A stretch of DNA of 44,035 nt from a virus: the IMG/VR virus record IMGVR_UViG_3300022745_000061, positions 1 to 44,035 of that record. The stretch is one strand, 5' to 3'. This document shows positions 1 through 44,035 of the stretch, one piece after another; the stretch's first letter is position 1, and every line of letters starts with the position of its first letter. The notes under the pieces were generated by a model. The model made no database searches, was not told the DNA's origin, and worked only from the letters and a program-made list of their open reading frames with translations. Both the position numbers and the translations under genes were made by a program.

Positions 1-148
1 TGAGACCGTGGAAGACGGCATAGGCCGTCTGACCTGCTCAAACGCAAACGGGGGACAATTTCCAGCGGGTCCCTTATATATATATACACACGCACGCCCC
101 CCACCCCCCACAGGGGTACCCCCCCCTCCTATCGCGTGCGCGCGACAG
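1..148. repeat. Left copy of 148-bp terminal direct repeat
   Basis: These bases recur at 43888-44035 with the same length and two differences: T at 127 versus C at 44014, and A at 145 versus C at 44032. The repeat contains a 7-bp hairpin (13-30), an alternating TA run (75-86) and long C tracts. Both mismatches lie in or after the C tract at the contig end, where sequencing error is likely. It may be a true short terminal repeat or assembly overlap of a circular or permuted molecule. Confidence 0.85.
52..80 (+). promoter_or_regulatory. Candidate sigma70-type promoter in the terminal repeat
   Basis: GGGACA (52-57) and TATATA (75-80) are 17 bases apart, the usual sigma70 geometry. The element points toward the plus-strand genes that begin at 304. 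Each hexamer matches consensus only in part, so this is a suggestion. A second copy lies at 43939-43967 in the right repeat. Confidence 0.35.
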
Positions 149-227
149 TCGCTTTCCCCGTTTCCCAATACGCGTACGCGCGCGATCGCACACTGCCTGC
201 GTATGCGCACAGCAGCGAAGCTGCCGA

Positions 228-237
228 CTTGACGGCT
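228..237 (+). promoter_or_regulatory. CTTGACGGCT motif before the first gene
   Basis: A weaker relative of the CTTGACAGTC motif found at 487 and 1177, lying about 70 bases before the first gene. No clear -10 hexamer follows. The rest of 149-303 holds only GC-rich sequence and the ribosome-binding site AAGGAG at 289-294. Confidence 0.3.
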
Positions 238-303
238 GGAGCGAAGCGAACGACCCGCTTGCCATCGGGGCATCGGGGGTTCACTCACAAGGAGAACACA
301 CAC

Positions 304-444
304 ATGAACGACTTCGAGTTCGACGCTGACTGCGGCATCGAAGATGCCGAGAACCCTGTGAACCGCATCCTCGACAGCCTGGAGTTCCTGGACGGAGTCC
401 AGGGGTTCATCATCCTCGACAGCGACGGCCAGCCGATCGGCTGA
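304..444 (+). CDS. Small acidic protein, unknown function
   Basis: A 46-aa acidic protein rich in Asp and Glu that ends in a hydrophobic stretch (GFIILDSDG). The start follows AAGGAG at good spacing after a long untranslated leader. It is the first plus-strand gene after the terminal repeat, a place where phages often put host-takeover microproteins. I recognise no family and assign no function. Confidence 0.6.
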   Translation: MNDFEFDADCGIEDAENPVNRILDSLEFLDGVQGFIILDSDGQPIG

Positions 445-486
445 GACAGGCGGGCGGGCAGGCCCGCACGGCGACGAAGTCGCCAG

Positions 487-496
487 CTTGACAGTC
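487..496 (+). promoter_or_regulatory. CTTGACAGTC motif (candidate -35 or operator)
   Basis: A 10-base motif in the 111-base gap between the first and second genes, identical to the core at 1177-1186 and 1936-1945. TTGACA matches the sigma70 -35 hexamer, but no -10 is visible 16-18 bases downstream. Its reverse complement GACTGTCAAG resembles the 3' part of cluster A mycobacteriophage stoperators. That likeness is from memory and unverified. Confidence 0.4.
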
Positions 497-555
497 CCTC
501 AAGGCAGCAACACCGTCGGCATCGGGTCGACGGTCGATCACACAAGGAGCACATC

Positions 556-1053
556 ATGGAGTACGCAGAGTTCACCCAGGTCGCTGAGACCGCCATCGTC
601 ACCGCCGAGGTCTCGGACCTTATGCACGGCGACGTGATCCTCGTGCCTGGTAAGGGCAAGCGGGCGGTTCGCCGCCACTCGAACGGCAGCATCAGCCTCG
701 TGTTCCCCCGCTCGGGGAAGAGCGAGAACGGCAAGGGCACGAAGGCTGGGAGCCTCTCGGACCTCGGCCAGCACAAGCCCGCGGTGATCGGGCACGTCAC
801 GGGAGGCTGGGTCGACGGCACGGTCGCGCCGAAGGCCCCGAAGGCCAGCAAGGCGCAGGCGGAGTCGCCCGCTCCGAAGGCGGCCGACCCGAAGCCTCGT
901 GACCTCCGCACCAAGGAGGGGCGTGCGTGGAAGGCCCGTCAGGCCAAGGCGACGGCGGAGCCGACGGTCTCGCCGCTGCAGACGGCGATCCTTGAGGCGC
1001 TCGGTCACATGGACGCCGCCACGGAGTGCCTGCGGCGGGCGGTGAGCGCCTGA
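556..1053 (+). CDS. Basic, Lys/Ala-rich protein, unknown function
   Basis: A 165-aa protein in three parts: a folded N-terminal region (about 1-85), a low-complexity Lys/Ala/Pro linker (about 91-118), and a C-terminal helical segment (about 130-165) with spaced hydrophobic residues. The basic linker would suit nucleic-acid contact, but that is inference only. The start follows AAGGAG. The gene stands alone, with a CTTGACAGTC motif upstream and a hairpin terminator downstream, so it is probably its own transcription unit. Confidence 0.75.
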   Translation: MEYAEFTQVAETAIVTAEVSDLMHGDVILVPGKGKRAVRRHSNGSISLVFPRSGKSENGKGTKAGSLSDLGQHKPAVIGHVTGGWVDGTVAPKAPKASKAQAESPAPKAADPKPRDLRTKEGRAWKARQAKATAEPTVSPLQTAILEALGHMDAATECLRRAVSA

Positions 1054-1089
1054 TGTGCGGCTGTCCTAGCGGCCAGCATCGCTGCAAGT

Positions 1090-1131
1090 AACACGAGAGC
1101 CCTCGGCCTTCGGGTCGGGGGCTTTTGTGTT
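1090..1131 (+). terminator. Rho-independent terminator
   Basis: An 11-bp GC-rich stem (1098-1108 with 1113-1123, some G-T pairs) closes on a TTCG tetraloop and is followed by TTTT. Flanking AACAC and GTGTT can extend the stem, so it could work in both directions. It follows the 165-aa gene. Confidence 0.75.
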
Positions 1132-1170
1132 ATGTGAGTACCTGCCCACGGGTGCTCGCACGGCCCGAAG

Positions 1171-1198
1171 GGCAGCCTTGACAGTCGGTCAGGCTGCC
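1171..1198 (+). promoter_or_regulatory. CTTGACAGTC motif inside an inverted repeat
   Basis: GGCAGCC (1171-1177) and GGCTGCC (1192-1198) form a perfect 7-bp inverted repeat whose loop contains TTGACAGTCGGTCA, itself carrying TGAC and GTCA half sites. It lies about 30 bases before the gene at 1228 and after a terminator, so it should control that gene's unit. It could be an operator, a -35 region or an RNA hairpin. Confidence 0.45.
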
Positions 1199-1227
1199 AT
1201 CCCACCACACCACAAGGAGACGCAATC

Positions 1228-1503
1228 ATGGAGACCAGCGGTTACGCACCGATCAGCATCGACCCCTACTCGCTTCAGGACATCTTGCAGAACGTGGCTC
1301 ACGAAATGGAGCGTGAGCTGGCCAGGTACACGCCTGACCACATGGTCTACGTCGACGTGATCGACAACGTGGAGGACGCCTACTCGCACAACCACGCTTG
1401 GGGTGCGGTCAACGAGCAGCTTGAGGACTGGTTTTACGTGTCCTTCCCCAAGCCTGGCACGGTGCGCTTCCACATCGGCCGTGGCACGAAGGAGGCCCAG
1501 TGA
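1228..1503 (+). CDS. Acidic protein, unknown function
   Basis: A 91-aa acidic protein with a helical N-terminal part (about 12-35) and a strand-rich C-terminal part with aromatic residues (about 55-85). The ATG follows CAAGGAG. It opens a run of translationally coupled small genes, and its TGA overlaps the GTG start of the next gene. No family is recognised. Confidence 0.75.
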   Translation: METSGYAPISIDPYSLQDILQNVAHEMERELARYTPDHMVYVDVIDNVEDAYSHNHAWGAVNEQLEDWFYVSFPKPGTVRFHIGRGTKEAQ

Positions 1504-1682
1504 ACACGATCCGCCTGCACACGAAGCTGACGAACGACAACGGACGCGACATCGCGTCCTTCATCACGGAGGCTGGTGCCAACGATGCCATCAGCCGCCT
1601 GATGGATCTGTACAACGCCACCGAAGTCACGATCACGATGGCCAACGGTGGTGTTGTCACCTACACGAAGGAGAGCGAGTAA
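1500..1682 (+). CDS. Small protein, unknown function
   Basis: A 60-aa protein starting at a GTG that overlaps the preceding stop (GTGA), and ending in TAA overlapping the next ATG. Predicted secondary structure is strand, helix (about residues 25-38), then two strands, a compact small fold like many phage sensor or inhibitor microproteins. The function is unknown; the double overlap supports it being translated. Confidence 0.7.
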   Translation: MNTIRLHTKLTNDNGRDIASFITEAGANDAISRLMDLYNATEVTITMANGGVVTYTKESE

Positions 1683-2065
1683 TGTCGAGGTCTGAGCGAC
1701 TGGCAGCTAGGCGGGAGCAGCGCATGTGGGTGCGTTGTGTGCTGTACGTGGCGCTTGGAGCGGCGGTGGGGGGTTTTCTCCTTCCCCCCGCCGCCTCTTT
1801 CGCCTACGGGGAACCGTCCACGCCGAAGGTTGTGGTGATCCGCCACACCGAAGTGCAGATCGTCCCCGTGTACGTTCACGAGAGCACCACGACCACCACG
1901 CAGGCACGCCGCTCGCGCGGCAGCTCCGCTGCGGCCTTGACAGTCCCACAGACTGCTGCCACCACGACCAGCACCACCACGCAGCCCACACTCCCTGGTG
2001 TGGATTGCACCGCCCACGGCGATCCGTTCGCCGCCGCTTGCACTGAAGGAGCCCACAATGGCTAG
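1682..2065 (+). CDS. Membrane-anchored or exported Thr-rich protein
   Basis: A 127-aa protein with a positively charged N terminus (about 1-15, many Arg), one hydrophobic helix (about 17-40) and an extracellular-type tail rich in Thr, Ser and Pro, including two runs of threonine. This is the layout of a signal anchor with a disordered outer tail. The ATG overlaps the preceding stop (TAATG), which fixes the start. A cell-surface role such as superinfection exclusion is possible, but nothing specific shows it. Confidence 0.65.
   Translation: MSRSERLAARREQRMWVRCVLYVALGAAVGGFLLPPAASFAYGEPSTPKVVVIRHTEVQIVPVYVHESTTTTTQARRSRGSSAAALTVPQTAATTTSTTTQPTLPGVDCTAHGDPFAAACTEGAHNG
1936..1945 (+). promoter_or_regulatory. 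Third CTTGACAGTC motif, inside a coding region
   Basis: Identical to the motifs at 487 and 1177, and followed by CAGACTGCTGCC, which can pair back with CAGTC. It lies in the Thr-rich gene about 110 bases before the gene at 2058, so it may be a chance coding match or an internal regulatory site. Confidence 0.25.
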
Positions 2066-2426
2066 CGTGTCGACCTTGACGGCCGAGCGCATGCGGCGCA
2101 TCGAACGTGGGATCAGCATCATCGACTCCTTCGCCGCTGACCACGGCATGGAGGACTGGATCGACCACGTGAACTGGGACGGGCTCGTCATCAACGAGAT
2201 CCCGCTCTGCGTGTTCGGTCACGTGTTCCAAGCGATTCACGGTGTGCGTCCCAACTCTGACGAGTGGGACCAGTTCGTGGACGAGTACTGCACCGCGTAC
2301 ACCACGGAGCAGGCAGGACTCTGCACGACCCTCGTGCAGTGTGAGGACGGCAAGTGGGACTTCGAGTCGGACAACGACTTGAGCGATGCTTGGCGTGAGT
2401 GGATGCAGCGTTACGCTGCTTTCTAA
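2058..2426 (+). CDS. Acidic protein, unknown function
   Basis: A 122-aa strongly acidic protein with many Trp and Asp residues and four cysteines. The ATG lies 8 bases inside the preceding gene and follows GAAGGAG, so an upstream in-frame ATG at 1998 is less likely. The composition resembles phage-encoded DNA-mimic or inhibitor proteins, but I recognise no family. Confidence 0.7.
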   Translation: MASVSTLTAERMRRIERGISIIDSFAADHGMEDWIDHVNWDGLVINEIPLCVFGHVFQAIHGVRPNSDEWDQFVDEYCTAYTTEQAGLCTTLVQCEDGKWDFESDNDLSDAWREWMQRYAAF

Positions 2427-2436
2427 GGAGACAAAC

Positions 2437-3018
2437 ATGGACATTCAGCAGGCACACAACGGATCGGACAACATCGTCGTCCCTGAGGCCAGATACCGTG
2501 GGGCCACGCAGGACGACGTGATCGGCACGATCGTCAAGTGGATCAACAGCTACAAGTACTTCGGGTATAACCCGATCAAGGAAGTCGCTGTTCGCACTGT
2601 CAGTGACCACGGCGAGACCAAGGAGTGGACATACCGTCAGCTTGGCACCGCCCCGCTCCCGTTCGCTCCTTACATCCAGAAGCTGATCGACGGGACCGAC
2701 ACCGCAGAGGTCGCCGCGCTCAAGGCTGAGATCGAGCAGCTCAAGCAGGCGAACGCCACCATCGCCGCCCAGACCCGAAACACCTGTGAGCAGGAGTTCG
2801 TGGAGAAGGTGATGGAGTACCACGAGGGCTGCGCCGAAGGCAAGGCCAGCTTCGTGGAGTGGTGCGGTTACGAGGTTCCCACCAGGGAGATCCGAGTGAC
2901 GCTGTACTGCGAGGTTCCCGTGACCACCGACGTGTACTCGGTCGAGAACGATGTTCGGTACGCTGTTGAGATCCGCGGGGAGTACACGTACGGTTGCATC
3001 GACGCCGAGGAGTACTGA
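2437..3018 (+). CDS. Protein with central coiled coil, unknown function
   Basis: A 193-aa protein with an N-terminal globular part, a central coiled coil (about 88-110, Ala/Glu/Leu/Lys heptads) and a strand-rich C-terminal part (about 145-190) ending in acidic residues. The ATG follows TAAGGAG. A strong hairpin lies just after the stop, closing this transcription unit. No family is recognised. Confidence 0.7.
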   Translation: MDIQQAHNGSDNIVVPEARYRGATQDDVIGTIVKWINSYKYFGYNPIKEVAVRTVSDHGETKEWTYRQLGTAPLPFAPYIQKLIDGTDTAEVAALKAEIEQLKQANATIAAQTRNTCEQEFVEKVMEYHEGCAEGKASFVEWCGYEVPTREIRVTLYCEVPVTTDVYSVENDVRYAVEIRGEYTYGCIDAEEY

Positions 3019-3027
3019 GGCTGATAG

Positions 3028-3057
3028 GCGGGAGGGCACAACGGGGTGCCCTCCCGC
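3028..3057 (+). terminator. Strong hairpin, probable terminator
   Basis: A perfect 12-bp GC-rich stem (3028-3039 with 3046-3057) with a 6-base loop, directly after the 193-aa gene. The following bases (ATTCATTC) are only weakly T-rich, so termination may be partial. It could also stabilise mRNA ends. Confidence 0.6.
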
Positions 3058-3081
3058 ATTCATTCGAGTAAGGGAGTAAGC

Positions 3082-3990
3082 GTGCTTACCTACGATGATG
3101 TCGACCAGCAGCTTGGCAAGCGTGACTCACGCAAGCTGCGGAACAACACCTACCTGAAGCGCAAGGCCAACTGCATCGCTATCGAGTACCACGGGTCCGC
3201 TATCGTAGCGTGGTACCCGAACGGCGAGACCAATTTTTCGGTGTGGGGATTCAACACCGTGACCACTCGTGAGCGCATCAACACCTACTTGCCGTACGGT
3301 GTGAGCCTCAGCAGCTACCACGACAACGTGGTGCTGTGGGAGGATGGCAATTGCTCCTGGCTGCCTTCGTCCTACCAGAACATCCTCGTCTACAAGGGTG
3401 TGGTGTACACCGATCGCCGCCCGTTCGAGCTGTTGTACGAGCACGTGAAGACGGAGCGCAACGAGCGCCGCCGTCAGTTGCGCCTGCAGCGGAAGGAAGA
3501 GCAGGCGTGGAATGACTACCACCTGTTCCGTTCGGTGTTTGCGTTCGCCCTTTCACCTGGTGATTCGGCGTGGGCGAAGGCGATCACGTTCACGAAGGAT
3601 TGGCTCGACTACCACCACTGCGCCAGCCTGAAGGAAGTAAACGTTACTCACGCTATTGGCAGCTCGCGACCAATGCGCCAGCTCTGGAAGTGGGTGCGAA
3701 GCGCACCTGCAGAGAACGACGAAGTTGGTTACGCCAACTGGAACAGTCACACGTATTACTACGGTTGGAACGAGTGCCCCGATTGGGACGCTTCTCCTAC
3801 CTGCGGTTGCGGGTTCCATGCGTCACCGACCCCGCACGCTGGGTTGATGTACCGCCATGACGGCAACGTCTTGCTCCAGGTGTGGGCGTTTGAGGACGAG
3901 ATCGTTCCGATCAACGTCGCGAGCCGCAACTACGAGCAGGTCGACAAGTGCAAGGTTCCCCGCTTCTACGTTACAGGAGTGTACAACTGA
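3082..3990 (+). CDS. Phage hypothetical protein with C-terminal GFHAS-type motif
   Basis: A 302-aa protein. The first half is strand-rich and aromatic, followed by a very basic helix (about 118-138, Arg/Glu-rich). The C-terminal segment (about 238-302) has CGCGFHASPT, then a hydrophobic strand pattern, resembling a small uncharacterised phage domain in which a Gly-Phe-His-Ala-Ser motif precedes beta strands. The GTG start is chosen for its AAGGGAG site; an in-frame GTG at 3046 lies inside the upstream hairpin. The next ATG overlaps its stop. Confidence 0.7.
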   Translation: MLTYDDVDQQLGKRDSRKLRNNTYLKRKANCIAIEYHGSAIVAWYPNGETNFSVWGFNTVTTRERINTYLPYGVSLSSYHDNVVLWEDGNCSWLPSSYQNILVYKGVVYTDRRPFELLYEHVKTERNERRRQLRLQRKEEQAWNDYHLFRSVFAFALSPGDSAWAKAITFTKDWLDYHHCASLKEVNVTHAIGSSRPMRQLWKWVRSAPAENDEVGYANWNSHTYYYGWNECPDWDASPTCGCGFHASPTPHAGLMYRHDGNVLLQVWAFEDEIVPINVASRNYEQVDKCKVPRFYVTGVYN

Positions 3991-4211
3991 TGGACAAGTA
4001 CCAAGCCGAACGAGCACGTGTACTGCAAGAGTTGGGCGGCAAGTTCGTCCACATCGACATGAGCACGCTGGTCGCTCGTTACGACGAGCTGCAGGCCGAC
4101 CTCGACAGTCTGCGTAACCAGCCTTGGTCTCCGCTTGTGGGTGAGGCGATCACGTACAATCTAGGACGTGCATCCGTCTTCTCAGCCCTCATCAACGGAG
4201 AAGCGCTCTAG
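3990..4211 (+). CDS. Small helical protein, unknown function
   Basis: A 73-aa protein with an N-terminal helix and a short coiled-coil-like segment (about 27-37). The ATG overlaps the preceding TGA and follows CAGGAG. It is likely co-transcribed with the 302-aa gene. No family is recognised. Confidence 0.65.
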   Translation: MDKYQAERARVLQELGGKFVHIDMSTLVARYDELQADLDSLRNQPWSPLVGEAITYNLGRASVFSALINGEAL

Positions 4212-4215
4212 GTGT

Positions 4216-4344
4216 GTGGAGCAGGGGCTTGACGCCCTTGCTGCCACCACCAAAGCGTACCAGATCCGCATGACCGCAAACCACGACGCCTGGACGGTGT
4301 GGGATCGTGATACTGAGACCTGGTCGGTCTTCGAGGTGGTATGA
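4216..4344 (+). CDS. Possible 42-aa small protein
   Basis: An open frame from a GTG five bases after the previous stop. The peptide has a strand-turn-strand look near its end (DAWTVWDRDTETWSVFEVV), suggesting real coding sequence. The ribosome-binding site is weak (GGAG about 16 bases upstream), and an internal ATG at 4270 would give 24 residues. Confidence 0.4.
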   Translation: MEQGLDALAATTKAYQIRMTANHDAWTVWDRDTETWSVFEVV

Positions 4345-4405
4345 ATGGTGGATAGTGCTCTTTTGGGTGCTGTTCGCCTACAACATCCTAAGGAGCATAA
4401 CGTGA
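4307..4405 (+). CDS. Possible membrane microprotein (frame uncertain)
   Basis: This frame encodes a C-terminal stretch very like a transmembrane helix (WWIVLFWVLFAYNIL). The only in-frame start is a GTG inside the preceding small gene. An ATG one frame away at 4345 would instead give a 26-aa peptide ending in an ATGA overlap with the gene at 4422. A single missing base here would join a good start to the helix. Confidence 0.2.
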   Translation: MILRPGRSSRWYEWWIVLFWVLFAYNILRSIT

Positions 4406-4421
4406 GCATCAGGAGCAACGC

Positions 4422-4772
4422 ATGACTGACAAGCGAGAGTTCACCAACAGCAAGGGCGACAGGTTCGAGGTCCGCCGCAAGGATCACTACACGGGGTTCC
4501 TCACCGACGCTGCGCTGGAAGCGGCACGCGTCATCCGCGAAGAGTCCGTCGACAAGCTGCCCATCTCGATCAAGATCGAGATCGGTGACTTCACGACGGG
4601 CACGTTCGCGGTCAAGAAGGCCGAGCCGAAGCGCTACAATGTGAAGGTGCGTAAGACCGAGGTCGTCCAGACCTTCGTGATGGCTGAAGATCGTGACAGG
4701 GCCATCGAGGCTGCGTACGCTCAGTTCAGTGACGACGCCTACACGATCATCAGCGTGTCCGATGCCTTCTGA
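4422..4772 (+). CDS. Protein of unknown function
   Basis: A 116-aa basic protein. The N-terminal half has short charged strands and a helix (about 30-45). The C-terminal half (about 70-116) reads strand, helix (EDRDRAIEAAYAQ), strand, like small phage domains in which a VQTFVMAEDRD-type segment is followed by a helix. The ATG follows AGGAGCAACGC. The next gene starts inside its last 11 bases. No function is assigned. Confidence 0.7.
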   Translation: MTDKREFTNSKGDRFEVRRKDHYTGFLTDAALEAARVIREESVDKLPISIKIEIGDFTTGTFAVKKAEPKRYNVKVRKTEVVQTFVMAEDRDRAIEAAYAQFSDDAYTIISVSDAF

Positions 4773-4923
4773 CGACTTCACAGCGTGGTGCCGTGAGCAC
4801 GATTGGGATGTGCTCACGCCTGGCCTGAGGGAGCGCTTCGAGACCTTTGATTGGTACCACGGCGCAGCTCGGTGGGACTTTCCACCCAGCGGGTACCACT
4901 ACGCAGCACGGGAGTACGTGTGA
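4762..4923 (+). CDS. Small Trp/Tyr-rich protein
   Basis: A 53-aa protein rich in Trp, Tyr, His and Asp. It overlaps the preceding gene by 11 bases, and its TGA overlaps the next ATG (TGATG). Such tight coupling is typical of this arm. Function unknown. Confidence 0.6.
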   Translation: MPSDDFTAWCREHDWDVLTPGLRERFETFDWYHGAARWDFPPSGYHYAAREYV

Positions 4924-5000
4924 TGACCTCATTGCAGATATTCTTCCGCTACCTGGTCGTCTTTATGTGGAAGACGATCACTCGCACTCACGAGCCATGA
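4923..5000 (+). CDS. 25-aa membrane microprotein
   Basis: A 25-residue peptide with a hydrophobic aromatic helix (IFFRYLVVFMW) and a charged tail. It is supported by exact overlaps at both ends: its ATG overlaps the preceding TGA and its TGA overlaps the next ATG. It and the next gene would both be single-pass membrane peptides. Confidence 0.5.
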   Translation: MTSLQIFFRYLVVFMWKTITRTHEP

Positions 5001-5128
5001 TCGAAACCGACTGGCACCGCTGGGTCATTATGTTCCTGTGGATCGGGATGCACCTGCCAGCAGCGGCGTTTCTGTACTGGCTCATAGAGATCCGCTTGGG
5101 GCGGAGAGGCAAGAAAGGGGGTGCATAA
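4997..5128 (+). CDS. 43-aa membrane protein
   Basis: One clear transmembrane helix (about residues 9-31, VIMFLWIGMHLPAAAFLYWL) followed by a very basic tail (RLGRRGKKGG), so the C terminus should face the cytoplasm. It starts in an ATGA overlap. Holin-like or membrane-modifying roles are possible, though it is far from the lysis cassette. Confidence 0.6.
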   Translation: MIETDWHRWVIMFLWIGMHLPAAAFLYWLIEIRLGRRGKKGGA

Positions 5129-5129
5129 C

Positions 5130-5222
5130 ATGCGTAACGCATACATGCGGGCGGTCCTGGCCGTTCCCACCATCGTGACTCTGCTCATGGTGACGGGAGC
5201 ACCGCGGTTCGCTCGGCGGTAG
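5130..5222 (+). CDS. 30-aa membrane microprotein
   Basis: A 30-residue peptide with a hydrophobic core (AVLAVPTIVTLLMVTGA) flanked by Arg on both sides. The start follows GAAAGGGGG and lies one base after the preceding stop. With its two upstream neighbours it makes a cluster of three tiny membrane genes. Confidence 0.5.
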   Translation: MRNAYMRAVLAVPTIVTLLMVTGAPRFARR

Positions 5223-5235
5223 CCCCGCTTGGCAG

Positions 5236-5253
5236 GCGGGTCGTAAGACCCGC
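5236..5253 (+). terminator. Hairpin between small genes
   Basis: A perfect 7-bp stem GCGGGTC/GACCCGC with a GTAA loop, in the 61-base gap after the membrane microproteins. No T tract follows directly, so it may be a weak terminator or a processing site. Confidence 0.4.
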
Positions 5254-5283
5254 TTGTCAGGCAAACTCAAGGAGAGTGACCCC

Positions 5284-5424
5284 ATGTACGTTCGACAGAA
5301 CGGCACGCTGAAGCGTGTCTCCACCAGGTCCGAGATCGTGGACCGCAACGCCACCGCGAACGCTTGGTTCGCATCCATCATTCGCTCCGCTCAGGCGGAG
5401 CGTTCTTCACGTAAGGAGCACTGA
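5284..5424 (+). CDS. Small basic protein
   Basis: A 46-aa protein with net positive charge and a helix-forming middle (about 17-40). The ATG follows AAGGAGAGTGACCCC. Its last codons contain the AAGGAG site that serves the next gene. No family is recognised. Confidence 0.6.
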   Translation: MYVRQNGTLKRVSTRSEIVDRNATANAWFASIIRSAQAERSSRKEH

Positions 5425-5425
5425 A

Positions 5426-5800
5426 TTGCAGTTCACTGGACAGATTGACGAGTTCGACATCACGAGCGAGGTCGAGGACGCGCTCGACAACAGCGGCGTC
5501 ATCAGCGACATCCAAAACGATGTCGAGGCGCTGCAGTCGGAGACTTACGACTTCCAGCGTTCACTGGACGACCTGGAGGCGCAGGTCGAGCATGTCACCA
5601 ACGCTGTGGACGAGCTGCGTGGCATCGGCGGCGACACCAACGAGCGCCGCATCGCGGAACTTGAGCTGTTCGCTCACACCGCCCGCAACTACTTCACGAG
5701 TCTTGATGAGCGGCTGGAGTACGTTGAGGGTCTTGTCGCTCGCATCATGCGTGGTGTCGAGGCGCTGAACCAGTCCGTTCTCGGAACCCAGACCAACTAG
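5426..5800 (+). CDS. Acidic coiled-coil protein
   Basis: A 124-aa acidic protein, predicted almost wholly helical, with long coiled-coil stretches (about 28-68 and 75-110). The TTG start is chosen because AAGGAG lies 7 bases before it and the open frame has no closer ATG or GTG. It lies directly before the DUF932-like gene and is probably co-expressed. It may be an assembly or scaffold-type partner; the function is unknown. Confidence 0.7.
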   Translation: MQFTGQIDEFDITSEVEDALDNSGVISDIQNDVEALQSETYDFQRSLDDLEAQVEHVTNAVDELRGIGGDTNERRIAELELFAHTARNYFTSLDERLEYVEGLVARIMRGVEALNQSVLGTQTN

Positions 5801-5813
5801 CAAAGGAACATAC

Positions 5814-6785
5814 ATGACTGCAGCAGTCGAGAAGTTCATGGGCCGTGAGATGGCGTGGCATCGCCTCGGCATCGTGAAGGGTCGTGCGTTCGGCCGTGAG
5901 GACATCGAGCATGACGCTCCTGAGATCCTCATGAACGTGCGTTTCGAGCCGACGTACGTGTACATGGAGGACACGGAGGAGTTCGTTGAGACCCCGCTGA
6001 AGGGTGCGATCGTTCGTGACGACGGCCGCATCGTCGGTGAGGGGCTGGGCAAGGACACATACGGGCTCGTGCAGTCCACCCACGCTCTGGAGTGGGGCGA
6101 GCAGATCGCTTCGCTCGCCACGTTCCCGCTCGTGTCCGCTGGCACGATCCGAGAAGGTCGGCAGTTCTTCTTCACGTTCGACGTGGGCACCTGCGACTCG
6201 CCGCTGGGCAACCTGTCGAACCACCTGACGGTGGCTTCGTCACACGATGGCACGATCCCGCTGATGGCGCTGCACTCCAGCACCATCGTGGTGTGTGCTA
6301 ACACGCTGGCGATCGCGATGAACAGCGCCCACTCGAAGACGACCCTCCGCCACACAGCACACGTGGAGGATCGCCTCAAGGCAGCGATCAACGCCATCAA
6401 GGATACGAAGGAGCACCTGGACGACACCATCGAGTTCATGGAGCAGCTCGACACCGTGTACGTTGACGATGTCGGCAACTTCGTGAGCGACGTGGTCGGG
6501 TACTCTTCCGACATGGAGGACGGCCGCAAGAAGACGCAGGTCACCAACGCTCGTGACGCCATCATGGAGCTGTGGCGCTCCGACATGGCCGACGGGCTGT
6601 CGGCGCACTCGGGCCTCCGAGTCGTGCAGGCGGTGAACACGTACGAGAACTGGGGTTCCAAGATCCGCGGCATCAAGGGTCGGGACACCGAGTACGTACG
6701 GGCTGAGCGTCAGTTCGACGCGATGGTGAAGGGCAAGATGCCCCTCACGGAGAAGGCGGTTCAGCGTGTCCTCGTCAACGCTTGA
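5814..6785 (+). CDS. DUF932 / phage-plasmid-like protein (TIGR03299-type)
   Basis: A 323-aa protein of the DUF932 type, known from phages and plasmids but without a firm biochemical role. The N-terminal AWHRLG motif (about 14-19), the central strand-rich region with SNHLTVASSHDG and the CANTLAIAM segment (about 160-168) are characteristic, and the length fits. The ATG follows AAAGGAACATAC. In other phages such proteins occur near recombination or replication genes; here the neighbours are unknown small genes. The last 20 bases overlap the next membrane gene. Confidence 0.8.
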   Translation: MTAAVEKFMGREMAWHRLGIVKGRAFGREDIEHDAPEILMNVRFEPTYVYMEDTEEFVETPLKGAIVRDDGRIVGEGLGKDTYGLVQSTHALEWGEQIASLATFPLVSAGTIREGRQFFFTFDVGTCDSPLGNLSNHLTVASSHDGTIPLMALHSSTIVVCANTLAIAMNSAHSKTTLRHTAHVEDRLKAAINAIKDTKEHLDDTIEFMEQLDTVYVDDVGNFVSDVVGYSSDMEDGRKKTQVTNARDAIMELWRSDMADGLSAHSGLRVVQAVNTYENWGSKIRGIKGRDTEYVRAERQFDAMVKGKMPLTEKAVQRVLVNA

Positions 6786-6906
6786 GGAGCTGCTGTTCCT
6801 CCTCATCGTCGGGCCGATTGTCGTGGGGGTGTTCGCCGTACTGGCGAGCACCCTCTTCGGCACCTTCGCCTGGATCGTGGACTGGATCAGAAAGAAGTTG
6901 ACATGA
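6766..6906 (+). CDS. 46-aa membrane protein
   Basis: A GTG-started peptide with a long hydrophobic span (about residues 8-40) able to form one or two membrane helices, and a basic end (RKKLT). It overlaps the DUF932-like gene by 20 bases and ends in an ATGA overlap with the next gene, which supports translation. Its function is unknown. Confidence 0.55.
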   Translation: MSSSTLEELLFLLIVGPIVVGVFAVLASTLFGTFAWIVDWIRKKLT

Positions 6907-7445
6907 CCCGACTCACCGACGACCAACTCGACGCACTGCGCCGTACAGTGACGGACGACGACGCCGACGGGCCGCAATGGGTCTACGACCTGCTCGACAC
7001 GGTTGACGCTCTACGCGCCGAACGCGACGCACTGCTGGGGCTCGCGGGCGAGGAACGTTCGATTGCGAACGGCGTGCTCGCGTTGTCCGAGGGATACGCC
7101 GCCGCCGTGGCGCGTGCTGAACAGGCCGAACAGGAACGCGAGTTGTACCGCAGCGTCGCCGAACGCGACGCCCTGAAGAAGTGGAACCATGGGCTTGAGC
7201 GTTGGAAGGTAAGGGCCGACGCGCAGTTGGAGAGCATCGCTGCCGCGGTGGAGCGTGCCGAACGGGCAGAAGCCGAACGCGACGACTTCAAGGCGGCGGT
7301 TCACAACTGCCTGATGGAGTCGGACGGCCTTCGGGCTCGCATCGCCGCCGCTCTTGCACTGTGCGACTCGTTCGACACCGATGGCGAGTTCGGTCAGCGA
7401 TACGCCGCCGACGTCCGCCGCGCTCTGTCTGGGGAGGACCAGTGA
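6903..7445 (+). CDS. Coiled-coil protein, first paralogue of a cluster
   Basis: A 180-aa helical protein with long Ala/Glu/Arg coiled coils (about 36-125) and a C-terminal block, RIAAALAL then VRRALSGE, shared with the next gene. Repeated RAERDA and AAVARAE segments point to internal and tandem duplication. Its last codons contain TCTGGGGAGGA, which also serves as the ribosome-binding site for the next gene. Similar Glu/Arg-rich proteins are common in actinophages; no function is known to me. Confidence 0.75.
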   Translation: MTRLTDDQLDALRRTVTDDDADGPQWVYDLLDTVDALRAERDALLGLAGEERSIANGVLALSEGYAAAVARAEQAEQERELYRSVAERDALKKWNHGLERWKVRADAQLESIAAAVERAERAEAERDDFKAAVHNCLMESDGLRARIAAALALCDSFDTDGEFGQRYAADVRRALSGEDQ

Positions 7446-7861
7446 ACTACGCCGAGATTCTCACCGAGGTCGACGCCGCGCTTGGCCGTGAGGACACGTA
7501 CCCGTTGGAACGTATCCCCGAGTTCGTCCGCGCGCTACGCGCCGAACGCGACGCCGCAAGGGCCGACTACGAGGAGCGACTCGCGAAGCTCGGCGCGGTT
7601 TGGAGCCAGTTGGAAGCCGACTACGACGCCCTGGTGGCGACTTCGGCGGAGCGAGAGCGCACGTTGGCGTTCCACCATCAGGAACGCGTCGCCGCCGTGG
7701 CGCGTGCCGAGGAAGCCGAAGCCCGCATCGCCGCGGCGCTCGCACTGCCGATGATGGACTCCAACAATGCCCCGACGAGCCAGCAGCACCACGAGCGATG
7801 GGGATGGAACGACGCGCTATCCGAGGTCCGCAGCGCTCTGTCTGGGGAGGAAAGCGAATGA
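7442..7861 (+). CDS. Coiled-coil protein, second paralogue
   Basis: A 139-aa protein from a GTG overlapping the previous TGA. It shares with the first paralogue ALRAERDA, the AAVARAE helix, RIAAALAL and the terminal VRSALSGE block, but its N terminus differs. It carries TCTGGGGAGGA at 7841-7851 before the next ATG. It probably arose by tandem duplication. Confidence 0.75.
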   Translation: MNYAEILTEVDAALGREDTYPLERIPEFVRALRAERDAARADYEERLAKLGAVWSQLEADYDALVATSAERERTLAFHHQERVAAVARAEEAEARIAAALALPMMDSNNAPTSQQHHERWGWNDALSEVRSALSGEESE

Positions 7862-8280
7862 GCGAGTTCGTGTGGGACTGGATCGAGGACGAGTCGCTAC
7901 CGCACCGCGGCGAGTACGTCGTGCGTCGCCGCGAAGCCGAGATACTCGCTCATTGTGGCCCGCACAAGCGCGGCTATGACGACGCCGTCCGAATCGCTAC
8001 CGCGCTCAACGCCCGCGTGGAGTCTGGGGAGGAAGGAACCGTGACGGAGTGGCGAATCGTGCGGCTCAAGTACGAGGACACCACGTCATGGGCGGAGGAC
8101 TGCATCGTTGAGGCCCCTCCCGAGGTGGTCCCTGCCGTGTGGTCCCACGACGGGTGCGCGACGTGCGGGGGTAGCGGCATGTGGCAGAACCCGAGCGGCC
8201 TGCCCGTGTGTTCGGAGAACGGCATCCTGGGCTGGGTGGCGTGTCCCGACGGTCATCTAGTCCCGTGGGAGGGCAAGTGA
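7858..8280 (+). CDS. Possible fusion: third paralogue tail plus Cys-containing protein
   Basis: A 140-aa protein in two parts. Residues 1-61 end in RIATALNARVESGEE, like the ends of the two preceding paralogues. Residues 62-140 begin at a GTG (8041) that itself has a good site (TCTGGGGAGGAAGGA) and include CATCGGSG, a zinc-ribbon-like half, with further Cys at about 120 and 132. It looks as if a stop between two genes was lost. The internal GTG could still give an 80-aa product. Confidence 0.65.
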   Translation: MSEFVWDWIEDESLPHRGEYVVRRREAEILAHCGPHKRGYDDAVRIATALNARVESGEEGTVTEWRIVRLKYEDTTSWAEDCIVEAPPEVVPAVWSHDGCATCGGSGMWQNPSGLPVCSENGILGWVACPDGHLVPWEGK

Positions 8281-8426
8281 GACGTATCCGTTTGTGTTCG
8301 TGGTGTGGCTACCACATGGAATATCCCGACGATCACCAGGAGTGCCATGAAGAAGGCGATGATCTGGCCCCACACACACCCACCAGAGTACCGCCCCGCC
8401 GCGCTGGTCAAAGGGTGGTTGATTGA
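8277..8426 (+). CDS. 49-aa zinc-finger-like protein
   Basis: Begins at a GTG overlapping the previous TGA. It has CSWCG near the N terminus and HQECH about 12 residues later, a plausible zinc site, then a disordered basic tail. It overlaps the next gene by 80 bases in another frame, so its 3' end or the next gene's start is open to doubt. Confidence 0.5.
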   Translation: MRRIRLCSWCGYHMEYPDDHQECHEEGDDLAPHTPTRVPPRRAGQRVVD

Positions 8427-8715
8427 CGGCGTGTGGTCTTGTTACAAGGACGAGACCACCAAGCTCCCGTGGGTGCTCGTGCATTCCCCTTCGGGAATGT
8501 GGGTGTGCTTTGCGGAGAAGAAAGAGCACTGCCAGATCCTGGCAGACGAGTTCAACGCTGTAGGCGATTGGTCCGAAGGTGTGCCCGCCACGTTGGCGGA
8601 CACGGTTCATCGCACATACAACCGAGCGAAGGCGAAGTGCGCCTTGCTCGACGCCGAGAAGGCACTTGCACGAGAGGAGAAGAAACGTGAAGAGCACGCA
8701 GAGGCTGGTAGTTGA
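8347..8715 (+). CDS. Protein of unknown function
   Basis: A 122-aa protein with a strand-rich, Trp-containing first half (about 15-55) and a helical charged second half (about 85-120). The ATG follows CAGGAG. It overlaps the upstream zinc-finger-like frame by 80 bases, and its last 29 bases overlap the next gene. No family is recognised. Confidence 0.65.
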   Translation: MKKAMIWPHTHPPEYRPAALVKGWLIDGVWSCYKDETTKLPWVLVHSPSGMWVCFAEKKEHCQILADEFNAVGDWSEGVPATLADTVHRTYNRAKAKCALLDAEKALAREEKKREEHAEAGS

Positions 8716-8965
8716 CCTTGAGACTTGGGAGGGCGAGAGCCAGCGCTTCCCGTTCGACCTCTACGTCGTCCTCGACCTGGACGACGAGGAGCCGATGGAC
8801 AGGAGCGGCTACATCAAGTTCTGGGAGGAGCACACGCCTGGCTGGGTGAAGGACTACTACGACTACGGGGTGAAGCGGATCATCCTGGTGACGACGGTCA
8901 AGGCTGAGCTTGACACGTTCACGACGGTCACGACGACCGTCGAGACGGTCCTGTTCGAGTGGTGA
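8687..8965 (+). CDS. Small acidic protein, unknown function
   Basis: A 92-aa protein starting at a GTG after GAGAGGAGAAGAAAC. Alternating strands (VVDLETWEG, DLYVVLDL, RIILVTTV) and a Thr/Val-rich end suggest a compact beta fold. The TGA overlaps the next GTG. Function unknown. Confidence 0.65.
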   Translation: MKSTQRLVVDLETWEGESQRFPFDLYVVLDLDDEEPMDRSGYIKFWEEHTPGWVKDYYDYGVKRIILVTTVKAELDTFTTVTTTVETVLFEW

Positions 8966-9096
8966 TCGAGCTGAAGTGTCCAAAGTGTGGGGCGACCGTG
9001 AAGGTCGCCTCTGAGAACACAAGGGTCTGGCACAGCGGCTGTCCAAAGCGGACAGTCAGGACACAGGCCCCCGAGTACGAGAGGATTTCTTCGTGA
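8962..9096 (+). CDS. 44-aa zinc-ribbon microprotein
   Basis: Begins in a GTGA overlap. CPKCG near the start and H-x-x-x-C about 20 residues later (WHSGC) form a plausible Cys3His zinc site, followed by a short basic tail. Such microproteins often bind nucleic acid or RNA polymerase, but the sequence gives no specific target. It ends in a GTGA overlap with the next gene. Confidence 0.6.
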   Translation: MIELKCPKCGATVKVASENTRVWHSGCPKRTVRTQAPEYERISS

Positions 9097-9380
9097 CTCG
9101 TGTCACAAACCCTGCTCCAGAGTTGACAGGGCCTTGGTGGACGCAGTTGAATCTCTTCAGCCCTCTCGCGACCGAGCAGCCCCTCAAGGGCTGCGAGGGA
9201 GCTACCAACGATAGTGACGCTCTGCCCCTAAAGGCAGAGCTTGAGAGCACACAAGAGAAACAGTGTGTCCTCACGGTTGAGTCCGTGTGGCCTCACTGCG
9301 CGATGGAGGGCGACGCCGTCTTCGACCGATGGGGCGGCGTCGTCGGTCACGTCGTCCATCGGAGAATGGAGGCTCCGTGA
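9093..9380 (+). CDS. Protein of unknown function
   Basis: A 95-aa protein between the zinc-ribbon gene and the helix-turn-helix gene, overlapping both by 4 bases (GTGA). The first part is low in predicted structure; the C-terminal end (about 65-95) is strand-like with Trp, Gly and His. No family is recognised. Confidence 0.6.
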   Translation: MTRVTNPAPELTGPWWTQLNLFSPLATEQPLKGCEGATNDSDALPLKAELESTQEKQCVLTVESVWPHCAMEGDAVFDRWGGVVGHVVHRRMEAP

Positions 9381-10114
9381 CGCGAATGTACGGGGACCAC
9401 AATCATGGTCCCTACCAACTTGCCGACTACGCCCTCGACATGGACGACGATCTTTCGGATGTCGTCCCGACCGCGAAGTTCTGGCACGACTTCCCTGACG
9501 GGGTCGTGCCGATCAAGCACACGGATCACCTGATCCGTGACTGGCACAACTTCCTCGACCCGTACCAGACGCTTCACGACACGCTCAGCGTCTTCGAGTA
9601 CGAGCTTGAGGAGGAGCGCAGGCCCCTCACGTGGCTTCGCCAGGGGTGGTACCGCTGCCGCACAGCGTGTGGCAACGGCGAGGGCTACGACGCCCGAGGT
9701 ATGGTCCGTCAGGTGATGTTCGACCACCTTCGGCTGTACTCCCTGCGTGATCTGGCGCGAGCTATGGACATGAGTTTGATGTCGCTTGTCTACGAGTTCT
9801 TCGGGTCGCGTGAAGCGGTGAAGAGGGTGGACTGGCGTCAGGTCTCCGACCTGGTTGAGCAAGGGGTCAGCGAGAAGGTGATCCGTGATGTGACAGGGAT
9901 CGCCTACCAAACGCTAAACTCGTACAAGAAGCTCAGGGGCATGAGAACGGCGTCCGACGCTCTCACCGCTGGGATTCGTGAGTGCATCAACAAGGGCTAC
10001 AACAACAAGGAAACGATGTTGGCGTGCGATCAGCTCGCCATCGAAGCTGGGCTCATGCCCACTTCGATCAGGTCCCGTAGACAAAGGATGATGGATGCCC
10101 CCAGACGTAAATGA
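9377..10114 (+). CDS. DNA-binding protein with helix-turn-helix segments
   Basis: A 245-aa protein. Residues about 1-90 are acidic and aromatic. Residues about 125-150 (LYSLRDLARAMDMSLMSLVYEF) and about 155-190 (VSDLVEQGVSEKVIRDVTGIAYQTLNSYKK) each look like a helix-turn-helix, the second like a Hin/resolvase-type or sigma-4-like unit. The basic C terminus (SRRQRM) fits DNA binding. It is the best candidate for a transcription regulator in the left arm, possibly acting on the CTTGACAGTC sites, though no link is shown. The start is a GTGA overlap. Confidence 0.65.
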   Translation: MTRMYGDHNHGPYQLADYALDMDDDLSDVVPTAKFWHDFPDGVVPIKHTDHLIRDWHNFLDPYQTLHDTLSVFEYELEEERRPLTWLRQGWYRCRTACGNGEGYDARGMVRQVMFDHLRLYSLRDLARAMDMSLMSLVYEFFGSREAVKRVDWRQVSDLVEQGVSEKVIRDVTGIAYQTLNSYKKLRGMRTASDALTAGIRECINKGYNNKETMLACDQLAIEAGLMPTSIRSRRQRMMDAPRRK

Positions 10115-10307
10115 ACTGCTACTCGACCTGGTGACGATGGTGTACTTCCTTCTCTCCGAGAACGGTTACTGCACACGAGCCGAAGCGCTGGAGGCGATTC
10201 AGGGCTACAACGACGAGTTCGGGCTGTGCCCCGACATCGACGTGATCGACTTGGGTGCGATCGAGACCGCTACGGTGGAGGACTTCATGGACGGGAGCAA
10301 GGATTGA
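10095..10307 (+). CDS. Small acidic protein
   Basis: A 70-aa acidic protein starting inside the last 20 bases of the regulator gene. It is helical at first (about 5-20), then acidic and hydrophobic. It is coupled to the next gene by a TTGA overlap. No family is recognised. Confidence 0.65.
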   Translation: MPPDVNELLLDLVTMVYFLLSENGYCTRAEALEAIQGYNDEFGLCPDIDVIDLGAIETATVEDFMDGSKD

Positions 10308-10468
10308 ACGTCAACATGTGGCGCAAGGCAATCACCCACACCAACGATGTGGTGGTTGCGTTCTGGAAGGGTGACGCCCACCAAGCCGACGTGGACGCTG
10401 CGTTCGAGGAAGAGCGCCGCGTGTTCGCTCAGTGGGGTGGCCCGCCCGAAGACGGAAAGGCTGGGTAG
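10304..10468 (+). CDS. Small protein, unknown function
   Basis: A 54-aa protein. A TTG start is chosen because it makes the usual 4-base overlap and has GGGAG 7 bases upstream; the ATG at 10316 would remove four residues. The sequence is helical with charged ends and precedes the nuclease gene, whose GTG overlaps its TAG stop. Confidence 0.55.
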   Translation: MNVNMWRKAITHTNDVVVAFWKGDAHQADVDAAFEEERRVFAQWGGPPEDGKAG

Positions 10469-11289
10469 TGACCTACATCAACCGTGTGGGCTCCGTGCAA
10501 GACGAGGATGGGCGGTGGCATCACCGCTTCAGTCAGTCGTTCATCGGGACAGCAACCGACTGTCCCGAGCAGGCACGGCGCTATCACGCCAAGCTGCTGC
10601 CGCCCGACAACACGGACGCTGCTGCCGTGGGCACGGCCGTACACGCAGGTATCGAGCTGGCTTTGACGGAGGGCCAGACCTTCGACGCCTGCATGGAAGC
10701 GATCGAGGACGCGTGGTACGAGGAACAGCGGGAGCCCGACTTCCGCTGGACGAAGTACTCGGGCAACACCGCGTGGAAGTTGATCGAAGCCTGTTGGGCT
10801 TCGTGGTGGAACGGCTTCCAGCCTCGGACCCGAGAGCAGCAGGGATGGGAGTGCGAACAGAAGTTCGCTGTCCCGTTGGTCGATGAGCCTGACCGCATCA
10901 TCGAACTGACGGGAACCATCGACGCGTTCGACGGTTTCAACGTGTACGATTGGAAGACGACGGGCGACGAGGACAAGTGGGACGACAGCAAGCAGCGTGA
11001 GATGCGCCGCTGGGCGATCCAACCCACAGCGTACACGTACGCTCACAACTACCTGTTCCAAACCAATCCTGTGTTCACGTGGGTTGTGCTGACGCCTGGC
11101 GGCTGCAAGCAGATCCCGACGACACGCTCCGAGCAGGATTGGGAATGGCTCAAGGAGCAAGCAACGGCGCTGGCGGTTCTCATCGAGGCCGACCTGCCCG
11201 TGTGGCCCAAGAATGACCAGCACTGGCTGTGCTCCGCTAAGTGGTGCGTAGCCTGGGACGACTGCAAAGGAAAGCACATCAATGACTGA
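10468..11289 (+). CDS. Cas4/RecB-like PD-(D/E)XK exonuclease with Fe-S cysteines
   Basis: A 273-aa nuclease-like protein. GTAVHAGIEL (about 54-63) supplies the conserved His, D152 and D161-x-K163 (DWKTTG) the metal-binding core, and Q185 of QPTAYTYA the QhxxY motif. C32 plus C255, C260 and C266 form the four-cysteine pattern that binds an iron-sulfur cluster in Cas4 and AddB nucleases. Such phage enzymes resect DNA ends for recombination or replication. It starts a DNA-metabolism block, and no CRISPR array is present, so a recombination role is more likely than spacer acquisition. Confidence 0.85.
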   Translation: MTYINRVGSVQDEDGRWHHRFSQSFIGTATDCPEQARRYHAKLLPPDNTDAAAVGTAVHAGIELALTEGQTFDACMEAIEDAWYEEQREPDFRWTKYSGNTAWKLIEACWASWWNGFQPRTREQQGWECEQKFAVPLVDEPDRIIELTGTIDAFDGFNVYDWKTTGDEDKWDDSKQREMRRWAIQPTAYTYAHNYLFQTNPVFTWVVLTPGGCKQIPTTRSEQDWEWLKEQATALAVLIEADLPVWPKNDQHWLCSAKWCVAWDDCKGKHIND

Positions 11290-11764
11290 TACTGCCGAGA
11301 AGATCCTCCAGAACTCGATCGGTGTGATCGATCGGTTCGGGTGGTACTGCGGCTCTGGTTCCGACACGCTTGGCGGCGTCGAGGTGCACGGCGGCTGCAT
11401 GATGGAGTGCCTTGCTATGGGCGCTGGACACCACGCTGGGTACTGGGGTGCGATCATCGACGCCGCTGAGGGCAAGACGCTGGACAACTTCGACCCGCAG
11501 CCCGAGCTGCTCGTAGCGTTCGACGCTCTGCGTCGGGCGGTCAAGGACACCGAGTGGTACGCCAAGCGCCTGGAGAACATCCGCCAGGACATGGATAACA
11601 ACCCCGACTTCCACGACGAGGGCGACACCGCCGAGGGCATCGCTGACTCTGGCGAGATCGTCTACGAGTGGAACGACTCGCCCAGCACTGGCGGTTGCAC
11701 TGGTCCCGATGAGGCTCGTGCGATGTTCCAGAAGGCCATCAAGCTGCTGCCCGCAGCGGTCTGA
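11282..11764 (+). CDS. DUF6197-like protein
   Basis: A 160-aa acidic protein whose layout fits DUF6197 proteins of actinobacteria and their phages: an N-terminal helix ending in GW, a central Cys/Gly-rich GAIIDAAEG-type helix (about 58-66) and a C-terminal YEWNDSPS...EARAMFQKAI block (about 125-155). The molecular role is unknown. It overlaps the nuclease gene by 8 bases and is followed by a terminator-like hairpin. Confidence 0.65.
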   Translation: MTDTAEKILQNSIGVIDRFGWYCGSGSDTLGGVEVHGGCMMECLAMGAGHHAGYWGAIIDAAEGKTLDNFDPQPELLVAFDALRRAVKDTEWYAKRLENIRQDMDNNPDFHDEGDTAEGIADSGEIVYEWNDSPSTGGCTGPDEARAMFQKAIKLLPAAV

Positions 11765-11770
11765 GAGTTG

Positions 11771-11797
11771 GCGGGGGCGCACAGCCCCCGCTACTCT
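11771..11797 (+). terminator. Hairpin terminator
   Basis: A perfect 8-bp stem GCGGGGGC/GCCCCCGC (11771-11778 with 11784-11791) with a 5-base loop, followed by TACTCTT. It lies 7 bases after the DUF6197-like gene and ends a transcription unit, or allows partial read-through to the next gene. Confidence 0.65.
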
Positions 11798-11826
11798 TGT
11801 CACACCACACACACGAAAGAGGAAAC

Positions 11827-12402
11827 ATGGCAGAGATTGCTCAGGTTGTCGACCCCGAGGGCGGCATCGTCAACGCGACGTACTCGGCCCCCCGAGTCAT
11901 CGTCAGTTACTCCCGCAAGATCAGCGAGGGTCTTCCGCAGTACGAGTCCGCTGAGGCGTTCTGCTCCGTGCAGGCCGATGTGGCGCTCGACGGCAGCGAC
12001 ACCACCGAGGCGATCACCGAGGCGTTCGCTACGGCCAAGGGCGCTGTGCTGAAGCAGCTCAACCTGAAGTCGGAGCTGACCGACGACGGCATCGTCAACG
12101 AGATCGTGACCGCGTTCAACGGCACGGTGCAGTCGAGCAAGCCCGCTCAGCGCAAGGCGTCCACGCCTCCCCGCTCGACGGGTAGCACGGGTGCCAAGAA
12201 GACGGCTGAGTCGCTGTGGCAGGAGCTTGAGTCGGACCCCGCCAAGTGGTTCGACAACCGTAACGACAAGCGTAACTCGGCTGCGCCTGACTTCAAGCGG
12301 GCGGGCACGGGCGAGGGCCTGTGGCTGACCGACAAGGACGGCACGGACAACGCCGAGAAGTACGGGGTCTCGATCCCGAACGGCGGGTTCAAGAACAGCT
12401 AG
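11827..12402 (+). CDS. Candidate single-stranded DNA-binding or recombination partner
   Basis: A 191-aa protein. The N-terminal half is strand-rich (about 10-60) with helices to about 100. A basic Ser/Thr/Pro linker (about 107-128) leads to a C-terminal domain with LWQELESDPAKWFDNR and PDFKRAGTGEGLWL. The PDFK...LWL pattern recurs in phage proteins encoded near Cas4-like nucleases and replication genes. Position between the nuclease and the helicase suggests ssDNA binding, but this is inference from context. The ATG follows AAAGAGGAAAC. Confidence 0.6.
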   Translation: MAEIAQVVDPEGGIVNATYSAPRVIVSYSRKISEGLPQYESAEAFCSVQADVALDGSDTTEAITEAFATAKGAVLKQLNLKSELTDDGIVNEIVTAFNGTVQSSKPAQRKASTPPRSTGSTGAKKTAESLWQELESDPAKWFDNRNDKRNSAAPDFKRAGTGEGLWLTDKDGTDNAEKYGVSIPNGGFKNS

Positions 12403-12679
12403 ATCCCACCCGAACGGTCCTGCGGGTCGCCTAGTAGGGTGAAAGGGGACGCACACGTAGAGTGCGTCTGTCAGGGTGCGTAGGAGGGGCTGCCCTGCCA
12501 TTCTTGGGACTTGACTGCTGGCGGGCAAGCCAGCCACATACCTGCGGCATCCGTGTAGCGGCGCTCCCCCTGGGGAGCGGGTACCCCGCTAGATTGGCCG
12601 TACCCCTGTAGGGACAGGCAGTGCTACCCATACTAGGACGGGTAAGCGGTTCGACTCCGCCACAGTCCCCACCTATCGC
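12403..12679 (+). other. Structured non-coding gap before the helicase gene
   Basis: 277 bases with no convincing gene. It holds several perfect hairpins: 12448-12454 with 12462-12468; 12517-12522 with 12529-12534; 12562-12569 with 12572-12579; 12605-12609 with 12614-12618. Near the end, GCGGTTCGACTCCGC (12646-12660) looks exactly like a tRNA T-arm, followed by AGTCCCCACC. GGGGAC at 12445 could pair with GTCCCC at 12665. This may be a small structured RNA, a replication origin or both. I cannot fold it into a canonical tRNA or tmRNA. Confidence 0.4.
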
Positions 12680-13741
12680 ATGAGGAGGAACGTGGGATCA
12701 CTGTTGCCCGAAGACGAGATCAAGGAGCGCTTCGCAGCGCTCCGACGGACGAAGGAGATTGACGAGCCAGAGTACAAGTACGTCCGCCCATTCAGCACCA
12801 CGTACAGCGAAGTCCTCGACGGACTGCAGTCCACCGACCACAGGTTCCGTCTCGGCATTGGCCCGATCGACATGCTGACACGCGGCTTCGGACCGAAGGA
12901 GCTGGTGTACTTCACGGGGTTCTCGCACTCAGGTAAGACGCAGCTCGTGAATACGGCGATCCTCAACAACATCGACAAGCGCATCCTGTTCTTCTCGATG
13001 GACGACCCCGCCGAGATGATCCTGCTCAAGCTGACCTGCATGTACGCAGGTCTCCCAGCCGACGAGTTGGAGCGCCTCATCCACTCGGGCGATGAGGCCG
13101 CAACCGCGACGTTGAAGCGAGCGGCTTGCGAAATCTTCAAGAACCTGATCGTCGTAGACGACTCCCTCGGGATTTCTGCTATGGATCAGGCCATTGAGGA
13201 GGCCACACGCCTGTGGGGCGCAGCGCCCGAGCTGGTGATTCTCGACTACCTGGAGCTTATGCAGGGCGACAGCGTGAGCGATGACGCGAACGCTAACGTC
13301 AAGCGCAAGAGCCAGTCGCTGAAGAAGTGGGTCAAGGACAAGCTGTGGCCGACCATCGTCGTCCACCAGGCCACACGGTCGGGTGGTGCACCTGGTCAGC
13401 CGATCAGCATGACCAGCATGGCGTACGGTGGCGAAGCCGAAGGCACCATCGTAATCGGTGTCCGTCGCAAGCGTGACAACAAGGATCTGGATGCGTGGGA
13501 GCGCCAGCAGCACAAGGACACCGTGACCATTCATGTGGTCAAGAACAAGCGCCCGCCCGCCAAGGTCACGAAGCCTGACGGCATCGACCTGTACCTTGAC
13601 CCCGAGACGGGCCTGATCCGTGCGGCACGTCCTGGTGATAGCGTGGCTCCTACCGTCGAGAAGGCAAAGCCGACGACCACGTTGGCGCAGCTTGAGCGTA
13701 CGGTCGAGGAGGCAGAGCAGCGTGTCCAAGACTTTGTTTGA
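12680..13741 (+). CDS. DnaB-like replicative helicase (RecA-fold ATPase)
   Basis: A 353-aa ATPase. GFSHSGKT (80-87) is the Walker A motif, LVILDYLELM (about 184-193) the Walker B, and VVHQATR (about 227-233) the conserved sensor region of DnaB-type helicases. It has only a short N-terminal extension, so it lacks the usual DnaB N-terminal domain, as in some phage helicases that work with a separate primase. The C terminus is a coiled coil (about 325-353). The start is uncertain: the ATG at 12680 has no site before it, while a GTG at 12692 follows AGGAGG at very short spacing. It overlaps the primase gene. Confidence 0.85.
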   Translation: MRRNVGSLLPEDEIKERFAALRRTKEIDEPEYKYVRPFSTTYSEVLDGLQSTDHRFRLGIGPIDMLTRGFGPKELVYFTGFSHSGKTQLVNTAILNNIDKRILFFSMDDPAEMILLKLTCMYAGLPADELERLIHSGDEAATATLKRAACEIFKNLIVVDDSLGISAMDQAIEEATRLWGAAPELVILDYLELMQGDSVSDDANANVKRKSQSLKKWVKDKLWPTIVVHQATRSGGAPGQPISMTSMAYGGEAEGTIVIGVRRKRDNKDLDAWERQQHKDTVTIHVVKNKRPPAKVTKPDGIDLYLDPETGLIRAARPGDSVAPTVEKAKPTTTLAQLERTVEEAEQRVQDFV

Positions 13742-14663
13742 GCAGTTCCACGCCCTCTTCGAGGGGCGCGTCGATGTCTGCGGCACCGAAGAGGGTGGAT
13801 GCGATCGCAGCATGGCGATCGACCATTGGGGTGGCCACTTCTTGGGCGGCACGCCGATGGGCGTGTACCCGATGGTTCCGTTGCAGCATCCCGATGAGCC
13901 GACGGAGTGGTTGGTCAAGTGGGGTTGTGTCGACCTTGACGTGAAGCGTGAAGGCAAGCGTCGGTACGACTACGACACCGAAGACGAGGCGCACCTAGCG
14001 GCTCGCAATCTGCACAGCGTCCTGCAGCACGCAGGAGTGACCTCTTGGACTGAGGTCACACGATCCCACGGTCGGCATGTGTGGGTATTCATGGACGATT
14101 GGGTGCCCGCCGCGACCATGCGGCGGGCACTGCTCGTCGCTTGTGACGTAGCGGACGTACCGCCCACCGAGGTCAACCCGAAGTCCGAAGGCTTCGATGA
14201 CCCCGAGACGCTGGGCAACTATGTGCGCTTGCCGTACCCATATGGAATCGATGACAACCGTTACATGTTGACGGTCAAGTCGGAAGTGAGGATCGCTCGT
14301 GATGCCTTCATTATCCGAGCCTACGAAACCCGCAACTCTGCAGGCGAGCTGGAAGCTCTTGCCGAGCTGTGGACTCCTCCCCCGACTCGTGTGCATGTGG
14401 CGGAGTACGGACAGTACGACGGCAAGCTGAACGACGAGATCACGCCCTACATCAGGGCCGTGCTCAAGCAAGGTCCGATCAACGGGGAGGACCGCAGCGG
14501 ATGGCTGTATTGGCTAGCGGGCAAGTGTCGTGAGGAGAACCTTACGCCAGAGCTGGCCTACGCCGTGGTGCACGAAGCGGACACGGTGTACACTCACAAG
14601 TACGTCATCCGCAAAGATGGCGATCGTCGCATTATGGAGCTGATCGAGAAGCAGTATGCCTGA
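13722..14663 (+). CDS. Archaeo-eukaryotic-type primase (Prim-Pol)
   Basis: A 313-aa protein with the signature of AEP primases: the hDhD metal site VDLD (D71, D73), the SHGRH nucleotide-binding motif (about 114-118, sxH type) and LGNYVRLP (about 164-171) of phage prim-pol proteins. The C-terminal part (about 245-313) is helical, like a PriCT-type domain. It would make primers and may extend DNA, which matters because no DNA polymerase is visible. The GTG start is chosen from GAGGAGG 9 bases upstream. It overlaps the helicase gene by 20 bases, so the two probably act as one replisome unit. Confidence 0.8.
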   Translation: MSKTLFEQFHALFEGRVDVCGTEEGGCDRSMAIDHWGGHFLGGTPMGVYPMVPLQHPDEPTEWLVKWGCVDLDVKREGKRRYDYDTEDEAHLAARNLHSVLQHAGVTSWTEVTRSHGRHVWVFMDDWVPAATMRRALLVACDVADVPPTEVNPKSEGFDDPETLGNYVRLPYPYGIDDNRYMLTVKSEVRIARDAFIIRAYETRNSAGELEALAELWTPPPTRVHVAEYGQYDGKLNDEITPYIRAVLKQGPINGEDRSGWLYWLAGKCREENLTPELAYAVVHEADTVYTHKYVIRKDGDRRIMELIEKQYA

Positions 14664-14826
14664 ATACAGAGTGAAAGGCGAAGTACATCATGAGTTTGAC
14701 ATCACGGTTGTCGCTACGGACACAATCACTGCTCGCATCGAGGCCGCTCGTAGTGTCGCGGCGTCAGCTTGCACGACAGGCCCATATTCGGGCCATCACA
14801 TCGCGTCTACGAAGGAAGTGAAGTGA
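14656..14826 (+). CDS. Small phage protein (MPEYRVKG type)
   Basis: A 56-aa protein with an N-terminal strand (PEYRVKGEVHHEFDITVVA) and a following helix, a pattern seen in many small phage proteins. It overlaps the primase gene by 8 bases and the next gene by 4 (GTGA), so both ends are well placed. Function unknown. Confidence 0.6.
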   Translation: MPEYRVKGEVHHEFDITVVATDTITARIEAARSVAASACTTGPYSGHHIASTKEVK

Positions 14827-15278
14827 AGTTCTATCTCGCAGGCCCGATGACTGGCGAGCCCCTGTGGGGCTTCCAAGCGTTCGAGGATGCCTACTGGCAC
14901 CTGCGGCGTTCACACCCCGATTGGGATGTGGTCAGCCCCCACAACATCGACATCGAGACGGGCCGTGTTCACACTACCTGTCGTCCGCATGGTGGGAACA
15001 ACCCGCAGCGGGTGTTCACCGACGTGCAGTTGAGCGACAAGTTCGACTGGAACGAGACGCTCCTTCTCGACATGAAGGAGATCCTCGACTGCGACGGTAT
15101 CGTGCTTCTCGCAGGATGGCACAAGAGCAAGGGTGCCAGCTACGAGTTGGTCACCGCAGCGATGGCTGGGAAAACCATCTACGACTACGCTTATGGTGCT
15201 GTGCTTGCATGGCAGCCGTGGCGAGTCGAGCGCCTGCTCGAAGACGTGCAGTTCTGGGCGCAGGACAGGGCGCGATAA
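14823..15278 (+). CDS. DUF4406 / nucleoside 2-deoxyribosyltransferase-like protein
   Basis: A 151-aa protein. KFYLAGPMTGEP at the N terminus, the AFEDAYWHLR helix, DWDVVSP, and the C-terminal LDCDGIVLLAGWHKSKGASYE block match DUF4406, a Rossmann-like relative of nucleoside deoxyribosyltransferases. Family members may act on nucleotides or nucleotide sugars; the exact substrate is unknown. The GTG start forms a 4-base overlap and follows GAAGGAAGTGAA. Position after the primase suits nucleotide metabolism. Confidence 0.75.
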   Translation: MKFYLAGPMTGEPLWGFQAFEDAYWHLRRSHPDWDVVSPHNIDIETGRVHTTCRPHGGNNPQRVFTDVQLSDKFDWNETLLLDMKEILDCDGIVLLAGWHKSKGASYELVTAAMAGKTIYDYAYGAVLAWQPWRVERLLEDVQFWAQDRAR

Positions 15279-15643
15279 TGCCGTACATCAAGCAAGACCG
15301 ACGTGAGCATCTCGACGGGTTGGACGCACCCGACTGCGAAACCGCAGGCGAGCTGAACTACGTGTTCACGCAAACGATGTTCGACTGTTACCCAGACGTG
15401 AACCTGGCGTCGGCGTTCATCTCTGACGAGATCAACAACTACCGCCTCGCTCATGGCGAGTCGTACCAGACGTACAACGACATCATGGGGGCGCTGCACT
15501 GCGCCACCTACGAGCGCATCCGTCGCACAGGCGATCACACCTTCGACAGCGTGATTGCTCACCTGATGGCTGACCTGTACGTGGACTGGATTGCTCCGTA
15601 CGAGGACAAGAAGATCACCGAGAACGGCGATGTCTACGCATGA
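15278..15643 (+). CDS. DUF6899-like protein
   Basis: A 121-aa acidic helical protein beginning MPYIKQDRREHLD with AGELNYVFT soon after, as in the DUF6899-type proteins of phages. The ATG overlaps the preceding TAA. Its last codons (DVYA) overlap the start of the HNH gene. The role is unknown. Confidence 0.65.
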   Translation: MPYIKQDRREHLDGLDAPDCETAGELNYVFTQTMFDCYPDVNLASAFISDEINNYRLAHGESYQTYNDIMGALHCATYERIRRTGDHTFDSVIAHLMADLYVDWIAPYEDKKITENGDVYA

Positions 15644-16080
15644 AGCGTCGTCCTTGCAGCAAGTGCGGACGCAACCGAGCGGAACGCTTTTTCAGCGGGC
15701 CGCGAGGGCGGGTCTGTTCGTCCTGTCGGCGGAAGCGAGTCGCCTCCACTGGCAAGGACGCAAGGCTGCAAGCCACCTACGGGATTACGCTGGAAGAGTG
15801 GGAAGCCATCTTGGATTCCCAGGGTGGGGTATGCGGAATCTGCGGTGGTACACGGACGATGTACGACACGGATCACGATCATCAAGTGGAGAAGTTGCTT
15901 CGTTCACAAGGCATATCGGACTTGGAAGCAACGCGAATGAGTGTGAGGGGGCTCCTGTGCAAGACCTGCAATCGTCGCCTGCTGCCAGCGGCGAAGGACG
16001 ATCCCGAGAGACTGCAAGCGGCGATACGCTATCTCGAATCGCCGCCAGCCTCAGCGATCATCTTGGATTCCCTGGCGTGA
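15640..16080 (+). CDS. HNH / endonuclease VII-type nuclease 1
   Basis: A 146-aa zinc nuclease. CSKC (6-9) and CSSC (26-29) form an N-terminal zinc ribbon. CGICGG, then DTDHDHQ and RGLLCKTCNRRL, match recombination endonuclease VII, a Holliday-junction and branched-DNA nuclease of the His-Me finger group. Free-standing genes of this type can also act as homing endonucleases. It starts in an ATGA overlap with the DUF6899-like gene and ends in a GTGA overlap with the next. Its end (DSLA) resembles the upstream gene's end (DVYA) only weakly. Confidence 0.85.
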   Translation: MKRRPCSKCGRNRAERFFSGPRGRVCSSCRRKRVASTGKDARLQATYGITLEEWEAILDSQGGVCGICGGTRTMYDTDHDHQVEKLLRSQGISDLEATRMSVRGLLCKTCNRRLLPAAKDDPERLQAAIRYLESPPASAIILDSLA

Positions 16081-16193
16081 GGCCACAGGGAGTTGGCAAG
16101 CCACGCTCGTACAAGTGCCCTGCCTGTCAGGTTATGGGTGTCGGTGACGAGTGCTGGTACTGCGGCACGAACGCAATCATCAGGTCCAACTGA
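16077..16193 (+). CDS. 38-aa zinc-ribbon microprotein
   Basis: Begins at a GTG overlapping the nuclease stop. CPAC and CWYC, 10 residues apart, make a four-cysteine zinc ribbon that occupies most of the protein. The TGA overlaps the next ATG. It could bind a nucleic acid or a polymerase subunit; no target can be read from sequence. Confidence 0.6.
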   Translation: MRPQGVGKPRSYKCPACQVMGVGDECWYCGTNAIIRSN

Positions 16194-16654
16194 TGTCGTA
16201 CAAAGACCAGGACTGGAGCGTGCGGGAACGTGACTTGGGCGACGAAGCCGAGGGTCAGTTCATCCGATGGTGCGAAGAGCGGGACATCAACTGCGTGCGG
16301 TACGGTCTGGAACGTCCGCCGCTGCAGATGTACAAGCTACCCGCGAGACTTCGCTACACTCCAGACTTTCTTCTCACCAACGGTTTCTGTGAAGTCCAAG
16401 GCTTTGGGCGGGATCAGACATTCAAGCTGAAGCTCGACAAGCATGGCGCGCTGCACTGGTGGAACGACCTTCACCCCGTGTGGCTGTACATCTGGGACTC
16501 GCACTACCACAGGGACTGCGTGATCCACCTACTCGACTTCGACAAGCTGTTGGCTCACGCCAACATCCAGATGTTCGCAGAGGGCAAGACGTACTTCGCA
16601 CTGCCTGGTGACTTCCTCTTTGCTCACGGGCAGGAGCGCATCAGTGCCCCGTAA
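16193..16654 (+). CDS. PD-(D/E)XK-type nuclease-like protein
   Basis: A 153-aa protein. An N-terminal helix with AEGQFIRWCEE, then RYTPDFLL and, ten residues on, CEVQGFG, follow the E, PD and ExK order of small PD-(D/E)XK nucleases such as phage Holliday-junction resolvases. Gln stands where Lys is usual (EVQ), a change that may still permit catalysis. Aromatic strands follow. It sits between zinc-ribbon and sigma-like genes. The product may process replication or recombination intermediates. Confidence 0.6.
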   Translation: MSYKDQDWSVRERDLGDEAEGQFIRWCEERDINCVRYGLERPPLQMYKLPARLRYTPDFLLTNGFCEVQGFGRDQTFKLKLDKHGALHWWNDLHPVWLYIWDSHYHRDCVIHLLDFDKLLAHANIQMFAEGKTYFALPGDFLFAHGQERISAP

Positions 16655-17021
16655 CCGTGAGCGGCCGATCAACCCGCAGGAGAAAGTGTTCGATGGAGAG
16701 TTCCTCGATGACTACCCAGCCGTCTTCCCACGCCGTCCGTCTACGGCGATGGAAGCGCTTCTTGAGGCCCCGATACACCGCGAGCCTGAACGATCACGAG
16801 AAGACTACGATGTGCTACGAGAGACCTTGGGGGCTGCCATTGACGGTCTGCCTGAGGATGAGCGGACCGTCTTCGAGGGTATCTTCATGGAGCGTGCAAC
16901 CTTTCGCGTTCTTGCGGAACGCTTGGACGTTGGAGTGGCGACGATCGACCGACTGAAGGAACGTGCCCTCGCTCTGCTTCAGGCAGAGCTGGATGGTAAG
17001 GTGGACGAATGGTTGAACTGA
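16644..17021 (+). CDS. Sigma-70 region-4-like protein
   Basis: A 125-aa protein with a disordered N-terminal part (1-55) and a C-terminal domain (about 68-118) reading LPEDERTVFEGIFMERATFRVLAERLDVGVATIDRLKERALALL in short segments typical of sigma region 4: a helix, then the helix-turn-helix that reads a -35 element. Regions 2 and 3 are absent. It could be a co-activator or adaptor binding the RNA polymerase beta flap, as T4 gp33 does, or a sigma-like regulator. It is a candidate reader of the GGAACA elements before the late genes. The GTG start follows CAGGAG. Confidence 0.65.
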   Translation: MPRNRERPINPQEKVFDGEFLDDYPAVFPRRPSTAMEALLEAPIHREPERSREDYDVLRETLGAAIDGLPEDERTVFEGIFMERATFRVLAERLDVGVATIDRLKERALALLQAELDGKVDEWLN

Positions 17022-17218
17022 CACAGGCAGACCTGTACTCGATGGAAGCTCTGTTGGGTAAACTGAACGAGTTCTCGCGTTCTTATGGCGACACCGTGCG
17101 CCCCTCAGGAGCGGCACGGTTCTTTGTAGGTGACGATGCTCTTGAAGTGCAGTGCGAGTACATCGTGACCTCGTCTGATGAGGACCGCACCTGCGGACAC
17201 TGGAGGGTAGTGATTTGA
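17009..17218 (+). CDS. Small protein, unknown function
   Basis: A 69-aa protein overlapping the sigma-like gene by 13 bases. It has an N-terminal helix and a strand-rich second half (ARFFVGDDALEVQCEYIV, HWRVVI). Its TGA overlaps the TTG start of the next gene. No family is recognised. Confidence 0.65.
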   Translation: MVELTQADLYSMEALLGKLNEFSRSYGDTVRPSGAARFFVGDDALEVQCEYIVTSSDEDRTCGHWRVVI

Positions 17219-17682
17219 CCGAAGTGCGCACGACAAGCGCAAGTGGAGGAGCGAAAGGTGTCAAGCCCCAAGAGATCGCTTGGATCGACCCGAAGTCGAT
17301 CCTGGAAGTTGCCGAAGTCGCAGAGATGGGTAAGAGTAAGTACGGAGACCACAACTACCGAGCTGGATACGAGTGGTCGAAGTGTTACAACGCGCTCCAT
17401 CGGCATCTTGCTGCCTTCTGGGGCGGCGAGGATCGTGACCCTGAGAGCGGTCTCCCCCACGTCGCTCATGCGGCTTGGCACTGCCTCGCGCTCCTTACCT
17501 TCATGCGAGAGCACCCCGAGTACGACGACCGCTACAAGCCGATGATGACGCCGTTCACGGAGATCATGAAGTCGGCAAGTGGCAGCATGTTTCCGAACGA
17601 CGCGACCTCGCCGTTTCACAACATTGCTGATCCGCTTCCTCACCTGACCGACGACGACTACCGAAGGGACATGCCAGCTTGA
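17215..17682 (+). CDS. dATP/dGTP diphosphohydrolase-like (MazG-like fold) protein
   Basis: A 155-aa protein with the pattern of phage dATP/dGTP diphosphohydrolase domain proteins (the DUF5664/PF18909 group, from memory): GGAKG at the N terminus, then an AEVAEMGKSKYGDHNYR helix, ALHRHLAAFWGGEDRDPESG and HVAHAAWHCLALLTF. The Glu, Asp and His residues would hold Mg2+. Such enzymes hydrolyse purine dNTPs and change nucleotide pools. The TTG start makes a 4-base overlap. It ends RRDMPA, which the downstream HNH gene repeats at its own end. Confidence 0.75.
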   Translation: MTEVRTTSASGGAKGVKPQEIAWIDPKSILEVAEVAEMGKSKYGDHNYRAGYEWSKCYNALHRHLAAFWGGEDRDPESGLPHVAHAAWHCLALLTFMREHPEYDDRYKPMMTPFTEIMKSASGSMFPNDATSPFHNIADPLPHLTDDDYRRDMPA

Positions 17683-18002
17683 TCTTGGATCGAGCGGCAC
17701 ATGCTCGTGAGTACCGCAAAACGCGAGCTTACGATCATGCCCGTACCTCTCGGCTCAACGAACGTAAGGCATGGTTCAAGGCCCTCAAGGCCAAACTGGC
17801 CTGCGTTGATTGTGGTTACAACGCCCATACAGAGGCGTTGGACTTCGACCACATTGAACCGACCAACAAAACACACAACGTAGCCTCAATGGTTTGCAAC
17901 AACTTCTCAAAAGAGAAGATCCTAGCGGAGATCGCTAAGTGTGAAGTGGTCTGCGCTAACTGCCATCGCGTACGAACCGCTAACAGAAGGATGCCCGCAT
18001 GA
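17679..18002 (+). CDS. HNH endonuclease 2 (probable mobile gene)
   Basis: A 107-aa HNH protein: CVDCG (about 43-47), DFDHIEP (about 56-62) and CEVVCANCHR carry the zinc cysteines and the catalytic His-Asn-His type residues. The TTG start overlaps the upstream gene's TGA, and its own TGA overlaps the next ATG. It ends RRMPA, nearly the same as the upstream gene's RRDMPA, but with different codons for Pro, Ala and the first Arg. This suggests insertion into the 3' end of the upstream gene with replacement of that end. Confidence 0.8.
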   Translation: MILDRAAHAREYRKTRAYDHARTSRLNERKAWFKALKAKLACVDCGYNAHTEALDFDHIEPTNKTHNVASMVCNNFSKEKILAEIAKCEVVCANCHRVRTANRRMPA

Positions 18003-18292
18003 CTGACGAAACCATCGAGATCGTAGACCCTCTCACTGAGTTGCGTAACGCCAACTCCGAGCTGGTCAACCAGATCCACGCCGAGGGCATGGGCCTCGAC
18101 TCGCAGGTTGGTATTCACCTGCGGCTCGACACTCTCATCGACCTGCTGCTGCCGCCTGGCACGCCGTTCCGTCACCTGTGGGAGCTTGAGTCGGAGCGCC
18201 GTTTCAACGGGCTCTTGACTGAGGCGGTCAGCCAGGCCCGTCAGGCCAAGCTGACGCAGGGAGTCGACAAGGTCAAGCTGGAGAGCGTGTGA
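17999..18292 (+). CDS. Protein of unknown function
   Basis: A 97-aa helical protein (about 10-30 and 60-85) with LIDLLLPPGTPFRHLWELE in the middle, a pattern seen in small actinophage proteins of unknown role. The ATG lies in an ATGA overlap with the HNH gene, probably the original overlap with the dATP/dGTP hydrolase-like gene. Its TGA overlaps the next ATG. Confidence 0.65.
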   Translation: MTDETIEIVDPLTELRNANSELVNQIHAEGMGLDSQVGIHLRLDTLIDLLLPPGTPFRHLWELESERRFNGLLTEAVSQARQAKLTQGVDKVKLESV

Positions 18293-18468
18293 TGTTGGAT
18301 TGGGTCAACGACCACGCCCCCGAACTGCTTGTGGCCTTCATGGTTGTGCTGCTTGTGGTGCTCGTCATCATCGCTATCAACGGCGATCCCGACACGTCCT
18401 GCAAGCATCCGATCACTACGTGGGTTCTGACCAACAACAGCATGATTCCTGTGGTTTCCTGCGGATGA
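18292..18468 (+). CDS. 58-aa single-pass membrane protein
   Basis: An N-terminal amphipathic segment and one very hydrophobic helix (about 10-29, ELLVAFMVVLLVVLVIIAI), followed by a short polar tail with two cysteines. The ATG overlaps the preceding TGA and the TGA overlaps the next ATG. A holin-like role is possible, but the amidase lies in the opposite, late operon, so an early membrane role is as likely. Confidence 0.6.
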   Translation: MLDWVNDHAPELLVAFMVVLLVVLVIIAINGDPDTSCKHPITTWVLTNNSMIPVVSCG

Positions 18469-18839
18469 AGAAGCAGTACGAGAGGGTCGTCAAGACCCTC
18501 ATGGAAATCATCGAGGAATGGGAACCACGGCTTGACCTGCCTGGCATCACCGTGCGGCACAAGTTCCACGAGACCACGCTCGACCCGAGCAACCCCGACC
18601 AAACGGCCGCGGTCTGCACGACCAAGTGGGAGTACCGAACAGCCAACATCGACTGGTATCTCCCGAACCTGTGTGATCAGGACGAACAGGATCTAGAGCA
18701 GATCGTCGTACACGAGTACTGTCACGTGCTCAACGCTCCCGTTGAAGCACACACATCAGCGGCGAACAGTAAGTTCTGCGAGATTGCAGCAGAAAACGTC
18801 GCCCGAGCATTGCTGAAGGTACGCCATGGACACGATTGA
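18465..18839 (+). CDS. HExxH-type metallopeptidase-like protein
   Basis: A 124-aa protein with HEYCH (residues 83-87), the zinc-binding His-Glu-x-x-His motif, in a helix preceded by EDLEQIVV-type sequence, as in SprT-like and other small zincin proteins. A third ligand may be H91 or later residues; I cannot place it. An alternative is a structural protein with a decayed site. The ATG is in an ATGA overlap with the membrane protein gene. Confidence 0.6.
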   Translation: MKKQYERVVKTLMEIIEEWEPRLDLPGITVRHKFHETTLDPSNPDQTAAVCTTKWEYRTANIDWYLPNLCDQDEQDLEQIVVHEYCHVLNAPVEAHTSAANSKFCEIAAENVARALLKVRHGHD

Positions 18840-18999
18840 CCCGATCCCCGTTCAGGTCTCGCTCGCCATTTATGGGATGCTGAAGCACGGCCTCGATCTT
18901 GACGAGGCCGCTCGCCTCGCCGCCCTGTGTACACCCGTGGGAGCACCGCTCCTGAGTCGAGTGCAAGCCCTGTTTCTGATGTACGATGCTTTCGTCTAA
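18826..18999 (+). CDS. Small helical protein
   Basis: A 57-aa mostly helical, hydrophobic protein starting 14 bases inside the peptidase-like gene. It is the last plus-strand gene before the convergent junction. No family is recognised. Confidence 0.6.
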   Translation: MDTIDPIPVQVSLAIYGMLKHGLDLDEAARLAALCTPVGAPLLSRVQALFLMYDAFV

Positions 19000-19051
19000 C
19001 CAAAACAAGCCCAACGACCCCGAAGAGGGATCGTCAGGCTGTTCTGTGCGA

Positions 19052-19069
19052 AGGACGCCAAAGCGTCCT
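19052..19069. terminator. Hairpin at the convergent junction
   Basis: A perfect 7-bp stem AGGACGC/GCGTCCT with a CAAA loop, between the last plus-strand gene (stop at 18999) and the last minus-strand gene (stop at 19085). It can act on transcripts from either side, and the position strongly supports a bidirectional terminator, although T tracts are short. Confidence 0.6.
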
Positions 19070-19084
19070 AGCGGGGGTGACTGT

Positions 19085-19249
19085 CTACGGCTTCTTGCCG
19101 CCGCGAGTCACGATCTTCGTGTTCGCGAAGTGCGGCACAAGGCCACCGCGGCCCATCGGGGACTTGCCCCCACGAGCGGTGCCCTTGCCAGTGACACGCT
19201 GCTTCATCGGAGCAGCGGTCGACTTGCCCTTGGAGATGCTGGTCTTCAT
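19085..19249 (-). CDS. Small very basic Gly/Lys-rich protein
   Basis: A 54-aa protein with about one third Lys, Arg and Gly and almost no acidic residues. It starts with ATG after AAGGAA and directly abuts the stop of the membrane gene upstream. It is the last gene of the late operon. A nucleic-acid-binding or lysis-accessory role is possible, but nothing specific is seen. Confidence 0.6.
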   Translation of the reverse strand: MKTSISKGKSTAAPMKQRVTGKGTARGGKSPMGRGGLVPHFANTKIVTRGGKKP

Positions 19250-19408
19250 TTACAGTTCCTTCGGTAGAGCGTTCGGCGTACCGTACACGCCGAGTGCCGT
19301 CAGAATGGTGACGGCGTAGGTGAACCACGGCTCCGCTGCGTAGCGGACCGATCCGATGGTCACGAGCGCACCGACGAGTGCGACGATCCCCTTGCGGTAC
19401 TGGCCCAT
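19250..19408 (-). CDS. Holin-like small membrane protein
   Basis: A 52-aa protein beginning MGQYRKGIVALVGALVTIG, with two hydrophobic segments (about 7-20 and 28-45) separated by a short polar turn. Small proteins that begin this way are common next to the endolysin in actinophages, and a holin or lysis-membrane role is likely. It lies two genes after the amidase in the late operon. Confidence 0.6.
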   Translation of the reverse strand: MGQYRKGIVALVGALVTIGSVRYAAEPWFTYAVTILTALGVYGTPNALPKEL

Positions 19409-19516
19409 TCAGGTGCCTTTCTGGCTGTGTCGGTGGACGAGGGTATCGAATGCTATGTAGGCGATGCCAAAAGCAATCGCCCCCGTGCGGTTAGCGAGTC
19501 GCCGCAATGTACGCAT
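19409..19516 (-). CDS. 35-aa membrane microprotein overlapping the amidase
   Basis: A 35-residue peptide: basic N terminus (MRTLRRLANR), a hydrophobic helix (about 11-26, TGAIAFGIAYIAFDTL) and a basic tail. Its ATG lies inside the amidase 3' end in another frame, and its TGA ends just before the next ATG. Position between amidase and holin-like genes supports a lysis role, such as a second holin or antiholin. Confidence 0.5.
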   Translation of the reverse strand: MRTLRRLANRTGAIAFGIAYIAFDTLVHRHSQKGT

Positions 19517-20222
19517 TGGTACGCAGCTTCTGGACGCCCTTCTTCATCTCGGCGTCAGTCGCGGTGCCATCGTTCTGCCAACCATCGCGGAAGAAGCCCC
19601 ACCCCGTGTGGAGATCCTGGATGAGCTGCTCGATATGGGCAACCTTGTTCTCAATATCCTGAAGCCGCAGCTTCTCTTCGGCAGTCAACTCGTCATCCTC
19701 CGATGGGATAGCAGTCGTGGGGTTCGCACACCACGCTGCGATTTCGTCGCCAGGGCAGTTGGTCACATACTGACCAAACCCCGCCGCTGTGTTCGGGTTG
19801 TTCCAGAAGCGGTGTGGGTGGATTGGCGCAGCCGCCCCACCAACCACATGCTGAGCACGTAGACTCAGGATTGCGTTCTTGGCTGCATCAGTGAACGGAA
19901 CGTCTCCATCTCCGTTGTCGAGATAGCACACAGCCAGGGATGTCGCATTGCCGACTCCCTGCGCTCCTGATCTCGCTCCAGGGATTCGTCCTTCGTAGAT
20001 GTTGCCATGATAGTCAACCAGGTAGTTGTAATCGATGTCGCTCAGCCCTTTGCCGAACGCATGTTCCTGAATCGACTTCACTGTCGCAAGGTAGTCGGGC
20101 TTCTCGCCCACTACCGCACCAACCGCGTGAACGGTCAGACTGTTAGGCAGACCAGCTGCCCATCCCTGAGGAGCTGACTTCGGGGCCGAAGCCCCCCACG
20201 CTGCACGGTTGTAGTAGACCAT
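19491..20222 (-). CDS. Endolysin: N-acetylmuramoyl-L-alanine amidase
   Basis: A 243-aa protein. Residues 1-165 form an amidase_2/PGRP-type domain: AWGAS near the start, H32 in LTVHAVG, IDYNYLVD (about 63-70), H135/H137 and C156 in TNCPGDE as likely zinc and catalytic residues. It cuts the bond between peptidoglycan glycan and stem peptide at lysis. The C-terminal part (about 175-243) has a coiled coil (EEKLRLQDIENKVAHIEQLI) instead of a classical wall-binding repeat. Its ATG follows an AGGGGG site inside the P1 promoter-like element. Confidence 0.9.
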   Translation of the reverse strand: MVYYNRAAWGASAPKSAPQGWAAGLPNSLTVHAVGAVVGEKPDYLATVKSIQEHAFGKGLSDIDYNYLVDYHGNIYEGRIPGARSGAQGVGNATSLAVCYLDNGDGDVPFTDAAKNAILSLRAQHVVGGAAAPIHPHRFWNNPNTAAGFGQYVTNCPGDEIAAWCANPTTAIPSEDDELTAEEKLRLQDIENKVAHIEQLIQDLHTGWGFFRDGWQNDGTATDAEMKKGVQKLRTNAYIAATR

Positions 20223-20591
20223 TTATCCCCCTATAGAGAGGCTGTTTTGTTCCGCCAACTCAGCTTCAGTGGGGAAATCGTAGCGTAGGCCCAAGTGCTC
20301 GTAGAGTGGCTTTACCCGCTCTTCGTCCAGAATGTAGTGGGCGTGCGCCAACGCCACTTGCTCGGCGTGGCGCAAATCGTCAACCCTCTCCTTCTCAGCA
20401 AGCCTGGCCTTCACTTCGCCCTGGTTCTCCAGGGCCTTGGCGACCATGTCCGCTACCGAACCCTCGCCGTTGGTGGAGCCCAGGTGGCGCTTGATGATGA
20501 AACCAAGGATTGTCGGCACCGTGGCGGCGATGACCAGAAACAACCCGATGATGATCTGAATGACGGTATCATGCCCGATGTCGATTTCCAT
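20223..20591 (-). CDS. Membrane protein with coiled-coil tail (holin candidate)
   Basis: A 122-aa protein with one N-terminal transmembrane helix (about 10-33, VIQIIIGLFLVIAATVPTILGFII) and a charged helical tail (about 45-105). This layout fits class III-type or XhlA-like lysis proteins and many phage membrane proteins next to endolysins. The gene sits directly before the amidase. The last codons carry the P1 element. Confidence 0.65.
   Translation of the reverse strand: MEIDIGHDTVIQIIIGLFLVIAATVPTILGFIIKRHLGSTNGEGSVADMVAKALENQGEVKARLAEKERVDDLRHAEQVALAHAHYILDEERVKPLYEHLGLRYDFPTEAELAEQNSLSIGG
20225..20255 (-). promoter_or_regulatory. Late promoter-like element P1 (before the endolysin)
   Basis: Read on the minus strand: GCGGAACAAAA, ten bases, then ATAGGGGG directly before the endolysin ATG. 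It shares the GCGGAACAAAA block and the CTATAGGGG-like block with P2 to P5. The GGGGG also serves as ribosome-binding site. It lies inside the 3' end of the upstream gene, giving the lysis genes their own promoter. Confidence 0.6.
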
Positions 20592-20597
20592 CGCAAA

Positions 20598-23500
20598 CTA
20601 GCCTCCGTAACGAGCCTGACGCTCCGTACGGAGCTGCTGGTATGGGTTACCTGACTGCTTGCCCTGGTACTTCCGTCGCATCTTCTCCAGCATCTGCTCA
20701 TACTGAGTGTTGGTGCGGAGAGGAACGCCGAGGAAGGACATCCAGGAGGACACAAGGCGGGTGTCGTCCTTGGAAGCACCGCCACCAAGGCGGCGCAAAC
20801 GCCCGAGCAGCGGCAAGTACTGCTCGACCGTGTACTGGTCCCTGTCGCTGATCTTGCCCTTGCCGTCGATGAGGCCGACGGCCTTCAGACCCTGGTAGAG
20901 ACCAGGCGTCTGCTTCCACAGCTCTGGGGCATCGTACTTCTTGTCCGTGAACGGGATGCCCTTGAAGAACTGCTTGTTCATCATGCGCTCAGCGGGCGTC
21001 TTCAGGAGCGGCGTCACCATCGAGGCGTAACCCTCAAGCGCCGACGGGTAGGTCCCAGGACGGGACAGGTCGACGTTTGTGGGATCGGGCAGCGCCTGCT
21101 GCACCGTCGAAGTGAACGGCAGGTCAGGCGTCAAGTACACGTCACCACCACCGAAGTTGAACGGCGTGTGGATTCCGAAGCCCTCGTTGAGGAAGTACTG
21201 CGGGACGACACCTTCAGGGGTCGTGCCCAGCTCGATCTCCTGCTTGGCCTGCCAGTACCTGGCGTACTTGCCAGGAGCCTGCAGGTACATCTCCATCTGC
21301 AGCGGCAGGTTGTGGCGAGTCCACGTGTAGAACGGGATGATGCGCTTGACGGTGCCCCGCTCGAACTTGGACAGATCCTGGTAGTCGAAGTGGTAACGGA
21401 CCATGTCCGACACCGCTTCGTCCAGCGACTTGCCCTTGAGGAGGCGGTCGTAGACCAACGGTCCACGCAGGTTCTCCTCGACCTTCGCACCGAACTTGCG
21501 GTTGGCAGTCAGCCACTCAAAGTTCTTCGAGAGTGGGTTGGCACGCTGCATCGCAGACGCAGTCTCCATACCACCGACCTCGAACGCCGAGTACTGAGCA
21601 GATCCCACAACAGGGATCGCCTGCGCCATCAGCTCGCGCTCAGGACCCGTGAGGGTGCCAGCCTCGAACGCACGCTTGTCCAACATCCACTTGCGGTAGA
21701 TACCAGGCTGCACGTCAGCGAGGTAGTTGTTGAACATCCCGCCCATGTAGTTGCGCACGTGGAAGCCAGGAGTGGCAAGCTGCCACGCCTTGATGTAGTT
21801 CAGCGCCTTGTCGTAGTACTTCAAGAACTGACGGACGCCGTCAGGCGTCGTGATCTTCGACGTGGCGTTGAGGATGTCAGCGATGTCGTTCGGCGCGGCC
21901 AGTGACGGGTCCGCCTTGAGGCGGGCCATGCTCTTGTTGATCTCGTCACGTAGCGCAGTCTTGAACTGCGGCGTGTTGAGGTCTGCAGCGGTGTTGCGGA
22001 ACTGCGCCCGACGGGTCAGGAGCTGATCCATCTGGTCGAGCGCGTCCTTGGCGTCCGCCTGGAACTGCATCGACCGACGTGCAAAGCCATCGGCCTCCTG
22101 CCGAGCGGCCTCGTAAATCTTGAGCCTGTCCTCAATCCAGGTGGTGTCCCAGCCCTTGGCCTGGTACTGCGCCAGCTTGCGCTGGGCGTCGTTGTAGCCG
22201 ACCTCCAGGCCCTTCAGGTCGTTGCCGAGCGACGTGTACGCTCCAGCGACCTCTCCAGGGTGCTGAGGCCCCTGCGGGGGTCCACCACCCATTCCACCAC
22301 CAGGCGGCTGTGCGGGGCCTCCAGGGCCTCCTGCGCCGCCTCCAGTGTCAATACGGTCAAGAGCCTGGTTGACAGGGTTGTTGGGGTCGTTGATTCCCGC
22401 TGCAGCGTCGGCAGCGTAGGGGTCCTGGGCCACCTGGCCCATGTCCGCCTGAGCGGGGGGCTGAACGCCGCCCGCCTGGCCCTGGTCGATGCTGTCGAGA
22501 ATGCCGTTGACACGGTCGTTTGACTGGATACCAGCGTTCGCATCCGCAGCAAACGCATCATACGCGCCCGTTGCCTGGTCGGCAGCCGCCTGAGCCTCGA
22601 TCGTGCGTTGCGAGCGATACAGCGAAGCGCCGACGTTATCGTACGCGGCCTGAGCCGCCTCCTTCGTGGCGGGCTCGATGACGTGCTCGCCCGTCTGTGC
22701 CGAAGCGTGACGGAGCGGCGGGATGCCCTCAGCAGCCCGAGCGATTGTCTTCTGCGTCTCAGTCTGCAGTTCAGTGAGCGCACGCATCGCCTCTTCGTCG
22801 GTCATCGTGCCCGACTTGATGCGCTCCTCCAGCGCCATGCGGCGCATCTTGAGGTTGTCCGTCGCCGCCGCAGTCTCCTTCTGCACGGTAGCGACATGCT
22901 CCGCCGAGTTGGCGTCGTTCCAGTACTGCTGGTCGTGCCACGCCTCACGGTTGTAGTCTCCGCCAGGCGGAACGTCCTGAGTGATCGCAGGCTCCGAGGG
23001 AGCCACATCGGCAGCACCCGCAGCAGCATCACGCGGGTAGGACACATCAGCCCAATCGGGCGGAAGCGTGATACCCACATCACCAGCATCACGAGCGGCC
23101 TTCTGACCAGCTTGCACCACCGACTCAGGCACGTCCACCTTGTAGACGATGCCGTCAGCGCCAGCGAAGTTGTTAGCGTACTTCTCGGAAGCGTAGAAGT
23201 GAACACCACGAGCAGCGTTCGCCTGCGTGGAAGGCTCGCCACGGTACAACGTGACCGTGGACTCGTTCGGGTAATCAGCCAGCTTGGCGGTGTTCGCCTC
23301 GGGCGAACCGCCCACAGCGGGAGCCTGGAAGTCCTTCAGGATGTTGTCGACCTGCGACTGCAGGTCACCCGTCGGACCAGAACCCTTCAGGTTCATGTCC
23401 GCCAGTGCAGCGTCACGGATACCCGCACGCTGCTGCACGGCGGCGGCGTTGTCCGCACCGCCAGTCAGCTCGTGCAACATGTCGAGCGGGTGAACGTCAG

Positions 23501-26432
23501 TCTCAGCGTTCAACGGCGCACGACCCAGCTCGGTCTTCACCTGGTCAAGAGCGTTGCTCGACTTCGCAGCAAGCAGACGCAGGTTCTGGTGATCCAGCTT
23601 CTCCAACTGAGCGTTCAGCTTGTCAGCCTCACGACGGATCTTCTCGGCACGGGGAAGGTTTCCGCCCTTCGACTTCACGCCGCCGTCAGCGATGTCTTTC
23701 TGCAGCGTGTCCGCAAAGTTGTTGCGGAGCGCCTGCATCTCCTCCTCGGAAAGTGAATCGAACGCGTTGCCCGTCGGGGATGCTGCACGCAGCTCTTCCA
23801 ACCGACCGAACACGTCGGCAGCCGTAGCCATCGGCTTGCCCGTCTCGGCGGCAACCGAGCCGAGAGCGTTCTTCTCAGCGACAGCATCAATCGCGTCATT
23901 CGCGTTGATGCCCAGGTCATCCAAAACCTTCTGGAACTTGGCCATCGCCTCCGCGCGCTGCGCCATCGGAGCGTTCATCGCCGCCTCAGCGGCGCTCAGA
24001 ACCTCAGGCGGCAACGCCTGCTTCGCAGCAGCCGACGCCTGCGGGTTCACGTCGATGCCCGCAGCTTCCTGTGCCTTCAAGTCAGCAAGACGCTGGGCCT
24101 CAGTACGCTGCTCTGCAGCGGTACCCTGAACCTCGGCTTCCCTCAGCTTCGCTTCCCACTCAGCGGGGAGACCACCGAGCCCCTGGTCGTCCTTGACGCC
24201 AGCGACCTTAGGCGCATTCTGGTCAAGACCATAGCCGCTGAGTCCCTGGAAGTCCTCGGGCGAGGCGACGGAAGCACCGCTGACGGTCTGCGCACCGCCC
24301 GTACCACCAAGGTCCATGAACTGCTGAGCCGACACGTCAGCCGCCTGAGCGCTTCCACGAACCTCTGCGTCCTTCGCAAGAGCGTCCATTGCGTCGGCGT
24401 AGCCCTTGGCTTCCTTGGAAGCAGCCTCGGCGGTGTGCGCTCCCTTCGACGCCTCTTCAGCAATCGCAAGCGCCTTCGCCGCACGCTTTGCAGCGTTGCG
24501 GCCGATCACGCCACCCTTCTGGATGTAGGAAGGCACAGCAATGCCCTGCTCTTCCAGACGCTTGACGATCTCCGCAGTGCGGACGCGATCTGTCAATGCC
24601 TCCACATAGTGCGGAAGCACCTTGTTGATGTTCTTCTCGTAGTAACCCTTCGGGAGGTTGGGCAGTTCACGGGACGCCCACTCCTCGACGGCCTTACGGA
24701 TGCCAGCCTCGTCAGTGACATCGAGCTTCTGACCAGTGCCCTGCTCGATCTTCTGCACCAACTCCTCGTTGATGCGACCCTTCTCGAACGTGGCCTTGCC
24801 GCCGAGTCCGCCGATATCGCCCTTCGCTCCACGGGCAGCCTTGGCCTCATCGGTAAGCCAACGAGGGAAGTAGTTCTCACGCTGAGCGATAGGCACACCG
24901 TTTGCTTCGGCGGTACGGTGCAGCTCGCGCAGGTAGTCCTTGATCTCCTGAGCACCCTTGACGCCGTCGAAGTTGCCCGTTTCGATAGCGTGGATGACGG
25001 CCTCGTGGTCTTGGCCCGCCAACAGCGGGTGGATGCGCTTCGTGTACACATCCATCGCACGCTCACCGACATCGGTGCTCTTGCTGACGGTCTCGCCACC
25101 GATCTGAGCGTCAGGGAGCAGGCGCAGGCCCGCTTCCTTGCGGGCGTTCGCCGTCTTCATGATCTCGTTCAGACGAAGCTGACGCCCAACGGCAGCCTCA
25201 TCGCCCGCCTTGATGGCATCACGCAGACCCTGCTTGGCTTCAGAGCCGCCGAGCTTCTCGGCAATGGCTTGAGCGGCCTTGTTGTCGAGCGTGCCCGCCT
25301 TGACGCCACGAAGTGCGGCAGTCACCTTGTCGGTGATGCCCTTAGGAACAATCGTCAATTCGGTTGCCGTGCCACGAGGGTTCAGAACACGACCCGTGCC
25401 AGGCACCCGCAGCTTGATGCCACCAGTGGTGCCGAACGCAGCCTTGTACTCTTCGGGCGACAACGTGGAAGCACCATGACCCTTGAGGATCTTGGTGGCC
25501 AACCGCTCGCCTTCGGAACGAGCAGCCGTGCGCTCAGTGGCGTTGATACCCCGCTCCGTGATGTCCTTGGTGGAACGGGTCGCGGCAGCGAGCTTCTCGG
25601 CCCGACGGGCCGCAGCCTCGTTGCCAGACTCCCGAAGACTCTTAGCCATCTGCGTGAGCTTGTCGACCTCTTCAGCCGACTTTCCAACGCGAGACGCCGC
25701 CTCAGCGGCCTGCAGACCACGCTCACCAGAATGCAGAGCCTGGCCCGCAGCACCCTCGACACCCTTCGCAACCTCGCCAGCACCGCCCAGATAGCTGAGA
25801 GGGTCGGTGGCCACGTCTCCAGTGATACCGACAGCACGCCGAACCCAGATGTTCCCCAGCGGGGTATTCATCAGATCGGCCTTCTTCAGGCCACGAGTAA
25901 AGTACTCACCTGAACCTGTGTGCGCAAGCTGGTCGGCACCCAACCCCTCGTTAGCGTGCGTGCCCTTGACCAGATCCTTGCCGACGCCAGTTGCGCCGAG
26001 AGCGTCAGCGGCACCACCGATAGAACCCTTGGCGAGAATCGCAGGGTTCATTACGTTCTGAACAGCATCGACCGTCTTGCCGAAGTCTCTGTCCTGAATC
26101 GACTTGGCAATGTCTGCGATGTGTGAACGAATGTTTGCCGCAGGCACATCGGCCAGCTCAAGTGCGGAACGCACAGGAGCAAAACCAAGCACGTCGGACG
26201 CAGCGCCCTTGACGGTATCAAGAATGCCGTCACCACCGCCGTCGGACTTCTTCTGCTTCTTGGAGCGATCGTACTGCTTCGTCGCCTTGATCGTTGCCCG
26301 TGCCGCTCCCCCACGCGGGCGCGTGGAACCGCCGCCCGTCGGGCGTGGACGGTTGAGGCCATGCTCCTGCCTGTTGGCAGCAGCGGCCATCAAGACCTGG
26401 TTCCAGTCGATTGTGGGTTTGCGGTTCGCCAT
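20598..26432 (-). CDS. 1944-aa polyvalent virion (ejection-type) protein
   Basis: The largest gene. The N terminus is basic (1-65). Then come a GDVATDPLSYLGG segment (about 204-216), a helical region with ENYFPRWLTDE near 520, a region near 1050-1100 with YRGEP, GVHFYASEKYA and a strand (YKVDVPE) resembling an ADP-ribosyltransferase-like fold, a Gly/Pro-rich repeat segment (about 1280-1395), and a C-terminal part with TPGFHVRNYMGGMF (about 1553-1566) and IPFYTWTRHNLPLQ (about 1695-1708). These last motifs occur in large polyvalent and internal virion proteins. It is probably carried in the head and ejected with DNA; an enzymatic role on host proteins is possible but unproven. Confidence 0.75.
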   Translation of the reverse strand: MANRKPTIDWNQVLMAAAANRQEHGLNRPRPTGGGSTRPRGGAARATIKATKQYDRSKKQKKSDGGGDGILDTVKGAASDVLGFAPVRSALELADVPAANIRSHIADIAKSIQDRDFGKTVDAVQNVMNPAILAKGSIGGAADALGATGVGKDLVKGTHANEGLGADQLAHTGSGEYFTRGLKKADLMNTPLGNIWVRRAVGITGDVATDPLSYLGGAGEVAKGVEGAAGQALHSGERGLQAAEAASRVGKSAEEVDKLTQMAKSLRESGNEAAARRAEKLAAATRSTKDITERGINATERTAARSEGERLATKILKGHGASTLSPEEYKAAFGTTGGIKLRVPGTGRVLNPRGTATELTIVPKGITDKVTAALRGVKAGTLDNKAAQAIAEKLGGSEAKQGLRDAIKAGDEAAVGRQLRLNEIMKTANARKEAGLRLLPDAQIGGETVSKSTDVGERAMDVYTKRIHPLLAGQDHEAVIHAIETGNFDGVKGAQEIKDYLRELHRTAEANGVPIAQRENYFPRWLTDEAKAARGAKGDIGGLGGKATFEKGRINEELVQKIEQGTGQKLDVTDEAGIRKAVEEWASRELPNLPKGYYEKNINKVLPHYVEALTDRVRTAEIVKRLEEQGIAVPSYIQKGGVIGRNAAKRAAKALAIAEEASKGAHTAEAASKEAKGYADAMDALAKDAEVRGSAQAADVSAQQFMDLGGTGGAQTVSGASVASPEDFQGLSGYGLDQNAPKVAGVKDDQGLGGLPAEWEAKLREAEVQGTAAEQRTEAQRLADLKAQEAAGIDVNPQASAAAKQALPPEVLSAAEAAMNAPMAQRAEAMAKFQKVLDDLGINANDAIDAVAEKNALGSVAAETGKPMATAADVFGRLEELRAASPTGNAFDSLSEEEMQALRNNFADTLQKDIADGGVKSKGGNLPRAEKIRREADKLNAQLEKLDHQNLRLLAAKSSNALDQVKTELGRAPLNAETDVHPLDMLHELTGGADNAAAVQQRAGIRDAALADMNLKGSGPTGDLQSQVDNILKDFQAPAVGGSPEANTAKLADYPNESTVTLYRGEPSTQANAARGVHFYASEKYANNFAGADGIVYKVDVPESVVQAGQKAARDAGDVGITLPPDWADVSYPRDAAAGAADVAPSEPAITQDVPPGGDYNREAWHDQQYWNDANSAEHVATVQKETAAATDNLKMRRMALEERIKSGTMTDEEAMRALTELQTETQKTIARAAEGIPPLRHASAQTGEHVIEPATKEAAQAAYDNVGASLYRSQRTIEAQAAADQATGAYDAFAADANAGIQSNDRVNGILDSIDQGQAGGVQPPAQADMGQVAQDPYAADAAAGINDPNNPVNQALDRIDTGGGAGGPGGPAQPPGGGMGGGPPQGPQHPGEVAGAYTSLGNDLKGLEVGYNDAQRKLAQYQAKGWDTTWIEDRLKIYEAARQEADGFARRSMQFQADAKDALDQMDQLLTRRAQFRNTAADLNTPQFKTALRDEINKSMARLKADPSLAAPNDIADILNATSKITTPDGVRQFLKYYDKALNYIKAWQLATPGFHVRNYMGGMFNNYLADVQPGIYRKWMLDKRAFEAGTLTGPERELMAQAIPVVGSAQYSAFEVGGMETASAMQRANPLSKNFEWLTANRKFGAKVEENLRGPLVYDRLLKGKSLDEAVSDMVRYHFDYQDLSKFERGTVKRIIPFYTWTRHNLPLQMEMYLQAPGKYARYWQAKQEIELGTTPEGVVPQYFLNEGFGIHTPFNFGGGDVYLTPDLPFTSTVQQALPDPTNVDLSRPGTYPSALEGYASMVTPLLKTPAERMMNKQFFKGIPFTDKKYDAPELWKQTPGLYQGLKAVGLIDGKGKISDRDQYTVEQYLPLLGRLRRLGGGASKDDTRLVSSWMSFLGVPLRTNTQYEQMLEKMRRKYQGKQSGNPYQQLRTERQARYGG

Positions 26433-27526
26433 CAGTAAGCCTGGTAGTACTTCTGGATGTCACGGTTGGTGGGCTTGCGAGTCCTGCGCTGGCCCGCCTG
26501 ACGGGCCTTGATGTAGCCCTTGATGTAACCAGCGGTGCGGGACGTACCCTTCTTCGCATACCGAGAAAGCAGCGCGTTCGCATTTGCTCCACTGTGGAGC
26601 TGATTCCACACATTATACCGCATGGACTCGTTCTTGTGAGAGAACGGGTTTACGTTACCGAGATACTCGTTGCCATACTGGTTGCGGTAGGTGCCGTAGT
26701 TCTCGCCGTTTGCAAGATCCTGAGCGTAGTTCAGGTCACCCTGAGCGTTGATGCGGGCCTTGTAATCGGACGAAGAACCGCTTCCACCACCCCCGCCGCC
26801 GCCGCCGCCACGGCCGCCACCGCCTCCGCCACCGCCACCACCGCTGGCAGCGCTAAGCGCAGCGGTCTTCTGGGCGGCAAGGTCCGACAAGTACCCTTGT
26901 AGGAGCTGTGCCTGGCCCATCTGACGGTCAGCGAAGTTGCCCATCTGGCCCTGGGCAACCTGCCCGAGGTAAGCGTTCTGGCGAGCGGCAGCATCCCGCA
27001 GCGCCGCGGTCTCAGTGTTGTTCATCTGCTGGACGGGAGCCTGTGAGAACCCCTGCGCAGCAAGATCCTTGTTGGCAACTGCAGCCTGCTGCGACTGCGC
27101 CTGCATCGCACCGCCCATGTCGGAGCGAATGCCAGCCTGCAGGCCGTTTACAGCCTGCGAGTACTGGTCCTGAATCGCCTTGAGACGCGCAGCGGTCTCG
27201 GCGTCGATCTGCTTGACCTCACCGACCCGAGCGTTGTAGTCGTTGTTGACCTGATTCGTGTAAGCAGCAGCCGAACCGCCGCCTCCGCCGCCGTAGCCGT
27301 AGCTACCACCGCCGAGCGTGTCGCCAGACCCGCCCGACGCCTCAGCCGCAGCCTTGAGCAGCGCCATGCGCTGAGCCGCAGCAATCTGAGCAGCGTTCGA
27401 CGCTCCGTTGACTCCACGCATCACGTCGCCCCAGAAACCGCTCTGAGGCTTGGGCTGACGGTTGGTGGGCACCGACCGCATCGGGCCGTCGTAGCGGCCC
27501 CGAGGCTTCACCCTACGAGTGCTCAC
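26432..27526 (-). CDS. Gly/Gln/Ala-rich internal virion protein
   Basis: A 364-aa low-complexity protein: a basic N terminus (1-30), helical Ala/Gln-rich coiled-coil regions (about 88-225), a long polyglycine stretch (about 228-250) and a very basic C terminus (about 320-364, RRTRKPTNRD). It lies between other ejection-type genes in the late operon. Small Gln/Ala-rich internal proteins are typical companions of large podovirus ejection proteins. It overlaps the 1944-aa gene by one base. Confidence 0.65.
   Translation of the reverse strand: MSTRRVKPRGRYDGPMRSVPTNRQPKPQSGFWGDVMRGVNGASNAAQIAAAQRMALLKAAAEASGGSGDTLGGGSYGYGGGGGGSAAAYTNQVNNDYNARVGEVKQIDAETAARLKAIQDQYSQAVNGLQAGIRSDMGGAMQAQSQQAAVANKDLAAQGFSQAPVQQMNNTETAALRDAAARQNAYLGQVAQGQMGNFADRQMGQAQLLQGYLSDLAAQKTAALSAASGGGGGGGGGGRGGGGGGGGGSGSSSDYKARINAQGDLNYAQDLANGENYGTYRNQYGNEYLGNVNPFSHKNESMRYNVWNQLHSGANANALLSRYAKKGTSRTAGYIKGYIKARQAGQRRTRKPTNRDIQKYYQAY
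26781..26843 (+). repeat. Simple CCGCCN repeat
   Basis: A run of CCG/CCA/CCT triplets on the plus strand encoding the polyglycine stretch of the minus-strand internal protein. Length may vary between isolates or sequence reads. Confidence 0.75.
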
Positions 27527-27957
27527 TGGATACTCCTAAGCTGCGCAGCAAGCGCTGCACGACGCATCGCTTCCTGCTGCCCGACATCGGACATCTGATT
27601 CGAGTACTGCTGGTTTGCGTTAGCGTCGTTGATGTTCAACTGTCCCAGCATCTGCTGGTACTTGCGCTGCATGTCGCCGTACGCCTGCGTGCGCTGAGTG
27701 TTGAAGTCCTGAAGGCCCTGGCCGTAAATGCCCGAACCGTACATGCCACGGGCAATGTACTGCCCTGGTAGGCGATTACGAGCCTGCTTGAACTGGTTGC
27801 CCAACTGCAACATCTCTGCCGCTTGGTTCGCCTTGTAGTTTCCGCGAGTGAAGTTGGTCTGAGCAAGCGAGTTGCCCAACTGCTGTGTGGCGTTACGACG
27901 CCTCACACCCCACTGAAACTGCTCTTGAGCCGACGGGCTGTAATCTGTAGCTGCCAT
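27523..27957 (-). CDS. Gln/Asn-rich internal virion protein
   Basis: A 144-aa helical protein rich in Gln, Asn, Ala and Arg (RGNYKANQAAEMLQLGNQ, QRKYQQMLGQLN). Composition and position match small ejection or internal head proteins encoded before the large ejection protein. It overlaps the next gene by 4 bases. Confidence 0.6.
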   Translation of the reverse strand: MAATDYSPSAQEQFQWGVRRRNATQQLGNSLAQTNFTRGNYKANQAAEMLQLGNQFKQARNRLPGQYIARGMYGSGIYGQGLQDFNTQRTQAYGDMQRKYQQMLGQLNINDANANQQYSNQMSDVGQQEAMRRAALAAQLRSIQ

Positions 27958-28403
27958 TATACATCACTCGCTGAAGTGTCAGCACGGAAACTTACATGGA
28001 TGAAAAGCGTAGCTGCAATGTCTGCAGCGGTACCAGCGCTTACCCTCACGTTACCGTTCGGAAGAACAAACTGCTTTGCAACAGTGCCAGTGCTTGTCGC
28101 GGAAACAAACCCAATCTGGATGTCGGGTCGATATCCGACAGGCAGAGTAAACACCGTCTCGGGCACAGCCACCGCCGCACCTTTCTTCACTCCACCGTTG
28201 ATGTGAACCACGCCGAACGGGTCCTTGTAGTACCGCAAGGTGTTGTTGGCATCAAAATCAGACCAGTTCGCAGCGTACACGGCCTCGCTCGCTGGAGCGC
28301 TCACAGTCGAACCCGCAGCCAGCACCGTGCGCCAGTCGGGAACAGCGATCATCAGCTTATCGCCGTTGATCCTGTGTGCCATCTTCAGCCAGCGGGGGGT
28401 CAT
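27957..28403 (-). CDS. Tail-fibre-type beta-sandwich protein
   Basis: A 148-aa protein. After a short N terminus, the segment NTLRYYKDPFGVVHINGGVK (about 50-69), then VFTLPVGYRP, is the recurring signature of small tail-fibre or receptor-binding domains of phages. It could mediate host attachment as a head- or tail-bound fibre tip. The ATG at 28403 is used because the open frame upstream reads through the previous gene in an unlikely Arg-rich translation. Confidence 0.7.
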   Translation of the reverse strand: MTPRWLKMAHRINGDKLMIAVPDWRTVLAAGSTVSAPASEAVYAANWSDFDANNTLRYYKDPFGVVHINGGVKKGAAVAVPETVFTLPVGYRPDIQIGFVSATSTGTVAKQFVLPNGNVRVSAGTAADIAATLFIHVSFRADTSASDV

Positions 28404-28404
28404 G

Positions 28405-29025
28405 CTAGAGGCCCACCGTCTTGAACGCGTCGTACATGATCGCAGCCTCGGACGCCTGCCCGAAACTGATCGCACCCGAAGTCTGGTAGTGCTGCAGGCG
28501 GATGCGGACAATACCCGAAGGCGTGCCCGCAAGGCGCACGAACGGAGCGAAGCTGTAGAACTCTCCAGAACGGATCGTGGCGTACTGCACCGTCGACCAC
28601 GTGAAGTCAGCGTCCGCGGTCGAACCAGTCATGTTGATGCCGATACGGGCGCGGTAAGGCACCGTGCCAGCGCCACCAACCTGCGTCACCGAACCCCATG
28701 CCTCAACCACAATCGCCTTGCCAGGGTTAGCAAAGCTCAGAGTGTCAATCGTCTGGAACGTGTCGTTCGCAGTCAGAACATGCGACGAAGTCGCGTAGTT
28801 CGATGTGCGACCAACCAGCCCATCAACGTAGGTTTTGTTCGTAAGGTGGTTGCCCGACGACGGAGCGGTCGAACACGACAGCGCAGCACTCAGCGAGATG
28901 GTCGCATCAGCAACAATGCAATTGGTGTTGATGTAGCTGACGAGCGCGTTGAAGTTCGCACTGACCTGCGGCCCGTCGTTCACGTTACCATTGGTAAACG
29001 TGTTCGGAACGGAAACGGTACTCAT
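28405..29025 (-). CDS. Tail-fibre-like protein with N-terminal attachment segment
   Basis: A 206-aa protein that begins with NTFTNGNVNDGPQVSANFNA, the short segment found at the start of many phage tail fibres, followed by KTYVDGLVG and a beta-rich domain (about 75-206). It probably forms part of a receptor-binding complex with the neighbouring 148-aa protein. The ATG follows AAGAGGATTCGATC and overlaps the preceding gene's stop. Confidence 0.7.
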   Translation of the reverse strand: MSTVSVPNTFTNGNVNDGPQVSANFNALVSYINTNCIVADATISLSAALSCSTAPSSGNHLTNKTYVDGLVGRTSNYATSSHVLTANDTFQTIDTLSFANPGKAIVVEAWGSVTQVGGAGTVPYRARIGINMTGSTADADFTWSTVQYATIRSGEFYSFAPFVRLAGTPSGIVRIRLQHYQTSGAISFGQASEAAIMYDAFKTVGL

Positions 29026-30686
29026 GATCGAATCCTCTTGGGGATGTACTTGAGCGTAATAGCGTTCACGCTCCAGGGAATGTCGCCAGTAGCGGGACCA
29101 GACACCTTCATGGCGATGGCAGTGCCACGCCCGAGCAGGCCACCACGCTCGATGGATTGAGCGGCGGCGTTGATCGCCGTCGACCATGTCCCGCCGCCCC
29201 ACGTCGAGCCGCCCCAGGTTGTGGGAGCGGGCGGACCGACGATGTCCAGGTTGAACGAACGAGTGGGGGCAGTCAAGTCGTAGTCTCGGAAGACATCTGC
29301 AGTCAGCGTCACATCGCTGGCGCTGTCGCACACGATGATCGGGTGCTTCCAACGCTTGACGAGTGCAGCGTTTCCAAGGTCATACCACTTCGTAAACGTC
29401 CACGAAGTGACGCCAGTGTCAACGCCCACGCCACCAGACGCCGACAGGCGGTCCTTGAACCCGCCGTTCAACGTGTGTAGCTTCAACACGAAGCCTGTAG
29501 CCGCGTCAGACACAGCGAACCACTCACGGTCACCCGACGGCGGGTGCAACGTAGTGTAAGCACCCAACGGAAGGTTGTAGCGAGTCCATCCACCACCACG
29601 TCCCAAGCGAGGGTCGAACACGAACGTGATCTTGTTGACGGTGTCGCCACCAAGGGTCAGGCTGACCCAACAACGCTGGTTGACGTAACCGACCGTCGTG
29701 TTGATAACGTAGTTCGGATCAGCAGAAAGCTGGTCGATGGTCGTACCATTCCCATTGGGAGAGGTGATCGGCGTCAGCGGATACCACAAGTCGCGAACCG
29801 AGCTGCCATCGTAAAGCTGCAGCCCATTCGGCCACGAGAAGAAGTAGACGCCCTCGTCGCCCACAGCAATCGCACGCTGATGGACAGCACCGACCTTCCT
29901 GGAGACGTTCTCCAACTGGAAGCTCTGAGCGTCGTACCCTCGCAGTACCCACACGCTGTTGTTCTTGAAGATCACCAGTTCCTTCTGGAACGAAACCATC
30001 CCAGTGATCTCGTCGCCGTCGCCACGACCGACAAAGAACCAGTCGTTGGTGCGGTAGTCTTCCGCACCCTTCGACGCGTGCAAGTCAGAGAACGGGTGCG
30101 AAAAACGCACCCTGTCCCGCTGCATCGTTCCCGCCTCGTTGATGTTGGCGTGAAACAGGTAGTTCAGGTGGTGGCAGATGTACTTTGCCTTCGGCATCTT
30201 GCCGCCAGCAGGTGCAGCGAAGTTGTCGTTATACGCACCGTGGGAGTCGGCCAGTACTGTGGTGGCAGCACCACTCCACTTGAACGCAACCTGCTCAGCG
30301 TTGCGCTGAACGTACAATAGGTCGTGAGCCTGCGCAGCGTTCATGATGCCCGTCGTTGCAAGGGCATCAGGGTTCACTGTGGTGAAGTTGCCGCCAGTTC
30401 CGTAAGCGAAGTCGTTACCCGCTTGCACGCAAATGTGCTTGTAGTTCCCGTCACCAGACGTGAACGTCCACAGGTTCTTCGGCTTGACAGCGGTCGGAGT
30501 AGCGTCGGCAATCGCCGTGAGGTTGATTGCCTGCGCACAGTCCCGACGGCGGAAGCCGCCGTTCGGGTCGAAGTCCACGTTCAAGCAGTCAGTGACCTGC
30601 GAGTCCTGAAGCTGAAACGCATCTGCGTTATAGTTGAGTCCACCCGTGAAATCACGGACAGGGAGAACTTCTACGCGACGAGGCAT
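29022..30686 (-). CDS. Tail nozzle / stabilisation-like protein (T7 gp12 or P22 gp10 type)
   Basis: A 554-aa beta-rich protein. DFTGGLNYNADAFQLQDSQ (about 12-30) and CLNVDFDPNGGFRRRD (about 34-49), then WVLRGYD and an Asp/Gly/Trp-rich propeller-like body, match the proteins that form the lower tail tube or nozzle of podoviruses. It would dock onto the adaptor ring. Order in the operon (adaptor, HNH, nozzle) fits tail assembly. Confidence 0.75.
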   Translation of the reverse strand: MPRRVEVLPVRDFTGGLNYNADAFQLQDSQVTDCLNVDFDPNGGFRRRDCAQAINLTAIADATPTAVKPKNLWTFTSGDGNYKHICVQAGNDFAYGTGGNFTTVNPDALATTGIMNAAQAHDLLYVQRNAEQVAFKWSGAATTVLADSHGAYNDNFAAPAGGKMPKAKYICHHLNYLFHANINEAGTMQRDRVRFSHPFSDLHASKGAEDYRTNDWFFVGRGDGDEITGMVSFQKELVIFKNNSVWVLRGYDAQSFQLENVSRKVGAVHQRAIAVGDEGVYFFSWPNGLQLYDGSSVRDLWYPLTPITSPNGNGTTIDQLSADPNYVINTTVGYVNQRCWVSLTLGGDTVNKITFVFDPRLGRGGGWTRYNLPLGAYTTLHPPSGDREWFAVSDAATGFVLKLHTLNGGFKDRLSASGGVGVDTGVTSWTFTKWYDLGNAALVKRWKHPIIVCDSASDVTLTADVFRDYDLTAPTRSFNLDIVGPPAPTTWGGSTWGGGTWSTAINAAAQSIERGGLLGRGTAIAMKVSGPATGDIPWSVNAITLKYIPKRIRS

Positions 30687-30689
30687 AGG

Positions 30690-31055
30690 TTACTCCCAAC
30701 TTAGGACATAAGCAAGCAATGAAGCAACGCGGTCAGGATCATCTCTAAGGTGACCAAGAGCCTTGTTGCAAGAAGCACACAGGGCACCGCGGGCCTGTCC
30801 TGTTTCGTGGTCGTGATCGATTTGTAGACGCTTAGAACGATGTCCTTGCGATTCTGTAGCGCCACAAGCAAAACAACCGCGAGCAAACCATTCTAGTACA
30901 GTGTCGCCATCCAATGAATATCGCACTTTGTACTTGCGCAAAATGCGACAATCATTGCATTCGTTTTGCAAGCCGTCTTCGCGTGCAGCATTTTTGCTGA
31001 ACTCGCCGCCTTGACCACACGTTGAACACAGCTTGACGCCGTTCACGGTAGTCAT
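30690..31055 (-). CDS. HNH / endonuclease VII-type nuclease 3 (mobile)
   Basis: A 121-aa zinc nuclease: CSTCG and CNDC near the N terminus, CFACG, LQIDHDHETG and RGALCASCNKALGHLRDDP. It interrupts the tail gene order between adaptor and nozzle. The real start is the ATG at 31055; longer open frame upstream overlaps the adaptor. It ends LSWE, and the upstream adaptor ends YSWE; the shared DNA block AGTTGGGA is retained in both. Confidence 0.85.
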   Translation of the reverse strand: MTTVNGVKLCSTCGQGGEFSKNAAREDGLQNECNDCRILRKYKVRYSLDGDTVLEWFARGCFACGATESQGHRSKRLQIDHDHETGQARGALCASCNKALGHLRDDPDRVASLLAYVLSWE

Positions 31056-31056
31056 C

Positions 31057-31764
31057 TCATTCCCAACTGTAGATCGGCGGACGCAGTGCTCGTTCGGTGC
31101 GATAGGCTTCAGGGCGCTTGCCACGATTGACCACAATCGGCTGCGCCCGAACAGAGTCAACGTAACGCAGCTTGAGCTGCTTGATCGTCGGCAGGAACGA
31201 GTTCAGATAGAGCTGAGCCATCTCAGGATCGTCCTGCTGGGCGTACGTACGCCCCAGCGTATAGTCAGCAATCAGTCGATGGTACTCTTCGGGACAATCA
31301 GGAGCGCTGTTCGTCAACAGCCAGTCAGTGGGCTGACGAGTCCCCAGGATCGTGTAGTTTTCAGCCGAACTAGGCGTCGGCCAAAGAAAAAGGGACCTCC
31401 CCCACACCGAGAACTCAAACGGTGTTCCCTGAGACGGCGAGTCCTGTCGCCACCCATCCCGAGCCTGCCTCTGCTGAACGGGCTGAAGGCTCCAACGGGG
31501 ACCGCGTACGTCCGCGATCGTCTGCAAAGGGGTAGGGGAGGTCAAACCCGTGTACGAATCGAGATCGTACTCGGCCTGACCTGCGGTCGTGGTGAACGAG
31601 TAGGCAACGTGCAGCCACGACGGAGTATCATCGAACTCGCCAATGATACGGTTGTATCCGTCCTGCATGAAGATGTCGAGGACGGTCGACGGGACCTCAT
31701 CAGCCTGCACGTCGAGATGATCGTACACGTACTGCCTGATGTCCGAAGGCGCAAGTGCAGTCAT
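31057..31764 (-). CDS. Head-to-tail adaptor protein
   Basis: A 235-aa protein resembling podovirus adaptor proteins (P22 gp4 or T7 gp11 type): an N-terminal helix pair with IRQYVYDHLDV and FMQDGYNRI, a beta-rich middle (about 90-140) with LFLWPTPSS, and a helical end (about 160-205). It would form the ring between portal and nozzle. The start overlaps the preceding stop (ATGA). The protein ends YSWE. Confidence 0.7.
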   Translation of the reverse strand: MTALAPSDIRQYVYDHLDVQADEVPSTVLDIFMQDGYNRIIGEFDDTPSWLHVAYSFTTTAGQAEYDLDSYTGLTSPTPLQTIADVRGPRWSLQPVQQRQARDGWRQDSPSQGTPFEFSVWGRSLFLWPTPSSAENYTILGTRQPTDWLLTNSAPDCPEEYHRLIADYTLGRTYAQQDDPEMAQLYLNSFLPTIKQLKLRYVDSVRAQPIVVNRGKRPEAYRTERALRPPIYSWE

Positions 31765-32381
31765 CGCGGGAGGATTCCTAGCTTCTGCATGATGAGGATC
31801 TTTTGCTTCCTGGCAGCCGCACTCAGCGGACCGCCAGACTTCCACCGACGACCCAGCGCAGCGGCCACGTCGTTGGCGTACTGCTCGTTTGGGCTCGTGT
31901 GCGTTGAGCCACCAGCGGGACCATCCAGCGGAAGGTGCCCGAAGATTGAACGAGGCGTATCAGCGGGTGGAACCCAACCCATCCGCAACTTGGTGTAGTT
32001 GTCGGCAGCGGCCTCATTCTGCAGCCGCTTGTCAGCAACCAGATGACCGAGTTCGTGTGCAACAACGAACTGGTCATACTTGTGACCGTGCTTCAGACCC
32101 ATCATCTGAGTCTCACGGTTGTTCGGGTTGAAGGCCACAGTGTTCTGGCCCTGCATTGCAACTGCCCGAGGAGTGTAGTTCCCCTCGTCCTGCACGGGTT
32201 GAAACGGCCCGATGTTCTGCTTGTCGTAACCGACACTGCCATCCTCAAATCGAGTAGGCACCTGATGGTACGATGTAGGCATAGTGAAACGGGCGTCAGG
32301 AACGCCCGCCTTCTGCTTCAGTTTGTTGAACAGCAACTCCAAGTTGAGGAGATGCTGAGCGGGCTTTGGCCTAGGGGGCAC
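31761..32381 (-). CDS. Zinc metallopeptidase-like virion protein (HELGH)
   Basis: A 206-aa protein with VVAHELGHLVAD (about 107-118), the classic HExxH zincin motif, followed by NEAAAD, where an Asn/Glu/Asp may supply the third ligand. It starts at GTG, overlapping the preceding gene by 11 bases. It is encoded among head genes, so it may process virion proteins or host surface proteins. Phage proteins with HELGH near head genes are known, but the target here is unknown. Confidence 0.7.
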   Translation of the reverse strand: MPPRPKPAQHLLNLELLFNKLKQKAGVPDARFTMPTSYHQVPTRFEDGSVGYDKQNIGPFQPVQDEGNYTPRAVAMQGQNTVAFNPNNRETQMMGLKHGHKYDQFVVAHELGHLVADKRLQNEAAADNYTKLRMGWVPPADTPRSIFGHLPLDGPAGGSTHTSPNEQYANDVAAALGRRWKSGGPLSAAARKQKILIMQKLGILPR

Positions 32382-32631
32382 TCTTCAACGCCTTCAGGTG
32401 TCCGACACAGTGATCCGTGCCCTTCGCCTTCGGGGCCTTGCAGGGTGCTCCCTTCTTCGTGGTTCCAGCACAACCAGTGTGCTCTGCAACCTCGTCACCA
32501 GCGTAAGGCGCGCCGCTGAAGGGGGCGGGCTCGCCATAAGCGTAGCCCACCGCCCTCCCATACGGCTCACCGTAAGCACTGCCGACAGCAGTGCCCTGGC
32601 TTCCGACAAGGATGCCCTTGCCGCTCGACAT
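32371..32631 (-). CDS. Small Gly/Tyr-rich protein with C-x-PC-x-C-H motif
   Basis: An 86-aa protein. The N-terminal half is low-complexity (repeated AYGEP and GYAYGEP). The C-terminal half has CAGTTKKGAPCKAPKAKG and HCVGHL, a cysteine/histidine motif found in many small phage and bacterial proteins and likely to bind zinc. It lies between putative decoration and peptidase genes. Its virion role is unknown. Confidence 0.65.
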   Translation of the reverse strand: MSSGKGILVGSQGTAVGSAYGEPYGRAVGYAYGEPAPFSGAPYAGDEVAEHTGCAGTTKKGAPCKAPKAKGTDHCVGHLKALKSAP

Positions 32632-33050
32632 CAGCTACCCACGAACCGAGCGCGGAACTGCGCTGTGGCAGCGATAGCGTTACCCGTACCGACCTGAGCA
32701 CCAGCAGACTGGATCTTCAGGAGCGGAGCCTGGGGCGTACCGTTCGTGTTGTTGTCGAGGAAGTAGTTGTAAGTGACAGTACCGTTAGCGGTGTCCCACT
32801 GAGCCTTCGTGTACGGAGCATCCACAGACCGAGACGCACGAATGAACATGTCGTCAATCTGCTTCAGACCCAGCGCACGGAGAAGACCCGTGTGGGTGGT
32901 GCTGCCGACGACCACCGAAGTGGTCGCCAGCGGCACGCCGTTGGTGGTAGAGTCACCCGTGTCGAAGTCGACGGTAGCGGAGATTGCCCGCTTGCCATCA
33001 ACCGTGACCTCTTGCTTGATGTCACTGAGCGTGATGATCGCAGCAGCCAT
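32631..33050 (-). CDS. Virion protein, possible head decoration
   Basis: A 139-aa strand-rich protein with Thr/Ala/Val richness (about 35-60 and 90-139) and a RALGLKQIDDMFI helix in the middle. It is encoded after the capsid gene with the 122-aa protein, a usual site for decoration or head-completion proteins. I recognise no specific family. Confidence 0.65.
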   Translation of the reverse strand: MAAAIITLSDIKQEVTVDGKRAISATVDFDTGDSTTNGVPLATTSVVVGSTTHTGLLRALGLKQIDDMFIRASRSVDAPYTKAQWDTANGTVTYNYFLDNNTNGTPQAPLLKIQSAGAQVGTGNAIAATAQFRARFVGS

Positions 33051-33068
33051 GCTGTGCTACTCCTTTGC

Positions 33069-33437
33069 TCAGGTAACGTCGAGGACAGTGACCTGGAACG
33101 TCTTGCTCGCACCAGTCACAGCCGCAGCAGGCAGCGAGTCAGCGTAAAGCTGAACCGTGTCCGCAGCGGTGACCACGCCCCAGATGCGACCGAGGTTCGC
33201 CAGCGCAACCGTCGGCGCACCGACGATGACGATGTCGCCCACGGCGGCACCAGTGACGGTCGTGGTCGCAGCGAACGCCGCAGTACCGACCAGGCCAGCG
33301 GCCTGGGCCGACACCGACGGAACCGCCTGCGTGACCGACTTGGTGAAAGCACCCTTGATCGGGCCAGAAGCACCGAGGAAGAGCGACTCCAGGATGTAGG
33401 GGATGTCCTTGGACAGATCCGCGTTGGCAGCAGCCAT
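33069..33437 (-). CDS. Virion protein, probable head decoration or spike
   Basis: A 122-aa protein. Its second half (GDIVIVGAPTVALANLGRIWG, then a strand and SLPAAAVTGASKTFQVTV) follows a pattern common in small beta-sandwich phage proteins encoded right after the capsid gene. It may trim capsid vertices or capsomers. The ATG follows AGGAGG. Confidence 0.65.
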   Translation of the reverse strand: MAAANADLSKDIPYILESLFLGASGPIKGAFTKSVTQAVPSVSAQAAGLVGTAAFAATTTVTGAAVGDIVIVGAPTVALANLGRIWGVVTAADTVQLYADSLPAAAVTGASKTFQVTVLDVT

Positions 33438-33447
33438 CAGAAGCCTC

Positions 33448-34449
33448 CTAGCTCTTGTTCGTCAGAACGCCGAGGAACCGACGGTTGTTGGTCACGAGGT
33501 TTCCGTAGCACAGGATCTGCGAGTACTTCGCATCCTGACCGTGAGGCTTCTCGAACGGCGTGGGCTTGAACCACACGTCGCTGTGAACCTTCAGCTTCAG
33601 GAACTTGCTGTTGAGGAAGTACATACGGTCGGTGACGGGCGTAGCCCCACCGATGTGCTCGTCCCAGAGGACAGGAGCCGACTTGTACATCAGGTTCTCG
33701 AAGCCCGCCGACGCGGCCTTCGGGTCCTGGAACCGCTGCGACGGCTGAAGCAGCGACTCGTACTTCTCCCACAGCGCCTGGCCCGTGATGATGAACTCGG
33801 GACGGACGGTACCCGCCGAACAACGGTTGAACATGTTCGACATGGTGGGGATGGACAGAGCCTGCGTGGTACCGTTGACCTGGTTCTGCCACCAGGAGTT
33901 ACCCGCAGCCTCAGAGTCGATGTTGCCGACGAACGTGTTGGACGAACCAGCCACGTACTCCGAGTCACCCTTGGTCGACGTGGTCTCGGTGTGCGACACG
34001 ATGGCCGCGATACCGTTCCAGTTGCGAGTGTTGGTGGTCGGGTTGTCGAACAGCATCGTGTTCAGACCGTCAGTGATCGACAGCTCAAGCTGGTCGACCT
34101 TGGCCTTCAGGAGAGCGATGACAGCCTCACGACTGTTGTTCTTCGCCTCCTCGATACCGCTGATGGCGACCGTACCCGCGTACTGCTTCCAGTCGTACAC
34201 CGCGGAAGTGATGCCTTCCTGCGGCGTGGTCGAAAGGGAGTCGTACGCCTGGTAGGCACCGACGGTGGTGTTGGACGCGTAGAGGATCGGCTCAACGAGC
34301 TGCTCCCCGCCGCCGACCTTCTCGATGTTACCAGCCTCACGCAGCCAGTACAGCAGAGTGCTGTTGCCGAAGATGTTGTCTTCGAGCTTAGGCGTGTAGT
34401 GCTTGAGCGTGGTGCTGATAATCGCGTCGAAGGAGCTGTTACCAGCCAT
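33448..34449 (-). CDS. Major capsid protein
   Basis: A 333-aa protein with the expected length and order for a HK97-fold capsid protein. The N-terminal arm (about 1-35, ends NIFGNSTLLYWL), a long helix (about 108-130) rich in Glu/Lys/Leu, and the strand-rich A-domain-like segment with VRPEFIITGQALWEKYE (about 210-226) support this. It lies directly after the scaffold gene. Confidence 0.85.
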   Translation of the reverse strand: MAGNSSFDAIISTTLKHYTPKLEDNIFGNSTLLYWLREAGNIEKVGGGEQLVEPILYASNTTVGAYQAYDSLSTTPQEGITSAVYDWKQYAGTVAISGIEEAKNNSREAVIALLKAKVDQLELSITDGLNTMLFDNPTTNTRNWNGIAAIVSHTETTSTKGDSEYVAGSSNTFVGNIDSEAAGNSWWQNQVNGTTQALSIPTMSNMFNRCSAGTVRPEFIITGQALWEKYESLLQPSQRFQDPKAASAGFENLMYKSAPVLWDEHIGGATPVTDRMYFLNSKFLKLKVHSDVWFKPTPFEKPHGQDAKYSQILCYGNLVTNNRRFLGVLTNKS

Positions 34450-34474
34450 GCGTGATTATCTCCGATGTGAGGTT

Positions 34475-35224
34475 CTAAATGGAACCGTTGGACTGAAGTT
34501 CAAGGAGAGCATTCGCCATAGCGTCGTTGATGTTGTTGACCTCACGGAACTCGGGGACCTGGCCCCCAAGCTGCGAGGAACGACCTGCGACAGGCGGAGC
34601 GCTACGCTTCGCCTGCAGTGCCTGAGCGTTGTGCTGTGCTCGCTGCTCGGCCGTCTGGCGCTCTTCACGCCAATCCAGATAAGCAGCTCGCAGGTTCGGG
34701 ATGTTGTTCTCGGCCGCATACTCCAGAACCGCCATGCGGTCAAAGTCCTGGTACTGCGACTCAAGCTGCGAACAGATCCCGTCAAGCTGACGCTCGAACT
34801 CCTGCTGCTCGATTTCTTGGAAACGCTGGTCGTACTCTCGGAACTTCTGCTCACTCGGGTCGAGGAGGTTCTCCTCGGTGTCCGCCAGAAGATTCTGCTG
34901 AAGTGCTTCCAGTGTCGCCTGCGGATTCTCGATCAGGGCCTCCATCAGCGCAAGCGCCTGGGCTGCCTCTGCTCGCTCCTGCGCTGCCGCCTGAGTCTTC
35001 TTGGTGTAATCAGACTGGCGCAGGTAGCCCTTCTCCAGCTCCTCCAGCGGAACCTGGGTTCCGTCGGAAAGGGTGTAGAAGGAAGTATCCTGGGTTTCGG
35101 TGGTGCCACCATTGTCAACAGGAGCATCGTGTTCGCCAACGCCAAGTGCCTCAGCGAGTGATTCCTCCAGAGACGGAGCCTCACCAACGAGGGGATCAGT
35201 AGTCCCCTCAGTCTCGTTTCCCAT
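34475..35224 (-). CDS. Scaffolding protein
   Basis: A 249-aa highly acidic, helical protein. A disordered N terminus (1-45) is followed by FYTLSDGTQVPLEELEKGYLRQSDYTKKT (in short pieces), a hallmark of phage scaffold proteins, then long coiled coils (about 78-160, 180-210) and an Asn-rich C-terminal segment that would bind the capsid. It sits immediately before the capsid gene and just after the P2 element. Confidence 0.85.
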   Translation of the reverse strand: MGNETEGTTDPLVGEAPSLEESLAEALGVGEHDAPVDNGGTTETQDTSFYTLSDGTQVPLEELEKGYLRQSDYTKKTQAAAQERAEAAQALALMEALIENPQATLEALQQNLLADTEENLLDPSEQKFREYDQRFQEIEQQEFERQLDGICSQLESQYQDFDRMAVLEYAAENNIPNLRAAYLDWREERQTAEQRAQHNAQALQAKRSAPPVAGRSSQLGGQVPEFREVNNINDAMANALLELQSNGSI

Positions 35225-35288
35225 TGTTGCCTCTCGTGGAGTCCGCCAGCGGCGGGTGTTCCCGTTTGGAACTAGGTATGTTGGGCAT
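35208..35288 (-). CDS. Possible 26-aa leader peptide
   Basis: A short frame starting at an ATG that follows P2 and an AGGGG ribosome-binding site at good spacing (7 bases). It ends 17 bases inside the scaffold gene. It may be a real microprotein or a leader that couples translation of the scaffold gene. The peptide is basic and polar (MPNIPSSKREHPPLADS). Confidence 0.35.
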   Translation of the reverse strand: MPNIPSSKREHPPLADSTRGNNGKRD

Positions 35289-35294
35289 GATTAT

Positions 35295-35324
35295 GCCCCT
35301 ATGGAGAAGTACGTTTTGTTCCGC
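35295..35324 (-). promoter_or_regulatory. Late promoter-like element P2 (before the scaffold/capsid genes)
   Basis: On the minus strand, GCGGAACAAAA, 11 bases, then ATAGGGG. It follows the stop of the Ig-like protein gene and leads into a short leader and the scaffold gene. Placing it before the most abundantly needed proteins fits a strong late promoter. Confidence 0.6.
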
Positions 35325-35335
35325 CCACGATTACG

Positions 35336-35797
35336 CTAAGCGGTACCAAGTACCTCATCGTCACCCGTGCGGGAGACGAGTACCTCATCGACGGCAAACC
35401 CAATCGGGTCGAACTTGGGACGAACCGTCAAAGAACGTGACGTGGCATACGTGGTTGGCGTGCCAGGATTGATCTCGCCAAACATCTGAATCTCGTAGGT
35501 TCCCTTGGCGGCGGGAGTCCACGTAGCCTGCCAAAGATCGGCTGATCCAACCTGCGTCATGTAGGCGGTCGCAGTGACCGCAGTGCGAACGCCGCTGGAG
35601 TCAAACCCCCAAACCTTCCATTGCGCTGCCTGGTCAAGCGCAAGAACTCCTGTTGAGTCCACAATCTGGAAGTAAAGCGTGCAGGGCACGCCGACAGCAA
35701 TCTCGTCGGGAGCAAGAATGCAGGCGTACGCACCGAACGAAAGAGGCGTGACCGAAACGGTACCTGAAGCACCGCTGAAGAGTAGAAGTAGACTCAT
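35336..35797 (-). CDS. Ig-like virion protein
   Basis: A 153-aa protein starting MSLLLLFSG, then two strand-rich halves that read like an Ig or FN3-type domain (ADLWQATWTPAAKGTYEIQMFGE near residues 88-110). It is encoded between portal and scaffold with other putative fibre proteins. It may decorate the virion and bind host surface sugars. The ATG overlaps the upstream stop. Confidence 0.65.
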   Translation of the reverse strand: MSLLLLFSGASGTVSVTPLSFGAYACILAPDEIAVGVPCTLYFQIVDSTGVLALDQAAQWKVWGFDSSGVRTAVTATAYMTQVGSADLWQATWTPAAKGTYEIQMFGEINPGTPTTYATSRSLTVRPKFDPIGFAVDEVLVSRTGDDEVLGTA

Positions 35798-36468
35798 TGC
35801 GGCCCCATGCCCATCATACACTGTTCGGGCATCTCACCAAAGAAACCCGCCCCAAGCAGGCCCTGGTTGGCCGCTGTGGTCCAGGACCAAATGCCAAGGT
35901 GGCTACCGAAGACGTGGGAGGAGTGGGTGGCATCAAGGTCTTCGGCCACGCACATGCGACCGCCGTTGTAGATGACCGTTCCCATGTTGAAGGTTTGCGC
36001 GCTCGTCACTGCCGAGAAACCGATGACGGCCAGGTATAGCAGGTTGTCCTGAGCACTGAACGTCGAACCAATAGCCTCGGTTCGGGTCGTTCCAGAAGCC
36101 TGGTTGTCCATGCCACCCGTGGCGTTTGCCCAGTTGTTGGGCGTCGTCGAGTAGGCGGTGGTACCCGAGTACTCGGTGATGAACAGGCGCATGACCGTGG
36201 CGGCCGTAGCGGTGGCCGTCACCGTCGTGGACTCAGTACCGTCAGCAACCTTGGCGAACAACGAAATCGACGAACCCGAGGCGCTCCAGGTGGCCTCCTG
36301 AATCAAGGTCCAGCCCGTGATGGCGTTGGTCAGTTTGGGTTTGTTGGACATGACGCACGCGATCAGCAGATCACCCTTGGTGGGCGTAGCTGCGTACGTT
36401 GCGCTGATCGATGCCGAAACACCCGATCCGCCGTTCGCGTCCTGAGAGGCGATACGAGCGATGCCCAT
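35794..36468 (-). CDS. Putative beta-sandwich virion protein
   Basis: A 224-aa Thr/Ser/Ala-rich protein with repeated strand patterns (TGWTLIQEATWSASGSS, FITEYSGTT, YLAVIGFSA) resembling the jelly-roll proteins of phage fibres and prophages. It could be a spike or receptor-binding protein. It overlaps the next gene by four bases and abuts the previous. Confidence 0.6.
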   Translation of the reverse strand: MGIARIASQDANGGSGVSASISATYAATPTKGDLLIACVMSNKPKLTNAITGWTLIQEATWSASGSSISLFAKVADGTESTTVTATATAATVMRLFITEYSGTTAYSTTPNNWANATGGMDNQASGTTRTEAIGSTFSAQDNLLYLAVIGFSAVTSAQTFNMGTVIYNGGRMCVAEDLDATHSSHVFGSHLGIWSWTTAANQGLLGAGFFGEMPEQCMMGMGPQ

Positions 36469-36704
36469 CAGAAGTCCTCGGTGTACCCGACCAGCGACTT
36501 GAGAGCGGGCGGAACCTTGGTGGCCTTGAGGATGCCATCACGGGCATCCGAAAGCACGACTCGCAACTTGTCCTTGACCTCCTCGTCAGAGGGGCCATCA
36601 ACGTCAGTAATGTGAACGGTCAGCGTGGTTGGAGAGTCGTTGACCATCATCACAATGGTCATGACCTCGGCATCAGCGTCTACAATCTTCCAAGAATCAA
36701 CCAT
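36468..36704 (-). CDS. Small acidic protein
   Basis: A 78-aa protein with strand-rich first half (WKIVDADAEVMTIVMMVND) and helical second half (SDEEVKDKLRVVLSDAR). It is encoded between two putative fibre proteins. It may be a fibre chaperone or a structural part; no family is recognised. Confidence 0.6.
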   Translation of the reverse strand: MVDSWKIVDADAEVMTIVMMVNDSPTTLTVHITDVDGPSDEEVKDKLRVVLSDARDGILKATKVPPALKSLVGYTEDF

Positions 36705-36709
36705 GAGAC

Positions 36710-37837
36710 CTACTTGTACATAAGGTTGACGATGACATCGTTAGCACCAATAGCGGTGGTGTCGGCATCAGCGATCAGACCCGTGATGGCAATGGCAATA
36801 CCAGTACCAAAAGCGATACCTGACACGAACTCGGCGGCAATCGCGCCCGAACCTGACGTGCCGCCAGGAATCAGAAGCGTCATGACGGGAGTGTCCGAAC
36901 CGACCGTGGGGGCAGACGCCTTGTTGTACAGCTTCACAAAACGGGCAGCGGCGTTGGTGTTAGTAATGTACCAACCATACACCTGGCCAGCAGAAGCCTT
37001 CACGCTGTTGGCGTTAGTGGTACCAGCCGACAACAGACGATAGATTGTCAGACCGCCAGACGTGGCAGGCGTTTGCGTGACAGTGGCCGTGTTGCCCACG
37101 TTGACGTGCAAACGACCCGAAGCGTCGGTGTTCAGCGTCGCGTAGTCGCCGTCTGTGCCAGCAGAGCTGCTCGCCGTGTCCGCACGGCGTGTCAGCGCAA
37201 CAGTACCAAGATCGCCCGAAGCGTGAACGGCGTCCTCGGCGTACTGTGTACCACCACCACCGCCGCTGATGACGGTGACAGGCAGAGGATCAGTAGAACT
37301 GATGTTGGCGGCACCGCCGCTCTTGGCGAGGACAAGGCCAACCACCGCACGGGTATCCGTACCAGCGCCAGTATCAAGGTCTGCGGTCGTTAGCTCAGAG
37401 TCGACGGTGACCGTGCCCGAGACGCCGACCGTACCACTGATCGGCTGTGTGGCCTGCCAGAAAGTACCACTCACGGGGATGGCGGTACCACCGCCAACAC
37501 CCTGAACAGAGATCACATCAGCGGACGGCGTACCCGCCGTACCAAGAGCAGGCTGCTTGGCGGCAGTGGCAGCGCCCGTTGGGAGCGGCAGCGCCGCAGC
37601 CGAAATCGGCTGAGTCGCCTGCCAGAAGGTGCCAGTGACAGCGATCGTTGCGTTGGTGACGTTGACCTTGAGACCGTTGGTTGCATCGCCAGGAAGCCTG
37701 GCGGAGCTATCCTCAGTGCCGTCCACCAGCTTCACAAGCTGGACATGCTGTCCGCCTGCAAGCTGGTCGGTAGCAATCACCGTCGAAGCGGGGATCGTGG
37801 CGAGGGTAGCGGATTGTGTGGTTACATCATTCGCCAT
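36710..37837 (-). CDS. Fibre or spike protein with repeated GTFWQATQPIS segments
   Basis: A 375-aa protein. VTGTFWQATQPIS (about 67-79) and VSGTFWQATQPIS (about 121-133) repeat, separated by low-complexity Ala/Gly/Thr sequence; a beta-rich C-terminal domain (about 265-375) follows. Such FWQATQPIS-type repeats are common in phage fibre or virion surface proteins. The early part suggests a triple-stranded shaft. The unusual location between portal and scaffold is noted. Confidence 0.65.
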   Translation of the reverse strand: MANDVTTQSATLATIPASTVIATDQLAGGQHVQLVKLVDGTEDSSARLPGDATNGLKVNVTNATIAVTGTFWQATQPISAAALPLPTGAATAAKQPALGTAGTPSADVISVQGVGGGTAIPVSGTFWQATQPISGTVGVSGTVTVDSELTTADLDTGAGTDTRAVVGLVLAKSGGAANISSTDPLPVTVISGGGGGTQYAEDAVHASGDLGTVALTRRADTASSSAGTDGDYATLNTDASGRLHVNVGNTATVTQTPATSGGLTIYRLLSAGTTNANSVKASAGQVYGWYITNTNAAARFVKLYNKASAPTVGSDTPVMTLLIPGGTSGSGAIAAEFVSGIAFGTGIAIAITGLIADADTTAIGANDVIVNLMYK

Positions 37838-38070
37838 TAGTAGTACGTCTCCGTGGCGCGGTTATCCCACACGCCTGAGCCCTCGTTCGTCCACTGGATG
37901 TTCGTGGGGCTTCCGTTGGTGAGTGTGACCTTCTTGATCGTCCAAGCCGCGGCTGAAGACGCGGGAGGAGTACCCGTCCTGTCGTAGTCGCCGTAACCGA
38001 CGTAGATGACAGTGGGTAGAATGTCGACCCGCTGAGGCGAGCGACGACCGTCGTAAGTACTCCGACTCAC
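37837..38070 (-). CDS. Small virion-associated protein
   Basis: A 77-aa protein, partly strand-rich (VIYVGYGDY, WTIKKVTLTNG). It starts at a GTG overlapping the preceding stop (GTGA) and shares a base with the next gene. It fits a minor virion or fibre-connector protein; no family is recognised. Confidence 0.6.
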   Translation of the reverse strand: MSRSTYDGRRSPQRVDILPTVIYVGYGDYDRTGTPPASSAAAWTIKKVTLTNGSPTNIQWTNEGSGVWDNRATETYY

Positions 38071-38357
38071 GTCTTCGTCGGAATCCAGTACACGTAGACC
38101 GCTGTGGCAGCCGCACCAAGCGTGCAATACAGCTTGGCGAAGTTGATACCCTCAGGGCCGAACGAGTTGTGGTTCGGGGCCAACACCGAAGCGATCTGGT
38201 TCGCAGCGGTCGCGCCGTCCACGTCGTTGAAAAACGTGGTCTCAGCGGTACCACCGACGACCTTGACGCCGATGAGGCGACCCGAGTTGGCAGTGACAGC
38301 ACCGCTAGCGGTGAGGCGAGTGGTGGTAGCGCCCATAGCGGCGTAAGAAGAAGACAT
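38067..38357 (-). CDS. Small virion protein
   Basis: A 96-aa Ala/Thr-rich, strand-rich protein. Segments GRLIGVKVVGGTAETTFFND and AKLYCTLGAAATAVYVYW fit the small beta-barrel head or tail decoration proteins of phages. It follows the HNH gene; the HNH gene's stop lies two bases upstream of its ATG. Confidence 0.6.
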   Translation of the reverse strand: MSSSYAAMGATTTRLTASGAVTANSGRLIGVKVVGGTAETTFFNDVDGATAANQIASVLAPNHNSFGPEGINFAKLYCTLGAAATAVYVYWIPTKT

Positions 38358-38359
38358 GG

Positions 38360-38716
38360 TTATCCTGGTCGAGGGGTTAGATATTCTTTTGCCGCATCAA
38401 GCCACTCTAGTGAGTCTCTTAACCAGCCCAACGTTAAATTACATCTACGGCACAGAAGACCACGAACGCACTGTCCGCAAGAACGTTCTCCTGCGCAACA
38501 ACTGTGATCATGGTCAACTGCCAATCGCGTGACAGCACCACTTCCATGCTTATGCGTTTCTGGCTGACCACAAATCGCACACAATCCCCGTTGAGAATTC
38601 CACATGCGATCATATTCATCAGTGGTCATGTTGTACTTGTGCTTCAGTTTGGCTCGTCGGTCCCAATCCCTGGAACCATTTGCCAACTTCTTTTCACCTT
38701 TCTTCACTCCCCGCAT
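38360..38716 (-). CDS. HNH / endonuclease VII-type nuclease 4 (mobile)
   Basis: A 118-aa basic zinc nuclease: CAICGQPE, then LAVDHDHSC, CGQCVRGLLCRRCNLTLGWLRDS. It separates the 69-aa gene upstream from the 96-aa virion gene downstream. The ATG at 38716 is chosen for its basic start (MRGVKKGEKK). It ends TPRPG; the upstream gene ends IPRPG. All four shared codons (Pro, Arg, Pro, Gly) differ at the third base between the two genes. Confidence 0.85.
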   Translation of the reverse strand: MRGVKKGEKKLANGSRDWDRRAKLKHKYNMTTDEYDRMWNSQRGLCAICGQPETHKHGSGAVTRLAVDHDHSCCAGERSCGQCVRGLLCRRCNLTLGWLRDSLEWLDAAKEYLTPRPG

Positions 38717-38720
38717 TTGA

Positions 38721-38930
38721 TTACCCAGGGCGTGGGATCGGCATGTTGGTGATCGCAACAGGCATCGGTTCGGGGTGGTCGTCACCCTCGGCACGAGCCA
38801 GCTTCGATGCACCAATCAGGTCACGAATAGCAGACAGATCGACGTTGACGTTGACTGGCTGCTGCTGTTGCGAACGTTGCATCATCCGCATCAGCATCAT
38901 GAACATCATGGGGGTCAGCGTATCCATCAC
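38721..38930 (-). CDS. Small Met/Gln-rich protein
   Basis: A 69-aa protein with a Met-rich N terminus (MMFMMLMRMMQRSQQQQP), a strand/helix middle and a Pro-rich end (MPIPRPG). It overlaps the portal gene by four bases. It could be a portal-associated or scaffold-like peptide; no family is recognised. Its end is duplicated, with other codons, in the following HNH gene. Confidence 0.6.
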   Translation of the reverse strand: MMDTLTPMMFMMLMRMMQRSQQQQPVNVNVDLSAIRDLIGASKLARAEGDDHPEPMPVAITNMPIPRPG

Positions 38931-40906
38931 TGACCCTGCAGCAAGCCGAACTGGTTCTGGAGTTGGTGGGTGATGCCCGCAGGCACACCCTGGATCGGAG
39001 CGGGGTTCTCGGGCGGCACGTTCGGGCCAGCGGGCGGCTGAGGGCCACCCGACTGCTGCACGCTACCGTCGCCCCCAGGCGGCGGAGGCTGCTGCGGCTG
39101 GTTCGGATCACCACCGCCAGGCGGCGGCTGCATCGGCATCCCCGTAGCGGGGTCCACCATCGGCATCGGGGCGTTGATGAACTTCTCGGGGTTCTTCATC
39201 CCGAAGCCGTCCCGCAGCACCTGAGACAACAGCTCAGGCACGTTGATGACGCCCATGCTGATGAACGGTCCCAGCGCCTGTAGGAGCTGCTGCGCCTGCT
39301 GTCGCTTGAATGTGTCGTTCTTCGGCTGGGTAGAACCCGCCTCAACCTCGTAGAGGTATTCGCCCTGAATGTCCTCGGGCGTGAAGTCAACCCACACCTT
39401 AGAGCCATCGGCTCCGACGACAAGCGCCACCGAGTCCACAGTCATGAACTTCTGGGCAAGTTGCACCAGCATCCGAGAAATCTCGGAGGCCACTGCCTCG
39501 ATCTTGTCGAGCTTGTCCGCCGCACGAGCGTTGGCAGCATCCTGAATGATGCTGGCCTCGGTCGCAGTCCGACGGATCTCGGGCAGCGAGCCACGCATGT
39601 ATTCGTTCACGCCAGTGACACGGTCGATGTCCGACTCGATGACCTCGGAGTGCTGCGTGTAGAACTGAGCGTTAGCGTCGTTACGAGGCATCGGCATGAT
39701 GACCTCGCTGATGGGAATGTCGCCCTCGACGGGAATAGCGGTGTACGGCTGCTGTGAAGTCAGGGCGTCGAGACCCTCAGGTCCGAACGCGTCTTCCTTG
39801 TACAGCCACTTTGCGATGTCCAGCTTACGGGCCTGCACCATGTCCGAACGGGTATCGTTCAGCTCATCCTGCAGCGGCTCGATCGCCTCGATCTCACCGA
39901 TTGCGTAGAACTGGTCGGGCACCGTGTAGTTCGGGATGTATACGAACGGCTGGCCGTACGGGTACGGGAACGGAGTCGGGTCTACAAGGTAGCCCACGTC
40001 CTCCTGCTCCACGAAAGTACACATCCACTCCTGCTCCAGGTCGTAGAACTCCCAGAGCGTGACACGACCCTCGTCCTCGGGGACGTGGTCCTTGTTGTCC
40101 TCGTTGAACCACTTGAGAGAAGAGTCGGACTTGACCTTCTTGCGAGAGTTGTTGTAGCGGTCGTCCTTGCGGACCCGCTCCAGCGGAAGCACCAGCTTCT
40201 GTGCGATCCACTTGGCGTCCTGCATCGTCGTCGCCTCAGGATCGACGTAGATGTCGAACGGCGAGATGCGCTCTACGAACGGAGCGTCTTCGGTGACCTC
40301 GATGGCAGTGTCGGGCATCGCCCCGTGGATGTCCTCAGGGGAGGGAGCCAGATGTGCCATGTGCGGATTCTCAGCCGCAAAGCTGTCGGCCTGCTCGTTG
40401 AGCGCCCCGTGGATGTTGTCGTACTCATCCTGCTCCATCGGGCGCTCATGCTCCGCATAGCGCCACCCGACCTTGAGCCATCCCACACCGTAGATCAGCG
40501 AGTCCTTGACCGCAGCGCGGAAATCCTGCTTGATGTGGTTGTGCCGCCACCAGTAGTTGACGACAGCCTCCACGATAGCGGCCTGATCGTCAAGATCCTC
40601 GGTGCGTGCGTGAACCGTGACCTTCGGGTGGTTGACAGCCACCGAAGGCTCGATGACGTTGATCGTAGCGAACGCGATCGCAACAGCGATCGAGTCCATG
40701 TCGTCATCCAGTGGATGCAGCATCTTGAGGCGGTAGATGTCACGCAGCCGACGCCACGTGTCGTCCCACGCCTCAGCCTCACGATAGGACTTCGCAGCCT
40801 TGACACGGCTGCAGTACTTCGCGAGGGTATCCTGCTTCTCGCCACGTCCCCACTTGATGAGTGGGGTTACCTGATCCCGCTCAGCGGGGGACGGATCAAT
40901 CTGCAA
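38927..40906 (-). CDS. Portal protein
   Basis: A 659-aa protein with the length and order of podovirus-type (P22-like) portals. The helical N-terminal part includes WRRLRDIYRLKML and YWWRHNHIKQDFRAAVKDSLIYGVGWLKVGW, typical of portals; the middle carries FDIYVDPEA and PFVYIPNYTVPDQFYAIGEIEAIEPLQDELN, and the C terminus is Pro/Gln/Gly-rich. It forms the ring through which DNA is packed, with the terminase encoded nearby. Confidence 0.9.
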   Translation of the reverse strand: MQIDPSPAERDQVTPLIKWGRGEKQDTLAKYCSRVKAAKSYREAEAWDDTWRRLRDIYRLKMLHPLDDDMDSIAVAIAFATINVIEPSVAVNHPKVTVHARTEDLDDQAAIVEAVVNYWWRHNHIKQDFRAAVKDSLIYGVGWLKVGWRYAEHERPMEQDEYDNIHGALNEQADSFAAENPHMAHLAPSPEDIHGAMPDTAIEVTEDAPFVERISPFDIYVDPEATTMQDAKWIAQKLVLPLERVRKDDRYNNSRKKVKSDSSLKWFNEDNKDHVPEDEGRVTLWEFYDLEQEWMCTFVEQEDVGYLVDPTPFPYPYGQPFVYIPNYTVPDQFYAIGEIEAIEPLQDELNDTRSDMVQARKLDIAKWLYKEDAFGPEGLDALTSQQPYTAIPVEGDIPISEVIMPMPRNDANAQFYTQHSEVIESDIDRVTGVNEYMRGSLPEIRRTATEASIIQDAANARAADKLDKIEAVASEISRMLVQLAQKFMTVDSVALVVGADGSKVWVDFTPEDIQGEYLYEVEAGSTQPKNDTFKRQQAQQLLQALGPFISMGVINVPELLSQVLRDGFGMKNPEKFINAPMPMVDPATGMPMQPPPGGGDPNQPQQPPPPGGDGSVQQSGGPQPPAGPNVPPENPAPIQGVPAGITHQLQNQFGLLQGQ

Positions 40907-40909
40907 GGG

Positions 40910-41146
40910 TCAAACCCAACGGCTCTTCGGACCAGCGTACGCTGGCTTGCGATCAGGGGGGAAGTGAGCGGTATCGTCTTTCATCTGACGAATGTACTCA
41001 CCAGTTGTCTGGCCTTCGCGCCAGTTCTCACGACCACCAGCATACGATACGAGCGGACCACGAGAGTCAGCCTCTCGCTCGCAAATGATACAGTCACCAG
41101 GCTCAGCGATGCTGGGTTGGAAGTGCTTACAGTCGCGTTTGGACAC
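40910..41146 (-). CDS. Small Cys-containing protein
   Basis: A 78-aa protein starting at a GTG after P3 and its AGGGGG site. C6-H8 (CKHF), then C19 and C22 (CIIC), can bind zinc. The second half is charged (REGQTTGEYIRQMKDD). It stands between terminase and portal genes; its function is unknown. Confidence 0.65.
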   Translation of the reverse strand: MSKRDCKHFQPSIAEPGDCIICEREADSRGPLVSYAGGRENWREGQTTGEYIRQMKDDTAHFPPDRKPAYAGPKSRWV

Positions 41147-41152
41147 AGTAAT

Positions 41153-41183
41153 CCCCCTTATAGGGAAGCTGCTTTTGTTCCGC
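41153..41183 (-). promoter_or_regulatory. Late promoter-like element P3 (before the 78-aa and portal genes)
   Basis: On the minus strand, GCGGAACAAAA, 11 bases, then ATAAGGGGG, 6 bases before a GTG start. It overlaps the last codons of the terminase large subunit gene, so the portal and following genes get their own start point. Confidence 0.6.
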
Positions 41184-42765
41184 TTCGACGGTTGTTGACA
41201 CCCAACACCTTCCGCTTGCCTCCGTGCTCGGGGGCCAGCACCTTGCCCATGAAGTAGTCGAACGTCCAGTAGTTGTTGGGTTTGTCGAGACGCTCTGACG
41301 TGCGAGCGTAAGCTCGCATCTGGTTGGCGATCGCCAACGAGATGACCTGGTCATCGAACGGCGAACCCGACATCTGCCCTTTGTCGTCACGCACGTACGT
41401 GAGCAGTTCACCGATGGTCTCGGTGTCAGGCAGGTCCAGGTTGGACCTGAGATCACGAGCAAGCTCGTCAATCATCAGTGGCTTCGACGTGCGAGACGTG
41501 AGCCACCCGATCGAGTCCATCTCCTTGCGGTTGGAACCCTTGCCGTCTAGGCGCTTCCGCTTGTAGATGCGTGGATACCCCACACGCTGCAGAGCTTTGT
41601 TCGTCGTGAGACCGTGGTTGTTGACCTCGCAACCGATGAACGCAGTGTTGTAGAACCACCCAAGCACGGCGAGTTCGATGCCGAACAAGTCGGGATCGAT
41701 GCGGCCATGCCACTTTGCCACAACCTCATCCCGCTTTGCAGAGATGACGTGGGCAGACGAGTAGTCACCGTGCTCCAAGCCTTCCGCCACGTCGGCCCCG
41801 ATGACGTACGCATCATCAGGCTCGGGTAGCCGCCAAACCCGTAGTGCGGAGTCCGCAGCTCGAATGAGGGTCGCGTCACGGTAGTAGCCTTCCGTCGAAC
41901 GCAGCCAGCCCCTGATGGGCTTCTGCGTGTTCAACGCACGAAGCAAGTCCACATCAAAAACGGGGTTACCCGAACGGATGAACGCCTCTTCAGGGTTGTC
42001 GGGGTACTCCTGCGCAAGCTGCCACGGCAGCATCGACGCCTTCTTGGACTCGTACCAGTTGTCGTCTCTCTCGGTGTTGGCGTACCACGGATAGAACAGC
42101 GGCGTGAAGCCGCTCTTTCCCGACACGGCCATCGTCCAGAACGTGTGGTAGAAGGTGCCTGCACCGTTAGCGGTGCTCAGACCGATGACCCGACCACCCA
42201 CGTCGGTGATCGGCTCGATCGACGCCCACGCATCCTCTGGGTTGTCGAGGAAGGCCCACTCGTCAACGATGACGAGAGAAACGGCCGAACCGCGAGCAGG
42301 GTCTTCTTTGGAGGGCATCGACTCCACAGAAGAGCCATTGTCGAACGTGATCTTGCCAACGTTGCGGTCGAGGCGTCGAGGGCCTCGATCCTTGATCCAT
42401 TCGGGAAGCCGACGGTAGGCGTAGTCCGTTTTGGCGAGTAGTTTGTGGGCATCACGCTCCGTCTTCGACAGCATCACGATGGTCTGATCGGACCAGAACA
42501 TCGCAAGCCACAGCGAGTAACAGGCCATCAGCGTCGACCATCCAAGCTGACGTGCCTTCAGGATGATGACGTACCGCTGCTTCATGCAGACATCGAGCGC
42601 TTCGAGCTGCGCAGGACGCAGATCGAACAAGATCGCTCCCTGCTCAGGGTGCTGGATGTAGACCTGCTCCCGCAGGAACTTCTCGCACGCGTCGAAGTCG
42701 GTGGACGACTTCCCCTTGTAGGAGCGCCACTCAGCTTCCTGCAGAAGCTCGGTAGGGCTAGCCAT
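41158..42765 (-). CDS. Terminase large subunit
   Basis: A 535-aa packaging motor. K70 in KARQLGWST is the adapted Walker A site, VSLVIVDEW (162-170) the Walker B with D168/E169, and GLSTANG (about 194-200) the coupling motif. VIGADVAEG (about 319-327), then later acidic residues, form the RNase H-like nuclease that cuts the DNA concatemer. The start overlaps the small subunit gene by eight bases. Confidence 0.95.
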   Translation of the reverse strand: MASPTELLQEAEWRSYKGKSSTDFDACEKFLREQVYIQHPEQGAILFDLRPAQLEALDVCMKQRYVIILKARQLGWSTLMACYSLWLAMFWSDQTIVMLSKTERDAHKLLAKTDYAYRRLPEWIKDRGPRRLDRNVGKITFDNGSSVESMPSKEDPARGSAVSLVIVDEWAFLDNPEDAWASIEPITDVGGRVIGLSTANGAGTFYHTFWTMAVSGKSGFTPLFYPWYANTERDDNWYESKKASMLPWQLAQEYPDNPEEAFIRSGNPVFDVDLLRALNTQKPIRGWLRSTEGYYRDATLIRAADSALRVWRLPEPDDAYVIGADVAEGLEHGDYSSAHVISAKRDEVVAKWHGRIDPDLFGIELAVLGWFYNTAFIGCEVNNHGLTTNKALQRVGYPRIYKRKRLDGKGSNRKEMDSIGWLTSRTSKPLMIDELARDLRSNLDLPDTETIGELLTYVRDDKGQMSGSPFDDQVISLAIANQMRAYARTSERLDKPNNYWTFDYFMGKVLAPEHGGKRKVLGVNNRRSGTKAASL

Positions 42766-43159
42766 TCTGCTGGATCTTCTCTAGCGCAGCGTTGAGCTGC
42801 TGCGCCAACTCCTCGTCGGTCATCTCGTCAGCAGACTTGCTGCGGACAATGACCTGTGGCGGGGCGATGCGATCCACCATCCGCATGTACAGCTCTGCGG
42901 CCTTCGTGTTTCCTTGCACCGCTTGGGTGTGCATGGCGTCAATGACCGCCTGCACCCTGTCAGGCGACACGTTCACCTGACCGTACAGCAACTCAAGCTG
43001 ATCCCTGAACCACGTGGCCTTCCGCCACGACGCCAGCGTGCGTTCGGGCACACCGAACTCCACCGCCCACTCCTTCGAGGTACGCGGCAGCTTCTCGTGG
43101 TCAGGTAGGGCATACCACTCGACGTAGCGTGCCTTCAGCGAATCGTCGTGAACACCCAT
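42758..43159 (-). CDS. Terminase small subunit
   Basis: A 133-aa protein with an N-terminal DNA-binding helix-turn-helix (about 28-50, SKEWAVEFGVPERTLASWRK), a central helical region (NVSPDRVQAVIDAMHTQAVQGNTKAAELYM) and an acidic C terminus. It recognises the packaging site and loads the large subunit. The ATG at 43159 lies directly after the P4 element with no room for a ribosome-binding site, so the transcript may be leaderless; an ATG at 43309 is less likely because it runs through P4 and P5. Confidence 0.85.
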   Translation of the reverse strand: MGVHDDSLKARYVEWYALPDHEKLPRTSKEWAVEFGVPERTLASWRKATWFRDQLELLYGQVNVSPDRVQAVIDAMHTQAVQGNTKAAELYMRMVDRIAPPQVIVRSKSADEMTDEELAQQLNAALEKIQQNG

Positions 43160-43183
43160 ACTAGAGAGGTCATTTTGTTCCGC
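43157..43183 (-). promoter_or_regulatory. Late promoter-like element P4 (before the terminase)
   Basis: On the minus strand, GCGGAACAAAA, then TGACCTCTCTAGT, directly followed by the ATG of the small terminase. It resembles P1 to P3 but without the GGGG site after the CTCTA block, so a leaderless start is likely. It is one half of a divergent pair. Confidence 0.6.
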
Positions 43184-43193
43184 CTGCGCTGGA

Positions 43194-43223
43194 GCGGAAC
43201 AAACGGGACTACCCCTTAGGGGG
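43194..43223 (+). promoter_or_regulatory. Divergent promoter-like element P5 (plus strand)
   Basis: On the plus strand, GCGGAACAAA, ten bases and CCCTTAGGGGG, followed by an ATG at 43230 with GGGGG as a good ribosome-binding site. With P4 it forms a perfect 10-bp inverted repeat (TTTGTTCCGC and GCGGAACAAA) with a 10-base loop at 43174-43203. Confidence 0.6.
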
Positions 43224-43229
43224 TTTCTC

Positions 43230-43376
43230 ATGGCACCGTGCCCGTCCTGCGGACGAGACGACATCCAGAAGTACGACGATGAGTCGGACTGGTGTACACT
43301 GTGTGCCAACGCCTGCCTAGACGAGCAGGCCGTTGAGGCCCGAAACTACAAGGTCATGCACCAGATCATTGGCTAG
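43230..43376 (+). CDS. 48-aa zinc-ribbon protein
   Basis: A small acidic protein with CPSCG near the N terminus and CTLC about 20 residues on, a four-cysteine zinc ribbon, then a helical tail. It is expressed from P5 in the direction opposite to the late operon. Its expression with the late genes hints at a role in late transcription or packaging, but no target is visible. Confidence 0.65.
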   Translation: MAPCPSCGRDDIQKYDDESDWCTLCANACLDEQAVEARNYKVMHQIIG

Positions 43377-43548
43377 AGGACTCCCCTACTCGAAATGGAG
43401 CCAGGAAACCTGGACTCCCACGCAGCGTGCAGGCACAGGACGCCTGAACACGTCTGGACAGACGACACTCCTCAGTGAGGTCGAGGTTCGCCCTGCACGG
43501 GCAAAGAAGACAGCACGAATCAAGAAGGCGACCCCTCGCCAGGATTAG
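43369..43548 (+). CDS. Small basic protein
   Basis: A 59-aa protein from a TTG that overlaps the zinc-ribbon gene's end by eight bases. It has a polar N-terminal half and a Lys/Arg-rich C terminus (RPARAKKTARIKKATPRQD), a nucleic-acid-binding look. The start codon is uncertain; an in-frame ATG at 43333 lies well inside the previous gene. Confidence 0.5.
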   Translation: MARGLPYSKWSQETWTPTQRAGTGRLNTSGQTTLLSEVEVRPARAKKTARIKKATPRQD

Positions 43549-43887
43549 GCAGACGCCTGCCCGTACCCCGCTAGGGACAAATCGACCTTCCGATCAGGAT
43601 GAGCCAGCGGTGCATTAGCACCGCGGCGTCGCGCTGCAGCCACACAGACGGTGGCTAACGAGAGACGAGCGGCCCTATGAGGGGCCGCGAGGATCACACA
43701 CCCCGAGCCTTGAAGCGAGGGGTGCTGGACGAGCGCTAGCTCGCGCTGCTGAATGCAGCGCTCGAAGCGACAGCGCCTATAAGCGCTGGAGCGCCACCGA
43801 GAGCACACACTCAAACGAGTTATTCTCTAGCCAGCTTTGTGTTCTTTGTGGACTCAAGGCTCATCTTCAATGAGCCACACACTCATA
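43549..43887 (+). other. Hairpin-rich non-coding end region
   Basis: 339 bases with no convincing gene. It holds a series of hairpins: 43607-43624 (perfect 7-bp stem, ATTA loop), 43638-43656 (6 bp), 43669-43688 (7 bp, GCGGCCC/GGGCCGC), 43730-43764 (7 bp, with an inner GCTGC/GCAGC stem), 43858-43876 (7 bp, GGCTCAT/ATGAGCC), and the palindrome CTCATATGAG at 43882-43891 at the edge of the terminal repeat. Together these may be the packaging site, a terminator set or an origin. Confidence 0.55.
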
Positions 43888-44035
43888 TGAGACCGTGGAA
43901 GACGGCATAGGCCGTCTGACCTGCTCAAACGCAAACGGGGGACAATTTCCAGCGGGTCCCTTATATATATATACACACGCACGCCCCCCACCCCCCACAG
44001 GGGTACCCCCCCCCCCTATCGCGTGCGCGCGCCAG
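43888..44035. repeat. Right copy of 148-bp terminal direct repeat
   Basis: Matches 1-148 with mismatches at 44014 and 44032. It includes a second copy of the 7-bp hairpin, the promoter candidate at 43939-43967 and the TA and C tracts. If joined by this overlap the unit is 43887 bases. Confidence 0.85.

Follow-up and report, generated by a model that had tools for sequence, protein, structure and literature searches.

Genes for HNH and other homing-type endonucleases are well known at phage gene junctions of the kind treated here (PMC10448857, PMC2988022). The locus analyzed lies in a 44,035-base virus record, IMGVR_UViG_3300022745_000061, and this whole stretch is referred to as the window. 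On its plus strand, a helicase, a primase, an endonuclease VII-like gene (15640-16080), a sigma-like gene, a small gene (17009-17218), a hydrolase, an HNH gene and a 97-aa gene follow one another in that order. The hydrolase, directly 3' of the small gene, is dATP/dGTP diphosphohydrolase-like (17215-17682; PF18909, E = 9.2e-33; phrog_801, E = 1.4e-43), the HNH gene encodes a free-standing endonuclease of 107 aa (17679-18002), and the 97-aa gene 3' of it (17999-18292, hereafter the next gene) is of unknown function and has a homologue in viral contig L083.

The hydrolase reading frame terminates CGA AGG GAC ATG CCA GCT TGA (RRDMPA and stop; CGAAGGGACATGCCAGCTTGA, 17662-17682), and the HNH frame terminates AGA AGG ATG CCC GCA TGA (RRMPA and stop; AGAAGGATGCCCGCATGA, 17985-18002). 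Three of the five codons common to both ends differ synonymously. The hydrolase and HNH genes overlap by TTGA (17679-17682), the HNH and next genes by ATGA (17999-18002). These ends, their codons and the two overlaps were all present in the sequence as the first-pass annotation had claimed. With a 3-nt gap, 15 of 18 bases agree between the sequences at either end of the HNH gene, and the peptide tails match at 5/5 positions with one gap; the likeness stops at the stop codon, with none beyond it. An SD-like GAAGGGA in the hydrolase end, nine bases 5' of the TTG at which the HNH gene starts, may act as the Shine-Dalgarno (SD) sequence of that gene.

The HNH protein carries the motifs CVDC, DFDH and CANCH, in this order, and belongs by profile match to PHROG 3106 and 2255 (E = 3e-26 and 4.6e-25). 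It was scanned against viral contigs, which gave 80 loci with identities of up to 59% (best segment), and 54 distinct relatives were read through to the stop codon. CxNCHxxR[TS] near the C-terminus was found in every one of these 54 (CANCHRVRT in the window copy), followed by RTxxRR in 19. Five relatives on other viral contigs (L022, L023, L027, L030 and L035) end EKCEVVCANCHRxRTxNRRMV and stop, the ending being coded AACAGAAGAATGGTATAA in four of them; the window protein ends AKCEVVCANCHRVRTANRRMPA and stop, coded AACAGAAGGATGCCCGCATGA. No hydrolase was detected in the fetched DNA of these five, and across the 80 fetched HNH loci a hydrolase match was obtained in L017 only, approximately 0.6 kb upstream of the HNH gene. 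Judged from these endings, NRRM is the C-terminus of the HNH family itself; since relatives without the hydrolase end this way, the RRM of the window tail is family-inherited and no remnant of the hydrolase. In L017 the HNH relative (2932-3303) ends ARRVR and stop; 11 nt at its 3' end are shared with a DNA polymerase III alpha-like gene that starts with GTG, giving another instance of coupling between this family and the gene downstream. In an unrelated contig (L133, 2986-3874), a dATP/dGTP hydrolase-like gene also has an HNH gene farther downstream; this was rejected as a parallel junction, as one small ORF separates the two genes and the joints are unlike those of the window.

Two viral contigs, L082 and L083, match the window helicase at 61-63%. 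The order in L083 is helicase, primase, endonuclease VII-like gene, hydrolase and next gene, as in the window, and the HNH gene is absent from the syntenic site. The L083 hydrolase (13880-14224) ends GAC CGT CCA GAA GGA ACT ACC AAT GAG CGA TAA (DRPEGTTNER and stop), and its next gene (14214-14498) starts at the ATG at 14214, within the hydrolase, for an overlap of 11 nt. This next-gene homologue was recovered by tblastn (E = 7e-9, 31%), and L083 is divergent from the window (hydrolase 38%, next gene 29-31%). In L082 the hydrolase ends DDRP and stop, no HNH gene lies near it, and the next gene was not detectable. The HNH gene is thus present at this site in the window and absent from it in L083, and from the vicinity of the hydrolase in L082, both relatives being distant. 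In L175, which is more distant, neither hydrolase nor HNH gene was detected, and a weak profile candidate may be a distant next-gene homologue (hhalign probability 87%). No close relative carrying the next gene was found in viral contigs, genome contigs or phages, the L083 copy and the weak L175 candidate being the only ones. The endonuclease VII-like gene is kept in L082, L083 and L175 at 50-56% and, unlike the HNH gene at 17679, is apparently a core gene of the phage group; a relationship between these two genes was looked for, and weak matches only were obtained.

The sequence CAGAAGGA-N7-ATGA is identical at the HNH/next-gene joint of the window and at the hydrolase/next-gene joint of L083. 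In the window, AGAAGGA sits 7 nt before the ATG of the next gene, within the HNH tail. The CAGAAGGA block would be the SD of the next gene; it reads arginine-arginine in the HNH frame, so that HNH family codons and the downstream SD appear to coincide.

The DNA-level match of the two gene ends is within chance. In first-order Markov shuffles, each 44 kb strand held 0-4 sequences (mean 1.75) that matched the HNH 18-mer as well as the hydrolase end does. When junctions were simulated with an SD and an NTGA overlap imposed, 1.4-2.8% gave an equally good match; with the SD requirement lifted, the figure was 0.2%. Peptide tails with at least 5 identities were found in approximately 0.06% of random phage gene pairs, a figure that homologous tails inflate. 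None of 452 adjacent gene pairs reached this level, though this count takes no account of the constraints common to both ends or of the choice that the reader had in what to compare.

A rival reading, which takes up the first-pass annotation, has the HNH gene inserted in the old hydrolase end, so that RRMPA and the ATGA overlap would be original and RRDMPA a recoded copy. The similar tails with synonymous codon changes, the overlaps at both joints and the rarity of the peptide coincidence are what this reading explains, and it was nevertheless judged highly improbable. The HNH family has NRRM of its own, the likeness ends at the stop codon, and the HNH-less L083 hydrolase ends PEGTTNER. The hydrolase-like protein consists of the PF18909 N-terminal domain and then a variable tail of approximately 49 aa ending YRRDMPA; after the DDR motif, the length and sequence of this tail vary widely among 80 further viral loci and aligned phage homologues, and no MPA ending was seen among the distinct tails listed from those loci or among the aligned homologues. 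A homology search with the tail gave no credible match, the best (E = 6) lying on the strand opposite to an annotated gene. The annotation had predicted that a hydrolase without the HNH gene beside it would directly overlap the next gene and end like the HNH tail: the overlap was borne out in L083, and the ending was not, PEGTTNER without MPA being the outcome named beforehand as contrary, here from a single relative at a large distance. Given NRRM in HNH relatives and PEGTTNER in L083, there is no support for the claim that the HNH gene carries the original end of the hydrolase or a copied tail, and a lineage-specific duplication is unlikely.

A short direct repeat arising at insertion, by target-site duplication or at a microhomology joint, would place the SD and overlap block on both sides of the HNH gene, followed by divergence. 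The 15/18 identity fits this, as does the occurrence of AGAAGA/AGAAGG both in the family tail of HNH genes (AACAGAAGAATG) and in the L083 junction SD; AGAAGGA, which the HNH tail has in common with the old SD, could have served as the microhomology. The repeat finder reported no direct repeat, however, and the strength of the match does not exceed chance, leaving such a repeat improbable. There is likewise a small chance that the HNH gene entered where its NRR codons (AGAAGG) formed a microhomology joint with the SD of the downstream gene; if true, this would be a way for HNH genes to land repeatedly in operon junctions with coupling intact.

The reading we strongly favor is that the HNH gene was acquired at an already coupled hydrolase/next-gene junction and kept its own family tail, with the RRDMPA/RRMPA likeness stemming from SD, overlap and chance. 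Both ends hold an SD-like AAGG, in arginine codons, and a stop-start overlap, which together with a chance MPA would account for the likeness. The hydrolase and the small next gene would have been translationally coupled before the HNH gene arrived. A free-standing HNH gene, of a type exchanged among phages by homing or illegitimate recombination, then probably entered this ancestrally coupled junction, and coupling was kept on both sides. The incoming gene would have retained the family C-terminus CANCHRxRTxNRRM, and its AGA AGG A stretch may now double as the SD of the downstream gene, matching AGAAGGA in the HNH-less relative. Acquisition is the most likely origin because the HNH gene is absent from the L083 syntenic site and has a GC content, approximately 52%, below that of its flanks, which is mostly 57-62%; three distant relatives without it likewise point to insertion rather than loss, and homing is a plausible route. 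Against this stand the rarity of a 5/5 peptide-tail match between adjacent genes (0/452) and the divergence of L083, whose junction need not be the exact ancestral one of the window's own lineage. The insertion that the first-pass annotation proposed is thus retained, in that the HNH gene occupies a junction joined directly in L083 with coupling kept on both sides.

A striking tail repeat can hence come from family-conserved residues together with the constraints of an SD and a stop-start overlap, and the locus offers a clear single example of a free-standing HNH gene seamlessly lodged in a coupled phage operon junction. Such insertion with coupling kept on both sides is routine in phages, and this is an ordinary case. 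Compared with phage free-standing HNH (homing-type) endonucleases of PHROG 3106 and 2255, the window protein has the same HNH and zinc-binding cysteine motifs in approximately 100 aa and the same family C-terminus, CANCHRxRTxNRR, and its gene is likewise a single one between unrelated operon genes and patchy among relatives. There is no qualitative difference; the window gene overlaps both neighbors, and its tail codons appear to supply the downstream SD. As with the nuclease genes at phage genetic-exchange boundaries (PMC10448857), an endonuclease is the sole extra gene at an otherwise shared junction; in the window case, recombination or homing is putative.

Follow-up and report, generated by a model that had tools for sequence, protein, structure and literature searches.

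Putative tail-restoring endonuclease VII-type genes at the 3' ends of phage genes

Mobile endonuclease genes at the ends of host genes

Mobile endonuclease genes located at the end of a host gene have been described in organelles and in phages. The closest examples are the mobile-ORF endonuclease elements of fungal mitochondria, reported in Allomyces atp6, Rhizopus atp9, Mortierella cox2, and Glomus atp6, atp9, cox2, and nad3, in which the inserted C-termini show 64–81% DNA identity to a close relative and the native C-termini 91–98% (PMC3630166). Homing has been proven for F-CphI, an enzyme with the endonuclease VII (EndoVII) motif DHHRN (PMC6083498). Another example is gene 51 of mycobacteriophage Omega, a free-standing HNH gene by lysin A, where 35 bp have been lost and 'a new 3' end' has been reported (PMC3706429).

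Here, a viral DNA of 44,035 nucleotides (IMG/VR record IMGVR_UViG_3300022745_000061, the whole of which is called the window) has been analysed. It carries three EndoVII-type genes (Table 1). Judging from the sequence, the one that follows the 69-aa gene (locus 1) is in all likelihood a homing endonuclease gene that entered the 3' end of that gene and restored its tail.

Table 1. Features of the EndoVII loci, with positions in the window.
Feature	Positions	Strand	Remarks
Portal gene	38927–40906	minus	
69-aa host ORF, locus 1	38721–38930	minus	GTG start, ATG at 38927; no known family; overlaps with the stop codon of the portal gene
Proposed supplied (recoded) host tail, locus 1	38721–38735	minus	CCA CGC CCT GGG TAA, PRPG and stop
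EndoVII-type (DHHRN) putative homing endonuclease gene, locus 1	38360–38716	minus	118 aa; ATG at 38716, stop at 38360
Proposed displaced native tail (last nuclease codons), locus 1	38360–38374	minus	CCT CGA CCA GGA TAA, PRPG and stop; proposed by analogy with the empty-site comparisons
96-aa downstream gene, locus 1	38067–38357	minus	starts 2 bases past the nuclease stop (CC ATG); structural genes beyond
Host gene, locus 2	31057–31845	minus	262-aa head protein (phrog_399); ends IYSWE and stop, AGT TGG GAA TGA at 31057–31068
Second EndoVII gene, locus 2	30690–31055	minus	121 aa; ends YVLSWE and stop, AGT TGG GAG TAA at 30690–30701; then CCT ATG
Downstream gene, locus 2	29022–30686	minus	554-aa virion structural protein; directly adjoins the 262-aa homologue in nuclease-less relatives
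Third EndoVII gene	15640–16080	plus	146 aa; overlaps the upstream gene by ATGA

Gene tails at the nuclease loci of the window

The 69-aa gene ends in ATC CCA CGC CCT GGG TAA (IPRPG and stop) and the nuclease gene behind it in ACC CCT CGA CCA GGA TAA (TPRPG and stop), with the four final residues the same and all four codons different, each at the third base. The matching PRPG tails and the recoding of four codons out of four had been described in the original prediction, and both were confirmed on re-reading of the sequence. The same prediction had called the second gene an HNH gene; that it encodes a nuclease holds, but an EndoVII (DHHRN) type fits better than the classical HNH family. In fact, the protein matches Pfam Endonuclease_7 (E 7.5e-21, 74.3 bits against a cut-off of 23.6) and six PHROG 'endonuclease VII' families, and the EndoVII motif residues CX2-4C, DHDH, R, CX2C, and N are the same in all nine proteins that were aligned, among them the three of the window. 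The conserved domain of the locus 1 nuclease stops at KEYL, with TPRPG and the stop codon next; this domain ends in Y-L (or Y-V/I), and at locus 1, as in other elements, the shared tail begins right after it. The proposed displaced tail of locus 1 contains AGGA, a possible ribosome-binding site for the 96-aa gene.

The informative part of locus 1 is the protein match and not the codon differences. Four random synonymous draws would perhaps all differ in about a third of cases, by our own estimate, and because such draws would often all differ the recoding alone is weak evidence and not decisive. On the protein side, an exact suffix match of at least four residues was found in 4e-5 of 99,008 unrelated pairings of a gene tail with an EndoVII tail (exactly three residues in 2.6e-4), and none of 136 other EndoVII tails and none of 728 other gene tails scored as well against the locus 1 partner as the observed pair, whose tail-copy score is 25. 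These figures bear on the explanation by coincidence, according to which purine-rich ends (GGG or GGA before TAA) are favoured in both genes because each must provide a ribosome-binding site for a start codon next to it, and the PRP match arose by chance. GGG or GGA does precede the stop in both tails, 5–8 bases from the downstream ATG, but a ribosome-binding signal accounts for the glycine codon at most, and only one of 1018 adjacent pairs of non-nuclease genes, which are under the same ribosome-binding-site pressures, shares three or more final residues. The third EndoVII gene, at which no copy of the upstream gene's tail was found, agrees with coincidence, whereas at locus 2 of this genome a copy has been confirmed independently; coincidence is therefore regarded as very unlikely. 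A small cysteine-rich reading frame follows the third EndoVII gene (15640–16193).

At locus 2, the comparison with an empty site is available. Relatives about 50% identical (L013–L018) have no nuclease at this site, and in them the 262-aa homologue ends in Y-x-WE and stop directly before the start of the next gene. For example, the junction of L016 reads TGG GAG TAG CCG ATG CC, against TGG GAG TAA CCT ATG CC at the end of the locus 2 nuclease, and TGGGAGTAACCTATGCC, at the nuclease end, has its match in TGGGAGTAGCCGATGCC at the empty-site junction. Since the nuclease-less relatives carry the matching junction, it is at the nuclease end that the native junction is found, and the present end of the host gene is the additional one. 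The two tail copies of this locus both retain AGT TGG GA.

For locus 1, no detectable relative of the 69-aa gene was found in the phages or genome contigs searched, nor of the 96-aa gene in the phages or viral contigs searched, and a DNA search of phages did not reveal an empty site. The portal relatives (L001–L008 and L102–L179) and the portal matches in genome contigs have neither gene. Relatives with about 60% portal identity were tried as an empty site and rejected, because they carry at that position a different, unrelated gene of about 65 aa that ends in FPS or YPS. As its own empty site was not found, we infer the membership of locus 1, very probably correctly, from the matching tails, from locus 2 with its confirmed copy, and from the evidence for the class given below.

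Alternatively, the nuclease gene might belong to a group I intron or an intein, and splicing would then complete the host protein. Introns do encode some EndoVII-type homing enzymes (PMC6083498), and in Gordonia phage Nordenberg an EndoVII-like domain lies, intein-like, within the reading frame of the terminase large subunit (L349, 497–2890). At locus 1, however, the host gene is a complete ORF that runs to a stop codon of its own, and the nuclease is a separate ORF; moreover, models of group I and group II introns gave no Rfam match in window positions 30000–39500. A group I intron was rejected for locus 1 on both grounds, and the supplied tail makes splicing needless in the phages Fabian, AnarQue, and Manuel described below, so that this possibility has a negligible probability.

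Empty and filled sites in other phages

Insertions with exact boundaries have been obtained from three sets of phage isolates. In Streptomyces phage Fabian, a net insertion of 330 bp affects a sigma-K-like gene, as seen by comparison with Geostin, RetrieverFever, Vorvolakos, Gremlin23, and FlowerPower, which are 99.7–99.8% identical to it in the shared part. The gene ends in VRSNAAWRASQSSQYEG and stop in Geostin and in VRSNAAARAELSRNWEG and stop in Fabian, where TGATGA, the EndoVII gene, and then the unchanged native DNA GGCGAGCGAGTCAGTCCTCTCAGTACGAGGGCTGA follow; the native tail WRASQSSQYEG with its stop is now found just past the nuclease stop, and the new host tail, ARAELSRNWEG, is of equal length. 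Gordonia phage AnarQue differs from CloverMinnie (98.9% identical) by a net insertion of 446 bp at the end of DNA polymerase I. This gene ends in TGG CTC AAG GTC TAG in CloverMinnie and in TGG CTT AAA GTA TGA in AnarQue, both encoding WLKV and stop, and in the LKV tail of AnarQue all codons have been changed and all residues kept; its nuclease ends in CGG GTC TAG, from where the native DNA continues. Finally, comparison of Streptomyces phage Manuel with WRightOn and RosePharie reveals that the native endolysin end CAG CCA AAG AAG TAA GGAG now ends the nuclease gene (YLQPKK and stop), and that the endolysin of Manuel ends in CAG CCT CGA TGA (QPR and stop). In all three pairs, the codons now at or just past the nuclease end are those carried by the nuclease-less phage, and the host tail has been rewritten. 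The pairs were chosen partly for tails that hinted at a copy or for the availability of close relatives, and for this reason they prove the architecture and not its frequency. HNH-annotated genes, apparently of another family, are present in Fresco (L359) and MakoManhole (L360) at the same 3' end of DNA polymerase I as the EndoVII gene of AnarQue, which is a recurrent insertion site; no tail copy was found at these two HNH genes.

Longer tails have been found at a transglycosylase gene, a host that in nearly all other fetched loci is not followed by a nuclease. In L033, this gene ends in HRYKGDACRAKAHSDQRGWY and stop and the EndoVII gene starts at its stop codon (TGATG); past the nuclease, the last 26 codons recur as an orphan copy, GLKIKEHRYRGDSCSALGHSDRKGWY and stop, and then come TGATG and the next gene. 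In L184, L187, and L210, this next gene directly follows the intact transglycosylase end. L208 is a second filled site, with an orphan tail of 20 codons and different downstream DNA, which directly follows the intact transglycosylase gene in other phages. The orphan tails of L033 and L208 have 90% DNA identity to the tails of nuclease-less relatives, whereas the supplied tails of the two host genes reach at best 73% and 80% (median 57–60%), with the gene bodies at 87–94% to their nearest relatives. It is thus the supplied tail, and not the orphan, that is foreign. An extra ORF (MDNKEPDIYNLL onwards) between the nuclease and the orphan tail of L208 (2900–3640) reads through the orphan in another frame; in L033, a deletion appears to have removed most of this ORF.

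Other loci have tails of different kinds. In L019 (3800–4330), the last seven codons of the two LEGLRK tails have 19 of their 21 bases in common; this copy would be either recent or unrecoded, to judge from its letters, and because the two copies are nearly identical in DNA, recoding is not universal. The nuclease end of L019 keeps an ATGA overlap with the tail-terminator gene, as found between the native genes of Microbacterium phage Magritte. Genes related to the host genes of L065 and L095 end in KDME or KDLE; the nuclease of L095 ends in KDFE in frame, and in L065 KDFE is out of frame, 13 bases beyond the stop of the nuclease.

The near identity of the L019 copies, together with AGT TGG GA kept twice at locus 2, would suit a passive origin of the copies, in which a short target duplication or a short-homology repair was followed by drift and the recoding was neither carried by the insert nor protective; the new 3' end that followed HNH insertion in Omega has likewise been read as a by-product of repair (PMC3706429). 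However, the regions of Fabian and AnarQue are 98.9–99.8% identical to those of their nuclease-less relatives, and still it is the host tail that has been rewritten, with the displaced copy unchanged, and drift after insertion would have altered other sites too. In L033 and L208, moreover, the displaced copy and not the host copy resembles the relatives. A passive origin is accordingly judged rather unlikely, and insertion with a tail that was already rewritten is preferred.

As for frequency, 8 of 127 distinct EndoVII loci (window excluded) had a tail-copy score of at least 20, against 0.69 expected by host permutation (P≤0.0005), and five had a score of at least 25 (0.13 expected). The L260–L333 set alone, in an earlier test, gave a non-significant difference (2/24 vs. 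4/217, p=0.11); one of its two hits, L298, has a copy of 21 residues. Most of the EndoVII loci surveyed show no copy by the tail score, and neither do most of the named phages sampled. The score is conservative and misses short or length-changed tails, since Manuel and AnarQue, negative by this measure, were positive through comparison with their empty relatives. No useful relative of the L307 host gene was found in the phage collection.

A proposed element and its relation to known systems

The isolate pairs and the empty sites of locus 2 establish the tail-restoring architecture and the insertion of these genes into intact phage genes. In its outline, the plan put forward in the original prediction (entry at the 3' end, the native end kept as the nuclease tail, a recoded end given to the host gene) holds in phages at other EndoVII loci, by virtue of the nuclease-less relatives of AnarQue, Manuel, Fabian, L033, L208, and the second EndoVII locus of the window.

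The mobile unit would consist of the rewritten host tail with its stop codon and the nuclease gene, which often would not bring its own stop. This composition is proposed because in the positive cases the residues past the conserved nuclease domain come from the host gene (TPRPG at locus 1, SWE at locus 2, EGLRK in L019, QPKK in Manuel, each with its stop, and the final RV and stop in AnarQue). In a cell co-infected by a nuclease-less phage, the nuclease would cut that phage's gene at its intact 3' end, and repair off the nuclease-bearing genome would copy the recoded tail and the nuclease gene in between the gene body and its native tail. The displaced native end would be left as the last codons of the nuclease, its stop, and the start signals of the next gene. 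At locus 1, the host gene would have the supplied end CCACGCCCTGGGTAA, and the displaced native end would be CCTCGACCAGGATAACCATG; in a nuclease-less relative, the 69-aa gene would be expected to end directly in CCTCGACCAGGATAACCATGTCTTC. All three genes, that of the host protein, that of the nuclease, and the one downstream, could still yield their products, with no need for an intron or intein, and the recoded tail may block the cutting of the element's own genome and limit recombination between the tail copies. By analogy with homing endonucleases in general and with F-CphI, cutting of the native tail, repair copying, and homing are what we infer for these nucleases, and the recoding may have a role in cut-resistance.

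On balance, we favour the view that such elements are widespread and unrecognised in phages, as intron- and intein-free units in which an EndoVII gene, often without a tail or stop of its own, enters the last codons of important genes, brings a rewritten and uncuttable ending, and reuses the displaced ending as its C-terminus and as a start signal. They may account for some 'new 3' ends' and some mosaic ends of phage genes, with the warning that the last codons of a gene may differ in history from the gene body. The pairs Fabian/Geostin (Streptomyces) and AnarQue/CloverMinnie (Gordonia), 98.9–99.8% identical outside the insert and propagated on laboratory strains of these two host genera, make mobility and cut-resistance directly testable.

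No phage version of this plan was found in the open-access literature, the unexplained 'new 3' end' of Omega being the only near case. The original prediction had pointed to no described system with this exact plan; this holds for phages within that literature, where the phage version is apparently undescribed, but the plan is not new to biology, since fungal mitochondria have it (PMC3630166). The phage elements resemble the fungal ones in having an endonuclease gene directly after the host gene, a replaced C-terminus that is divergent in DNA and similar in protein, and the native C-terminus downstream (PMC3630166). The fungal native C-terminus is closer to those of relatives than the inserted one is (PMC3630166), as in L033 and L208, and in Fabian and AnarQue the native sequence is identical from the insertion point. 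In contrast, the fungal elements are mitochondrial and encode LAGLIDADG or GIY-YIG enzymes (PMC3630166), and since the phage enzyme is of the EndoVII type, the phage elements are a variant and not members of the fungal group. The fungal native tail is also a stretch left downstream (PMC3630166), whereas the phage tail often forms the last codons of the nuclease and the start signals of the next gene.

Similarly, the Omega HNH gene stands at the end of a phage gene that has a new 3' end, although this end has been put down to probable faulty repair or to a distant donor context and not described as a carried, restored tail (PMC3706429). In the excerpted account of T4, the free-standing mobE, segF, and others overlap the upstream stop codon with the nuclease ORF, which suggests coupled translation, and no tail copy is mentioned there (PMC2988022). 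More closely related in its enzyme is F-CphI, which shares with the phage nucleases the motif CX2C, DHDH, R, CX2C-N and is likewise encoded by a free-standing gene next to its target gene (PMC6083498). Free-standing homing genes of phages have to occupy a conserved gene while leaving it functional and their own genome uncut. F-CphI avoids self-cutting through a neighbouring group I intron in psbA (PMC6083498), whereas in the elements described here a rewritten ending of the host gene, brought by the insert, would be the answer to the same problem.
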